IMG/VR virus record: IMGVR_UViG_3300044710_000031
Coordinates: 1 to 32,602 of that record
Source of the DNA: a virus
Length of the DNA stretch: 32,602 nt
Reading direction: 5' to 3' (one strand)
Shown: positions 1-32,602 of the stretch, piece by piece
Numbering within the stretch: position 1 is the stretch's first letter
Layout of the letters: each line of letters starts with the position of its first letter
The notes under the pieces: generated by a model
Database searches by the model: none
What the model saw: the letters and a program-made list of their open reading frames with translations, nothing else
What the model was told of the DNA's origin: nothing
Position numbers and translations under genes: made by a program

Positions 1-1
1 G

Positions 2-373
2 GACGTCGACTGGCGTCCGGCCACCACCAGCGCGCTTAAGGGCCTGTACGCCGACGTCGACGAGGACCGCGAAGTCCTCATCAGGCGCCAGCTCGCCATC
101 TCCTACCGCGCCGCCCAGCGCCGGTACAAGGAGGCCGAGCGGCGCAAGGACGAGATGACCAACCGGATCCTCGAAGCGATGGGGACCGCCGAGTACGCCC
201 TCGACGCCGGCACCAGGGAGAAGCTCGCCACCCGCTCGGTCAGCCGGCCGAAGCGAATCAGCACCGCCCTCGTCCGCGAGCGCTACCCGCACATCGCCAC
301 CGAGTGCACCCCCGAACCAAAGCCGCAGGTCAAGCTCATGCCTGCCAAGCCGAAGAAGGACAAGACCTCATGA
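2..373 (+). CDS. YqaJ-type viral exonuclease, C-terminal fragment
   Basis: The frame is open from the left edge to a TGA at 371-373, so only the last 123 residues are present. The visible part has a helical segment rich in charged residues (RRQLAISYRAAQRRYKEAERRKDE), followed by 'ILEAMGTAEYALDAG' and a basic tail. This matches the usual end of YqaJ/lambda-exonuclease-like phage recombinases, where a helical region and a short strand follow the catalytic core; the core lies outside the window. Partnership with the adjacent RecT supports the call, because a 5'-3' exonuclease and a single-strand annealing protein normally form a two-gene recombination module. The RecT start overlaps this stop (ATGA at 370-373). 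The family call is inferred from the tail and the neighbour, since no catalytic residue is visible. Confidence 0.7.
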   Translation, partial: DVDWRPATTSALKGLYADVDEDREVLIRRQLAISYRAAQRRYKEAERRKDEMTNRILEAMGTAEYALDAGTREKLATRSVSRPKRISTALVRERYPHIATECTPEPKPQVKLMPAKPKKDKTS

Positions 374-1644
374 CCACCCAGACTGTCGGCAACGCCGTCG
401 CCAACCGCGAGAGCGGCCCCACGACGCTCATCTGGTCGAAGAAGAAGCACTTCGACATGGTGCTGCCCGCCTCCGTCGACGTCGAGGCGTTCCTCGGCTG
501 CGCCGCTGGTGCCCTGTACGCCAGCAACGACCTGATGAAGGCGGCCACCAGCAACCCGGACTCCCTCGTCACCGTCCTCATGCGGTGCGCGTCGCTCGGC
601 CACCTGCCCGGAACCGACGAGTTCTACCTCTATAACCGCAAGCGCAAGGGCCGCGAGGAAGTCAGCGGAACCGAAGGCTACCGGGGGATCATCGAGCGGA
701 TGTACCGCTCCGGCGCGGTCTCGAAGGTCATCGTCCGTGAAGTCTGCGCCAAGGACTACTTCCGCTACACCGAAGGCGAGGACGAGCGCCCCGTCCACCG
801 GTTCACGGCCCGCCAGGGCACCACCGGCGCCGACTTCTTCGGCGACAACGGCAGCACCGACCGCGGCGAGATGGTCGGCGTGTACGCCGTCGCCCAGCTC
901 ACCACCGGCGCATGGTCGCGTCCGGCGATCCTCACCCGCGACGACGTGATGGCCGCCCGCGACGCCTCCGACTCCCGCAACTCCGAGTACAGCCCGTGGA
1001 ACCGGCTCGACGGCGGCAAGAACCACCCCGAGTTCCAGGGACGGTCGATGTGGTGGAAGACCGCCGCGCGCCGCCTTGAGCCGTGGGTGCCGACCAGCCG
1101 CGAGTACCGCCGCGAGATGCTCGCCGCGTCCGCCAAGGCCGCCGAGCTGGCAGGGCCGCGCCAGGTCCCGGCCCTCTCAAGGCCGTCCGACGAGATCGTG
1201 GACGCCGAGCTCGTCGACGAGCAGCCGGCCGTTGAAGCTCCCGCCGCACCCGCGCCTGCGCCGCGCGGACCGCGCTCCCGCCGCAACGCCACCACAGGCC
1301 CCTCGCCCGCGCAGGCCGCCACCCCCCCGGCGGCTCCGGTCGGCCCCGTGCCGGACGCGGGCGAGGCCCCCGTCGGAGGTGAGCCAGCCCCCCGGCTCGC
1401 CTCCGACGGCCAGGTCGGCATGATCCAGCAGCATTTCCAGCGGTTCGGCTACGGCACCAGCCCCGACGACAAGGCGGCACGGCTGCGCATCACCGCGCGC
1501 CTCGCAGGCTACGACGGCGAACTCGCGTCGACCAAGCAGCTCGACCCCGACCAGGCCGCATCCGTCATCCGCCAGATCCAGGCACTCCCCGACGTGGCGG
1601 CGCTGCAAGCGCTCGTCGAAGACGGCGAGGTGCCCGGTGAGTGA
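370..1644 (+). CDS. recT: RecT-family single-strand annealing recombinase
   Basis: A 424-residue protein. Residues about 20-235 form the RecT domain: 'LMRCASLGHLPGTDEFYLYNR' and 'GTEGYRGIIERMYRSGAVSKV' are the typical blocks of actinophage RecT proteins, and 'NPEFQGRS..WWKTAARRLEPWVP'-like sequence closes the domain (here NHPEFQGRSMWWKT). An Ala/Pro-rich linker (about 275-340) is followed by a C-terminal helical domain of about 75 residues. RecT coats and anneals single-stranded DNA for phage recombination and concatemer formation. The ATG at 370 was chosen over an in-frame ATG at 304 because it overlaps the upstream stop in the ATGA style seen throughout the window and removes a low-complexity leader. 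The stop overlaps the next GTG start by 8 bp, so translational coupling is likely. Confidence 0.93.
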   Translation: MTTQTVGNAVANRESGPTTLIWSKKKHFDMVLPASVDVEAFLGCAAGALYASNDLMKAATSNPDSLVTVLMRCASLGHLPGTDEFYLYNRKRKGREEVSGTEGYRGIIERMYRSGAVSKVIVREVCAKDYFRYTEGEDERPVHRFTARQGTTGADFFGDNGSTDRGEMVGVYAVAQLTTGAWSRPAILTRDDVMAARDASDSRNSEYSPWNRLDGGKNHPEFQGRSMWWKTAARRLEPWVPTSREYRREMLAASAKAAELAGPRQVPALSRPSDEIVDAELVDEQPAVEAPAAPAPAPRGPRSRRNATTGPSPAQAATPPAAPVGPVPDAGEAPVGGEPAPRLASDGQVGMIQQHFQRFGYGTSPDDKAARLRITARLAGYDGELASTKQLDPDQAASVIRQIQALPDVAALQALVEDGEVPGE

Positions 1645-2392
1645 CATCATCCCCGAAGAGCTGATTGTCACTCCCGGCACCCTTTCCAGGGCACTAAGGA
1701 GGCTGCCCATCACGATCAAGGACCCGGAAGGGTCAGCCTCCGTACGCGGCTCAGAGGACGGCTGGCAGCCCGTCTCGGCAAAGGGGCTGCCGCGCGACCC
1801 AGACGATGTAGCTCTTGAGATGTTCAAGCTCATCGAGATCGCCCAGTACCACCGCGACGCGTGCACGCCACCCGCGCCGCGAGCCTGCTGTGGGACCTAC
1901 CCCGACGGGCCACACCTGGGCGCGTGCAAGTACGGCGACGACCGCTTCCCGATCACGCGCGGCCACCTCACCACGCGGCTGTCGCTCGCGCTGGAGCACA
2001 CGCCCATCCTCATCAAAGGCAACCACCTCAAGCCGGTTGAAGGCCGCGACGACGACTACTTCACTGTGCTGCCGCACGCACCTGGGCCGCTCGCTGAGGA
2101 ACTCGTCGCCGACATCGAGTGCCAGGGCGCCAGCCAGAGCGTCGTGCGGCAGCAGTACCCGCCGAGCGAGCCTGAGCAGATCGACGATCGGCCGGGCCCG
2201 GACTACTACAAGGGCGACGGCGGGATGCAGCCGTTCGACGTCATCGACGCCTTCGGCCTCGACTTCTACGAGGGCAACGTCGTCAAGTACGTCTGCCGCT
2301 GGCGGAACAAGAACGGCCTGGAGGACCTGTACAAGGCACGCCGCTACATCAATGAGGTCATCAAGCGCGCCGAGGCGGTGGACCGTGGGTAA
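1637..2392 (+). CDS. DUF3310-domain protein
   Basis: A 251-residue protein starting at GTG 1637, inside the end of recT. The C-terminal 60 residues are a clear DUF3310 domain: YYKGDGGMQPFDVIDAFGL, then FYEGNVVKYVCRW, then KNGLEDLYKARRYI. This small helical domain is common in phages, often annotated as SaV-like or nucleotide-kinase associated; no catalytic activity is proven. The first 180 residues are not recognised. They contain a Cys pair (ACCGTYPDGPHLGACKYGDD) and a segment (ITRGHLTTRLSLALEHTPILIKGN) with no motif I can name. Its position directly behind recT places it with the early DNA-metabolism genes. Confidence 0.85.
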   Translation: MSDIIPEELIVTPGTLSRALRRLPITIKDPEGSASVRGSEDGWQPVSAKGLPRDPDDVALEMFKLIEIAQYHRDACTPPAPRACCGTYPDGPHLGACKYGDDRFPITRGHLTTRLSLALEHTPILIKGNHLKPVEGRDDDYFTVLPHAPGPLAEELVADIECQGASQSVVRQQYPPSEPEQIDDRPGPDYYKGDGGMQPFDVIDAFGLDFYEGNVVKYVCRWRNKNGLEDLYKARRYINEVIKRAEAVDRG

Positions 2393-2549
2393 CCGCCTCC
2401 GGCGGCGCGCGTACTTCGAGCCGCCGCGATGGTTTCCGCGCTGGCTGCACCTGCTCACCTGCACCCACTGCCGGAGCATCGCCGCATGGCTCGACAGCCC
2501 CGACGGCCGCCGCTGGAGCGCCGGAGGTGACCTGTCCCGTGACAGCTGA
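2385..2549 (+). CDS. Small basic CxxC protein, unknown function
   Basis: A 54-residue ORF starting at GTG 2385, overlapping the upstream TAA by 8 bp. The sequence is basic and aromatic (RRRAYFEPPRWFPRWLHLL) with one CTHC pair that could form half of a metal site or a disulfide. A run of such short, coupled ORFs is typical of actinophage early regions. I do not recognise the family. Coding support comes from codon bias and the tight overlaps on both sides. Confidence 0.5.
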   Translation: MGNRLRRRAYFEPPRWFPRWLHLLTCTHCRSIAAWLDSPDGRRWSAGGDLSRDS

Positions 2550-2697
2550 AGACCCACACGCCGACCAGCGCGCCGAATGGCGCAGAGCCCTCGCTGCCAG
2601 CAAGAAGCAGCAGCGCCGCGACCGGTGGAAGCGCGCCGCGCCCCGGACAGGAGCCGGGATGGCGCGGCTGAGGCCGCAGAAGCGGGAGGAGACGTGA
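2539..2697 (+). CDS. Small highly charged protein, unknown function
   Basis: A 52-residue ORF starting at GTG 2539, overlapping the end of the upstream small ORF by 11 bp. It is very basic (many Arg/Lys, 'KKQQRRDRWKR') and is predicted to be helical then disordered. It may bind nucleic acid, but no motif supports this. A further 22-codon ORF (GTG 2694 to TAA 2762) follows with the same overlap pattern and is too short to call. Confidence 0.4.
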   Translation: MTAEDPHADQRAEWRRALAASKKQQRRDRWKRAAPRTGAGMARLRPQKREET

Positions 2698-2774
2698 ACT
2701 TCCGCCGCAAGCAGATGACCGCCGCCAGTGACCCCGCCAATCACCATCCACAACAGTCATAAGGAATAGCAACA

Positions 2775-3098
2775 GTGACACAAGCCGACCCCTCGTTCGC
2801 CGACACGCTCGGCGCGATCAACCACGGCGCGGTCGCCGACCTCGCCGCCGCCCAGCTCGCCGACCTCGTGCAGCAGGTCACCCACCTCGGCCGCAAGGGC
2901 ACCCTCACCCTCACTGTCACCGTCGAGCCGTTCACCGGCGGCGGCAACACCGTCCAGGTCACCGCCGCCACCGTCGTCAAGCCACCGAAGAACGACCCGC
3001 ACAAGGGCGTGTTCTTCTTCGCCGACGACGGCGCACTGTCCCGCAACGACCCCAACGTCACGCCGCTATTCGGCGAGAAAGAGGCCACCGACCAATGA
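2775..3098 (+). CDS. Early-region hypothetical protein
   Basis: A 107-residue protein from GTG 2775, preceded by an AAGGAA Shine-Dalgarno at about 2761-2766. Residues 10-40 are helical ('ADLAAAQLADLVQQVTHLGRKG'). A beta-rich part follows (LTLTVTVEPF, NTVQVTAATVVKPP), and the protein ends with 'FFADDGALSRNDPNVTPLFGE'. Small proteins of this layout often sit directly upstream of DUF2303 genes in actinophages. The 4-bp overlap with the next gene (ATGA) suggests coupled expression and perhaps joint function. No activity can be assigned. Confidence 0.75.
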   Translation: MTQADPSFADTLGAINHGAVADLAAAQLADLVQQVTHLGRKGTLTLTVTVEPFTGGGNTVQVTAATVVKPPKNDPHKGVFFFADDGALSRNDPNVTPLFGEKEATDQ

Positions 3099-3928
3099 CC
3101 GAGATCATCGACGAGGGCGCAGCCCAGATCATCCGCGAGCTAGCCCGCGCATCCGCCAGGCCGCAGCTCCTTGAGCCCGGCGCCGTCTATGGCTACGTAG
3201 ACGACAGCGGCGAGCCCCGGCTCATCGACCTCACCACCGACTACTACAGCAAGTTCCCCAAGCGCAAGGGCGGCACCGTCACCGTCCGGAACGTCGCCGG
3301 GTTCGCCCAGTACTACAAGAAGCACTCCGACGAGAACTCCGAGGTGTTCGCCGACCTCGACCAGGGCACCTTCACCGCCGTCCTCGACGCCCACACGCGC
3401 AACGACGGCGCGCGCTGGCAGCAGCACCGCCTGGTGCTCGCGCTCAAGCAGACGCTGCCGTGGGTCACATGGACGGCGATGGACCGGCAGTGGATGAGCC
3501 AGCAGGTATTCGCCGAGTTCATCGAGGACAACTGCCGCGACCTGCACCCCGGCGGCCGTGTGAGCGCCGCCGACCTGCTGGAGATCGCCCAGCACTTCCA
3601 GGCCCACACCAAGGTCAACTTCACCGGCGGGACGCGGCTGGCGACCGGGGCGACGCAGCTGCTCTACAGCGAGACGGTCGAGGCGACGGCAGGCAGCCGC
3701 GGCGAGATCGTCATCCCCTCCGAGTTCGACCTTGCCATCGTCCCCTTCGATGACTGCGACCCGAGCGTGCTCGCCGCGCGGTTCCGCTACCGCCTCAGCG
3801 GCAGTCAGCTCAAGCTCGGCTACTTCCTCAACGACCCGCAGCGCGTCGCCCGCGAGGCGGTCGCTGAGGTCGCCTCTGTCCTCGCCGCGACGTGCGAGAT
3901 CGAGATCATGCAGGGCCGCCCGGCCTGA
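3095..3928 (+). CDS. DUF2303 (YfdQ-like) family protein
   Basis: A 277-residue protein. The family signatures are visible in order: 'RNVAGFAQYYKKHSDENSEVF' near residue 65, 'ARWQQHRLVLALKQT..W..W' near 105-125, 'QVFAEFIEDNCRDL' near 137, and a C-terminal beta-rich half ending 'FRYRLSGSQLKLGYFLNDP'. The length is normal for the family. DUF2303 proteins (E. coli CPS-53 YfdQ is the named example) are frequent next to phage recombination and replication genes; the molecular role is unknown. The start overlaps the previous gene by 4 bp. Its TGA overlaps an ATG at 3928 that I do not use for the next gene. Confidence 0.88.
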   Translation: MTEIIDEGAAQIIRELARASARPQLLEPGAVYGYVDDSGEPRLIDLTTDYYSKFPKRKGGTVTVRNVAGFAQYYKKHSDENSEVFADLDQGTFTAVLDAHTRNDGARWQQHRLVLALKQTLPWVTWTAMDRQWMSQQVFAEFIEDNCRDLHPGGRVSAADLLEIAQHFQAHTKVNFTGGTRLATGATQLLYSETVEATAGSRGEIVIPSEFDLAIVPFDDCDPSVLAARFRYRLSGSQLKLGYFLNDPQRVAREAVAEVASVLAATCEIEIMQGRPA

Positions 3929-3993
3929 TGGCTCCACGGCCGCCGCAGGCCCCGCGCGAGCCTGCGGCGGCCACCCGATTGGAAGAGGGAGTG

Positions 3994-4404
3994 ATGGCTC
4001 GCCCCAACTGGGAGTACATCAAGGTCGACGTGCTGCTCACTGAGCACCCGAAGACCGACGAGCTGTCCGACAAGGCGTTCCGGACGCTCATGGAGCTGTG
4101 GTGCTGGTGCGGACTCAATCACACCGACGGGTTCGTCCGCGAGGCCAAGTGGAAGACGTTCGGCACCAAGGCGGCGCGCGACCAGCTGCTGCGTGTGCCG
4201 CCCGGCTACAAGACCGGGTTTGCCGAGCGCGTCGACGGCGCCTACCTGATGCATGACTTCATCGGTCCGGACGGTCACCAGCGGTCGAAGCAGGAGATCG
4301 ACGAGCTGTCGCTGAAGCGCGCCGAGGCTGGCCGCAAGGGGGGAAGCAAACGGAAAGCAAATGCTCAAGCAGGTGCTCAGGCAAGCGGTCAAGCAAGTGC
4401 TTAG
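3994..4404 (+). CDS. Replication initiator-like protein, N-terminal domain only
   Basis: A 136-residue protein. The ATG at 3994 is preceded by GGAAGAGGGAG, which is better than the ATG at 3928 (which would add a Pro/Ala-rich leader). 'WEYIKVDVLLTEHPKTDELSDKAFRTLMELWCWCG' to 'HTDGFV' has the form of the winged-helix N-terminal domain of phage replisome organisers, and 'RAEAGRKGGSKRKANA' is the basic linker that usually follows it. In full-length relatives a C-terminal domain comes next; here the frame stops at TAG 4402-4404 inside a repeat array. Coding-like sequence recurs downstream in other frames (see findings), so this may be a shortened or decaying initiator. It lies directly beside a candidate origin, as expected for an origin-binding protein. 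Origin binding is inferred. Confidence 0.65.
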   Translation: MARPNWEYIKVDVLLTEHPKTDELSDKAFRTLMELWCWCGLNHTDGFVREAKWKTFGTKAARDQLLRVPPGYKTGFAERVDGAYLMHDFIGPDGHQRSKQEIDELSLKRAEAGRKGGSKRKANAQAGAQASGQASA

Positions 4405-4414
4405 CAAGTGCTTG
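4344..4414 (+). repeat. Iteron cluster A (12-bp tandem repeats)
   Basis: Consecutive copies at 4355-4366, 4367-4378, 4379-4390, 4391-4402 and 4403-4414, with a degenerate 11-bp copy at 4344-4354. The approximate consensus is AAGCAARYGCTC (AAGCAAATGCTC, AAGCAGGTGCTC, AGGCAAGCGGTC, AAGCAAGTGCTT). They overlap the last codons of the initiator-like gene. Spacing near one helical turn and location beside a replication gene suggest initiator-binding iterons. A plain Gln/Ala-rich linker repeat is the alternative. Confidence 0.65.
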
Positions 4415-4459
4415 CGGACGCACAAGGTAACGGGATGGCAAAAACGACCGTGTTCTAGG

Positions 4460-4471
4460 GTGGTCGACCAC
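4460..4471. promoter_or_regulatory. 12-bp perfect palindrome, operator-like
   Basis: GTGGTCGACCAC is self-complementary over its full length and lies between the two iteron clusters. GTGTT at 4450-4454 and AACAC at 4475-4479 add near-symmetric flanking arms. It could be a protein-binding dyad or a small cruciform within the origin. Confidence 0.45.
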
Positions 4472-4497
4472 ACTAACACACGGTCACATACTTCGCG

Positions 4498-4506
4498 TTA
4501 TCCACA
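4498..4506 (+). promoter_or_regulatory. DnaA box
   Basis: TTATCCACA is an exact match to the strong DnaA-box consensus. It lies in the gap between two iteron clusters, which makes a chance match less likely and suggests host DnaA takes part in opening the origin. Confidence 0.7.
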
Positions 4507-4561
4507 GGGCACCCTGAGACCTCCCGAAAACAGATCGCCGCAGGTCACAGGGATCTGGGTC

Positions 4562-4617
4562 TAGCAAACGCTCAAGCACTTGCTCAAGCAAACGCCAAGC
4601 AAAAATCAAGCAGAGGC
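4562..4617 (+). repeat. Iteron cluster B
   Basis: Copies at 4562-4573 (TAGCAAACGCTC), 4574-4585 (AAGCACTTGCTC), 4586-4596 (AAGCAAACGCC), 4597-4607 (AAGCAAAAATC) and 4608-4617 (AAGCAGAGGC), related to cluster A. CAAGCACTTG here (4573-4582) is the exact reverse complement of CAAGTGCTTG in cluster A (4405-4414), so the clusters contain inverted as well as direct copies. Confidence 0.6.
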
Positions 4618-4684
4618 AGAGGCAGTTATACGTGCAGCTTCGCTGCTACGTATCCAACCCCCCGAACGGTGCATTAATTGCTCA

Positions 4685-4760
4685 CCGTAATTTGAGATAG
4701 ATATATCCGTTCTAACAGAACTGTAGTAGCGAATTCGACAATTCAGATTTTGAGATTGGC
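4685..4760. other. AT-rich stretch, possible unwinding element or promoter
   Basis: A strongly AT-rich run in otherwise GC-rich DNA, holding GTTCT-AAC-AGAAC (4709-4721) as a short inverted repeat. It directly precedes the zinc-knuckle gene, so it may also carry the promoter for the following operon; no convincing -35/-10 pair could be fixed. Confidence 0.4.
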
Positions 4761-4773
4761 GGTGGAAAGCAGA

Positions 4774-5109
4774 ATGCCCGCGACATGCTACGGCTGCGGC
4801 GAGAAAGGCCACATCGAATCGGAATGCCCGTATGCCGCCGAACTCGCCGCCGACGGCAAGCCGCCCTGGTGCGGCATCTGCGACCGCCGCAGCCGCCTCA
4901 TCGGCGCACCCGGCGGCCAGCCCGCCCGCTGCACCCAGTGCCACCCCAGCCGCCGCAAGCAGCTCGCCCAGCACCGCCGCTGCCCGACGTGCCACGTCGT
5001 CGTCTACGAATGGGACAACAGCGAATGCGGCCACCACGAAATGCCCGGCGCGACCGATAAACGACCTGAGCGCGAGCACATCGACGAAATCGTAGGGAGC
5101 AATTCATGA
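4774..5109 (+). CDS. Zinc-knuckle (CCHC) protein with additional CxxC pairs
   Basis: A 111-residue protein. Residues 5-18 are a textbook CCHC zinc knuckle (CYGCGEKGHIESEC: C-x2-C-x4-H-x4-C), a fold that binds single-stranded nucleic acid in retroviral nucleocapsid proteins and related families. Further Cys pairs, CGIC near 35, CTQC near 56 and CPTCH near 73, suggest one or two more zinc sites. The ATG at 4774 is preceded by GGAAAG at 4764-4769; an in-frame TTG at 4750 would add eight residues and lacks a ribosome site. It is the first gene after the candidate origin, and nucleic-acid binding is a reasonable inference. The stop overlaps the next ATG (ATGA, 5106-5109). Confidence 0.8.
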   Translation: MPATCYGCGEKGHIESECPYAAELAADGKPPWCGICDRRSRLIGAPGGQPARCTQCHPSRRKQLAQHRRCPTCHVVVYEWDNSECGHHEMPGATDKRPEREHIDEIVGSNS

Positions 5110-5445
5110 CCAAGACCATCATCGTCGTTGAGAGCAACGGCAGGGAGCGGCACTACGCCGCTGACGAGTGGACACCAGGCGACAACTTGGGACTCCTCAT
5201 CGCGAACAGTGAACGAAGCCCTCATCGGGTTGGCCGCATACCCGGCCGGCGCGTGGCTTTCCGTCCGCGAAGACGGCGCCCTGGTGCCCGATCCGGTGAA
5301 GCGGGCGCTCGGCATCACGCGCCGGGCGCTGTTCGACATCCTCGATGCCGCCGACAACCCAGACGAGCCGTTCGGGCGGCCCGAGATCCGCAAGATCGCC
5401 GCCGACGCGCTCGAGGCCGCCGGAATCGAAGAGGCGGACCTGTGA
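5106..5445 (+). pseudogene. Small hypothetical gene split by an apparent frameshift
   Basis: The ATG at 5106 has a good ribosome site (AGGGAG at 5094-5099) and begins MTKTIIVVESNGRERHYAAD, reading sensibly to about codon 35. The same frame then turns into Arg-rich shadow sequence, while frame +1 carries sensible protein (VNEALIGLAAYPAGAWLSV to AAGIEEADL) ending at TGA 5443-5445. A GTG at 5209 could start the second part alone, but no ribosome site precedes it. The simplest reading is one protein of about 110 residues interrupted near 5190-5215 by a 1-nt insertion or equivalent indel. The alternative is two separate overlapping genes. Family unknown. Confidence 0.55.
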
Positions 5446-5774
5446 CCGGGAAGTCACCGGCGCAGGCCGGCTACGAGGCGTACGCCGCCGCCATCGGCAT
5501 GCCCACCGAGCCGTGGGAAGCACTCGACCCGGTAGCGCAGAACGCGCTGGACGCTTGCGCCGAGGCCGTCATCAAGGCCGACGACGCCGAACGCGGTGAT
5601 CTCGCCCTCCAGCTCGACTACGCCAACCGCCACTGCGAGGACCTCCAGGCCGTCATCGCCGACATCCTCGGCCACTTCGGGCCCTCCGGATCCGGCCACA
5701 CCGCCCGTGTCGGCCAGGTGCAGATCGCGAAATGGCGCACCCGCGCCGGACTCACCACCAGGAGCAGCACATGA
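5442..5774 (+). CDS. Hypothetical protein
   Basis: A 110-residue protein from GTG 5442, overlapping the previous stop by 4 bp. The N-terminal half is helical (SPAQAGYEAYAAAIGMPTEPWEALDPVAQNALDACAEAVIKA); the middle contains a possible coiled coil (LALQLDYANRHCEDLQAVIADILGHF). 'PWEALDPVAQNALDACAEAV' resembles a short helix found in many actinophage early proteins, but I cannot name a family. It belongs to the string of coupled accessory genes between 5.1 and 6.9 kb. Confidence 0.7.
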   Translation: MTGKSPAQAGYEAYAAAIGMPTEPWEALDPVAQNALDACAEAVIKADDAERGDLALQLDYANRHCEDLQAVIADILGHFGPSGSGHTARVGQVQIAKWRTRAGLTTRSST

Positions 5775-5866
5775 CCAAGGAACTCGCCCGCACGGCCGCC
5801 TACGACCGCCAGCAGGCCGAATGGTCGGCGCAGGCGATCGAGCCCGGCGAAGTGGAGCCGTTCTGA
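5771..5866 (+). CDS. 31-residue small ORF
   Basis: Starts at ATG 5771 overlapping the upstream TGA (ATGA), and its own TGA overlaps the next ATG (TGATG). The sequence is acidic and helical (ARTAAYDRQQAEWSAQAIEPGEVEPF). The flanking overlaps on both sides favour translation. No function can be assigned. Confidence 0.45.
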   Translation: MTKELARTAAYDRQQAEWSAQAIEPGEVEPF

Positions 5867-6078
5867 TGGCCGGCATCAAGCTCCATCCGCGCACGATGGT
5901 CGTCCAGAAGGCCGAACGGGACCTTCACGACCGGCTGAGCGACGTCGCCGACGAGCACGACCTGTCCTGGACCGAGATGGCGATCATCCTCGGCAACCTC
6001 CAGACCAACGCACTCAAGTACGTCCTGCGCGAGGAACGCCACCCAGAAGACCCCGACCGGAAGGGGGACGAAGCATGA
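5866..6078 (+). CDS. Small hypothetical protein, possibly ribbon-helix-helix-like
   Basis: A 70-residue protein from ATG 5866. 'AERDLHDRLSDVADEHDLSWTEMAIILGNLQTNALKYVLREERHPED' predicts two or three helices separated by short turns, a size and pattern compatible with a small DNA-binding protein, though no specific motif is decisive. It is rich in acidic residues at the C terminus. It overlaps the next gene by 4 bp (ATGA at 6075-6078). Confidence 0.65.
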   Translation: MAGIKLHPRTMVVQKAERDLHDRLSDVADEHDLSWTEMAIILGNLQTNALKYVLREERHPEDPDRKGDEA

Positions 6079-6386
6079 CCCTAGACGACCTCCGCGAGCA
6101 CCGCCGCAACCTGATCCGGTCCTACCGGCGACGGCTCGACGAGGACTTCCACGGCACCATCGGGCCGCTGCTCGACGAGCTGGATGCCCTCGACCGCAAG
6201 GCGGCACTGCTGGCCGCGCCAGAGCCGGACGACAAGGCGATCGAGGCGTGGATCGGCCGCAACCCGCAGAAGTTCGACGTGTGGGTCCGCAAGCAGGCGG
6301 AGACCGCCCCTGCCGACTCGCCGAAGCCGCCAGCGGCCAAACCGGCCGCTAGGCGCACGCCGACGCGCAGGAAGGGAACGCCGTGA
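6075..6386 (+). CDS. Hypothetical helical protein with basic Pro/Ala tail
   Basis: A 103-residue protein. The ribosome site GGAAGGGGG lies just upstream of ATG 6075. Residues 1-50 form a likely coiled coil (LREHRRNLIRSYRRRLDEDFHGTIGPLLDELDALDRKAALL), and residues 75-103 form a disordered basic tail (PKPPAAKPAARRTPTRRKG) that could contact nucleic acid. Not recognised as a named family. It is coupled to its neighbours by 4-bp overlaps. Confidence 0.65.
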   Translation: MTLDDLREHRRNLIRSYRRRLDEDFHGTIGPLLDELDALDRKAALLAAPEPDDKAIEAWIGRNPQKFDVWVRKQAETAPADSPKPPAAKPAARRTPTRRKGTP

Positions 6387-6712
6387 ACATCCCGCCGGAA
6401 CCACCAGTGCGGCTGGGCGCGCCGGAGCGCGACGAGCCGGTGCGCCTGCTGATCAACATCAGCGGCGACCCTCGCGACGAGTTCCTCAAGTACCTGCGCC
6501 AGTGGATCCGGCCGCCGCACCCGCCCGCGCCGGTCACGTCCGACGAAGAACCGCGGTGGGTGCTTGTCAAAGGCTGGCATGACCAGGGTGGCATCGAAGG
6601 CGTCTACGGGCTGTACAGCGAGGAGGAAGCTGACTGGATACTGTCGGCGCTGCTCGACCTCTCCTCGTACAACTGGACCAAGGCCCGGGTTCAGGCAGGA
6701 CCCGCGAAGTGA
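6383..6712 (+). CDS. Hypothetical protein
   Basis: A 109-residue protein from GTG 6383. The core 'RWVLVKGWHDQGGIEGVYGLYSEEEADWILSALLDLSSYNWTKARVQAG' resembles a small alpha/beta fold with strand-turn-strand then a helix; the N-terminal part is Pro-rich. Short proteins with a '(V)YGLYSEEEA..W' core occur in phage accessory regions, but I cannot assign a role. It overlaps the next gene by 4 bp (GTGA at 6709-6712). Confidence 0.65.
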   Translation: MNIPPEPPVRLGAPERDEPVRLLINISGDPRDEFLKYLRQWIRPPHPPAPVTSDEEPRWVLVKGWHDQGGIEGVYGLYSEEEADWILSALLDLSSYNWTKARVQAGPAK

Positions 6713-6864
6713 ACGCCCGCGGTCATCTCATCGGGACGGCGATCATCCTGGCCGCTGCTCTCGTCGCCGCCGTCGTCATCGTCCGCGCCGCCCACGTGCC
6801 GCCTCCGCCGCCGTCGCACCGCTGCCCGTGCGCCGTGCCGTACGCCACGCCGAGCGCGCCATGA
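6709..6864 (+). CDS. Small single-pass membrane protein
   Basis: A 51-residue ORF from GTG 6709. Residues 7-27 (HLIGTAIILAAALVAAVVIV) form a clear transmembrane helix, followed by a Pro-rich segment with two Cys (PPPPPSHRCPCAVPYATP). The N terminus is short and basic, so the C terminus is probably outside. The function is unknown; small membrane proteins in early regions may modify the host envelope. It is coupled to the methyltransferase by ATGA at 6861-6864. Confidence 0.55.
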   Translation: MNARGHLIGTAIILAAALVAAVVIVRAAHVPPPPPSHRCPCAVPYATPSAP

Positions 6865-7698
6865 GCGTGGTCATCCTGCGCGGGGACGCCGCGCACCTGC
6901 CGCTGCCGGACGCGAGCGTGGATTCGGTCGTCTGTGATCCGCCGTACGGGCTTGAGTTCATGGGCCGCGAGTGGGACACGTTCAGGCCGTCCGGCGCACG
7001 GACCAATCCCGCCGAGGGGAGGTCGCTCACGCGGACACCCGAGGCGTACATCGCGGGCGCGACCTTCGGTGACTGCCGCTGGCCGGCGAACATCCTGCTG
7101 AGCCACACCCCCGAATGCGAGATGACCGGGACGCGGAAAGTGCGGGGGATCACGCAAGGATCCCGGCGCGGCGGGGGGCGCACCACAAAGAGCGATTACG
7201 GGATGCGCGACCAGGACCGCGACAGCGGCTACGCCGACGCGGACGGCATGGAGACCGTCGAGGCGTGGTCGTGTTCCGATTCATGCCCGGTAGCCGAGCT
7301 GGACCGGCAGAGCGGCGTCCGCCCGGCGGGCGGTTCCGCGCACGGCATACACCAGCAGTCGGGGAACCGTGCCGGGATCATGGGCGACAAGGTTGCCCGG
7401 GTACGCGACTTCGACTCTTACGGCGATACCGGAGGCGCAAGCCGATTCTTCCCGGCCTTCCGCTACCAGGCGAAGGCCTCGGCATCCGAGCGGCCCCGCC
7501 TTGAGGATGGCACGGCGTGGCCGACCGTCAAGCCCGTTGAGCTGATGCGCTGGCTCGTCCGGCTCGTGACACCGCCCGGCGGCACGGTCCTCGATCCGTT
7601 CTGCGGAACCGGCCCCACCGGTAGCCCTGGCACTCACCCGCGTCCGGCTGGCCAAGCCCATGCAGCCGGGCCTGTTCAGCGAGATGGAGTCCGCATGA
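6861..7698 (+). pseudogene. DNA methyltransferase (amino-group), disrupted near the C terminus
   Basis: Residues 1-30 hold motif IV (SVDSVVCDPPYG, DPPY at 26-29), the N4-cytosine/N6-adenine amino-methyltransferase signature. Near residue 245 comes the SAM-binding motif 'LDPFCGTGPTG'. After that the frame becomes nonsense, while frame +1 resumes with 'VALALTRVRLAKPMQPGLFSEMESA' and ends at TGA 7696-7698, exactly overlapping the next ATG. The roughly 20 residues expected between these parts, which include the motif II acidic residue contacting SAM, are missing. So about 60 nt plus a frame change have been lost near 7620, and the enzyme is probably inactive. The unshifted frame happens to stay open into the next gene (to 7994). 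The intact homologue would be orphan or modification-type. Confidence 0.8.
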
Positions 7699-7994
7699 GC
7701 ACCGCGACGGAGTTCTTCGACCAGTTCACCGGCCCGCCGGACGCGCCGAAAGGCAGCCCGTGGTGTGCCCGTCACTGGGCACCGGCGTCGCTGGTGGGCT
7801 GCAACGGGAAGGGCGCGAGCCTGGACCTGGGGCGGATCTTCGCCGCCACGCTGCTGCCGGCGTGGGCGCGGTCGCCGGGTGCCCGCAGGCGGGAGCTGGC
7901 CAAGCAGAGCCCGGTGTGCTGCAAGCTCGGCGACGAGCGCATCTATCAGCTGTGGGGGCGCTGGCCTCCGCCGAAACCACCCGAGGAGGACTGA
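7695..7994 (+). CDS. Hypothetical Cys-rich protein
   Basis: A 99-residue protein from ATG 7695, overlapping the methyltransferase stop (ATGA). It has four Cys (WCARHW, GCNGKGAS, VCCKLGDERIY) that could bind a metal. Residues 40-60 (LDLGRIFAATLLPAWARSPGARRRELAKQ) are helical and basic. 'GSPWCARHWAPASL..CNGKGAS' looks like a small zinc-binding unit common in actinophage accessory genes, but no function is known. A tiny ORF of 13 codons (ATG 7997 to TGA 8038) lies between it and the next gene. Confidence 0.65.
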   Translation: MSTATEFFDQFTGPPDAPKGSPWCARHWAPASLVGCNGKGASLDLGRIFAATLLPAWARSPGARRRELAKQSPVCCKLGDERIYQLWGRWPPPKPPEED

Positions 7995-8030
7995 CGATGC
8001 GCTCGATGCGCCGCTACCAGAGGAAGATCC

Positions 8031-8522
8031 ATGACTGACTTCGAGCTGCGCGTGCTGGCGCGCCAGGTGATTGACGAGGATTCGTCGGAGGATTTCGGGC
8101 AGATCCTGAAGGAGCTGCGCCGCCGCATTCCTGATGATCTTGTCGGTGAGGCGCTGGATCAGGCGCTTGTCCCGTTCATGCATGACATGATCCGCAAGCC
8201 GGGGCTGCGCCGGCCGCCTGCCGAGACGCCGGCGCCGGGCGACAAGGGCCGTGCGCGCTCGCCGAAGCTGGCGGGTATCCGGGAGGCGTGGCGGCGGTCG
8301 CTGGACGCGATCCGGTACACGGTGGCGGATGGGAGCGTGCGCCGTATCGGTGACATGTCGCGTGATGACGTGATTTTCGTGGCGTCGCAGCTTGAGGAGC
8401 TGGCGGCGCAGAATGAGGCGAAGGCGGCGCTGATGCGACGTCTCGCCGCCGCGATGGATGACGGCAGCGCGGCGCGGGTCCGCGATCTTCCCGACGAGAC
8501 GCTTCGGGAGTGGTTCGCGTGA
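8031..8522 (+). CDS. Hypothetical helical protein
   Basis: A 163-residue protein. The ATG at 8031 is preceded by AGAGGAAG. Helical throughout: 'FELRVLARQVIDEDSSEDFGQILKELRRRIPDDLVGEALDQALVPFMHDMIR' and 'SRDDVIFVASQLEELAAQNEAKAALMRRLAAAMDD', with a Pro-rich hinge at 62-75. The second half resembles a short coiled-coil module found in actinophage proteins near Tnp/HhH genes. Its end overlaps the start of the next ORF (GTGA at 8519-8522) and a possible extra stem-loop at 8476-8525. Role unknown. Confidence 0.7.
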   Translation: MTDFELRVLARQVIDEDSSEDFGQILKELRRRIPDDLVGEALDQALVPFMHDMIRKPGLRRPPAETPAPGDKGRARSPKLAGIREAWRRSLDAIRYTVADGSVRRIGDMSRDDVIFVASQLEELAAQNEAKAALMRRLAAAMDDGSAARVRDLPDETLREWFA

Positions 8523-9577
8523 CCCTCGCAGACCCCCGGACGGCCAAGTGCGCCCCGGCAACCATGGCAGCTCCGCCGTCCGGGTCAGACCCCCTCAGCG
8601 GCCAGGGCAATTTCGGCACCCAGAAAGGGCACGCCGCTGAGGGCAAGAATTCCCCGCAGGCCAATCTTGAGTCGACACCCAGGCTGCAAGCGCCTGCGGG
8701 GAGCAAGACCAGCCGCAGCCACGCTGTGAGCGATCCCCATGCTGGATCCGCTGCGGCTGATGACTTCCCCGGCGGCCACACTTCGAGCGGTGCCCAAACC
8801 ACCTGCGCCGCCGGGGAGCAAGATCCGCCAGCTCAGCCCACGGGAGCATCGATCCCCATAGCCGTACCGCCTGAGCTGGCGGAGCACGATGCGTGGCTCG
8901 CGTTCGCCGCAGACATCCTCGACGACCTCGAGCACGTCCGCATCGCCAACGAGAACCGGCTCCGAACCCTCACCAGCCACGACGACGACGGATTCGGCCT
9001 CGACGAGACACACCCCGACGTCGCCCGCCTCGCCGCCCTCGTCGCCATGCTCGCCGACGCCGAGCACAAAGCCGAACTCACCCTCGGACGCCACATGCGC
9101 ACCCACCCCCTCAACCCGTGGATCAAGGGCGTCAAGGGCATCGGCGAGAAGCAAGGCGCCCGCCTCCTCGCCGCCATCGGCGACCCCTATTGGAACACCG
9201 CCGCAGACCAGCCCCGCCGCGTCTCCGACCTGTGGTCCTACTGCGGCTACGGCGACGCAGCCACCCAGGTCCGCAAGCGCGGCCAGAAAGCCAACTGGAA
9301 CGCCACCGCCAAGATGCGTGCATTCCTCGTCGCCGAATCCTGCATGAAAATCCGCGACAGCCCCTACCGCGCCATTTACGACGCCGCCCGCGACCGCTAC
9401 AAGGACGCCATTCACATAAAGGAATGCGTCCGCTGCGGACCGAAGAACCATCCCGCACTGCCCGGAACACCGCTCTCAGACGGCCACAGGCACGCCCGCG
9501 CGCTCCGGGCTGTCGCCAAGGAAATCCTGCGCGACCTCTGGCGAGCATCGCGCGATCTCGCAGCCAGGGAGGGCTGA
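8519..9577 (+). CDS. Stand-alone IS110-type Tnp/helix-hairpin-helix protein
   Basis: The open frame is 352 codons from GTG 8519. Residues from about 120 match the C-terminal half of IS110/IS116/IS902-type transposases: a helical arm (ADILDDLEHVRIANENRLRTL), a helix-hairpin-helix near residues 201-225 (WIKGVKGIGEKQGARLLAAIG), then 'VSDLWSYCGYG', 'RKRGQKANWNATAKMRAFL' and a CVRC pair near residue 302. The N-terminal DEDD RuvC-like nuclease domain of IS110 enzymes is absent, and I could not place the catalytic serine, so it is probably a domesticated RNA/DNA-binding protein and not an active recombinase. Codons 6-122 coincide with the six-hairpin array; no in-frame ATG/GTG lies just after the array, so the true start is uncertain and the leader may be translated structured RNA. 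Confidence 0.75.
   Translation: MTLADPRTAKCAPATMAAPPSGSDPLSGQGNFGTQKGHAAEGKNSPQANLESTPRLQAPAGSKTSRSHAVSDPHAGSAAADDFPGGHTSSGAQTTCAAGEQDPPAQPTGASIPIAVPPELAEHDAWLAFAADILDDLEHVRIANENRLRTLTSHDDDGFGLDETHPDVARLAALVAMLADAEHKAELTLGRHMRTHPLNPWIKGVKGIGEKQGARLLAAIGDPYWNTAADQPRRVSDLWSYCGYGDAATQVRKRGQKANWNATAKMRAFLVAESCMKIRDSPYRAIYDAARDRYKDAIHIKECVRCGPKNHPALPGTPLSDGHRHARALRAVAKEILRDLWRASRDLAAREG
8535..8584 (+). ncRNA. Array stem-loop 1
   Basis: Arms CCCGGACGG (8535-8543) and CCGTCCGGG (8576-8584), 32-nt loop. The loop core is CGGCAACCA at 8556-8564. Preceded by the linker GCAGACC (8528-8534). Confidence 0.75.
8592..8643 (+). ncRNA. Array stem-loop 2
   Basis: Arms CCCTCAGCGGC (8592-8602) and GCCGCTGAGGG (8633-8643), 30-nt loop. 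The loop core CGGCACCCA starts at 8614 and is flanked by TTTC (8611-8614) and GAAA (8623-8626), which can pair as an inner stem. Confidence 0.85.
8651..8702 (+). ncRNA. Array stem-loop 3
   Basis: Arms TCCCCGCAGGC (8651-8661) and GCCTGCGGGGA (8692-8702), 30-nt loop. The core CGACACCCA starts at 8673; CTTG (8666-8669) and CAAG (8687-8690) can pair inside the loop. Confidence 0.85.
8710..8759 (+). ncRNA. Array stem-loop 4
   Basis: Arms CAGCCGCAGC (8710-8719) and GCTGCGGCTG (8750-8759), 30-nt loop. The core CGATCCCCA starts at 8731; GATCC (8732-8736) and GGATC (8744-8748) can form an inner hairpin. Confidence 0.85.
8766..8817 (+). ncRNA. Array stem-loop 5
   Basis: Arms TCCCCGGCGGC (8766-8776) and GCCGCCGGGGA (8807-8817), 30-nt loop. 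The core CGGTGCCCA starts at 8788; GGTG (8789-8792) and CACC (8800-8803) can form an inner hairpin with a 7-nt loop. Confidence 0.85.
8824..8883 (+). ncRNA. Array stem-loop 6
   Basis: The longest stem: TCCGCCAGCTCAG (8824-8836) pairs with CTGAGCTGGCGGA (8871-8883), 34-nt loop. The core CGATCCCCA starts at 8850; ACGG (8840-8843) and CCGT (8862-8865) can pair inside the loop. This unit abuts the conserved Tnp/HhH coding part. Confidence 0.85.
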
Positions 9578-9579
9578 CC

Positions 9580-10083
9580 ATGGCCAGGATGCCGAACTTC
9601 GAAGCCGAGATCGCCCGCGACCTCGCGCGTGCCAGCAGCGGCGTCGAGCATGTTCTCGGCCACCTACACCACCACCACGCCGCGCAAGCGGCCACCCCGA
9701 CGCCGGCCGCCGGGCCGGTTACCGTAAAAGCAGCACCCAACCTGGAGGAACGCATCATGTCCCTGCTTGACACCATCACCGGCGATGTCCGCGCCGACCT
9801 CACCGACGGACTGGACTACGCCGAAGGGCTGCTCGGCCGCCTCAAGGCCGTCGCCCCGTCGGTCATCGAGACCGCTGACAAGCTCGGCGGCACCACCGTC
9901 GGGAAGCTTGTCGACGCCGCCGCCGGCATGGTGCTGCCTGCCCCGTACGAGGATGTCGCGGTCAGCTTCATCAAGGACCTCGTGTCCAAGTACGGGCAGC
10001 AGCCCCTCGCCGCCCCTGCGGCTCCCGTGGTCGCGACCCCGGACGCGACTCCGGCCGCGCCGGCCGTCCAGCCCGTCCAGTAG
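9580..10083 (+). CDS. Hypothetical protein with possible internal start
   Basis: A 167-residue protein from ATG 9580, with AGGGAGGG just upstream. The first 58 residues include 'VEHVLGHLHHHHAAQAA', a His-rich run. From residue 60 on, 'MSLLDTITGDVRADLTDGLDYAEGLLGRLKAVAPSVIETADKLGGTTVGKLVDAAAGMVLP' is helical, ending in an Ala/Pro/Val-rich tail. The internal ATG at 9757 carries a stronger ribosome site (GGAGGAA at 9744-9750, 6-nt spacing), so a shorter 108-residue product may be the main or a second product. Not recognised; a strong terminator-like hairpin follows. Confidence 0.65.
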   Translation: MARMPNFEAEIARDLARASSGVEHVLGHLHHHHAAQAATPTPAAGPVTVKAAPNLEERIMSLLDTITGDVRADLTDGLDYAEGLLGRLKAVAPSVIETADKLGGTTVGKLVDAAAGMVLPAPYEDVAVSFIKDLVSKYGQQPLAAPAAPVVATPDATPAAPAVQPVQ

Positions 10084-10085
10084 AC

Positions 10086-10126
10086 GTGAGCGCCAGGGCG
10101 AGCAGGCGCGCCGCCCTGGCGCTCAC
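10086..10126 (+). terminator. Strong stem-loop, probable intrinsic terminator
   Basis: GTGAGCGCCAGGGCG (10086-10100) pairs perfectly with CGCCCTGGCGCTCAC (10112-10126), a 15-bp stem with an 11-nt loop, starting two bases after the upstream stop codon. No U-run follows, as is usual for actinobacterial I-shaped terminators. Confidence 0.75.
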
Positions 10127-10152
10127 CACCACACCCCGGAGGAGACACCCCG

Positions 10153-10362
10153 ATGGCACGTGAACCCCAGCGCAGCGACCAGCCGAAGCCGCTCGGAGCC
10201 GCCATCATGCCCGTACAGCGGGCACTGATCGCACGGGCGAAGGAGATCGAGAAGGACGACCTGATCATCTCGGCCAACATGCCAGCGGAGGTAGTCGCGG
10301 CCGTGCAAGTGATCCTCGCCGCCGAGTTCCGCGCGCTCGCCGAAGAACTGCACCACTGGTGA
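10153..10362 (+). CDS. Small hypothetical protein
   Basis: A 69-residue protein from ATG 10153 with GGAGGAG upstream at 10138-10144. It is helical: 'ALIARAKEIEKDDLIISANMPAEVVAAVQVILAAEFRALAEELHHW'. It begins a new gene set after the terminator hairpin. The stop overlaps the next GTG (GTGA at 10359-10362). No family recognised. Confidence 0.65.
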   Translation: MAREPQRSDQPKPLGAAIMPVQRALIARAKEIEKDDLIISANMPAEVVAAVQVILAAEFRALAEELHHW

Positions 10363-10658
10363 CCGCCGTGACCGACGAACCGAGGATCGTGCCCATGCCG
10401 CCGTGGCCGTTCATCGCTGCCGCGACCCCGCTCACCGGCGACGAGGCAGCCCAGCTGGAACGCTGCTGGCGCGAGGCGTACGGCAACGGCGGACACCCGA
10501 AGCTGCTGACGCCGCTGCCGCGCCGTGTCCGCCTGCGCCTGGCCGTCAGGCGCGTGATAACCGACATCGGGATCTGGCTCGTCGACCACGGCCACATCGA
10601 GGCGGCGCGGCGGCTGTGGACCGTAACCGGCCTGCTGGGCAGGAAGCGCAAGCGATGA
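10359..10658 (+). CDS. Hypothetical basic protein
   Basis: A 99-residue protein; the start could be GTG 10359 (overlap) or GTG 10368. 'PLTGDEAAQLERCWREAYGNGGHPKLLTPLPRRVRLRLAVRRVITDIGIWLVDHGHIEAARRLWTVTGLLGRKRKR' combines a short helix, a basic middle and a hydrophobic segment around residues 68-80 that is too interrupted for a sure membrane helix. Arg/Lys-rich ends. It overlaps the next gene by 4 bp. Function unknown. Confidence 0.6.
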   Translation: MTAVTDEPRIVPMPPWPFIAAATPLTGDEAAQLERCWREAYGNGGHPKLLTPLPRRVRLRLAVRRVITDIGIWLVDHGHIEAARRLWTVTGLLGRKRKR

Positions 10659-10960
10659 CCGGCAGCGCTGAACCGAAGTACCTCATCGCCTGCAACTACG
10701 CGGAGGCGACGAACGTCGCCGCCAAGGGTGCGCTCGCGTTCGTCATCACCGGCCGCGGCGGCAACCTGCCGGAAAACGTCAAGATCCTCGTCCGCTCCCG
10801 CAGCGGACGATGGGTCGAGAAGTGGGAACGCGTCGCGAAGCTCGGCAACTTCCGGCTCAAGACCATCCCGCCCGAGCACCCGCGCTACCACGACGAACGA
10901 CTGTGGTCGCGCACGCAAAACGAAGTGGATGAACTACGTGCTATTGCTGGCGAAAGCTAG
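10655..10960 (+). CDS. Hypothetical small alpha/beta protein
   Basis: A 101-residue protein from ATG 10655. 'PKYLIACNYAEATNVAAKGALAFVITGRGGNLPENVKILVRSRSGRWVEKWERVAKLGNFRLKTIPPEHPRYHDERLW' suggests a compact alpha/beta fold. Similar short proteins with 'RSRSGRWVEKWE' are frequent in actinophage accessory DNA and carry no known activity. The earlier in-frame codons overlap the upstream gene and are excluded. It ends 26 bp before the next small ORF. Confidence 0.65.
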   Translation: MTGSAEPKYLIACNYAEATNVAAKGALAFVITGRGGNLPENVKILVRSRSGRWVEKWERVAKLGNFRLKTIPPEHPRYHDERLWSRTQNEVDELRAIAGES

Positions 10961-10986
10961 CACCGTGATGCGCTACAACTACGGGC

Positions 10987-11130
10987 GTGCCCACCCTCAG
11001 CTCACCGTCGCGGCAGCATGCCAGCCAGCTGGAGCGCGTCATCGTGCGCACGTCACGGCAGCTCGGCGTCGACCTCGCCAAGATCGCGGCAGCGATCGGC
11101 GTCGGGGAACGAGACGAGGAAGAGGACTAG
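10987..11130 (+). CDS. 47-residue small ORF, helix-turn-helix-like
   Basis: GTG 10987 to TAG 11130. 'QLERVIVRTSRQLGVDLAKIAAAIGVGERDEEED' looks like two short helices separated by a turn, compatible with a small DNA-binding element, but it is too short to be sure. It lies between two better supported genes on the same strand with a 4-bp gap to the next start. Confidence 0.4.
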   Translation: MPTLSSPSRQHASQLERVIVRTSRQLGVDLAKIAAAIGVGERDEEED

Positions 11131-11134
11131 ACCA

Positions 11135-11545
11135 GTGGACGAGCTAACGCAAGCGGACGCCAGCGGGCAACCGCTGATCAAAGTCACCCTCGTGCCGGTC
11201 GAGGTCTTCGGCGCGGACGAGGAAGAGTGCCCGCGCTGCTCCGCCATCATCCGGCTCGGCTACGGCCTGATGGACGCTGTATCAGCGTGGTCGGACTGCA
11301 ACCGGGCGATCGGGCGCATCTACCGGGTTGAAGACGAGGGATTCGAGCGCAACGCTGACGGCGCGAAAGACTGCATCACCGTCTACGTGTCACAGTCGGA
11401 AATGGCCAAGTTCGCGAAGGTGCACGGGGAAGGCGGAGATGACCGCTGCCCCGCGTGCCATGTACGGTACGCCGAGCTTCCGGAACAACACGCGATCATG
11501 CGTCCTGCCTGCACTGGCAGCACGAAGGGCGCGACCCATGGATGA
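11135..11545 (+). CDS. Hypothetical protein with two CxxC zinc-ribbon-like pairs
   Basis: A 136-residue protein from GTG 11135. CPRC (residues 28-31) and CPAC (about 106-109) could jointly form a four-Cys zinc site across the domain. Between them are 'SAIIRLGYGLMDAVSAWSDCNRAIGRIYRVEDEGF' and a strand-rich middle (CITVYVSQSEMAKFAKVHGE). The family is not recognised. The frame extends further upstream without a suitable start, so the GTG just after the preceding stop is preferred. Confidence 0.65.
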   Translation: MDELTQADASGQPLIKVTLVPVEVFGADEEECPRCSAIIRLGYGLMDAVSAWSDCNRAIGRIYRVEDEGFERNADGAKDCITVYVSQSEMAKFAKVHGEGGDDRCPACHVRYAELPEQHAIMRPACTGSTKGATHG

Positions 11546-11621
11546 GCTGATCGCATTCCTGAACGCGCGGCTGCGGGATGCCGTCGGGAACGACCCGGAA
11601 CAACCAGAGTGGGCGCTATGA
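11538..11621 (+). CDS. 27-residue remnant resembling a DUF6221 N terminus
   Basis: ATG 11538 to TGA 11621, coupled on both sides by overlaps. 'MDELIAFLNARLRDAV' is like the start of actinobacterial DUF6221 proteins (MDDLVRFLRARLDED-type), which are usually more than 100 residues. Here the frame ends after 27 residues, so it may be a truncated copy. The resemblance rests on about 15 residues. Confidence 0.35.
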   Translation: MDELIAFLNARLRDAVGNDPEQPEWAL

Positions 11622-12097
11622 GCGACTACCACACCCGGATCAGGGACACCATCTGCTACAGCGCCGACACCTGCACACTCGACCCCGCATGCCCGTTCGT
11701 CGGAGGCTGCCGCGCCGTCGAGGCGCGCGACGACGACTGGGAGCAAGCCAATCCGGCGATCGGGCGCGCGGTCGACGGTGATGTGCTGGGGCGATGGTTC
11801 GACGAGATGATGCCCCAGGCGCTGCGATGGTTCGACGAGGCAGCGCTAACAGAAGGCGAAGGCCACCTCGTGCCGCCGCCATTCCTCGACAGCGTGCGCA
11901 AGATGTCCGCCACGATGCTGGTACCCAACGAGCTGCTCATGGACCAGGGCGTCATACCGGACACCCGCGAGCACGAGCCGGTCCCGTGGCGCTCGCGGCT
12001 CAGGTGGAAGATCCGCGACGCACGGACACGGCTCGGTCAGATCGCCTACCGGGTCGCCGCGGGCGAATGGCCACCGGATGGAGAGGACGACTGGTGA
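11618..12097 (+). CDS. Hypothetical protein
   Basis: A 159-residue protein from ATG 11618 (overlapping the upstream TGA). An N-terminal Cys-containing region (TICYSADTCTLDPACPFVGGCRAVEARD) has four Cys spaced like a small metal site. The middle is 'VLGRWFDEMMPQALRWFDEAALTEGEG', and the C-terminal part is helical and basic (RWKIRDARTRLGQIAYRVAAGEWPPDGEDDW), a common ending of actinophage accessory proteins. No enzymatic motif is visible. It overlaps the next gene by 4 bp. Confidence 0.65.
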   Translation: MSDYHTRIRDTICYSADTCTLDPACPFVGGCRAVEARDDDWEQANPAIGRAVDGDVLGRWFDEMMPQALRWFDEAALTEGEGHLVPPPFLDSVRKMSATMLVPNELLMDQGVIPDTREHEPVPWRSRLRWKIRDARTRLGQIAYRVAAGEWPPDGEDDW

Positions 12098-12330
12098 GCG
12101 CGCGCTACTGGGTCCTCGTCGCCGACGAGCTGATGGACAGCGACCCGCAATGGCCCGACGGATTCCGCCCGGTCAAGGCCGCGACAGACGGACCACCGCA
12201 AGGCGACATGCGATGGTGGCTGTTCGAGGACGACGGCGCACCCGCCACCCTCGAAGGCAAGCGCGTCGAGCTGACCTTCACCCGCAGCGGAAACAAGACG
12301 ATGATCGGCAGCAGAAACCCGGCACTATAA
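12094..12330 (+). CDS. Small hypothetical protein, relative of the gene at 25235
   Basis: A 78-residue protein from GTG 12094. 'ARYWVLVADELMDSD' and 'WLFEDDGAPATLEGKRVELTFTRSGN' match in order 'VRYWVQIADELLSES' and 'VLVEDSGAPPELEGHQVELTFSRTGD' in the 147-residue protein at 25235-25678, so the two appear to be paralogues. The predicted fold is a small beta-rich domain. The function is unknown; presence of the same domain in the accessory and structural modules is unusual (see findings). Confidence 0.65.
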   Translation: MSARYWVLVADELMDSDPQWPDGFRPVKAATDGPPQGDMRWWLFEDDGAPATLEGKRVELTFTRSGNKTMIGSRNPAL

Positions 12331-12342
12331 GGAGGGTCGGCG

Positions 12343-12636
12343 ATGGGCTGGGAAACCGCGAAGAAAAACCCCGCCTACAACCAGGCCGCATGGCGACGCG
12401 CACGCAACGACGCCATGCGCAGCGCCAACTGGCGCTGCGAGATCCGCATCCCCGGCATCTGCATCGGCGCCGCCACCCAGGTCGACCACATCGACCAGCT
12501 CGCCAACGACCCAGGACACACCAAGCTCCGTGCCGCCTGCGCACCCTGCCACAAGCACGTCACCGCACTGCAAGGCAACGCTGCCCGCGGTCGCGGGCCG
12601 ACAGACCCCGCACCGCTCGACAGGACGGCATGGTGA
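12343..12636 (+). CDS. HNH endonuclease
   Basis: A 97-residue protein from ATG 12343, with a near-perfect ribosome site (AAGGAGGG). The zinc-coordinating and catalytic residues of the HNH fold are visible: an N-terminal Cys pair (CEIRIPGIC), the central 'QVDHIDQL' (His as general base) and 'CAPCHKHVT' at the C-terminal part. HNH proteins beside terminase genes cooperate with terminase in cos-type packaging (HK97 gp74 is the studied example). The location immediately before a 181-bp gap and the terminase genes fits that role. Confidence 0.9.
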   Translation: MGWETAKKNPAYNQAAWRRARNDAMRSANWRCEIRIPGICIGAATQVDHIDQLANDPGHTKLRAACAPCHKHVTALQGNAARGRGPTDPAPLDRTAW

Positions 12637-12637
12637 A

Positions 12638-12651
12638 TGAATACTTATACA
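12638..12651. promoter_or_regulatory. ArgR-box-like site 1
   Basis: TGAATACTTATACA matches the ARG-box core TGAATWWWWATTCA at 12 of 14 positions. It lies just past the HNH stop codon in an AT-rich patch. The binding factor is inferred only. Confidence 0.4.
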
Positions 12652-12744
12652 GTCATGCCACCATGTGTGGTCACCGTCCGTGGTCAGAAGTCCAGTGGGA
12701 TCCCGCCCTACAGAGCGACGCCCCTACTGTTCCCCCCCTCCACG

Positions 12745-12760
12745 GCCCGGTTTTCCGGGC
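12745..12760 (+). terminator. Short GC hairpin, possible terminator
   Basis: GCCCGG-TTTT-CCGGGC, a 6-bp stem with a T4 loop. It may end the HNH transcript or be part of the packaging site. Confidence 0.4.
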
Positions 12761-12786
12761 GTCACGTCACAGACGGTGACTAGCGA

Positions 12787-12800
12787 TGAATATTTATGCA
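12787..12800. promoter_or_regulatory. ArgR-box-like site 2
   Basis: TGAATATTTATGCA matches the ARG-box core TGAATWWWWATTCA at 13 of 14 positions. It lies 18 bp upstream of the small terminase ATG and 149 bp from site 1. Two such AT-rich words in this GC-rich DNA are conspicuous. Confidence 0.5.
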
Positions 12801-12817
12801 GGGGTGGCCACGTGGCG

Positions 12818-13186
12818 ATGAGTCCGGCGGAACGCCAGCAGCGCAGGCGCGACAAGCTCAAGGCCGCACAGGGTGCCCTCGAGGCGGTTCCAGAGCCGGT
12901 TTCGCGGGTAATGGTCGCGCCTGACGTCGAGAAATGGCTCGCAGCGGTGCCCGACGGGGTGAATCCGGGCCTGATAGCCATGGCGCGGGCCCTTGCGGCC
13001 ACCCTGGATGCCGGCAAGGCCGCTCATCCGGCTGTTGCCGCCGAGTTGCGGCGGACTATGGGCGCGATACGTGCCGAAACCCGGGAGATAGCCGGCATGG
13101 GCGGCGAGAAGGGCGGCGGAAGGCCGGTGAGCCGCCTCGCTGAGCTGCGTGCGTCGCGCGCCACGTCGCAGCGGGGTAAGCGCTAG
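12818..13186 (+). CDS. Terminase small subunit (probable)
   Basis: A 122-residue protein. The ATG at 12818 follows GTGGCG; an in-frame GTG at 12812 is an alternative, and longer starts run through the intergenic palindromes. A basic N terminus (SPAERQQRRRDKLKAAQG) is followed by 'LIAMARALAATLDAGKAAHPAVAAELRRTMGAIRAETREIAGMGGEKGGGRPVSRLAELRA', the helical oligomerisation pattern common in actinophage small terminases. The position after HNH and next to the large terminase supports the call. It converges on the inverted large terminase; the two stop codons share the palindrome CTAG at 13183-13186. Confidence 0.7.
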   Translation: MSPAERQQRRRDKLKAAQGALEAVPEPVSRVMVAPDVEKWLAAVPDGVNPGLIAMARALAATLDAGKAAHPAVAAELRRTMGAIRAETREIAGMGGEKGGGRPVSRLAELRASRATSQRGKR

Positions 13187-14706
13187 GCGAGGATGCGGAT
13201 GCGCGGCCGGCGCGGCTCGGGCAGCTGCAGGGCGAGGCTGACGGCCCCGGCGGCGGCGTAGGCGGCGTCGACGTGGCCGCCGCCCTTGCGGGTGAACCGC
13301 CAGCCGTCACCGCTGGAGAGCTTGCCTGCGCCGCGCACGTGAGCGTCGAGGAGCGGATCGCCGGGGTGGACGACCTGGCGGCCGCGCACGAGATCGGCGA
13401 GTTCCTGGCATACCTCGTTGACGCGGTTGCCGGTGAGCTCGGTGATGTGCGGCCGGCCGGGCTCGGCCTGGTCGATGGTGACGGCCTGGTCGAAGGAGCG
13501 CATGATGGTGGCGAACGCGGCGCCCGGGCCGGTGGGGTACCAGCCGATGACGCAGGGTTTCATGCGGGCGAGGGTGGCGGCGAGCTCGGGGCGTGCTGCT
13601 TCGGCTGAGTCCCATGCGGCGGCGATCTCGACGCGGGGGCGTCCGTCTGGCTGCCTGGCGGCTACGGCGAGGGTGACGTGCTCCCCGTCGGGGGCCGCGT
13701 CGACAACTGCGGCGGCGCGTTTGCGGAGCGCCGGGGTGTCGCGGATGCTGCTGGCTGGGTCGGCGCCGTCTTTCCAGGCGCTGTAGGAGAGTGCGCCGTC
13801 GAGCTGGTCGACTTTCTGGCAGAGGACTTCGGTGCGGAAGACGGCGGGGGGGTCGGTGACGAGTGCGGTGCGGATGGCGGCGGCGGAGACGGTGTAGCCG
13901 AGGCCGGGGTTTGCCTGGCGGATCTGGGTCCAGTCGTCGATGGGGCAGTCGTCTTCGGCGGACCACTCGAACAGGCCGATGCTGGGGTCGCGGCCAGATA
14001 GTGCCGCGTCGCGGAGCTGGTTGAGGACGACACTCTGGTCGTCTCCGGCGTTGGACATGGCCCAGATCTGGGCGTGCAGCCGGGCCATGGTGGTCTTGGA
14101 CAGGGCTGACCAGGCCTGCCAGTTGCGCTGCTCGCGGAGCTCGTCGATGTTGAGCTCGTCGATGGACAGGCCGCGGCCTGCCTTGCGGTTGGAGGCGGCG
14201 ATCTTGTACCGGCCGCCGGCGGCGACGTCGTACCACTCGTCTTCGTCGTCGTCGGCGGTGATGTCGCGGTCTTCGGCGACGCGGAACCATTCGTCGCCGT
14301 TGACGCGGCGTACCTTGGCGAGTTCGGGGGACAGCTCGCGGCTTGACTCGATGGTGTCGAGGGACATCTGCCACTGCTCGCGGGCCAGGGATACGTCCTG
14401 GGCGACGCCGAGGATGAGTTTCGCGCCGTCGACGTAGAGCCGCCAGAGGCTGATGGTCCGCTTGCATGTCGATTTCCCGTTCTGGCGGGCGACGAGGACG
14501 ATGACGACGCGGAACCGGTAGGTGATGTCGGGGTTGAGTTCGAGGGCGTGGATGGCGAGCCAGCGCTGCCAGGGCAGGAACGGCTCGCCGATGATGTCGG
14601 CGAACTCGGCGGCCTCGTATCCGCGGCTGGTGCGGCGGCTGAGGGGGCGCAGCGGCGGGGTGAACAGCCGTGGCTCGGTCCGGCCGAGTAGCTTGCGCGC
14701 CGCCAT
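13183..14706 (-). CDS. Terminase large subunit (inverted)
   Basis: A 507-residue minus-strand protein. The packaging ATPase has Walker A at residues 73-80 (ARQNGKST, preceded by VVIVLV), a Walker B-like segment around 179-189 (GLSIDELNIDE) and the coupling-type 'IWAMSNAGDD' near 214-223. The C-terminal half, with 'AAAVVDAAPDGEHVTLAVAA' and 'CVIGWYPTGPGAAFATIM', corresponds to the RNase H-like nuclease domain. Length is normal. It translocates concatemeric DNA into proheads and cuts it. It is the only convincing minus-strand gene in the window; small terminase and portal on either side are on the plus strand, so this gene appears inverted relative to the usual order. The start ATG (14704-14706) has a weak AGGT ribosome site. 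Confidence 0.95.
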   Translation of the reverse strand: MAARKLLGRTEPRLFTPPLRPLSRRTSRGYEAAEFADIIGEPFLPWQRWLAIHALELNPDITYRFRVVIVLVARQNGKSTCKRTISLWRLYVDGAKLILGVAQDVSLAREQWQMSLDTIESSRELSPELAKVRRVNGDEWFRVAEDRDITADDDEDEWYDVAAGGRYKIAASNRKAGRGLSIDELNIDELREQRNWQAWSALSKTTMARLHAQIWAMSNAGDDQSVVLNQLRDAALSGRDPSIGLFEWSAEDDCPIDDWTQIRQANPGLGYTVSAAAIRTALVTDPPAVFRTEVLCQKVDQLDGALSYSAWKDGADPASSIRDTPALRKRAAAVVDAAPDGEHVTLAVAARQPDGRPRVEIAAAWDSAEAARPELAATLARMKPCVIGWYPTGPGAAFATIMRSFDQAVTIDQAEPGRPHITELTGNRVNEVCQELADLVRGRQVVHPGDPLLDAHVRGAGKLSSGDGWRFTRKGGGHVDAAYAAAGAVSLALQLPEPRRPRIRILA

Positions 14707-14858
14707 TTGTCGGTTACCTACAGCACGCGGACAGCATGAAGCGGACTAATGTGCGTCTCACCTGCGGCGCGCCGATCCGGTTCTTTTAGGTTTTCCACAA
14801 TTCGAATGCTAGCCTGACCTCGTGATCTTCCTGGGCAAGCCGGACATGACGGTGTTAC
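14707..14858. promoter_or_regulatory. Divergent control region between large terminase and head operon
   Basis: About 150 bp between the leftward terminase start and the rightward head genes, with a conspicuously AT-rich patch (14781-14810). TAGCCT (14810-14815) fits the actinobacterial -10 form TANNNT and lies 6 nt before GTG 14822, a spacing typical of leaderless transcripts. No good -35 is visible. A leftward promoter for the inverted terminase is expected here but could not be located. Confidence 0.5.
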
Positions 14859-15122
14859 GTGGTCGCCGCCACGGCTCCTGGTGCGCGACGTTCGCTCGTC
14901 GGCAAGGTGATCGCCCGCTGTCGCGGTGCGGCGCGCGGGCGGCATCCGTCTGCTATCGCCGCGTTCGCGGTGAAGGCCCGCGAGCACGTGGTGACGGTGG
15001 CGGCGCTGGCGTCGGCTGACTTCGGCGCTTTCCAGGTCCACATCCCTCACCTGGGCTTGGCCCCTGGATGGACCGTGGTCTGCGCGTCGCTGCTCGCGCT
15101 TGACTTCGCGATCGGCGGCTAG
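14859..15122 (+). CDS. Small protein upstream of portal, probably membrane-associated
   Basis: The frame 14859-15122 encodes 87 residues ending 'REHVVTVAALASADFGAFQVHIPHLGLAPGWTVVCASLLALDFAIGG'. Two hydrophobic stretches (VVTVAALASADFGAF and WTVVCASLLALDFAI) suggest membrane association. Proteins with this ending are commonly found immediately before actinophage portal genes. The start is uncertain: GTG 14859 has no ribosome site, while a probable leaderless start at GTG 14822 (VIFLGKPDMTVL) is in a different frame, which would require a frameshift near 14850-14950. The stop lies 2 nt before the portal ATG. Confidence 0.55.
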   Translation: MVAATAPGARRSLVGKVIARCRGAARGRHPSAIAAFAVKAREHVVTVAALASADFGAFQVHIPHLGLAPGWTVVCASLLALDFAIGG

Positions 15123-15124
15123 CC

Positions 15125-16528
15125 ATGTCGCTGATCGGCAAGGCGCTGGCGCTGCGGAACGCCGCGCCGTCGTTGCCGCCGGTCCCGGTCGGCGCTGCTG
15201 ATGGCGGCGTGTCGCGGCTGGCGTCGGGGCTGATCGGCGGCGGCGTGAGCCAGGACGCGGCCTACCTGCGCGCGTACAAGAGCCAGGGCACCGTCTTCTC
15301 GAACGTGTCGCTGCTGGCGGAGTCGACGGCGGGCCCGCAGTGGCGGCTGTTCCGCTCGCAGCAGGACGGCCGGGTGCGCTACACCACCTCCGATCAGGGC
15401 AGTGACCAGCGCGTCGAGGTGGTGCGGCACGCTGCGCTGTCGCTCCTGAACCGGCCGAACCCGTTCTGGTCGCGTTTCAAGCTGTTCGAGATGTCGCAGT
15501 TGTGGCTGGATCTGACCGGCAAGTCGTACTGGGTGATCGACAAGCGGGGCGGTGTCCCGATCGGGATCTGGCCGGTGCGCCCGGACCGGATGCATCCGGT
15601 GCCGGACCCGGACCTGTACCTGAAGGGCTGGGTGTACCGGTCGCCGGACGGCCGCGAGCTGATCCCGCTGGCCGTCGATGACGTCGTGTTCAACGCGCTC
15701 CCGGACCCCGAGGACCCGTACGGCGGGACGGGCCCGGCTCAGAGCGTGCTGACGGAGATCGACGGCAACCGCTACGCCAGTGAGTGGAACAGAAATTTCT
15801 TCGCCAACAGCGCGCGGCCGGACGGCGTGATCCAGGTCGACAAGCGCCTGTCGGATGAGGAGTGGGATGAGCTGACCGACCGGTGGCGCGAGGCGCACCG
15901 CGGCGTCGCGCGTGCCCACCGGGTGGCGGTGCTCGAGGCGGGCGCGACGTGGCAGGCGACCAGCACGACACCCAAGGACATGGACTTCGGGAACCTCCTG
16001 AGCACCGGCAGCGACCGGATCCGGGAGGCGTGGGGTGTCCACAAGGTGATGACCGGGATCGTGGAAGACGTCAACCGGGCGAACGCGCAGACCGGTGAGG
16101 AGATCTTCGCGATCTGGAAGATCAACCCGCGGCTGCGCCGCTGGCGCGACGTCTTCAATCACCAGTTCCTGCCGATGTTCGGCCAGACCGGCCAGGGCGT
16201 CGAGTTCGACTTCGACTTCCCGATGCCCGTCAACCGGGAGCAGGACGCGCTCGAGCTGACCAGTAAGTCAACGGCGGTGAGCGTGCTGGTGAACGCGGGC
16301 TATGACCCGCATGACGTGCTCCAGTTCGTCGGGGTGCCGGACATGAACGTCGTCGAGCAGGCGACACAGCAGCCCGCGCTGCCGCCCGGGTGGGTTGTCC
16401 CGCCGCCCGCGGGCGCACCGGACGCCACGGCGGCCGCGGCGATGGAGCGGCTGCGCGCCTCGGCGGGATGGGACTCTCCGGCCTGGCGCGAGCTGGCCGC
16501 CTACAACCGGATCGGAGCGCGTTCGTGA
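15125..16528 (+). CDS. HK97-type portal protein
   Basis: A 467-residue protein, normal for the family. It shows the phage portal order: 'VFSNVSLLAESTAGPQWRLFR' near 57-77, 'HAALSLLNRPNPFWSRFKLFEMSQLWLDLTGKSYWVI', 'IGIWPVRPDRMHPVPD', 'YGGTGPAQSVLTEI..NRYASEWNRNFFANSARPDGVIQ', and 'DMDFGNLLSTGSDRIREAWGVHKVMTGIVEDVNRANAQTGEEIF', which belongs to the crown/stem part. Portal dodecamers form the DNA entry pore at one capsid vertex and bind terminase. It is the first large gene of the plus-strand head operon; the protease start overlaps its stop (GTGA at 16525-16528). Confidence 0.96.
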   Translation: MSLIGKALALRNAAPSLPPVPVGAADGGVSRLASGLIGGGVSQDAAYLRAYKSQGTVFSNVSLLAESTAGPQWRLFRSQQDGRVRYTTSDQGSDQRVEVVRHAALSLLNRPNPFWSRFKLFEMSQLWLDLTGKSYWVIDKRGGVPIGIWPVRPDRMHPVPDPDLYLKGWVYRSPDGRELIPLAVDDVVFNALPDPEDPYGGTGPAQSVLTEIDGNRYASEWNRNFFANSARPDGVIQVDKRLSDEEWDELTDRWREAHRGVARAHRVAVLEAGATWQATSTTPKDMDFGNLLSTGSDRIREAWGVHKVMTGIVEDVNRANAQTGEEIFAIWKINPRLRRWRDVFNHQFLPMFGQTGQGVEFDFDFPMPVNREQDALELTSKSTAVSVLVNAGYDPHDVLQFVGVPDMNVVEQATQQPALPPGWVVPPPAGAPDATAAAAMERLRASAGWDSPAWRELAAYNRIGARS

Positions 16529-18126
16529 CCGTGTACCCGCTGAAGTGCCGTATCCGCAACGAGGGCGGCTCGACTCGCGTCGACGTGTACGACGACATCG
16601 GCGGCGGCGGCTGGTTCAGCGACGGCGTGTCCGCGGCCGACTTCGCGAACCAGCTCGCCGCGATCAAGGGCGCGCTCGAGGTGCATATCAACTCGGCGGG
16701 CGGCGATGTCTTCGACGGCATCACGATCGGCAACTCGATACGCGGCCACAAAGGGCCGGTGACCACGGTTGTCGACGGCCTGGCCGCCTCGATCGCCAGC
16801 GTGATCGCCCAGGCCGGCCAGGAGCGGGTTGTGGCGCCCGGGTCGATGCTGATGATTCATGACGCGTTCGGCGGCTGCATGGGCAACGCCGGGGAGATGG
16901 CCCAGATGGCCGCGACGCTGGACAAGGTGTCGGGCAATCTGGCCTCGATCTACGCGGAGCGGTGCGGCGGCACGCCGGAGGACTGGCGGGCCGCGATGAA
17001 GGACGAGACGTGGTACACCGCTGACGAGGCGGTTGTCGCGGGGCTGGCCGACAAGGTGTCGGGTGAGCAGGCGGAGCTGCCTGCCGGGCTCGACGTTGCC
17101 GCGTTCACCGCGGTCCCGGGCCGGATCGCGGCGCGGCTGCGGTCGATGCCGCAGGCACGGGTGCGCGCCGCGGACGACGGCGACGCCGCCGGCGACGGCC
17201 AGTCGTGCAAGACGTGCGCAGGTACCGGCCGTCTGAAGCACCCGTCGACGGGCAAGGCGAGCGTGAAGTGCCCGTCGTGCAAGGGCTCGGGCACCTATAC
17301 CCCAGGCGGCGGAGACGACGCCGACGATGACGACGGCGGCATGCAGAACGCCGCGGACGACGGCCAGGACGATGACGACGCCACCGAGGAATGCAACCTG
17401 TGCCACGGGTCGGGGAAGATCCGCGATGGTCATGTGACGTGCCCGCAGTGCAAGGGCACCGGCCGGGTGCCGGAGGGCAGCCAGGACGACGACAAGCCGT
17501 CTGACCGGGCGCGGAACGCGGCTGGCGACGAGGACCTGGGCGATGGTTGGGTGCGGGGCGCTGACGGCACGGTGCGGTTCGACCCGGACGGCGACGGCGA
17601 CGACGACTCGACGCCCGAGGGTGACACCGACCATGACTACTTCGATCCGGACGGCAAGCAGATCAAGCCCATCCCGCCGTGCCCGGTCGCGAAGGACGCG
17701 GCCGAGGAGCAGCTGTGGGCGTTCTACCGCCTGGCGATCCGGGACGCCGACGGCAAGGTCGACAACTCGCCGTGGGACGGCGGCAAGGCGATGGCGAACG
17801 GCACGGCATCGGATGACCCGGCCGCGTTCTTCGCCGGGATCTGCGCTGGCCAGAAGGCGGGCGACAAGTCGACGCAGGCGGCGTGGGCGCTGCCGTACAA
17901 GTACCACCCGGACGACCCGCCGAACGCGGCCGGGGTGAAGGCCGCGCTCGGCAGGCTCCCGCAGACGCAGGACCTGACGAACGAGGCCGAGGCGAAGAAG
18001 ACGCTGCAGGCAGCGATGAAGCAGGTCAACCCGGACTACGAACCGGAAGACAGTGCACGGCAAGCCCTCTCCGGCGTTGACCTGGGACGGCTCGGCAACG
18101 CCTTGAAGGAGGCGTTTGCCTCATGA
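16525..18126 (+). CDS. ClpP-type head maturation protease with DnaJ-type zinc motifs
   Basis: A 533-residue protein from GTG 16525. Residues 1-200 are an S14/ClpP-like prohead protease: 'INSAGGDVFDG', catalytic Ser about 89 (DGLAASIAS), catalytic His about 112 (MIHDAFGG) and 'ETWYTADEAVVAGLAD' carrying the likely acidic residue. Residues 228-312 hold four CxxCxGxG-type motifs (CKTCAGTG, CPSCKGSG, CNLCHGSG, CPQCKGTG), the pattern of the DnaJ zinc domain, separated by an Asp-rich stretch. Residues about 390-520 ('EEQLWAFYRLAIRDADGKVDNSPWDGGKAMANG' to 'ALPYKYHPDDPPNAAGVKAALGRL') form a helical domain often found at phage protease C termini, possibly scaffold-like. It cleaves capsid precursors during maturation. 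The zinc insert is unusual. Confidence 0.9.
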   Translation: MTVYPLKCRIRNEGGSTRVDVYDDIGGGGWFSDGVSAADFANQLAAIKGALEVHINSAGGDVFDGITIGNSIRGHKGPVTTVVDGLAASIASVIAQAGQERVVAPGSMLMIHDAFGGCMGNAGEMAQMAATLDKVSGNLASIYAERCGGTPEDWRAAMKDETWYTADEAVVAGLADKVSGEQAELPAGLDVAAFTAVPGRIAARLRSMPQARVRAADDGDAAGDGQSCKTCAGTGRLKHPSTGKASVKCPSCKGSGTYTPGGGDDADDDDGGMQNAADDGQDDDDATEECNLCHGSGKIRDGHVTCPQCKGTGRVPEGSQDDDKPSDRARNAAGDEDLGDGWVRGADGTVRFDPDGDGDDDSTPEGDTDHDYFDPDGKQIKPIPPCPVAKDAAEEQLWAFYRLAIRDADGKVDNSPWDGGKAMANGTASDDPAAFFAGICAGQKAGDKSTQAAWALPYKYHPDDPPNAAGVKAALGRLPQTQDLTNEAEAKKTLQAAMKQVNPDYEPEDSARQALSGVDLGRLGNALKEAFAS

Positions 18127-18209
18127 AGACGTGCGTGAAAGTAATCACGGCGGCGGCGGCCTACCTGATTTCCCGCCAGCCCCAAAAGGCAGAGAGGGAG
18201 TTGGTGTAG
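18123..18209 (+). CDS. 28-residue small ORF between protease and capsid
   Basis: ATG 18123 overlaps the protease TGA (ATGA), and its TAG directly abuts the capsid GTG. The sequence is short, hydrophobic then charged (CVKVITAAAAYLISRQPQKAERELV). Its AGAGAGGGAG tail serves as the capsid ribosome site, so it may act mainly as a translational coupler. Confidence 0.4.
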   Translation: MKTCVKVITAAAAYLISRQPQKAERELV

Positions 18210-19736
18210 GTGACAGCGGTGATGCCGGAGACCGGCGACGAGCTGGAGGAGCTGTTCCACGATCCCGCGCGGCTGAGCGCCGCCGTGGAGGATGGCGGCG
18301 TCGCCGGCCTGGTGCGGAACTATGCGGAGAAGTGGGCCGCGAGCAAGTACGGCCCGCAGATGCAGGCGCAGCTGCAGGAGCAGGCGCAGCTGGGTATCCA
18401 GGAGTTTTTCCAGGATCAGGCGCAGCGGAACGGCGCGGTGCCGCGGGATGGTTTCCGGCCCGGCATGGCGCTGGACCTGCTGCAGGGCCGGCGTAGCCCG
18501 CGTCGTCAGCGGGCGGTTGCGCGCTCGAGGGTGCGGAACGCCTCGGACCTGTTCGACAAGCAGGGCCTGTTCGCCGAGCGGGCGCTCGGTGCCTCCGACG
18601 ACATCGACAACTCGGAGTACGCCAGCGACCTGAGGAAGTTCGTGTGGGCGACGATCAAGGGCCAGCACGTCGCGGCCCGGGACGGCGACAGCGAGCTGGC
18701 CGAGAAGCTGCTTGGCCTGAAGAGCAGCCTGGCGAAGACGCTGGAGATCCGCAACGCGGGCATGTCCGAGCGGGTGCCCAGCGAGGGCGGCTTCCTCGTG
18801 CCGGAGACGCTCAGGTCCGAGATCCTGGCGCTGGTGCTTGAGGACGCGGTGATGCGTCCCGAGGCTACCGTCATCCCGATGGACTCGCTGCGGGTGCCGC
18901 TCCCGTCGATCGACGACACGTCGCACACCTCGACCGTGTTCGGCGGCGTGGCGGCCGAGTGGACGGCTGAGGGTGCGGCGCTGACCATCACCGCGCCGAA
19001 GTTCGGCCGGGTCGTGCTCCAGGCATCGAAGCTGACCGCCTTCACGCAGATCCCGAACGAGCTGCTGCAGGACTCGGTCTCGCCGATGGACGTGTGGTTC
19101 AACACGTTCTTCCCGCAGGCTGTCTCGTTCTTCGAGGACTACGCGTTCCTGATGGGCACCGGCATCGACGAGCCGGAGGGCCTGCTGAGCTGCCCCGGCG
19201 CTGTCACCGTACCCGCGACGACGGCCGGGAAGATCGCGCTGACGGACGTTATCGCGATGCTGGTGCGGCTGTGGCCGCCGTCGCTGAAGCGGGCTCGCTG
19301 GGTGTGCAGCCCGGATGCGTTCGGCCAGCTGCTGGGCATGGGGCTGATCGTCGGCAGCACGGCGATCGCGCCGCCCGCCATGCTCGGCGGCATGCAGGCG
19401 ATCGAGATGCCCGCCAACCTGCAGACCGACGGAATGACCTTCAAGATGCTCGGCATCCCCGGCCGCGTGTCGGAGAAGCTGCCTTACCCGGATGCGTCCG
19501 CCGGCGCTCAGCCGGACGGCGCCCTGGCCTTGTACGACCCGACGGGCTATCTCATCGGGGATAGGCAGGCGATGCAGGTCGCCTCTTCAGCGGAGTACAG
19601 CTTCGCGAACGACGAGGTGTCCTACCGCATCACCCAGCGGCTGGACGGCCGCGGCTGGCAGCGCAGCGCGCTCACTCCGGCCAACGGATCACCTAGCACC
19701 CTGTCCATGATCGTCAAGCTCGGCCAGCAGACGTAA
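18210..19736 (+). CDS. HK97-fold major capsid protein 1
   Basis: A 508-residue protein from GTG 18210; AGAGGGAG lies about 8 nt upstream. Residues 1-185 form a long helical, charged N-terminal part (a scaffold-like delta domain, 'QMQAQLQEQAQLGIQEFFQDQAQRN') that the maturation protease would remove. From 'SERVPSEGGFLVPETLRSEIL' (residue 186 on) the HK97 fold begins: P-domain helix and strands, 'TAFTQIPNELLQDSVSPMDVWFNTFFPQAVSFFEDYAFLMGTG', and ending 'YRITQRLDGRGW' with 'LIGDRQAMQVASS'. It self-assembles into the head shell. A second capsid-type gene follows at 20021. Confidence 0.95.
   Translation: MTAVMPETGDELEELFHDPARLSAAVEDGGVAGLVRNYAEKWAASKYGPQMQAQLQEQAQLGIQEFFQDQAQRNGAVPRDGFRPGMALDLLQGRRSPRRQRAVARSRVRNASDLFDKQGLFAERALGASDDIDNSEYASDLRKFVWATIKGQHVAARDGDSELAEKLLGLKSSLAKTLEIRNAGMSERVPSEGGFLVPETLRSEILALVLEDAVMRPEATVIPMDSLRVPLPSIDDTSHTSTVFGGVAAEWTAEGAALTITAPKFGRVVLQASKLTAFTQIPNELLQDSVSPMDVWFNTFFPQAVSFFEDYAFLMGTGIDEPEGLLSCPGAVTVPATTAGKIALTDVIAMLVRLWPPSLKRARWVCSPDAFGQLLGMGLIVGSTAIAPPAMLGGMQAIEMPANLQTDGMTFKMLGIPGRVSEKLPYPDASAGAQPDGALALYDPTGYLIGDRQAMQVASSAEYSFANDEVSYRITQRLDGRGWQRSALTPANGSPSTLSMIVKLGQQT
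18764..18811 (+). repeat. 48-bp direct repeat, copy 1
   Basis: Identical to 20170-20217. It encodes SERVPSEGGFLVPETL in both capsid genes. Exact identity here, while the flanks diverge, suggests gene conversion or recent duplication. Confidence 0.9.
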
Positions 19737-19745
19737 GGAGGCCTG

Positions 19746-20006
19746 ATGTTCGTCAAGCTCACCAGTGACAACACCGGCTGGACGCAGGATGTCGGCAACA
19801 CGACTGACACGTACTACCGGTTGGAGGATGTCCCCTATCTGGAGGTCAGGGGACCTGCGCCGAATAACTCGCTGTACTACATCGGCTGCGAGGCCTCTGA
19901 CGTGACCGTCTTTCTGGAGCCGAGCTATGCAACTCAGGCAGACGCCGAAGCGGCTCTCGACGCGTTCGTCGTGACCGCTGACGCGGGCGGCCTGACCGGG
20001 CTCTGA
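19746..20006 (+). CDS. Small protein between the two capsid genes
   Basis: An 86-residue protein. ATG 19746 has a strong ribosome site (TAAGGAGG at 19735-19742). It is beta-rich at the N terminus ('MFVKLTSDNTGWTQDVGNTTDTYYRLEDVPYLEVRG') and acidic/Ala-rich at the C terminus. Position between two capsid genes suggests a capsid-associated role such as decoration or stabilisation, but no recognised domain supports this. Confidence 0.7.
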   Translation: MFVKLTSDNTGWTQDVGNTTDTYYRLEDVPYLEVRGPAPNNSLYYIGCEASDVTVFLEPSYATQADAEAALDAFVVTADAGGLTGL

Positions 20007-20020
20007 CGAGGCGACTGGGG

Positions 20021-21151
20021 ATGATAAACCTCCGCGACCTGCCGGGTTACCGGCCAGACGCCCCGGGCGCGCGGCTGGACGACCAGCCGTGGGCGAAGTC
20101 GTGGGCGACGTACCTGAAGGCCGTCTTCAACCCGGCGGGCGAGGCCAGGAGGGTCATCCGGAACACCTGGTCCGAGCGGGTGCCCAGCGAGGGCGGCTTC
20201 CTCGTGCCGGAGACGCTGCGCGCTCAGGTGATGGCCTACATGACCACCGCGATCGTGCGCCCGCGGGCGACGGTGGTGGAGATGGACAGCCCTCGCCTGG
20301 GCATCCCGCTGCTGGACAACCCGTCGCAGGCGTCAGGCAAGCAGGCGCTCGGCGGTCTCACGTTCTCCATCGTCGAGGTCGGGGAGACGATCCCGGCGAC
20401 GAACCCGGCACTCGGCCGCCTGGTGCTGGAGGCCCGGAAGATCGCCGCCTACCTGCAGGGCGTCCCGAACGAGCTGACCGACGACGCGGCCGGCGCGATG
20501 GGCGACCTGCTCGCCCGGGTCATCGCGCTGGGCTTGGCATGGTTCGAGGATGACCTGTTCATTTTCAACGGCACCGGTGCCGGGGAGCCGCAGTCACTGG
20601 CCAACGGCGGTGCGGCGCTGGCCGTGAACCGGGGAACCTCGGACAAGGTGCTGGTGGCGGACATTGCGGCGATGCTGACAGGGCTGCATCCGGCGGCGCT
20701 GCAGGCAGGTCTGACGCCGGGGCTGACTCATGTCCGGTGGCTGATCTCGTCGGCGGCGCTTCCCCAGCTGCTGGAGCTGTACCTGAACACCGGCGGGTCG
20801 ACTGCGGGCACCGACATCACGCCGGCCACGACATCGGAGTGGTTTCAGTTCGGCGACGGCCACGACATCGGCCCGTCGGGCCTGGGGCTGCCCGCGAGCA
20901 TCACCGACCATCAGCCTGCGCTCGGCAGCACCGGCGACGTGATGCTCGCGGATCTGTCCCAGTACGTGATCAGTGACCGGCTGACGATGACCGTCGAGCA
21001 GTCGAAGGACGGTGCCGGGTTCATCAAGGACACCAGCAACTTCCGGATCCGCTCCCGGGTCGACGGCCGGTACTGGATTCAGAGCCAGTCGACGACGGAG
21101 GCCGGGGCGGCGGTGTCCCCGGTCGTGGTACTGGCGCCCCCGGCGGGTTAG
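20021..21151 (+). CDS. HK97-fold capsid protein 2
   Basis: A 376-residue protein from ATG 20021. It shares 'SERVPSEGGFLVPETLR' with capsid protein 1, but here the motif begins at residue 51, so the long scaffold-like N-terminal domain is absent. 'GRLVLEARKIAAYLQGVPNELTDDAAGAMGDLLARVIALGLAWFEDDLFIFNGTG' and 'FRIRSRVDGRYW' at the end match the HK97 fold in the same order as protein 1; the remaining sequence diverges. The two proteins may build different positions of the shell (for example hexons and pentons), or one may be a recent replacement. Neither arrangement can be told from sequence. Confidence 0.9.
   Translation: MINLRDLPGYRPDAPGARLDDQPWAKSWATYLKAVFNPAGEARRVIRNTWSERVPSEGGFLVPETLRAQVMAYMTTAIVRPRATVVEMDSPRLGIPLLDNPSQASGKQALGGLTFSIVEVGETIPATNPALGRLVLEARKIAAYLQGVPNELTDDAAGAMGDLLARVIALGLAWFEDDLFIFNGTGAGEPQSLANGGAALAVNRGTSDKVLVADIAAMLTGLHPAALQAGLTPGLTHVRWLISSAALPQLLELYLNTGGSTAGTDITPATTSEWFQFGDGHDIGPSGLGLPASITDHQPALGSTGDVMLADLSQYVISDRLTMTVEQSKDGAGFIKDTSNFRIRSRVDGRYWIQSQSTTEAGAAVSPVVVLAPPAG
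20170..20217 (+). repeat. 48-bp direct repeat, copy 2
   Basis: Exact second copy of 18764-18811, 1,406 bp downstream, in the corresponding place of the second capsid gene. Confidence 0.9.
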
Positions 21152-21220
21152 AGCCGCTGTCCAGCAATAACTACAGGTCAACGTGGCGCGGCTAGAGCGC
21201 CGGAAGGAAGTGAGCTAGAC

Positions 21221-21661
21221 ATGATGGAAGGGTTGGGGCGCCTGTTCAACGTCGTCCCCGTTGCGGCTGGCACTCTGATCAGCCTGAAGGACGCGGCGGG
21301 CATCACGTTCGTCTGCTCGGCGACGACCGATCCGGAGACGTTCACCGTGAACAGCGCGGCGACGTATAACGGGTCGACGTCGACGCTGACGGCGATTACC
21401 CGCTACTACACGAACACCTCCCAGGCGGGCGCCGCGCAGTGGACGGACTCCGGCGATATCGCCGCGGTGGACAACGTGGTGGTGGCGGCCGGGGACAGCG
21501 TGGCGTTCTACATCGACGCCAGCGACCTGCCGGCGGGCGCTGAGTACGTCGAGGTTGCGGTGACCGGCTCGGGTACCGGCGTGGCTCTGGCGATCACCGG
21601 GGACCTGCTGACGCAGCGGACCCCGGCGAACCTGCGGGCGCTGTCGGGCGCCTCGTCCTGA
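21221..21661 (+). CDS. Structural protein downstream of capsid
   Basis: A 146-residue protein; ATG 21221 follows GAAGGAAG at 21201-21208. It is rich in Thr, Ala, Gly and Val with regular beta pattern ('AGTLISLKDAAGITFVCSATTDPETFTVNSAATYNGSTSTLTAITRYYTN', 'VDNVVVAAGDSVAFYIDASDLPAGAEYVEVAVTGSG'). The composition and place suggest a capsid decoration or head protein of the family commonly seen behind actinophage capsid genes. Its stop overlaps the next ATG (TGATG). Confidence 0.7.
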   Translation: MMEGLGRLFNVVPVAAGTLISLKDAAGITFVCSATTDPETFTVNSAATYNGSTSTLTAITRYYTNTSQAGAAQWTDSGDIAAVDNVVVAAGDSVAFYIDASDLPAGAEYVEVAVTGSGTGVALAITGDLLTQRTPANLRALSGASS

Positions 21662-22059
21662 TGTCCCGGTGGGTGTGCGCGGCGTGCGGGTGCCTGTGGG
21701 CTCCCGGGGCGCCGTGCTGCCCGCGCTGCCGGGGCCGTGAGCACAAGGAGGTGGACGTGGCGAAGATCGCGCCTGACGGGACCGTGACATATGAGCCGGG
21801 CCATGAGCCGGGCAGCGGCGAGGAGCATGTGCATCCCGCCGCGCCCGGGATGGCCGTCGAGCATCCGACGGACGGCACGATGTCCCCGCCGGCCAGCAAC
21901 CCGCCTGTCCCTGGCGAGCCTGAGGGCGAGCAGGTCGCGAACGTGCCGGTGCCGGAGGCGGAGTCTGCGGAGCTGACGCCTCCGGCACCGGCGTCAGCTC
22001 CGGACAAGCCCGCGCCGAAGTCGCCGCCGCGGCGGCCGCCGTCGAAGGCGGCGGACTGA
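21661..22059 (+). CDS. Zinc-ribbon protein with disordered Pro-rich tail
   Basis: A 132-residue protein. Residues 6-23 (CAACGCLWAPGAPCCPRC) form a four-Cys zinc ribbon of the CxxC...CxxC type. The rest is acidic and Pro/Ala-rich without predicted fold ('EPGHEPGSGEEHVHPAAPGMAVEHPTDGT', 'PPRRPPSKAAD'). Proteins of this layout are frequent between capsid and connector genes of actinophages; a head-assembly role is inferred from position only. The stop overlaps the next ATG. Confidence 0.7.
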   Translation: MSRWVCAACGCLWAPGAPCCPRCRGREHKEVDVAKIAPDGTVTYEPGHEPGSGEEHVHPAAPGMAVEHPTDGTMSPPASNPPVPGEPEGEQVANVPVPEAESAELTPPAPASAPDKPAPKSPPRRPPSKAAD

Positions 22060-22412
22060 TGGCGAACACCTACTTCTCCAATGCTGCCGTCGATGACGCC
22101 CTGACGGGGCTGGCCAACGCTGGTGCGTGGATCTCGCTGCACAACGCGTCGCCGGGTACGACGGGCGCGAATGAGATCGCGGGCGGCTCGTATGGCCGTG
22201 TGCAGACGACCTGGGGTGCGGCTTCCGGGTCGTCTTGCGCGGGCTCGCAGGTGACGCTGAACGTGCCCGCGGCGACGACGATCGGCTGGTTCGGCGTGTG
22301 GTCGGCGTCGTCGGGCGGCACGTACCTGGAGGGTGGCCCGCTGTCGGCCCAGGAGACGTTCGGCGCGGCGGGCACGTATGAGCTGACGCCTACGCTGTCC
22401 GGTCAGGGCTGA
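22059..22412 (+). CDS. Small beta-rich phage structural (tail-fibre-like) protein
   Basis: A 117-residue protein. 'MANTYFSNAAVDDALTGLANAGAWISLHNASPGTTGANEIAGGSYGRVQTTW' and 'ATTIGWFGVWSASSGGTYLEGGPLSAQETFGAAGTYELTPT' are the hallmarks of a short phage structural family often named tail-fibre-like: 'SLHtadPGtTGanEvaGGsYaR' and 'ht GlWda..GtylgggaLs..etf'. Probably an exposed virion component. It sits in the head-to-connector region, so head decoration is equally possible. Confidence 0.75.
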   Translation: MANTYFSNAAVDDALTGLANAGAWISLHNASPGTTGANEIAGGSYGRVQTTWGAASGSSCAGSQVTLNVPAATTIGWFGVWSASSGGTYLEGGPLSAQETFGAAGTYELTPTLSGQG

Positions 22413-22419
22413 GGCTGCC

Positions 22420-24102
22420 GTGACGACCCGCCGACTGATGGACGGCGCTTCCGGCCGTCCGGGCAGCGGCCCGTCGTCCGGTACTGCCTACTCCGGGCCC
22501 CTCATCGTCGGCACGATGTTCTGTGTCACCGAAGGCGGCCAGTGGTTCGAGGGCTACTGGTGGTGGGTGCCCGGCACGAACGGGGACACGGCCAGCGGGC
22601 AGGTGTTCTGCCTGTGGCAGCTTGCCAGCGCGTCGACCGGGATGATCGTCCCCGGCAGTACCGTCACCGCCGGGGCGCTGACCCCGGACGCGTGGAACTT
22701 CATACCGGTCAGTACGCCGCTGCTGCTGTCGCCATCGAGCGGCAACAGCTACGGGGCGGTGTACAACGCCGCGACAGGCAAGACGTTCACCTCGGGTTTC
22801 CCGGAGACCAAGAACCAGTTCGGCTCCGGCGATCCGTACAGTGCCGGGATCGTCAACGGCCCGCTTGCCGCGCCGTCCTCGTCCGGCGGCTCGGCCGCCG
22901 CCGGCTCGGCTTTCTCCTGGACCAAGCCGCAGTGCCCGTTCAGCACGTCATCGAGTGATCCGACGTCGGCGATGCCCGGCCAGAACGACAACGACGCGAA
23001 CCTGTGGCTGGACATCCAGGTCACCGATCAGGCGCCGTCCGGGGCGAGCTACCGGGCGTTCCCGAACGCCCCCGAGTTCGTCGTCCCGGGCTCCAGTGCC
23101 CAGTCGGCCGCTTACACGCTCGGGCTGCACTTCGAGCTCACCCAGGAATCCGCGCTTACCCGGATCTGGCACTACTCGCCGGCCGGGGTCACGGTACTGC
23201 CGAGCCGGTGCGCGATCTGGGACGCGGCCACGCAGACTGAGGTCGCGGGCACCGACAACTCGTCACCCGCGTGGTCTGGCGCGGCCGGAAGCGGCTGGGT
23301 GTCGTGCGACTACACCAGTTCCGGCGTGACGCTGGCCACCGGCACCGAATATGTCGTATCGACCTTCACGGCCGATAACACGGATCCGTGGTTCCTGGCG
23401 TCGGCCAGCTGGTGGGGCGGCAGCCCGGGCCCGTTCTCCGGCGGGATCACGCAGGGGCCGCTGGAGATCCTGGCCAACAGCGCCGCGACGCCGGGGAACG
23501 ACTCGTGGCACGAGGGCACGACCTGGACGTACCCGGCGACGTCGACCAACCCCGAGTATGACGGGCTCGACGTTGAGGTGACGCCGCAGTCGGCTCCGGT
23601 GACCGGCACCGGGACCGCTGCTATCGACCTAGCCGCGACGGCATCCGGCGAGTCGCAGCGTTCCGGCTCCGGCGGTGCCGCTATCGGCCTGGCGGCCACG
23701 GCGAGCGGCACGTCAGAGCGCGCCGGCACGGGCCTGGCGAGCCTCACCCTGTCCGCGTCGGCGACGGGCCGGTCGGTCCGGTCGGGTACGGGCGTCGCGA
23801 TGCTGGCGCTCGCTGCGACGGGCACCGCGCCCGCGCCGGCCGCGCCCGCGCAGACGGGCGGGTGGTGGGGTCTGCACTCGGTCCTCGAGGACCGGGCGAT
23901 GGAGTTCGACTGGTGGGCGCAGCTCGTCGAGACGGACGGTGGTGAGGCGTGCCCGCGTGACGGCGAGCCGCTGCTTCCCGCGCCGCCCGGCCCGTCCGGT
24001 GCCGGGTCCGGGATCAACATGTACTGCAAGTTCTGCGGCTGGCATTCGCCGCAGGACGTGGTGCGGCCGGTGCCGGGCGCGATGATGGGGAGGGACGGAT
24101 GA
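22420..24102 (+). CDS. DUF4082-repeat structural protein with zinc-ribbon end
   Basis: A 560-residue protein from GTG 22420. It contains two DUF4082 (jelly-roll-like) domains: residues about 28-145 ('IVGTMFCVTEGGQWFEGYWWWVP', 'GQVFCLWQLAS') and about 225-390 ('YTLGLHFELTQESALTRIWHYSPAG', 'ATEYVVSTFTADN'-type ending). Between 395 and 470 are 20-residue Ala/Ser/Gly repeats. The C terminus has a four-Cys unit (CPRDGEPLLP...CKFCGW), similar to endings of phage head-tail proteins. DUF4082 domains occur on surface-exposed proteins, so host or carbohydrate contact is plausible. An exposed fibre-like protein in the head-connector module is noteworthy. Confidence 0.8.
   Translation: MTTRRLMDGASGRPGSGPSSGTAYSGPLIVGTMFCVTEGGQWFEGYWWWVPGTNGDTASGQVFCLWQLASASTGMIVPGSTVTAGALTPDAWNFIPVSTPLLLSPSSGNSYGAVYNAATGKTFTSGFPETKNQFGSGDPYSAGIVNGPLAAPSSSGGSAAAGSAFSWTKPQCPFSTSSSDPTSAMPGQNDNDANLWLDIQVTDQAPSGASYRAFPNAPEFVVPGSSAQSAAYTLGLHFELTQESALTRIWHYSPAGVTVLPSRCAIWDAATQTEVAGTDNSSPAWSGAAGSGWVSCDYTSSGVTLATGTEYVVSTFTADNTDPWFLASASWWGGSPGPFSGGITQGPLEILANSAATPGNDSWHEGTTWTYPATSTNPEYDGLDVEVTPQSAPVTGTGTAAIDLAATASGESQRSGSGGAAIGLAATASGTSERAGTGLASLTLSASATGRSVRSGTGVAMLALAATGTAPAPAAPAQTGGWWGLHSVLEDRAMEFDWWAQLVETDGGEACPRDGEPLLPAPPGPSGAGSGINMYCKFCGWHSPQDVVRPVPGAMMGRDG
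23605..23832 (+). repeat. In-frame 60-bp (20-residue) tandem repeats
   Basis: Nearly four units starting at 23605, 23665, 23725 and 23785, each with the pattern G-T/S-G-x-A-x3-L-x-A-x-A-x-G-x-S-x-R within the DUF4082 protein. It is likely a flexible or stalk-like spacer. Confidence 0.75.
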
Positions 24103-25238
24103 CCGTCACCACCCCCGCCTACTGCTCCCGCACCGACGTGCAGCGGGCCACCGACATCCAGGACACGGTGCTGAACATCGCCCGCGTCGATGAGGCGATC
24201 CAGGGCGCGGCCCGCGACATCGAGGGCAACCTGCACCGGCTGTTCTACCCGTGGGACGGCACGAAGTGGTTCGACTGGCCGAACTACCAGTACGCCTACC
24301 CGTGGCGCACATGGATGGACCGCAACGACATCCTGTGCCTGACCGCGTTCTCGTCCGGCGGCGCGCCGATCGCGCTGGACCAGTGCTTCCTGCGTCCGAC
24401 GAACCGCAAGCCTGGTTTCCCGTACACCAGCATCGAGCTGGACCGGTCGACGTCGGCGGCGTTCGGCGGTGTCGCGCAGACACCGCAGAACTCGATCATG
24501 GCGCAGGCCACATGGGGGTTCACCGCCGACGCGGCGCAGGCCGGTACCGCGACCCTCGCGGACTCGGCCACCACCGGCACCAACCCGGTCGTGGTCACCG
24601 ACTCGTCGCAGATCAGCGCGGGTGACTTGCTGATCATCGGCTACAGCCGCGGCACTCCGCCGTTCCCGAATGACACGCTCGGCCACGCCGGGCTGATTGC
24701 CCCCTACCTCGGTGAGCGGGTGCTCGTCCAGGACGTCAGCTTCGCCGCCACCGGCCAGTCGCAGACCGGGCCGGGCTGCTCGACGGCCGGCAGCGCGGAC
24801 AACCAGCTCACCGTCGGCGACGGCGCCGCCCTGAACGCGGGGGAGACGCTGCTGCTCGACGCCGAGCGGATGTTCATCGAGCAGGTCAACGGCAACGTCG
24901 CCACGGTGGCGCGGGCGTGGGACGGCACGATGCTCGCCACCCACACCGACGCCGCCGTGTATGCGCTGCGGCAGCTGACCGTCGAGCGGGGCGCGCTCGG
25001 CACCACCGCCCAGTCGTGGGCCGAGGGCACCGCCGTGTACAAGCACCGGTACCCGTCGCCGGTGCGGGAACTGGGGATCGCGCTGGCACTGGACACGGTG
25101 CTACAGCAGACCTCCGGCTATGCCCGTACCGTCCCCGCCGGCGACACGTCGGTGCCCGCACCGGGCATCGGGCTGGCCGCGGCATGGGGACGAGCCGCCA
25201 CCTACGCGGCCCGCAAGGCAAGGAGCAGAGTCATATGA
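24099..25238 (+). CDS. Head-tail connector protein
   Basis: A 379-residue protein overlapping the upstream stop. The N-terminal part 'TPAYCSRTDVQRATDIQDTVLNIARVDEAIQGAARDIEGNLHRLFYP' is a helical segment like phage gp6/gp15-type adaptors. The middle holds a beta-rich insertion (about 160-280: 'SSQISAGDLLIIGYSRGTPPF', 'NAGETLLLDAERMFIEQVNGNVATVARAWDGT'), and 'PVRELGIALALDTVLQQTSGYARTVPAG' resumes helices. It is longer than simple adaptors because of the insertion. It would form a ring under the portal. Function is inferred from position and helical pattern. Confidence 0.7.
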   Translation: MTVTTPAYCSRTDVQRATDIQDTVLNIARVDEAIQGAARDIEGNLHRLFYPWDGTKWFDWPNYQYAYPWRTWMDRNDILCLTAFSSGGAPIALDQCFLRPTNRKPGFPYTSIELDRSTSAAFGGVAQTPQNSIMAQATWGFTADAAQAGTATLADSATTGTNPVVVTDSSQISAGDLLIIGYSRGTPPFPNDTLGHAGLIAPYLGERVLVQDVSFAATGQSQTGPGCSTAGSADNQLTVGDGAALNAGETLLLDAERMFIEQVNGNVATVARAWDGTMLATHTDAAVYALRQLTVERGALGTTAQSWAEGTAVYKHRYPSPVRELGIALALDTVLQQTSGYARTVPAGDTSVPAPGIGLAAAWGRAATYAARKARSRVI

Positions 25239-25678
25239 GCGTCATGACCAGCGTCCAGTTCGCGAAGGCGCTCGAAGAGGCCGGGGTCGTCACCGACCTG
25301 GACTCGATCCTGCGGATCGTCATCGACGTCAACCCCGCTGAATGCGTGCAGATCTACGTCCAGCGGATCGGCGACAGGCGGCTGCTGGACGTGGCCGGAA
25401 TTCTCGGCACGATGATGGCCGAGGCGGCACCGAGAGCCGTCCGGTACTGGGTGCAGATAGCTGACGAGCTGCTGAGCGAATCGGACGCTGCCCGAGGCTT
25501 CGATCAGGCCGGTCTGCATATCGCCGAGGTCGGGGGCCGCGTCGACGCCTACTCGCGGATGGTGCTGGTCGAGGATTCTGGCGCGCCGCCCGAGCTGGAG
25601 GGCCATCAGGTCGAGCTGACGTTCAGCCGTACAGGCGACGAGCCCCCCCGGATCACAGAGCGGCGGGTGGTCGGCTGA
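25235..25678 (+). CDS. Hypothetical protein, paralogue of the 12094 gene
   Basis: A 147-residue protein from ATG 25235 (ATGA overlap). The N-terminal half 'VQFAKALEEAGVVTDLDSILRIVIDVNPAECVQIYVQRIGDRRLLDVAGILGTMM' is not recognised but is well-formed alpha/beta. The C-terminal half (RYWVQIADELL, VEDSGAPPELEGHQVELTFSRTGD) matches the small accessory protein at 12094-12330. It has no obvious head-tail motif, and nothing of this type is normally expected between connector and gp10-like genes, so it may be an inserted accessory gene (moron). It is translationally coupled to both neighbours. Confidence 0.65.
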   Translation: MSVMTSVQFAKALEEAGVVTDLDSILRIVIDVNPAECVQIYVQRIGDRRLLDVAGILGTMMAEAAPRAVRYWVQIADELLSESDAARGFDQAGLHIAEVGGRVDAYSRMVLVEDSGAPPELEGHQVELTFSRTGDEPPRITERRVVG

Positions 25679-26088
25679 TGGCCGGGGATCTGAAGATCAC
25701 GGCGAAGCTGGACGTGTCCGGTCCGCTCGCCGACGGCACCGCCGCCAAGGTCACCGAGAAGTGGGCGAGCAACACCGCCGCCGCGCTCGGTGCGAGGGCC
25801 GTGGAACTGCTGCGCGCCGTCCCGATGGACAAGACCGGCCGTTCGCGCGGCGGTTTCCAGGCCAGCCTGAAGGTGCTGCAGAAAGGCCCGGCCGCGCAGG
25901 TGCCCGGCCCGATGATCCGCGGCGTCACGTGGGCACCGTGGCTGGAAGGCACGTCGAGGCGGAACGAGTCGACACACTTCAAGGGCTACCGGCTGTTCCG
26001 CAAGACGCGCACCGTCCTGAACAAGGAAGCCACCAGGATCGGGCAGCAGGAGCTGGACAAGCTCATGCCGGAACTTGGCGGCGGCTGA
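25678..26088 (+). CDS. HK97 gp10-like tail-completion / minor capsid protein
   Basis: A 136-residue protein. 'ALGARAVELLRAVPMDKTGRSRGGFQASLKVLQKG' is the motif order of gp10-like proteins (helix, 'v...TGrl..s' and strand), followed by 'GVTWAPWLEGTSRRNESTHFKGYRLFRKTRTVLNKEATRIGQQELDKLM', which is also typical (WLEGTS, then C-terminal helix). It joins the head connector to the tail tube. The stop overlaps the next ATG. Confidence 0.75.
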   Translation: MAGDLKITAKLDVSGPLADGTAAKVTEKWASNTAAALGARAVELLRAVPMDKTGRSRGGFQASLKVLQKGPAAQVPGPMIRGVTWAPWLEGTSRRNESTHFKGYRLFRKTRTVLNKEATRIGQQELDKLMPELGGG

Positions 26089-26561
26089 TGGGCGTCACCT
26101 TCAACCAGGCCGGGATCAGCGCCCTGTACGCCGCCGTCGTCTCCGGTGCGCAGGTGCTCAACCTGTTCCCGTCGGTGCTGAAGCACGAGCCGAAGACCGC
26201 GCCGCAGACGGACCCGACGCTCGCCGTGTGGCTTCAGTCGCTGGCCCCGGCGCGCGGCATGTCCGGGCAGGGGTCCACTACGGGGCGCGCCCAGTTCGGT
26301 GCCCGGGTCTACAGCTCGTTCCTGGCCAAGCCGGAAGACGGCATCGACCCGAAGCTGCTCGAGCTGGCCTCAGCGCTGATCGGTGTCTGGTCGGGCGGGT
26401 TCACGCTCGGCGGCGAGGTGATGGCCGTCGACCTGCTCGGCATGTGCGGCGAGCCGCTGAGCTTCGAGGCGGGCTACATCGTGCACGACGACAAGCCGTA
26501 CCGGGTGGCCGAGATCGTGCTGCCGGTCATTGTGGATGATCTCTGGAGTCAGGTGCCATGA
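26088..26561 (+). CDS. Tail terminator-like protein
   Basis: A 157-residue protein overlapping the gp10-like gene by one base. Its N-terminal 'FNQAGISALYAAVVSGAQVLNLFPSVLKHEPKTAPQTDPTLAVWLQSLAPARGMSGQGSTTGRAQFGARVYSSFLAKPEDGIDPKLLELASALIG' shows the alternating pattern expected for tail terminators; 'AVDLLGMCGEPLSFEAGYIVHDDKPYRVAEIVLPVIVDDLW' gives the final strands. Position between gp10-like and tail-tube genes fits a terminator that stops tail growth and joins it to the head. Identity is mainly by synteny and size. Confidence 0.65.
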   Translation: MGVTFNQAGISALYAAVVSGAQVLNLFPSVLKHEPKTAPQTDPTLAVWLQSLAPARGMSGQGSTTGRAQFGARVYSSFLAKPEDGIDPKLLELASALIGVWSGGFTLGGEVMAVDLLGMCGEPLSFEAGYIVHDDKPYRVAEIVLPVIVDDLWSQVP

Positions 26562-27490
26562 GCAAGCAGAACGGCCTCGGAGCCCGCCTCCTGGTAGGCG
26601 GCTACGACATCAGCGGCGACATACAGGCCCTCGACCAGATCAACGGCACCGTGGGGCTGCTGCCCGGCACGGACATCACCCAGTCGGCGCAGGCCCGGAT
26701 CGTCGGCCAGCGGGACGGGTCGATGGGCTTCACCTGCTTCATGGACACCGCGAACGCGCATCCGGTGCTGTCGGCGCTGCCGACCGCGGACACGCTGATG
26801 CAGTTCTGGACGCCTCCGATGGCGCTCGGCTCGCCCGTCGCCAGCCTCGTCGCCCGGCAGGTCAACTACGACCCGACCCGCGGCACCGACGGCAGCCTGA
26901 TGATGAAGACCGAAGGTCAGGGCGACGGGTTCGGCCTCGAGTGGGGCATCGCGCTCACCGCCGGGCTGCGGACCGACACGGCGGCGACCAACGGGACGAG
27001 TCTCGACCAGGGCGCCGGGTTCATCACCCCGGCCGTCCCGGCGAGTGGCACGCCGGTCACGAACACATCGCCGATCGCTGCGACGGTGGTTGTCTCCGGC
27101 GGCACGGTCAGCAACGTCGTCGTCAACGGCATCTCGGTCGGCGCCGGCGACGGCACCTACACCGTCCCGTCCGGCCAGGCGATCACCCTGACCTACTCGG
27201 CTGCGCCGACGTGGACGTGGACGCTGCAGACCGCCTACGGCGCACAGTGCTACCTCCAGGTGACCGGCTTCACCGGCACCAGCGTGACGGCCACCGTCCA
27301 GCAGGCGCCGGACAACGCGACGTGGACGACGCTGGCCGCGTTCACGGCGGTCACTGCGGCGCCGGCGTGGCAGCGGGTGCCGGTGACGGGGACGGTCGCC
27401 CGGTACCTGCGGGTGATCACGACGGGCACGTTCTCGTCGGCGACGTTCGCCGTGATGGCGGACGTCAACCAGGCTGCGCTGGAGGCGTGA
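26558..27490 (+). CDS. Tail tube-like protein 1 with Ig-like C-terminal extension
   Basis: A 310-residue protein from ATG 26558 preceded by GGAG. 'GLGARLLVGGYDISGDIQALDQINGTVGLLPGTDITQSAQARIVGQRDGSMGFTCFMDTA' has the strand-rich fold of siphovirus tail tube proteins. The C-terminal 100 residues ('QCYLQVTGFTGTSVTATVQQAPDNATWTTLAAFTAVTAAPAWQRVPVTGTVARYLRVITTG') resemble a beta-sandwich add-on (carbohydrate-binding-like) commonly displayed on tail tubes. A second, simpler tube-like protein is encoded at 27922. Confidence 0.7.
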   Translation: MSKQNGLGARLLVGGYDISGDIQALDQINGTVGLLPGTDITQSAQARIVGQRDGSMGFTCFMDTANAHPVLSALPTADTLMQFWTPPMALGSPVASLVARQVNYDPTRGTDGSLMMKTEGQGDGFGLEWGIALTAGLRTDTAATNGTSLDQGAGFITPAVPASGTPVTNTSPIAATVVVSGGTVSNVVVNGISVGAGDGTYTVPSGQAITLTYSAAPTWTWTLQTAYGAQCYLQVTGFTGTSVTATVQQAPDNATWTTLAAFTAVTAAPAWQRVPVTGTVARYLRVITTGTFSSATFAVMADVNQAALEA

Positions 27491-27915
27491 TGGGGTTCCT
27501 CGGCCCGCTTCCGCCGCCGCTGTGGCAGTCGGATAACCGCAACTACCGGATCCACATGCCGCGTGACCGCACGGTCGCGGCGGCGTGCGAGGACGTGGAC
27601 TGCGACCAGTGGCGCAACGGCTGGGAGACCATCTGCGACCTGGACACGCCGGAGGGCCGGATGGTGGCGGACATGATCCGCTCCGGCCAGTCGGGACGGA
27701 CCTACCGCGAGCTGGCCGCGCCTGCGGATGCGCGGGTGATCGTCTTCCGGTTTGACAGCGGCCAGCGCTGCTTCCGCGAGCACCGCACCCGGCCGGGGCG
27801 CCTCGTCGTGCAGCGGCGCGGCCGGATCCTCCGCGAGCACACATCCCTGGCCGACCTGGCCGAGGACTACACCGAGCACACCGGCCGCCTGGCCGAGCAG
27901 GAAAAGAGAGGGTGA
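27490..27915 (+). CDS. Hypothetical protein between tail-tube-like genes
   Basis: A 141-residue protein from ATG 27490, overlapping the previous stop (TGATG). 'MPRDRTVAAACEDVDCDQWRNGWETICDLDTPEGRMVADMIRSGQSGRTYRELAAP' contains a Cys cluster (C..C..C), then 'VIVFRFDSGQRCFREHRTRPGRLVVQRRGRILREHTSLADLAEDYTEHTGRLAEQEKRG'. Similar sequences are frequent in this position in actinophages but have no assigned function; a tail-assembly role is inferred from location. Confidence 0.7.
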   Translation: MGFLGPLPPPLWQSDNRNYRIHMPRDRTVAAACEDVDCDQWRNGWETICDLDTPEGRMVADMIRSGQSGRTYRELAAPADARVIVFRFDSGQRCFREHRTRPGRLVVQRRGRILREHTSLADLAEDYTEHTGRLAEQEKRG

Positions 27916-27921
27916 GCACTC

Positions 27922-28338
27922 TTGGCGAAGATAAGCGGCCTGGGCGCGACCATCGACGTGGCCGACAGCGGGGGCACCAGCCGGACCATCAGCGACGACA
28001 TCACCGACTTCACGCTGGCGACCCCGGTGGCGCTGCAGGATGTCACCGGGGTTGACGTGAGCGCGCACCAGAAGCTGGCGCTGCTCCGTGACCTCACCGA
28101 GTCCTTCAAGGGGACGTGCAACTTCGCCGCGAACATGAGCCACGCTGTGTTCTCGACGATCACGACCTCGCCGAACAACAGGGCGACGTCGATCTACCCG
28201 ACAGCATCCGGCTCGACGCCGGTAATGACGGCCAACCTGTTGTTCTCGGCGTACAACCTCACCCGCGGGGCCGACGGGTCGCTGACGTTCCAGGCGGACG
28301 GCACGCTCGCCGACGGCGCGGTGCCGACGTGGGCGTGA
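27922..28338 (+). CDS. Tail tube-like protein 2
   Basis: A 138-residue protein starting at TTG 27922; GAGAGGG lies upstream, and no in-frame ATG or GTG is nearer. The sequence is typical of siphovirus tail tube proteins: 'MAKISGLGATIDVADSGGTSRTISDDITDFTLATPVALQDVTGVDVSAHQKLALLRDLTESFKGTCNF' with 'LFSAYNLTRGADGSLTFQADGTLADG'. It is shorter and without the added C-terminal domain of protein 1, and is probably the main tube subunit. The TTG start could reduce its translation, which is surprising for an abundant protein. Confidence 0.75.
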   Translation: MAKISGLGATIDVADSGGTSRTISDDITDFTLATPVALQDVTGVDVSAHQKLALLRDLTESFKGTCNFAANMSHAVFSTITTSPNNRATSIYPTASGSTPVMTANLLFSAYNLTRGADGSLTFQADGTLADGAVPTWA

Positions 28339-28772
28339 CTCCGGCGGACGGCTTCGAGGCGCCGGGCACCGGCAGCATCCTGGACTTCACCGGCACCAAG
28401 TACGAGGGCCTCGAGGTCACCGTCGACTCGGTGCCGATCGGGATGCTGACCGACATCATGGAGAGCTACTCGGGGCTCACCGCCGAGAACGTCGATCTCC
28501 AGGCCGCCGCGCCCGCCATCATGACGCTGCTCAAGCAGTTCGGCGACGTCCTCGAGTCGTGGAACGTCACCCGCCGCGGCGAGCCGGTGCCCGCGGACTA
28601 CGAGGGCCTGCGGAAGCTGGACACCCATTTCGTGCTGGCGATCATCGGCGCGTGGCTGACCGGAACCACCGGGGCTGGCGATGAGCTGGGAAAAGGCTCG
28701 CCATCTGGCGGGACCTCGGGGGCGGCACAAGAAGCGATGGCGGCCATGTCGAAAAGCCTGCCGAGCTCGTAA
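28335..28772 (+). CDS. Tail assembly chaperone, short form
   Basis: GTG 28335 to TAA 28772, 145 residues (GTGA overlap with the tube gene). 'ILDFTGTKYEGLEVTVDSVPIGMLTDIMESYSGLT', 'AAAPAIMTLLKQFGDVLESWNVTRRGEPVPADYEGLRKLDTHFVLAIIGAWLTGTTG' is the usual N-terminal chaperone domain upstream of tape measure genes. The product (lambda gpG equivalent) coats the tape measure protein during tail assembly. A slippery heptamer at 28688-28694 allows a longer product. Confidence 0.85.
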   Translation: MTPADGFEAPGTGSILDFTGTKYEGLEVTVDSVPIGMLTDIMESYSGLTAENVDLQAAAPAIMTLLKQFGDVLESWNVTRRGEPVPADYEGLRKLDTHFVLAIIGAWLTGTTGAGDELGKGSPSGGTSGAAQEAMAAMSKSLPSS

Positions 28773-28924
28773 CAGCGGAGATCGTGATCGGCCTCTGCGA
28801 CCGGTGGCACTGCCCGCCGTCGCAGGTGCTGGCCGAGGACGCCCGGGTGCTGCGGCTTCTCGATATCTACCGGCAGGGACACCGTGAAGACGGCGAGGAC
28901 GAGGAGGGAGGTGAGGACGGCTAG
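28335..28924 (+). CDS. Tail assembly chaperone, -1 frameshift product (gpGT type)
   Basis: Join of 28335-28694 and 28694-28924, 196 residues. After a -1 slip on GGGAAAA, translation continues RLAIWRDLGGG and later 'VEKPAELVTAEIVIGLCDRWHCPPSQVLAEDARVLRLLDIYRQGHR', which has clear protein character in the shifted frame and ends at TAG 28922-28924. The ratio of short to long forms normally sets tail chaperone balance. The shifted frame has no convincing own start, which supports frameshift expression. Confidence 0.88.
28688..28694 (+). promoter_or_regulatory. Programmed -1 ribosomal frameshift slippery site
   Basis: G GGA AAA in the chaperone frame, a canonical X-XXY-YYZ heptamer. It occupies the standard place for such signals near the end of the first chaperone ORF. 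Confidence 0.88.
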
Positions 28925-31410
28925 TGGGTGCCGACAACTACGTCCGCCTGTCCATCCGGGCAGACGACACCGCCAAGCCGGACCTCACCGAGCTCAAGGC
29001 GAAACTCGACGAGCTGAAGAACCAGATCGCCACGGCCCGCGCCAACGTGGATAGCGCCGACGCCGACGCCAAGCTCACCGACCTGGACGCGAAGCTGGAG
29101 GCCATCTCCAAGAAGGTTGCCTCGCCGCGGATCGACATGGCGGGCGCATCTAAGGCGCTGGCGCAGCTCACCGCCGTCGAGGCCGCCATGAACCACCTGG
29201 ACGACAAGTCGCAGGATGACGGCAAGAAGGCGGGCACGGCGTTCAGCGACGGGTTCGGCTCCGGTCTGGGCGACCTGTCGAGCAAGCTGGGCGGTTCCGG
29301 TCTCGGCCAGAAAGCGGCCGACGCCGGGGCGCAGGACGGCGGGTTCTTCCATAACAGTTTCGTGACGACGGTGCTGGGCGGCCTGGCGGGGACGCTGGTC
29401 ACCGGTGTCTCGTCGGCGCTGGCCGTGCTGCCCGCCCTCGGCGCGGTCGCCGGTGTCGGCATGGTCGGCGCCCTCGGCGCGGTCGTGGCCAGCAAGATCC
29501 CGGGCGTCGCGGCGGAGTTCTCCAAGTTCGGCTCGCAGGTAATGGGCACCCTGGAGACGGCGGTCAAGCCGCTGGTTCCGTTCATCACCTCGGCCCTGAA
29601 GCAGCTCAGCTCGTTTGTCTCGCAGATCGAGCCGCTGCTGTCGGGCATGTTTAAGACGGTCGGCCCGATGCTCCAGCCGCTGATCTACGGGCTGGAAGGG
29701 CTCGTCGGCGGCCTGCTGCCCGGACTCACCGCGATCCTCAAGGCGGCGATGCCCGCCATGCAGGCATTCGCGGGCATCCTCGGCGGCCTCGGAACCAGCC
29801 TCGGCGGCCTGTTTTCCGCCATGGCCCCGGCGGTCGCCGCCAGCGCGACGGCGCTGAAGGCGCTGTTCTCCATCCTCGGCGGCCTGCTGCCGGTCATCGG
29901 GCAGATCGCCGGGACGATGGCGCACCTGCTCGCCCCGATCCTGTCAACCGTCGCCAGCCTGTTCACGCAGATGGGGCCGGTGATCTCCGGGATAGCGACG
30001 ATCTTCGGGCAGTTCGCGAAGGCGTTCCTCATCAACCTGGCAGGCGGCATGGAAGCAGTCGTCGGGCTCGTCCGGGCACTCACGCCCGCCTTCCATACCC
30101 TTGCCGTGGTCCTCGGCCAGGTCTTCAACCTGATGAACAACCGCGGGGTGTTCAACGACATCGAGGATGCGATCGAGGGGCTGGTCGGCCCGATCGGGAA
30201 GCTGATCACCGCCCTGGTGTCCGGGCTGGCGCCGGTCATCCCGCCGCTGATCAACGTCCTCGGGTCGCTGGCCGGGATCCTGCAGAGCTCACTGGTGTCC
30301 GCAGTGACAGCCCTGGCTCCCATCCTGGAGCATGCCGTCACACTGGTGGCGCTACTGCTGGCGGGACTGCTGCCGCTGCTGCCCGCCGTCACGAAGATCG
30401 CCGGGGCGCTGATGGGCGGCCTGGTGCAGGCCCTGCAGGAGATGCTGCCTGCGATTAACGGGCTGCTGACCGCCCTGATGCCGCTCGTGCCGGTTATCAC
30501 CAAGGTGGCCGTGATCCTCGCGGACCTGCTCGCCGCCGGGCTGTCGGCCGTCATGCCGCTGCTGGCGCGGCTGGCGCCGTTCATCCTCGTGATCGTCGCC
30601 GCGGTCAAGGCGTGGTCGATCGCGCAGGCCATCCTCGACGTGGCACTGAACGCCAACCCGATCGGCGCGATCATCCTCGGGATCGTCGCCCTGATCGGCG
30701 TCGTCGTGGAGATCGTCAAGCACTGGTCCGACCTGGAAAAGGCGGCGAAGATCGCGTTCACCGCGGTGAAAAATGCGGTCGCCGACGCGCTCGACTGGAT
30801 CCGGGGCCACTGGCCGCTGCTGCTGGGGATCTTGACGGGGCCGATCGGCCTCGCAGAGGCGCTCATCGCCATGCACTGGCGGCAGATCCTCTCCGGCGCC
30901 GAGTCGATGGTCCACGGCGTCACGTCGTGGTTCGAGAATCTCGGCACCGACATCATCGCCATCGTCGACCATCTGGCGAGCGACCTGTTCAGCGCGGGTG
31001 CGCGGATCATCTCTTACCTGGCGCACGGCATCACGTCGGCGGCCGGGGATGTGACGGGCGCGATTGGCGGCGTGATCAACGAGGTCAAGAGCTACCTGCC
31101 GTTCAGCCCGGCGAAAAAGGGCCCGCTGTCGGGTGCCGGGGCGCCGCAGAACTCGGGCCGCAGCATCGCCCGCCAGATCGCGCAGGGCCTCACCGGCGGC
31201 GTATCGGATGTGTCCGCGGCGATGGAGCGGGTGACGGGCGCGATCGGCGCCGGGGGCCGCGGCGGCTACGGCGGCGGGGCGGCCGGCGGCGCGCAGGTGC
31301 TCATCATCCGCCTGGAGGGCAACGGCGATCCGTTCATCCGTGCATTGAGGAACTACATCCGGGTCAAGGGCGGCAACGTCCAGCAGGTCCTCGGACAGGG
31401 AGCAGGCTGA
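28924..31410 (+). CDS. Tape measure protein
   Basis: An 828-residue protein from GTG 28924, overlapping the chaperone stop by one base. The N-terminal 90 residues form a coiled coil ('LTELKAKLDELKNQIATARANVDSADADAKLTDLDAKLEAISKK'). Long hydrophobic and Gly/Ala/Leu helices follow (about 140-640), including several 'LLPVIGQIAGTMAHLLAPIL'-like amphipathic repeats and likely membrane segments around 150-190 and 545-600. The C terminus ends in 'SYLPFSPAKKGPLSGAGA', a well-known tape measure element. It sets tail length and probably helps DNA cross the host membrane. The size suggests a tail of roughly 120 nm by the usual 0.15 nm per residue rule. Confidence 0.96.
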   Translation: MGADNYVRLSIRADDTAKPDLTELKAKLDELKNQIATARANVDSADADAKLTDLDAKLEAISKKVASPRIDMAGASKALAQLTAVEAAMNHLDDKSQDDGKKAGTAFSDGFGSGLGDLSSKLGGSGLGQKAADAGAQDGGFFHNSFVTTVLGGLAGTLVTGVSSALAVLPALGAVAGVGMVGALGAVVASKIPGVAAEFSKFGSQVMGTLETAVKPLVPFITSALKQLSSFVSQIEPLLSGMFKTVGPMLQPLIYGLEGLVGGLLPGLTAILKAAMPAMQAFAGILGGLGTSLGGLFSAMAPAVAASATALKALFSILGGLLPVIGQIAGTMAHLLAPILSTVASLFTQMGPVISGIATIFGQFAKAFLINLAGGMEAVVGLVRALTPAFHTLAVVLGQVFNLMNNRGVFNDIEDAIEGLVGPIGKLITALVSGLAPVIPPLINVLGSLAGILQSSLVSAVTALAPILEHAVTLVALLLAGLLPLLPAVTKIAGALMGGLVQALQEMLPAINGLLTALMPLVPVITKVAVILADLLAAGLSAVMPLLARLAPFILVIVAAVKAWSIAQAILDVALNANPIGAIILGIVALIGVVVEIVKHWSDLEKAAKIAFTAVKNAVADALDWIRGHWPLLLGILTGPIGLAEALIAMHWRQILSGAESMVHGVTSWFENLGTDIIAIVDHLASDLFSAGARIISYLAHGITSAAGDVTGAIGGVINEVKSYLPFSPAKKGPLSGAGAPQNSGRSIARQIAQGLTGGVSDVSAAMERVTGAIGAGGRGGYGGGAAGGAQVLIIRLEGNGDPFIRALRNYIRVKGGNVQQVLGQGAG

Positions 31411-32602
31411 TGACGTTCACGATCCCGCCGGGTAACAAGGTCGCGGGCGAGTCGGGTTTCGTGTCCGACATCAACGACGCTTACGCGGCGCTGGCCGCGG
31501 TGGCGGGCATCAACGTGCTGAATGCCGCTTATGCGGGCGGCGCGGACCCGACGGGGGCCACGGACAGCACGGCAGCGATCAACGCGGCGCTGACCACCGC
31601 GTCGGCCGGGGATGTCGTCTGCCTGCCACCCGGGACGTACACCGTGTCGTCGCCGCTGACCGTACCGCCGGGGGTGCGGCTGGCGGGGCCGGGACTGTAT
31701 ATCAACGTCCAGACCACGATCGGCTCGCGGGCGGGCGCGATCATCGCCCCGTCGGGCAGCTTCTCGGGCACGGAGGTCATCTACGTCCCCGACGAGACCG
31801 CAGGCGGCTGGAGCGGCGCGGCGCAGAACAGCGCGATCACCGGCATCACGATTGACTGCACGTCCAGCCCGGCGTCGGTCGACGCCATCCGGGTGTACGG
31901 CGCGGTCGACGGCCTGGTCATCAGCGACGTCAACATCGTTCGGCCGACCGGCTGGGGGCTCAATGTCCTGCCGGACGGCAGCAACTTCGCGGACCTGCTG
32001 AAGGTCTTCCGGACGATCATCAACTTCAACGGCACCGGCGGCATCAGCCTGAGCCACTGCCCGGACAGCACGTTCACCGACGTGTACGTGCTCGGCGGCA
32101 CCAGCGGCGGGGACTGCTGGGCGATCACGCCTGGCGGCAACACCCACCTGATCGGATGCCGCGCCGAGAATGCCGGCGGCAACGGGTTCAACCTGAACGG
32201 CAACGGCGGCTACGGGCAGGTCACGCTCACCGGCTGCTCATCGAACCTGGTGGGCAAGAACGGCATCCTGATCAACGGCACCGGCGCGGTCATCGTGACC
32301 GGTGGCTACCACAACGGGGCGGGCCAGTCGGGCACCGGCTATGCGGCGATCGCTGTCGAGTCCCAGCTGTACCCGGTGATCATCAACGGCGTGAACACGA
32401 CGTGCGCGCTGAATGGCTCCAGCGTCAACGGCCCGACCTACGGTCTGGCGGTGACCAGTTCCAGCAAGTACGTGTCTGCGGCCCGCTCGCTACTGTGGGG
32501 CGCAACCGCCGCCGCCTACGACGACGGCAGCAACACCGACTGCTTCTACGGGCGCGACAACCTGCTGATCACCGGTACGCAGTCCGCTCCGGCGCCGAAC
32601 GT
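31410..32602 (+). CDS. Beta-helix tail spike / pectate-lyase-like protein (partial)
   Basis: ATG 31410 (TGATG overlap with the tape measure stop); the frame is open to the window edge (397 codons). After an N-terminal adaptor ('FTIPPGNKVAGESGFVSDINDAYAALAAV'), 'GADPTGATDSTAAINAALTTASAGDVVCLPPGTYTVSSPLTVPPGVRLAGPG' is the standard entry of right-handed parallel beta-helix proteins. Rungs follow ('NSAITGITIDC', 'VDGLVISDVNIVRPTGWGLNV', 'NGTGGISLSHCPDSTFTDVYVLGG', 'NTHLIGCRAENAGGNGFNL', 'VTLTGCSSNLVGKNGILINGTGAVIVTGG'). Such proteins bind and often cleave host surface polysaccharide. The C-terminal part is beyond the edge. Placed directly after the tape measure, without the usual distal tail proteins in between. 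Confidence 0.9.
   Translation, partial: MTFTIPPGNKVAGESGFVSDINDAYAALAAVAGINVLNAAYAGGADPTGATDSTAAINAALTTASAGDVVCLPPGTYTVSSPLTVPPGVRLAGPGLYINVQTTIGSRAGAIIAPSGSFSGTEVIYVPDETAGGWSGAAQNSAITGITIDCTSSPASVDAIRVYGAVDGLVISDVNIVRPTGWGLNVLPDGSNFADLLKVFRTIINFNGTGGISLSHCPDSTFTDVYVLGGTSGGDCWAITPGGNTHLIGCRAENAGGNGFNLNGNGGYGQVTLTGCSSNLVGKNGILINGTGAVIVTGGYHNGAGQSGTGYAAIAVESQLYPVIINGVNTTCALNGSSVNGPTYGLAVTSSSKYVSAARSLLWGATAAAYDDGSNTDCFYGRDNLLITGTQSAPAPN

What the first reader, a model, noticed from the sequence alone, without database searches (positions are those of the whole stretch)
8519..9577. Stand-alone IS110 Tnp-domain protein joined to the hairpin array: possible domesticated bridge-RNA-like system
The protein retains the Tnp/helix-hairpin-helix half of IS110 recombinases but lacks the DEDD RuvC-like half. 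IS110 enzymes are guided by bridge RNAs, whose stem-loops carry internal recognition loops and are encoded beside the recombinase. Here a structured array with variable loop flanks around a fixed core is encoded immediately upstream or overlapping. A multi-guide RNA-protein module used by the phage (targeting host or rival DNA, regulation, packaging) would explain both parts.
Basis: partly seen in the sequence, partly recalled or inferred. Interest (0 to 1): 0.9.

Follow-up and report, generated by a model that had tools for sequence, protein, structure and literature searches.

The report
Phage guide-RNA array inside its effector gene
This phage gene is a TIGR-TasA system, a recently described RNA-guided DNA-binding system related to IS110 transposases, whose six two-part guide RNAs lie inside the reading frame of the protein that should use them, a layout I did not find described and one whose relatives occur in cultured laboratory phages where it can be tested.

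Summary
The ORF 8519-9577 encodes only the Nop/Tnp-type half of an IS110-like protein. The six hairpins (8535-8883) are real: each has a covarying stem around CCA, 9-nt spacer A, a 9-nt CG....CCA loop, 9-nt spacer B and CG. That is the box C/D dual-spacer anatomy of TIGR-Tas guides (Faure et al. 2025), stem-loop type. The protein matches TasR (E 2e-18) and TasH (1.5e-10), and its model matches TasR (TM 0.72). It is therefore a TIGR-TasA, not a domesticated IS110 with a bridge RNA. Of 81 non-redundant homologues, 76 carry such units nearby (374 units on the tas strand, 9 on the other, 6.6 expected by chance). New relative to what I could read: (1) 58% of units lie inside the tas reading frame, including 37 inside the conserved domain; in 41 of 48 loci tas starts by stop-codon overlap just before the first hairpin, as here (GTGA, 8519). 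(2) A conserved upstream partner gene of unknown fold (PHROG_4604) precedes tas in 60 of 71 testable loci. (3) In cluster A1 mycobacteriophages spacers differ by 58% while stems differ by 9% and tas by 2.7%. No natural target was found.

The parts
8519..9577 (+). tasA gene: GTG start, array-encoded N-terminal stretch of about 120 aa, then Tas (Nop/Tnp-like) domain; PHROG_4285 'transposase'
   Evidence: (PHROG_4285 E 2.8e-97); start codon overlaps the upstream stop; SD-like GGGAG at 8506-8510
8888..9562 (+). conserved Tas/Nop domain (residues 7-231 of the 235-aa query 8870-9574)
8534..8883 (+). stem-loop TIGR array, six units, wholly inside the tasA reading frame
8535..8584 (+). unit 1: spacers AGTGCGCCC / TGGCAGCTC
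8592..8643 (+). unit 2: spacers GGGCAATTT / GAAAGGGCA
8650..8703 (+). unit 3: spacers ATCTTGAGT / GGCTGCAAG
8708..8761 (+). unit 4: spacers CGCTGTGAG / TGCTGGATC
8765..8818 (+). unit 5: spacers CACTTCGAG / AACCACCTG
8824..8883 (+). unit 6: spacers CGGGAGCAT / TAGCCGTAC
8031..8522 (+). conserved partner gene (163 aa, PHROG_4604, no Pfam family, no PDB fold match), translationally coupled to tasA
8519..8522 (+). GTGA overlap: tasA start codon and partner stop codon

Best explanation
This is a stem-loop TIGR-TasA system of an actinobacterial tailed phage. A transcript carrying the partner gene and tasA holds six guide hairpins inside the tasA coding sequence. Tas dimers recognise the paired box C (CCA) and box D (CG) motifs, one set at the top of the stem and one in the apical loop, and an unidentified RNase trims each hairpin into a guide with two 9-nt spacers. 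The RNP pairs spacer A with one strand and spacer B with the other strand of an 18-bp site (sense order A, then the reverse complement of B, gap 0-2), bends the DNA and blocks or marks it without cutting, because no nuclease domain is present. The same RNA is read by ribosomes into Tas with a disordered N-terminal stretch, so a given transcript can serve as message or as guide precursor; Tas binding to its own message would make the system self-limiting. Shown here: family membership, guide anatomy, covariation, spacer hypervariability, reading-frame overlap, conserved partner. Inferred from characterised relatives: RNA processing and DNA binding. Inferred only: lack of cutting, self-limitation, and a role in competition with other phages.
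For: Family: phmmer to TasR 9mty E 2e-18 and TasH 21kl 1.5e-10; profile 4.6e-35 and 3.3e-23 against 0.18 for IS621; fold TM 0.72 to TasR; tblastn hit to Salicola phage CGphi29, the paper's SpTasH phage, E 2e-7. Guide anatomy: spacers are 9 nt in 364 of 374 units on each side and carry 0.01-0.15 bit per position, while boxes are fixed. A search for the core motif alone, without any stem requirement, finds 409 on the tas strand, 11 on the other, 4 expected; 350 of the 409 have a stem of 6 bp or more, against 0 of the 11. Covariation score 0.779 against 0.167 for shuffles and at most 0.168 for slid partners; 8 of 9 stem pairs show double changes. Hypervariability in 12 A1 phages: spacers differ 58%, stems 9%, tas 2.7%. 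Nesting: 216 of 374 units are in the tas frame; 37 units in 27 loci sit inside the domain with conserved protein on both sides; 41 of 48 loci with N-terminal in-frame units have a start codon coupled to an upstream stop before the array, and 12 of these, including the window, have no start codon between array and domain; GenBank submitters chose the same coupled starts in three Gordonia phages.
Against: No RNA or DNA binding was measured. No natural target was found: 434 spacer pairs against 2.3 Mb of phage DNA gave 147 near matches, against 192 for the reversed geometry and 173 for shuffled pairs. Own-genome matches were no better than in other genomes (the few close ones are the array itself or a single chance site). 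Exact searches of IMG/VR (6 units) gave chance-level hits, and of Mycobacterium genomes (3 units) gave none. Cluster A1 arrays are intergenic, so nesting is not essential. Five homologous loci show no array, though at least one is a fragment.
Confidence: 0.86

Rival explanations
1. Remnant or domesticated IS110 element: a bridge-RNA-like guide with a truncated recombinase that still takes part in recombination, or recruits a recombinase.
For: Same Nop/Tnp fold (IS621 TM 0.54-0.57); PHROG annotation 'transposase'; guides of IS110 and TIGR share the split-spacer logic (PMC12045711).
Against: TasR/TasH match far better by sequence and fold; no RuvC-like domain; no Ser in any column conserved at 90% or more; arrays of 1-16 independent single-unit guides rather than one two-loop RNA.
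Confidence: 0.05
2. The repeats are selected as protein: a repetitive disordered N-terminal linker with D-T-Q/H motifs, and the hairpins are a by-product of coding.
For: 58% of units are translated and the loop CGACACCCA often reads D-T-Q/H.
Against: The same RNA anatomy occurs in 158 units outside the tas frame; units use two reading phases that encode different peptides (126 against 87); stems covary base by base with fixed 9-nt spacers.
Confidence: 0.03
3. Regulatory or structural DNA/RNA elements (attenuators, repressor operators, packaging sites) with no guide function.
For: Location between or inside coupled genes; strong hairpins; early region near the immunity repressor in A1 phages.
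Against: Exact dual-spacer geometry; strand bias 374:9; spacers hypervariable while scaffold is conserved; presence of a Tas protein whose relatives use such RNAs.
Confidence: 0.03
4. Same guide system, different role: spacers direct TasA to the host chromosome or to the phage's own genome (gene control, integration aid), not to rival phages.
For: Some carriers are prophages in bacterial genomes or phages with an immunity repressor; the paper suggests integrase assistance for TasA.
Against: No exact or near target in own genomes or in the mycobacterial genomes tried with 3 units; very fast spacer turnover suits a moving target better.
Confidence: 0.35

Closest known systems
TIGR-TasA stem-loop array system of the Peromyscus leucopus gut contig (Faure et al. 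2025, PMC12045711, Fig. 7)
   Same: Solo Nop-domain protein; tandem hairpins with variable palindromic stems; [quoted passage not shown] several units per array.
   Different: There the array is described as subarrays separated by an intergenic region; here six units lie inside the tasA reading frame, and in relatives also inside the conserved domain. Here a conserved coupled partner gene (PHROG_4604) precedes tasA. Spacers are fixed at 9 nt with a mostly 9-nt CG....CCA loop.
TIGR-TasR / TasH (PDB 9mty, 21kl, 9w04)
   Same: Homologous domain (E 2e-18 and 1.5e-10; TM 0.69-0.78); CCA box C; same box pair in edge and loop; 9-nt spacers for TasR.
   Different: No RuvC or HNH nuclease; box D is CG rather than UG; edges are variable long stems rather than a fixed short repeat.
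IS110/IS621 recombinase with bridge RNA (PDB 8wt6, 8wt9)
   Same: Related Nop/Tnp fold (TM 0.54-0.57); split guide read against both strands.
   Different: No RuvC-like DEDD domain, no donor/target loop pair, no mobile-element layout seen.

Membership tests
TIGR-Tas | Tas protein with Nop domain | tested here: met
   phmmer 9mty E 2e-18, 21kl E 1.5e-10; profile 4.6e-35; fold TM 0.72
TIGR-Tas | Array of units with two 8-12 nt spacers next to tas | tested here: met
   six units here; 374 units in 81 loci, 97% with 9-nt spacers
TIGR-Tas | Box C and box D flank both spacers, with the same pair in edge and loop | tested here: met
   CCA and CG in both positions in every unit (required by the search); core-only search finds 409 against 4 expected
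TIGR-Tas | Stem-loop subtype: variable, consistently palindromic edges | tested here: met
   covariation 0.779 against 0.167 shuffled, units chosen without a stem criterion
TIGR-Tas | Dual-repeat subtype: constant short edge repeat | tested here: not met
   edges are variable stems, 7-22 bp among detected units (detection minimum 7)
TIGR-Tas | TasA subtype: no nuclease domain | tested here: met
   only array-encoded sequence precedes the domain; no Pfam hit
TIGR-Tas | Array transcribed, processed and bound by Tas | not testable with these tools
   needs small-RNA sequencing of a pull-down
TIGR-Tas | Tandem-spacer DNA targeting | tested here: inconclusive
   no target signal above controls in 2.3 Mb of phage DNA or in the pattern searches
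IS110 | N-terminal RuvC-like DEDD domain | tested here: not met
   absent from the ORF
IS110 | Catalytic Ser in the Tnp domain | tested here: not met
   no Ser among columns at least 90% conserved in 49 homologues
IS110 | Single bridge RNA with target and donor loops | tested here: not met
   independent single hairpins, 1-16 per locus
Box C/D snoRNP | K-turn, L7Ae, fibrillarin | not tested
   only the shared fold was seen, weakly (Nop5 E 0.8-3.8)

The most novel reading that the evidence does not exclude
The tas messenger is at once coding sequence and guide precursor. Guides are nested in the effector's own gene, even inside loops of its RNA-binding domain, so guide production consumes message and the system limits itself; a conserved partner protein of unknown fold takes part. 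This is a layout I know from no other RNA-guided system.
Probability: 0.6. Interest if true: 0.82.

Novelty: new variant of a known kind. Interest (0 to 1): 0.68.

Why it matters
TIGR-Tas systems are known mostly from metagenomes, and their targets and spacer turnover are open questions (PMC12045711). About 75 sequenced, easily grown M. smegmatis phages carry a stem-loop TIGR-TasA with hypervariable spacers on a conserved scaffold, so targets, guide renewal and biological role can be tested genetically. Guides nested in the effector's reading frame, with a conserved partner gene, would be a new way to organise an RNA-guided system.

Tried and rejected
Rfam: no match in the window. Pfam: no family for Tas or the partner. 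Own-genome targets: none; the apparent excess for reversed geometry was mostly the array matching its own stem. IMG/VR exact target scans: 3, 6 and 7 contigs for three A1 units and 2, 7 and 2 for three window units. These are chance level: the 6-hit set is one locus at a start codon, and one 7-hit set is one portal gene of unrelated lambda-type phages. One A1 unit against 297 Mycobacterium genomes, and two units of prophage locus L117 against its own host and one other Mycobacterium: no exact match. Partner protein: no PDB fold match. ParB-type partner (tasParB of the paper): no ParB family hit for the partner. Direct fetches of classical mycobacteriophages by accession mostly failed, so other clusters were not searched for targets. 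The unit-like match at 29810-29862 stands alone in the tape-measure gene and was judged chance. The paper's supplement could not be read, so whether it lists these phages or nested arrays is unknown.

Full report
What is there. The ORF at 8519-9577 starts with a GTG that overlaps the TGA stop of the gene before it (GTGA), with GGGAG eight bases upstream. Six hairpins at 8535-8883 lie inside this frame. Each has the same anatomy: a stem of 10-14 bp, CCA, nine variable bases, a nine-base loop CG....CCA, nine variable bases, CG, and the returning stem. The whole window holds seven such units on the + strand, six of them here, and one on the - strand; shuffled windows hold 0-2, mean 0.15. The stretch folds far better than dinucleotide shuffles (z -5.4).

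What the protein is. The 235 residues after the array match PDB 9mty (TIGR-TasR, E 2e-18) and the TasH structures (E 1.5e-10) by single-sequence search. With a 49-member profile the values are 4.6e-35 and 3.3e-23, against 0.18 for IS621. The AlphaFold2 model (pLDDT 96) matches TasR at TM 0.72, TasH at 0.69-0.78, and IS621/ISCro4 at 0.54-0.57. Salicola phage CGphi29, the source of the SpTasH studied in the TIGR paper, is among the tblastn hits. PHROGs call the family phrog_4285, 'transposase'. No nuclease domain is present.

What the hairpins are. Faure et al. (PMC12045711) describe TIGR arrays with two 8-12 nt spacers flanked by box C (CCA) and box D. A stem-loop subtype has variable palindromic edges instead of edge repeats and was shown for one TasA to be processed into single-hairpin RNAs. 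The window fits that subtype point by point, with CCA and CG in both edge and loop.

Survey. I gathered homologues from IMG/VR, GTDB and GenBank phages and reduced them to 81 loci. Within 3 kb of tas, 76 have at least one unit and 69 at least two. There are 374 units on the tas strand against 9 on the other and 6.6 expected; the density falls from 0.74 to 0.03 per kb beyond 3 kb. Because that detector requires a stem, I repeated the scan with the core motif alone: 409 on the tas strand, 11 on the other, 4 expected; 350 of the 409 have stems of 6 bp or more, none of the 11 does. Fifty of these core-only units, chosen without a stem criterion, give a covariation score of 0.779 against 0.167 (shuffles) and at most 0.168 (slid partners); eight of nine stem pairs change on both sides. 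Spacers carry 0.01-0.15 bit per position.

Guides inside the gene. In 216 of 374 units (58%) the hairpin lies in the open frame of tas. 37 units in 27 loci lie inside the conserved domain, with good protein alignment on both sides. 31 of them fall at one loop (between residues 126/127 and 135 of the window protein), four near residues 160-168, one at 106-108, and one is unclear; these are loops between helices of the model. Those must be translated. For hairpins before the domain, 41 of 48 loci have a start codon that overlaps the stop of an upstream ORF just before the first hairpin, and 12 of these, including the window, have no start codon between array and domain. Submitters of the Gordonia phage records chose the same starts. 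Units inside the frame use two of three phases almost only (126, 87, 3); part of that bias follows from requiring an open frame, so I treat it as support, not proof. The main text of the TIGR paper places arrays upstream or downstream of tas and mentions no overlap with coding sequence; its supplement was not readable here. In cluster A1 mycobacteriophages the array of 3-5 detected units is instead a leader between the partner gene and tas, so nesting is common but not required.

A partner gene. The upstream gene 8031-8522 belongs to phrog_4604. Iterated profile search finds it upstream of tas in 60 of 71 loci where an upstream ORF could be read. In GenBank phages it occurs in 76 records by tblastn with an A1 copy, and the A1 phages carry it nearly one-to-one with tas. 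Its model (pLDDT 90) is two helical parts with a linker and has no convincing match in the PDB. The TIGR paper describes such systems as generally single-protein, with an occasional ParB-like gene; no ParB family matched here.

Spacer change. Twelve A1 phages have tas genes differing by 2.7%, stems by 9% and spacers by 58%. The alignment shows scaffolds kept while spacers are replaced. In prophage locus L117 a spacer A occurs with two different spacers B, and a spacer B with two different spacers A, which suggests exchange of halves between hairpins. Such change fits guides against moving targets.

Targets. From the paper's 8-nt 3' overhang and its cut rule I derived the target order A, then reverse complement of B, with gap 0-2. 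In 2.3 Mb of phage DNA, 434 spacer pairs gave no excess over reversed geometry or shuffled pairs. Own genomes are not better matched than others. Limited exact scans of IMG/VR and Mycobacterium genomes gave nothing above chance. The natural target remains unknown, as in the paper.

How it most likely works. Tas dimers bind hairpins in the transcript, an RNase trims them, and the RNP binds an 18-bp site with one spacer per strand, bending but not cutting DNA. Family, anatomy, covariation, nesting and partner are shown here; processing and binding are taken from characterised relatives; blocking of rival genomes and self-limitation through loss of message are inference.

Verdict. A TIGR-TasA stem-loop system: a member of a known kind by family, but with two features I did not find described, namely guides nested in the effector's reading frame (even within its domain) and a conserved coupled partner. 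It is worth following because tractable phages carry close relatives.

Noticed in passing
L118 6001-7872 (Nocardia suismassiliense): The Tas domain is interrupted by an intein-like insertion of several hundred residues at the conserved Cys of the YCG motif, next to a domain-internal guide hairpin.
   Followed up: partly
spacers of 322 units, split by class: Both spacers share a weak composition pattern: position 1 is A/T-rich, positions 3 and 6 are G/C-rich, also in units outside the reading frame, so it is not just codon bias. Unexplained; may relate to target or seed preference.
   Followed up: partly
L117 5735-5987 and L087 5596-5944: Spacer halves are reused in new combinations within an array (AAGCTGAAT with two B spacers, CAGCTGTCC with two A spacers; GACCTGCAC three times), hinting at exchange between hairpins.
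   Followed up: no
L026 1621-1736 and others (7 units): Guide hairpins also lie inside the reading frame of the partner gene.
   Followed up: partly
L203-L209, portal gene; window unit 4: Window unit 4 (A + 2 nt + rc(B)) matches exactly a conserved portal-protein site of seven homologous lambda-type phage contigs; judged chance because the phages look unrelated to this one.
   Followed up: partly
window 10086-10126: Perfect 15-bp inverted repeat with an 11-nt loop just after the gene ending at 10083; terminator-like.
   Followed up: no
window 4355-4412 and 4563-4603: Degenerate 12-nt tandem repeats; two of the three differences from the near-identical contig IMGVR_UViG_3300044982_000040 lie just beside the first one (4429, 4441).
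   Followed up: no
window 6861-7991: DNA methylase ORF (N6_N4_Mtase, E 7e-12) runs on in frame into the next gene and seems to lack its usual C-terminal end; possible frameshift.
   Followed up: no

What the first reader, a model, noticed from the sequence alone, without database searches (positions are those of the whole stretch)
8535..8883. Six tandem stem-loops with identical geometry and covarying stems
Six inverted repeats (arms 8535-8543/8576-8584, 8592-8602/8633-8643, 8651-8661/8692-8702, 8710-8719/8750-8759, 8766-8776/8807-8817, 8824-8836/8871-8883) pair perfectly with stems of 9-13 bp, loops of 30-34 nt (four of exactly 30) and linkers like GCARGA. Stem sequences differ between units, so every change in one arm is matched in the other. 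Repeated chance dyads with the same loop length would be very unlikely. This is not a CRISPR array, a terminator cluster or any repeat type I can name; it may be a polycistronic structured RNA or a single-strand DNA element.
Basis: seen in the sequence. Interest (0 to 1): 0.95.

Follow-up and report, generated by a model that had tools for sequence, protein, structure and literature searches.

The report
Guide-RNA array inside its partner gene
The six hairpins are a row of RNA guides of the recently described TIGR-Tas kind, and in this actinobacterial phage they lie inside the start of the very gene that makes their protein partner, so one message seems to serve as both protein recipe and guide store.

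Summary
In detail: six perfect hairpins (10-13 bp; loops 30,30,30,30,30,34 nt) where 0.05 such hairpins per 400 nt are expected by chance. They form a TIGR stem-loop array (Faure et al. 2025). Every loop reads CCA-9 nt-CG-4 nt-CCA-9 nt-CG: box C, spacer A, box D, linker, box C', spacer B, box D'. The next gene, annotated "transposase" in phages, is a nuclease-less Tas protein (TasA): sequence matches to TasR and TasH in the PDB, and the only convincing fold matches are TasR/TasH. The same grammar sits beside tasA in about 30 other phage and prophage loci. Units chosen by loop motif alone have fully paired flanks in 114 of 161 cases. Among 12 near-identical mycobacteriophages the hairpin arms stay fixed while the spacers are swapped, as expected of guides. 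Apparently new: the array lies in the tasA reading frame (no start codon between unit 4 and the conserved domain), and relatives carry further units inside the middle of the tasA coding sequence. No targets were found: none in own genomes, none for 20 guides in 50,697 phage records, none for 4 guides in 228 Mycobacterium genomes. Verdict: known kind, new variant; function of TasA unknown.

The parts
8535..8584 (+). Guide unit 1: arms 8535-8544/8575-8584; spacer A 8547-8555 AGTGCGCCC; box D CG 8556-8557; linker GCAA; box C' CCA 8562-8564; spacer B 8565-8573 TGGCAGCTC
8592..8643 (+). Guide unit 2: arms 8592-8602/8633-8643; spacer A 8605-8613 GGGCAATTT; spacer B 8623-8631 GAAAGGGCA
8650..8703 (+). 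Guide unit 3: arms 8651-8661/8692-8702; spacer A 8664-8672 ATCTTGAGT; spacer B 8682-8690 GGCTGCAAG
8708..8761 (+). Guide unit 4: arms 8710-8719/8750-8759; spacer A 8722-8730 CGCTGTGAG; spacer B 8740-8748 TGCTGGATC
8765..8818 (+). Guide unit 5: arms 8766-8776/8807-8817; spacer A 8779-8787 CACTTCGAG; spacer B 8797-8805 AACCACCTG
8824..8883 (+). Guide unit 6: arms 8824-8836/8871-8883 plus C8838-G8869; spacer A 8841-8849 CGGGAGCAT; spacer B 8859-8867 TAGCCGTAC
8519..9577 (+). tasA reading frame (352 aa, GTG start) containing the whole array in its 5' third; residues 1-115 are array-coded and predicted disordered
8885..9577 (+). Conserved TasA (coiled coil + Nop/IS110-like RNA-binding) domain, no nuclease domain
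   Evidence: PHROG phrog_4285 5.6e-97; PDB TasR 9mty 1.9e-18, TasH 2.1e-10; Foldseek TasR/TasH only
8505..8510 (+). CGGGAG, Shine-Dalgarno-like, 8 nt before GTG 8519
   Evidence: sequence
8031..8522 (+). Upstream gene (phrog_4604, unknown function); its TGA 8520-8522 overlaps the tasA GTG as GTGA, suggesting translational coupling

Best explanation
[quoted passage not shown] Each hairpin is one guide RNA. The variable but self-complementary arms hold the RNA closed; the loop offers two 9-nt spacers, each bracketed by a CCA (box C) and a CG (box D) that two subunits of the Nop-domain protein TasA grip. By analogy with TasR/TasH the two spacers pair with opposite strands of a site reading spacerA-(0-2 nt)-revcomp(spacerB). 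TasA has no nuclease, so it most likely opens and bends the site without cutting it and blocks expression or replication of rival phages or other mobile DNA. In this phage the array sits in the 5' third of the tasA reading frame, translated as a disordered N-terminal tail, so the tasA mRNA is also the guide precursor and each message should serve either translation or guide production. Shown here: array grammar, conservation, arm covariation, spacer turnover, Tas homology and fold, open frame. Inferred: transcription, processing, DNA binding, target class, message/guide trade-off.
For: Loop grammar in all six units. TasA matches TasR and TasH structures by sequence, and the 11 best fold matches are all TasR/TasH, E 2e-8 to 6e-6, next hit 0.29. 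The same grammar lies beside tasA in 33 of 36 loci examined with a strict motif; chosen by loop motif alone, 114 of 161 units pair at 9/9 flanking positions and 130 at 8 or more, against 2 of 23 at 8 or more for the motif elsewhere; arms re-dealt between units give 0.55 paired against 0.90. In 12 cluster A mycobacteriophages tasA columns are 0.93-1.00 conserved and arms fixed while spacers differ: 9 distinct inner sequences in each of three slots. No in-frame ATG/GTG/TTG lies between residue 70 (unit 4) and residue 177, yet invariant residues begin at 131-147. The tasA frame is open across the array in 18 of 22 loci against 7 and 6 for the other frames, Fisher p 0.002 and 0.0007. Relatives carry units within tasA at one site, frame kept on both sides. 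Published stem-loop TasA arrays are expressed and processed (PMC12045711).
Against: No RNA data for this phage. No target found: no self target at <=1 mismatch, none beyond chance in IMG/VR, none for 20 guides in 50,697 phage records (sensitivity checked; gap 0 only), none for four guides in 228 Mycobacterium genomes. In cluster A phages the array lies before the tasA start with stops in frame, so embedding is not essential. Some of the 22 loci in the frame test are related to each other.
Confidence: 0.91

Rival explanations
1. Same TIGR-TasA system, but the array is an untranslated 5' leader; TasA starts at a non-standard codon after unit 6 and the open frame is chance in GC-rich DNA.
For: In cluster A mycobacteriophages the array is a leader and tasA starts at a GTG after it. 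With spacers shuffled the window frame would stay open in 39% of cases.
Against: No ATG/GTG/TTG between residue 70 and residue 177; GTG 8519 has a Shine-Dalgarno and a GTGA overlap; overlapping starts recur in relatives; units inside the middle of tasA in relatives must be translated.
Confidence: 0.13
2. An IS110-type transposon: the gene is a transposase (as PHROG and several GenBank records name it) and the hairpins are bridge RNA or terminal repeats.
For: phrog_4285 is called transposase; Nop/IS110 C-terminal homology.
Against: No DEDD/RuvC domain: residues 1-115 are disordered and the rest matches only TasR/TasH, with no IS110 structure among hits at E<0.1; no Pfam IS110 domain; six similar units with variable spacers instead of one two-loop bridge RNA.
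Confidence: 0.02
3. A low-complexity coding segment whose codon bias makes hairpins by chance, without RNA function.
For: It is in frame and GC-rich.
Against: Unit length is not a multiple of 3, shuffles do not reproduce it, arms covary, and the same array exists outside the reading frame in other phages.
Confidence: 0.01
4. TIGR-TasA system whose guides act on the phage's own or host DNA (regulation, integration aid) rather than on rival elements.
For: Neighbourhood of repressor, Cro, excise or recombination genes in Gordonia and cluster A phages; TasA lacks nuclease; a role as an integration aid is proposed in PMC12045711.
Against: No self target with <=1 mismatch in the records searched, about 22 of them whole or nearly so; rapid spacer swapping between near-identical phages; no host match for four guides.
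Confidence: 0.3

Closest known systems
TIGR-TasA with stem-loop array (Faure et al. 2025, Science; PMC12045711, section 9 and Fig. 7)
   Same: Tandem hairpins with variable palindromic arms; [quoted passage not shown] nuclease-less Nop-domain protein encoded alongside; found in phages
   Different: Here the array lies in the tasA coding frame, and relatives have units inside tasA; box D is CG; linker is 4 nt and spacers 9 nt; actinobacterial phages. The paper's main text places arrays upstream or downstream of the gene and does not mention arrays in the frame; its supplement could not be read here
Dual-repeat TIGR arrays with TasR/TasH/TasA
   Same: Two 9-nt spacers per unit, CCA box C, target geometry presumably the same, homologous protein
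   Different: Hairpin arms unique to each unit in place of a constant edge repeat; no nuclease domain. Contig L017 shows an intermediate: constant palindromic arms shared by neighbouring units, 37-nt period
IS110 transposase with bridge RNA
   Same: Homologous RNA-binding domain and split guide logic
   Different: No DEDD catalytic domain, no donor loop, array of many guides, no transposon ends seen
CRISPR array
   Same: Row of variable guide segments beside an effector gene, turnover of guides between close relatives
   Different: No constant direct repeat, split 9+9 nt guides, no Cas effector seen, hairpin arms covary

Membership tests
TIGR stem-loop array with TasA | Tandem hairpins whose arms are variable but palindromic | tested here: met
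[quoted passage not shown]
   CCA-N9-CG-N4-CCA-N9-CG in all six units
TIGR stem-loop array with TasA | Adjacent Tas protein with Nop/IS110-like RNA-binding domain | tested here: met
TIGR stem-loop array with TasA | TasA: no HNH or RuvC nuclease domain | tested here: met
   N-terminus disordered, no Pfam nuclease domain above cut-off
TIGR stem-loop array with TasA | Spacers vary while arms/boxes persist | tested here: met
   12 cluster A phages; the window phage itself has only one known array allele
TIGR stem-loop array with TasA | Array transcribed, processed into units bound by Tas | not testable with these tools
   needs RNA
TIGR stem-loop array with TasA | RNA-guided binding of both strands of a DNA target | tested here: inconclusive
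   no target found
IS110 transposase | N-terminal DEDD/RuvC-like catalytic domain | tested here: not met
CRISPR | Near-identical direct repeats separating spacers | tested here: not met
Any Rfam family | Gathering-score match | tested here: not met
   0 matches in the window

The most novel reading that the evidence does not exclude
In this actinobacteriophage branch the guide array is written into the coding sequence of its own effector (as an N-terminal tail here, and also in an internal loop of the protein in relatives), so that one RNA must be both message and guide precursor: a built-in trade-off in which guide maturation destroys the message and TasA could limit its own synthesis, while guide sequences are free to change only within an open reading frame.
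Probability: 0.7. Interest if true: 0.78.

Novelty: new variant of a known kind. Interest (0 to 1): 0.72.

Why it matters
TIGR-Tas biology is open: natural targets, how guides change, and what nuclease-less TasA does are all unknown (PMC12045711). Here the system is placed in cultured, much-studied phages (76 Mycobacterium phage records such as Euphoria, Thor and SarFire, plus Gordonia and Rhodococcus phages) where it is annotated as 'transposase' or 'hypothetical', with ready-made sets of near-identical phages that differ in their guides. That makes target, guide turnover and function testable in M. smegmatis. A guide array translated as part of its effector would be a new way to couple guide and effector supply.

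Tried and rejected
Rfam: nothing. tRNA: none. Pfam on TasA: nothing above cut-off. Self-targeting and cross-targeting in 1.16 Mb of related records: nothing above controls. IMG/VR target scans of the six window guides: 0-7 hits each, not above chance; the seven hits of guide 4 are one conserved portal gene with alphaproteobacterial-looking context (one event), and one gap-0 hit of guide 5 is in a GC-rich (69%) phage's tail-terminator-like gene (L115), a lead only. A first BLAST target query was too long to report 18-mers reliably; shorter ones, calibrated locally, found nothing for 20 guides. Mycobacterium genomes: nothing for four guides. Considered and rejected: CRISPR, terminator cluster, IS110 transposon, chance dyads, codon-bias artefact, ssDNA origin (hairpins many, unique and tied to tasA; no replication gene needed to explain them).

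Full report
1. Observation. The six dyads are exact at the stated places. Shuffled DNA of the same region gives 0.05 dyads of at least 9 bp per 400 nt, against six here; the RNA folds into exactly these six hairpins, z = -5.9. The loops are patterned as well: every unit reads arm-CCA-N9-CG-N4-CCA-N9-CG-arm, with the first C of CCA and the last G of CG being the innermost pair of the stem. Five loops are 30 nt (2+9+2+4+3+9+1); the sixth has one mismatched position below the same core.

2. Identity of the array. [quoted passage not shown] In TasR arrays box C is CCA and box D is UG with a Watson-Crick pair between them; here they are CCA and CG.

3. Identity of the protein. The reading frame that follows and contains the array (8519-9577) has its conserved part from 8885. 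It matches phrog_4285 'transposase' at 5.6e-97, TasR (PDB 9mty) at 1.9e-18 and TasH at 2.1e-10. The AlphaFold2 model has pLDDT above 90 over most of residues 120-350, and about 42 over the array-coded residues 1-100. Its fold matches are TasR and TasH chains only (E 2e-8 to 6e-6); the next hit is at 0.29. There is no RuvC, HNH or DEDD domain, so it is TasA.

4. Distribution. tblastn finds relatives in 86 phage records, 76 of them Mycobacterium phages, annotated as transposase, DNA-binding protein or hypothetical; 20 IMG/VR contigs, including a 110,865-bp record whose length fits mycobacteriophage Omega (my recollection, not tested); and genomes of Parafrankia, Actinomadura, Nocardioides, Nocardia and Mycobacterium, presumably prophages. 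Nearly all carry the same units near tasA. The window phage recurs in a second contig, 28.3 kb at 99.99% identity, with the same array. Other genes in the window (RecT, portal, head protease, major head protein, tape measure) show a tailed phage.

5. Covariation. Units were collected by loop motif alone, with no demand on the arms. Of 161 units near tasA, 114 pair at all nine flanking positions and 130 at eight or nine; of 23 occurrences of the motif elsewhere, two do. With arms re-dealt between units pairing falls from 0.90 to 0.55, and all four Watson-Crick pair types occur at most positions.

6. Guide behaviour. In 12 cluster A mycobacteriophages the tasA gene is nearly invariant (0.93-1.00 per 20-column block) and the arms and boxes of five slots are largely fixed, but the spacers differ: nine distinct inner sequences in each of three slots among 12 phages. 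Some alleles differ by few bases, others completely. Hairpins needed only for structure would not show this; guides under turnover would.

7. The array lies in the gene. In the window no ATG, GTG or TTG in the tasA frame lies between residue 70, inside unit 4, and residue 177, although conserved residues begin near 131. The only start with a Shine-Dalgarno (CGGGAG, 8 nt) is GTG 8519, before unit 1, and it overlaps the stop of the preceding gene (GTGA). The same kind of start before the array recurs in BENtherdunthat, Spooky, LonelyBoi, Rich, Parafrankia and others. Over 22 loci the tasA frame is open across the array in 18, the other two frames in 7 and 6. Decisive for the principle: in BENtherdunthat, LonelyBoi, Spooky, Parafrankia, Actinomadura, M. 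interjectum and several contigs, one or two guide units sit inside the conserved TasA domain, at one site between ..LWAYCGFHV and GVAPKR.., with the frame kept on both sides. That site is the one low-confidence loop (residues 248-252) of the window model's conserved domain. In cluster A phages, by contrast, the array is an untranslated leader.

8. How it probably works. Shown: anatomy, conservation, homology. From TasR/TasH: a Tas dimer holds the boxes, and the spacers pair with opposite strands of a site reading spacerA-(0-2)-revcomp(spacerB); the published 8-nt 3' overhangs fit this geometry and not the reverse one. Inferred: without a nuclease TasA opens and bends the site and blocks use of rival DNA. 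Because Tas proteins are needed for maturation but do not cut, an embedded array implies that TasA marks its own message for conversion into guides, which would limit TasA supply.

9. Targets. None found. Self: no match with one mismatch or fewer. Related records: as in controls. IMG/VR: chance level. 20 guides, gap 0, in 50,697 phage records: none. Four guides in 228 Mycobacterium genomes: none. Self-regulation by perfect pairing is therefore unlikely; the target class stays open.

10. Novelty. The kind is known since 2025. I found no paper in the held library that reports it in actinobacteriophages or inside tas reading frames, but the supplement of the original paper was not readable here and subscription papers are not held. 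Hence 'new variant of a known kind'.

Noticed in passing
L124 2476-4872 (Nocardia suismassiliense contig NZ_LT985366.1): tasA frame of 799 codons holds what looks like a ~1-kb intein (CVPRGERVSTPSGAI...VNNLVVHN|C) inserted at the conserved ..SELWAY|C.. site, followed by two internal guide units.
   Followed up: partly
L017 4354-4732 and 5891-6586 (IMGVR_UViG_3300036790_000270): More than 20 TIGR units, most with arms that alternate GCCCGGC/GCCGGGC and are shared by neighbours, 37-nt period: an intermediate between stem-loop and dual-repeat arrays.
   Followed up: partly
L013/L014 4212-4495 and L125 2212-2495: Near-identical arrays with the same arms but partly different spacers in two IMG/VR contigs and an Acidimicrobiaceae MAG: another case of spacer exchange within fixed slots.
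   Followed up: no
window 18210-19736 and 20021-21151: Two neighbouring frames both match the major head protein family phrog_10 (E 6e-36 and 1e-20).
   Followed up: no
window 6564-7994: Predicted DNA methyltransferase (N6_N4_Mtase) shortly upstream of tasA.
   Followed up: no
L107-L113 (IMG/VR): Window guide 4 (CGCTGTGAG NN GATCCAGCA) matches a conserved stretch of a lambda-type portal gene in seven contigs, all with a 2-nt gap; probably one chance match in a conserved gene.
   Followed up: partly
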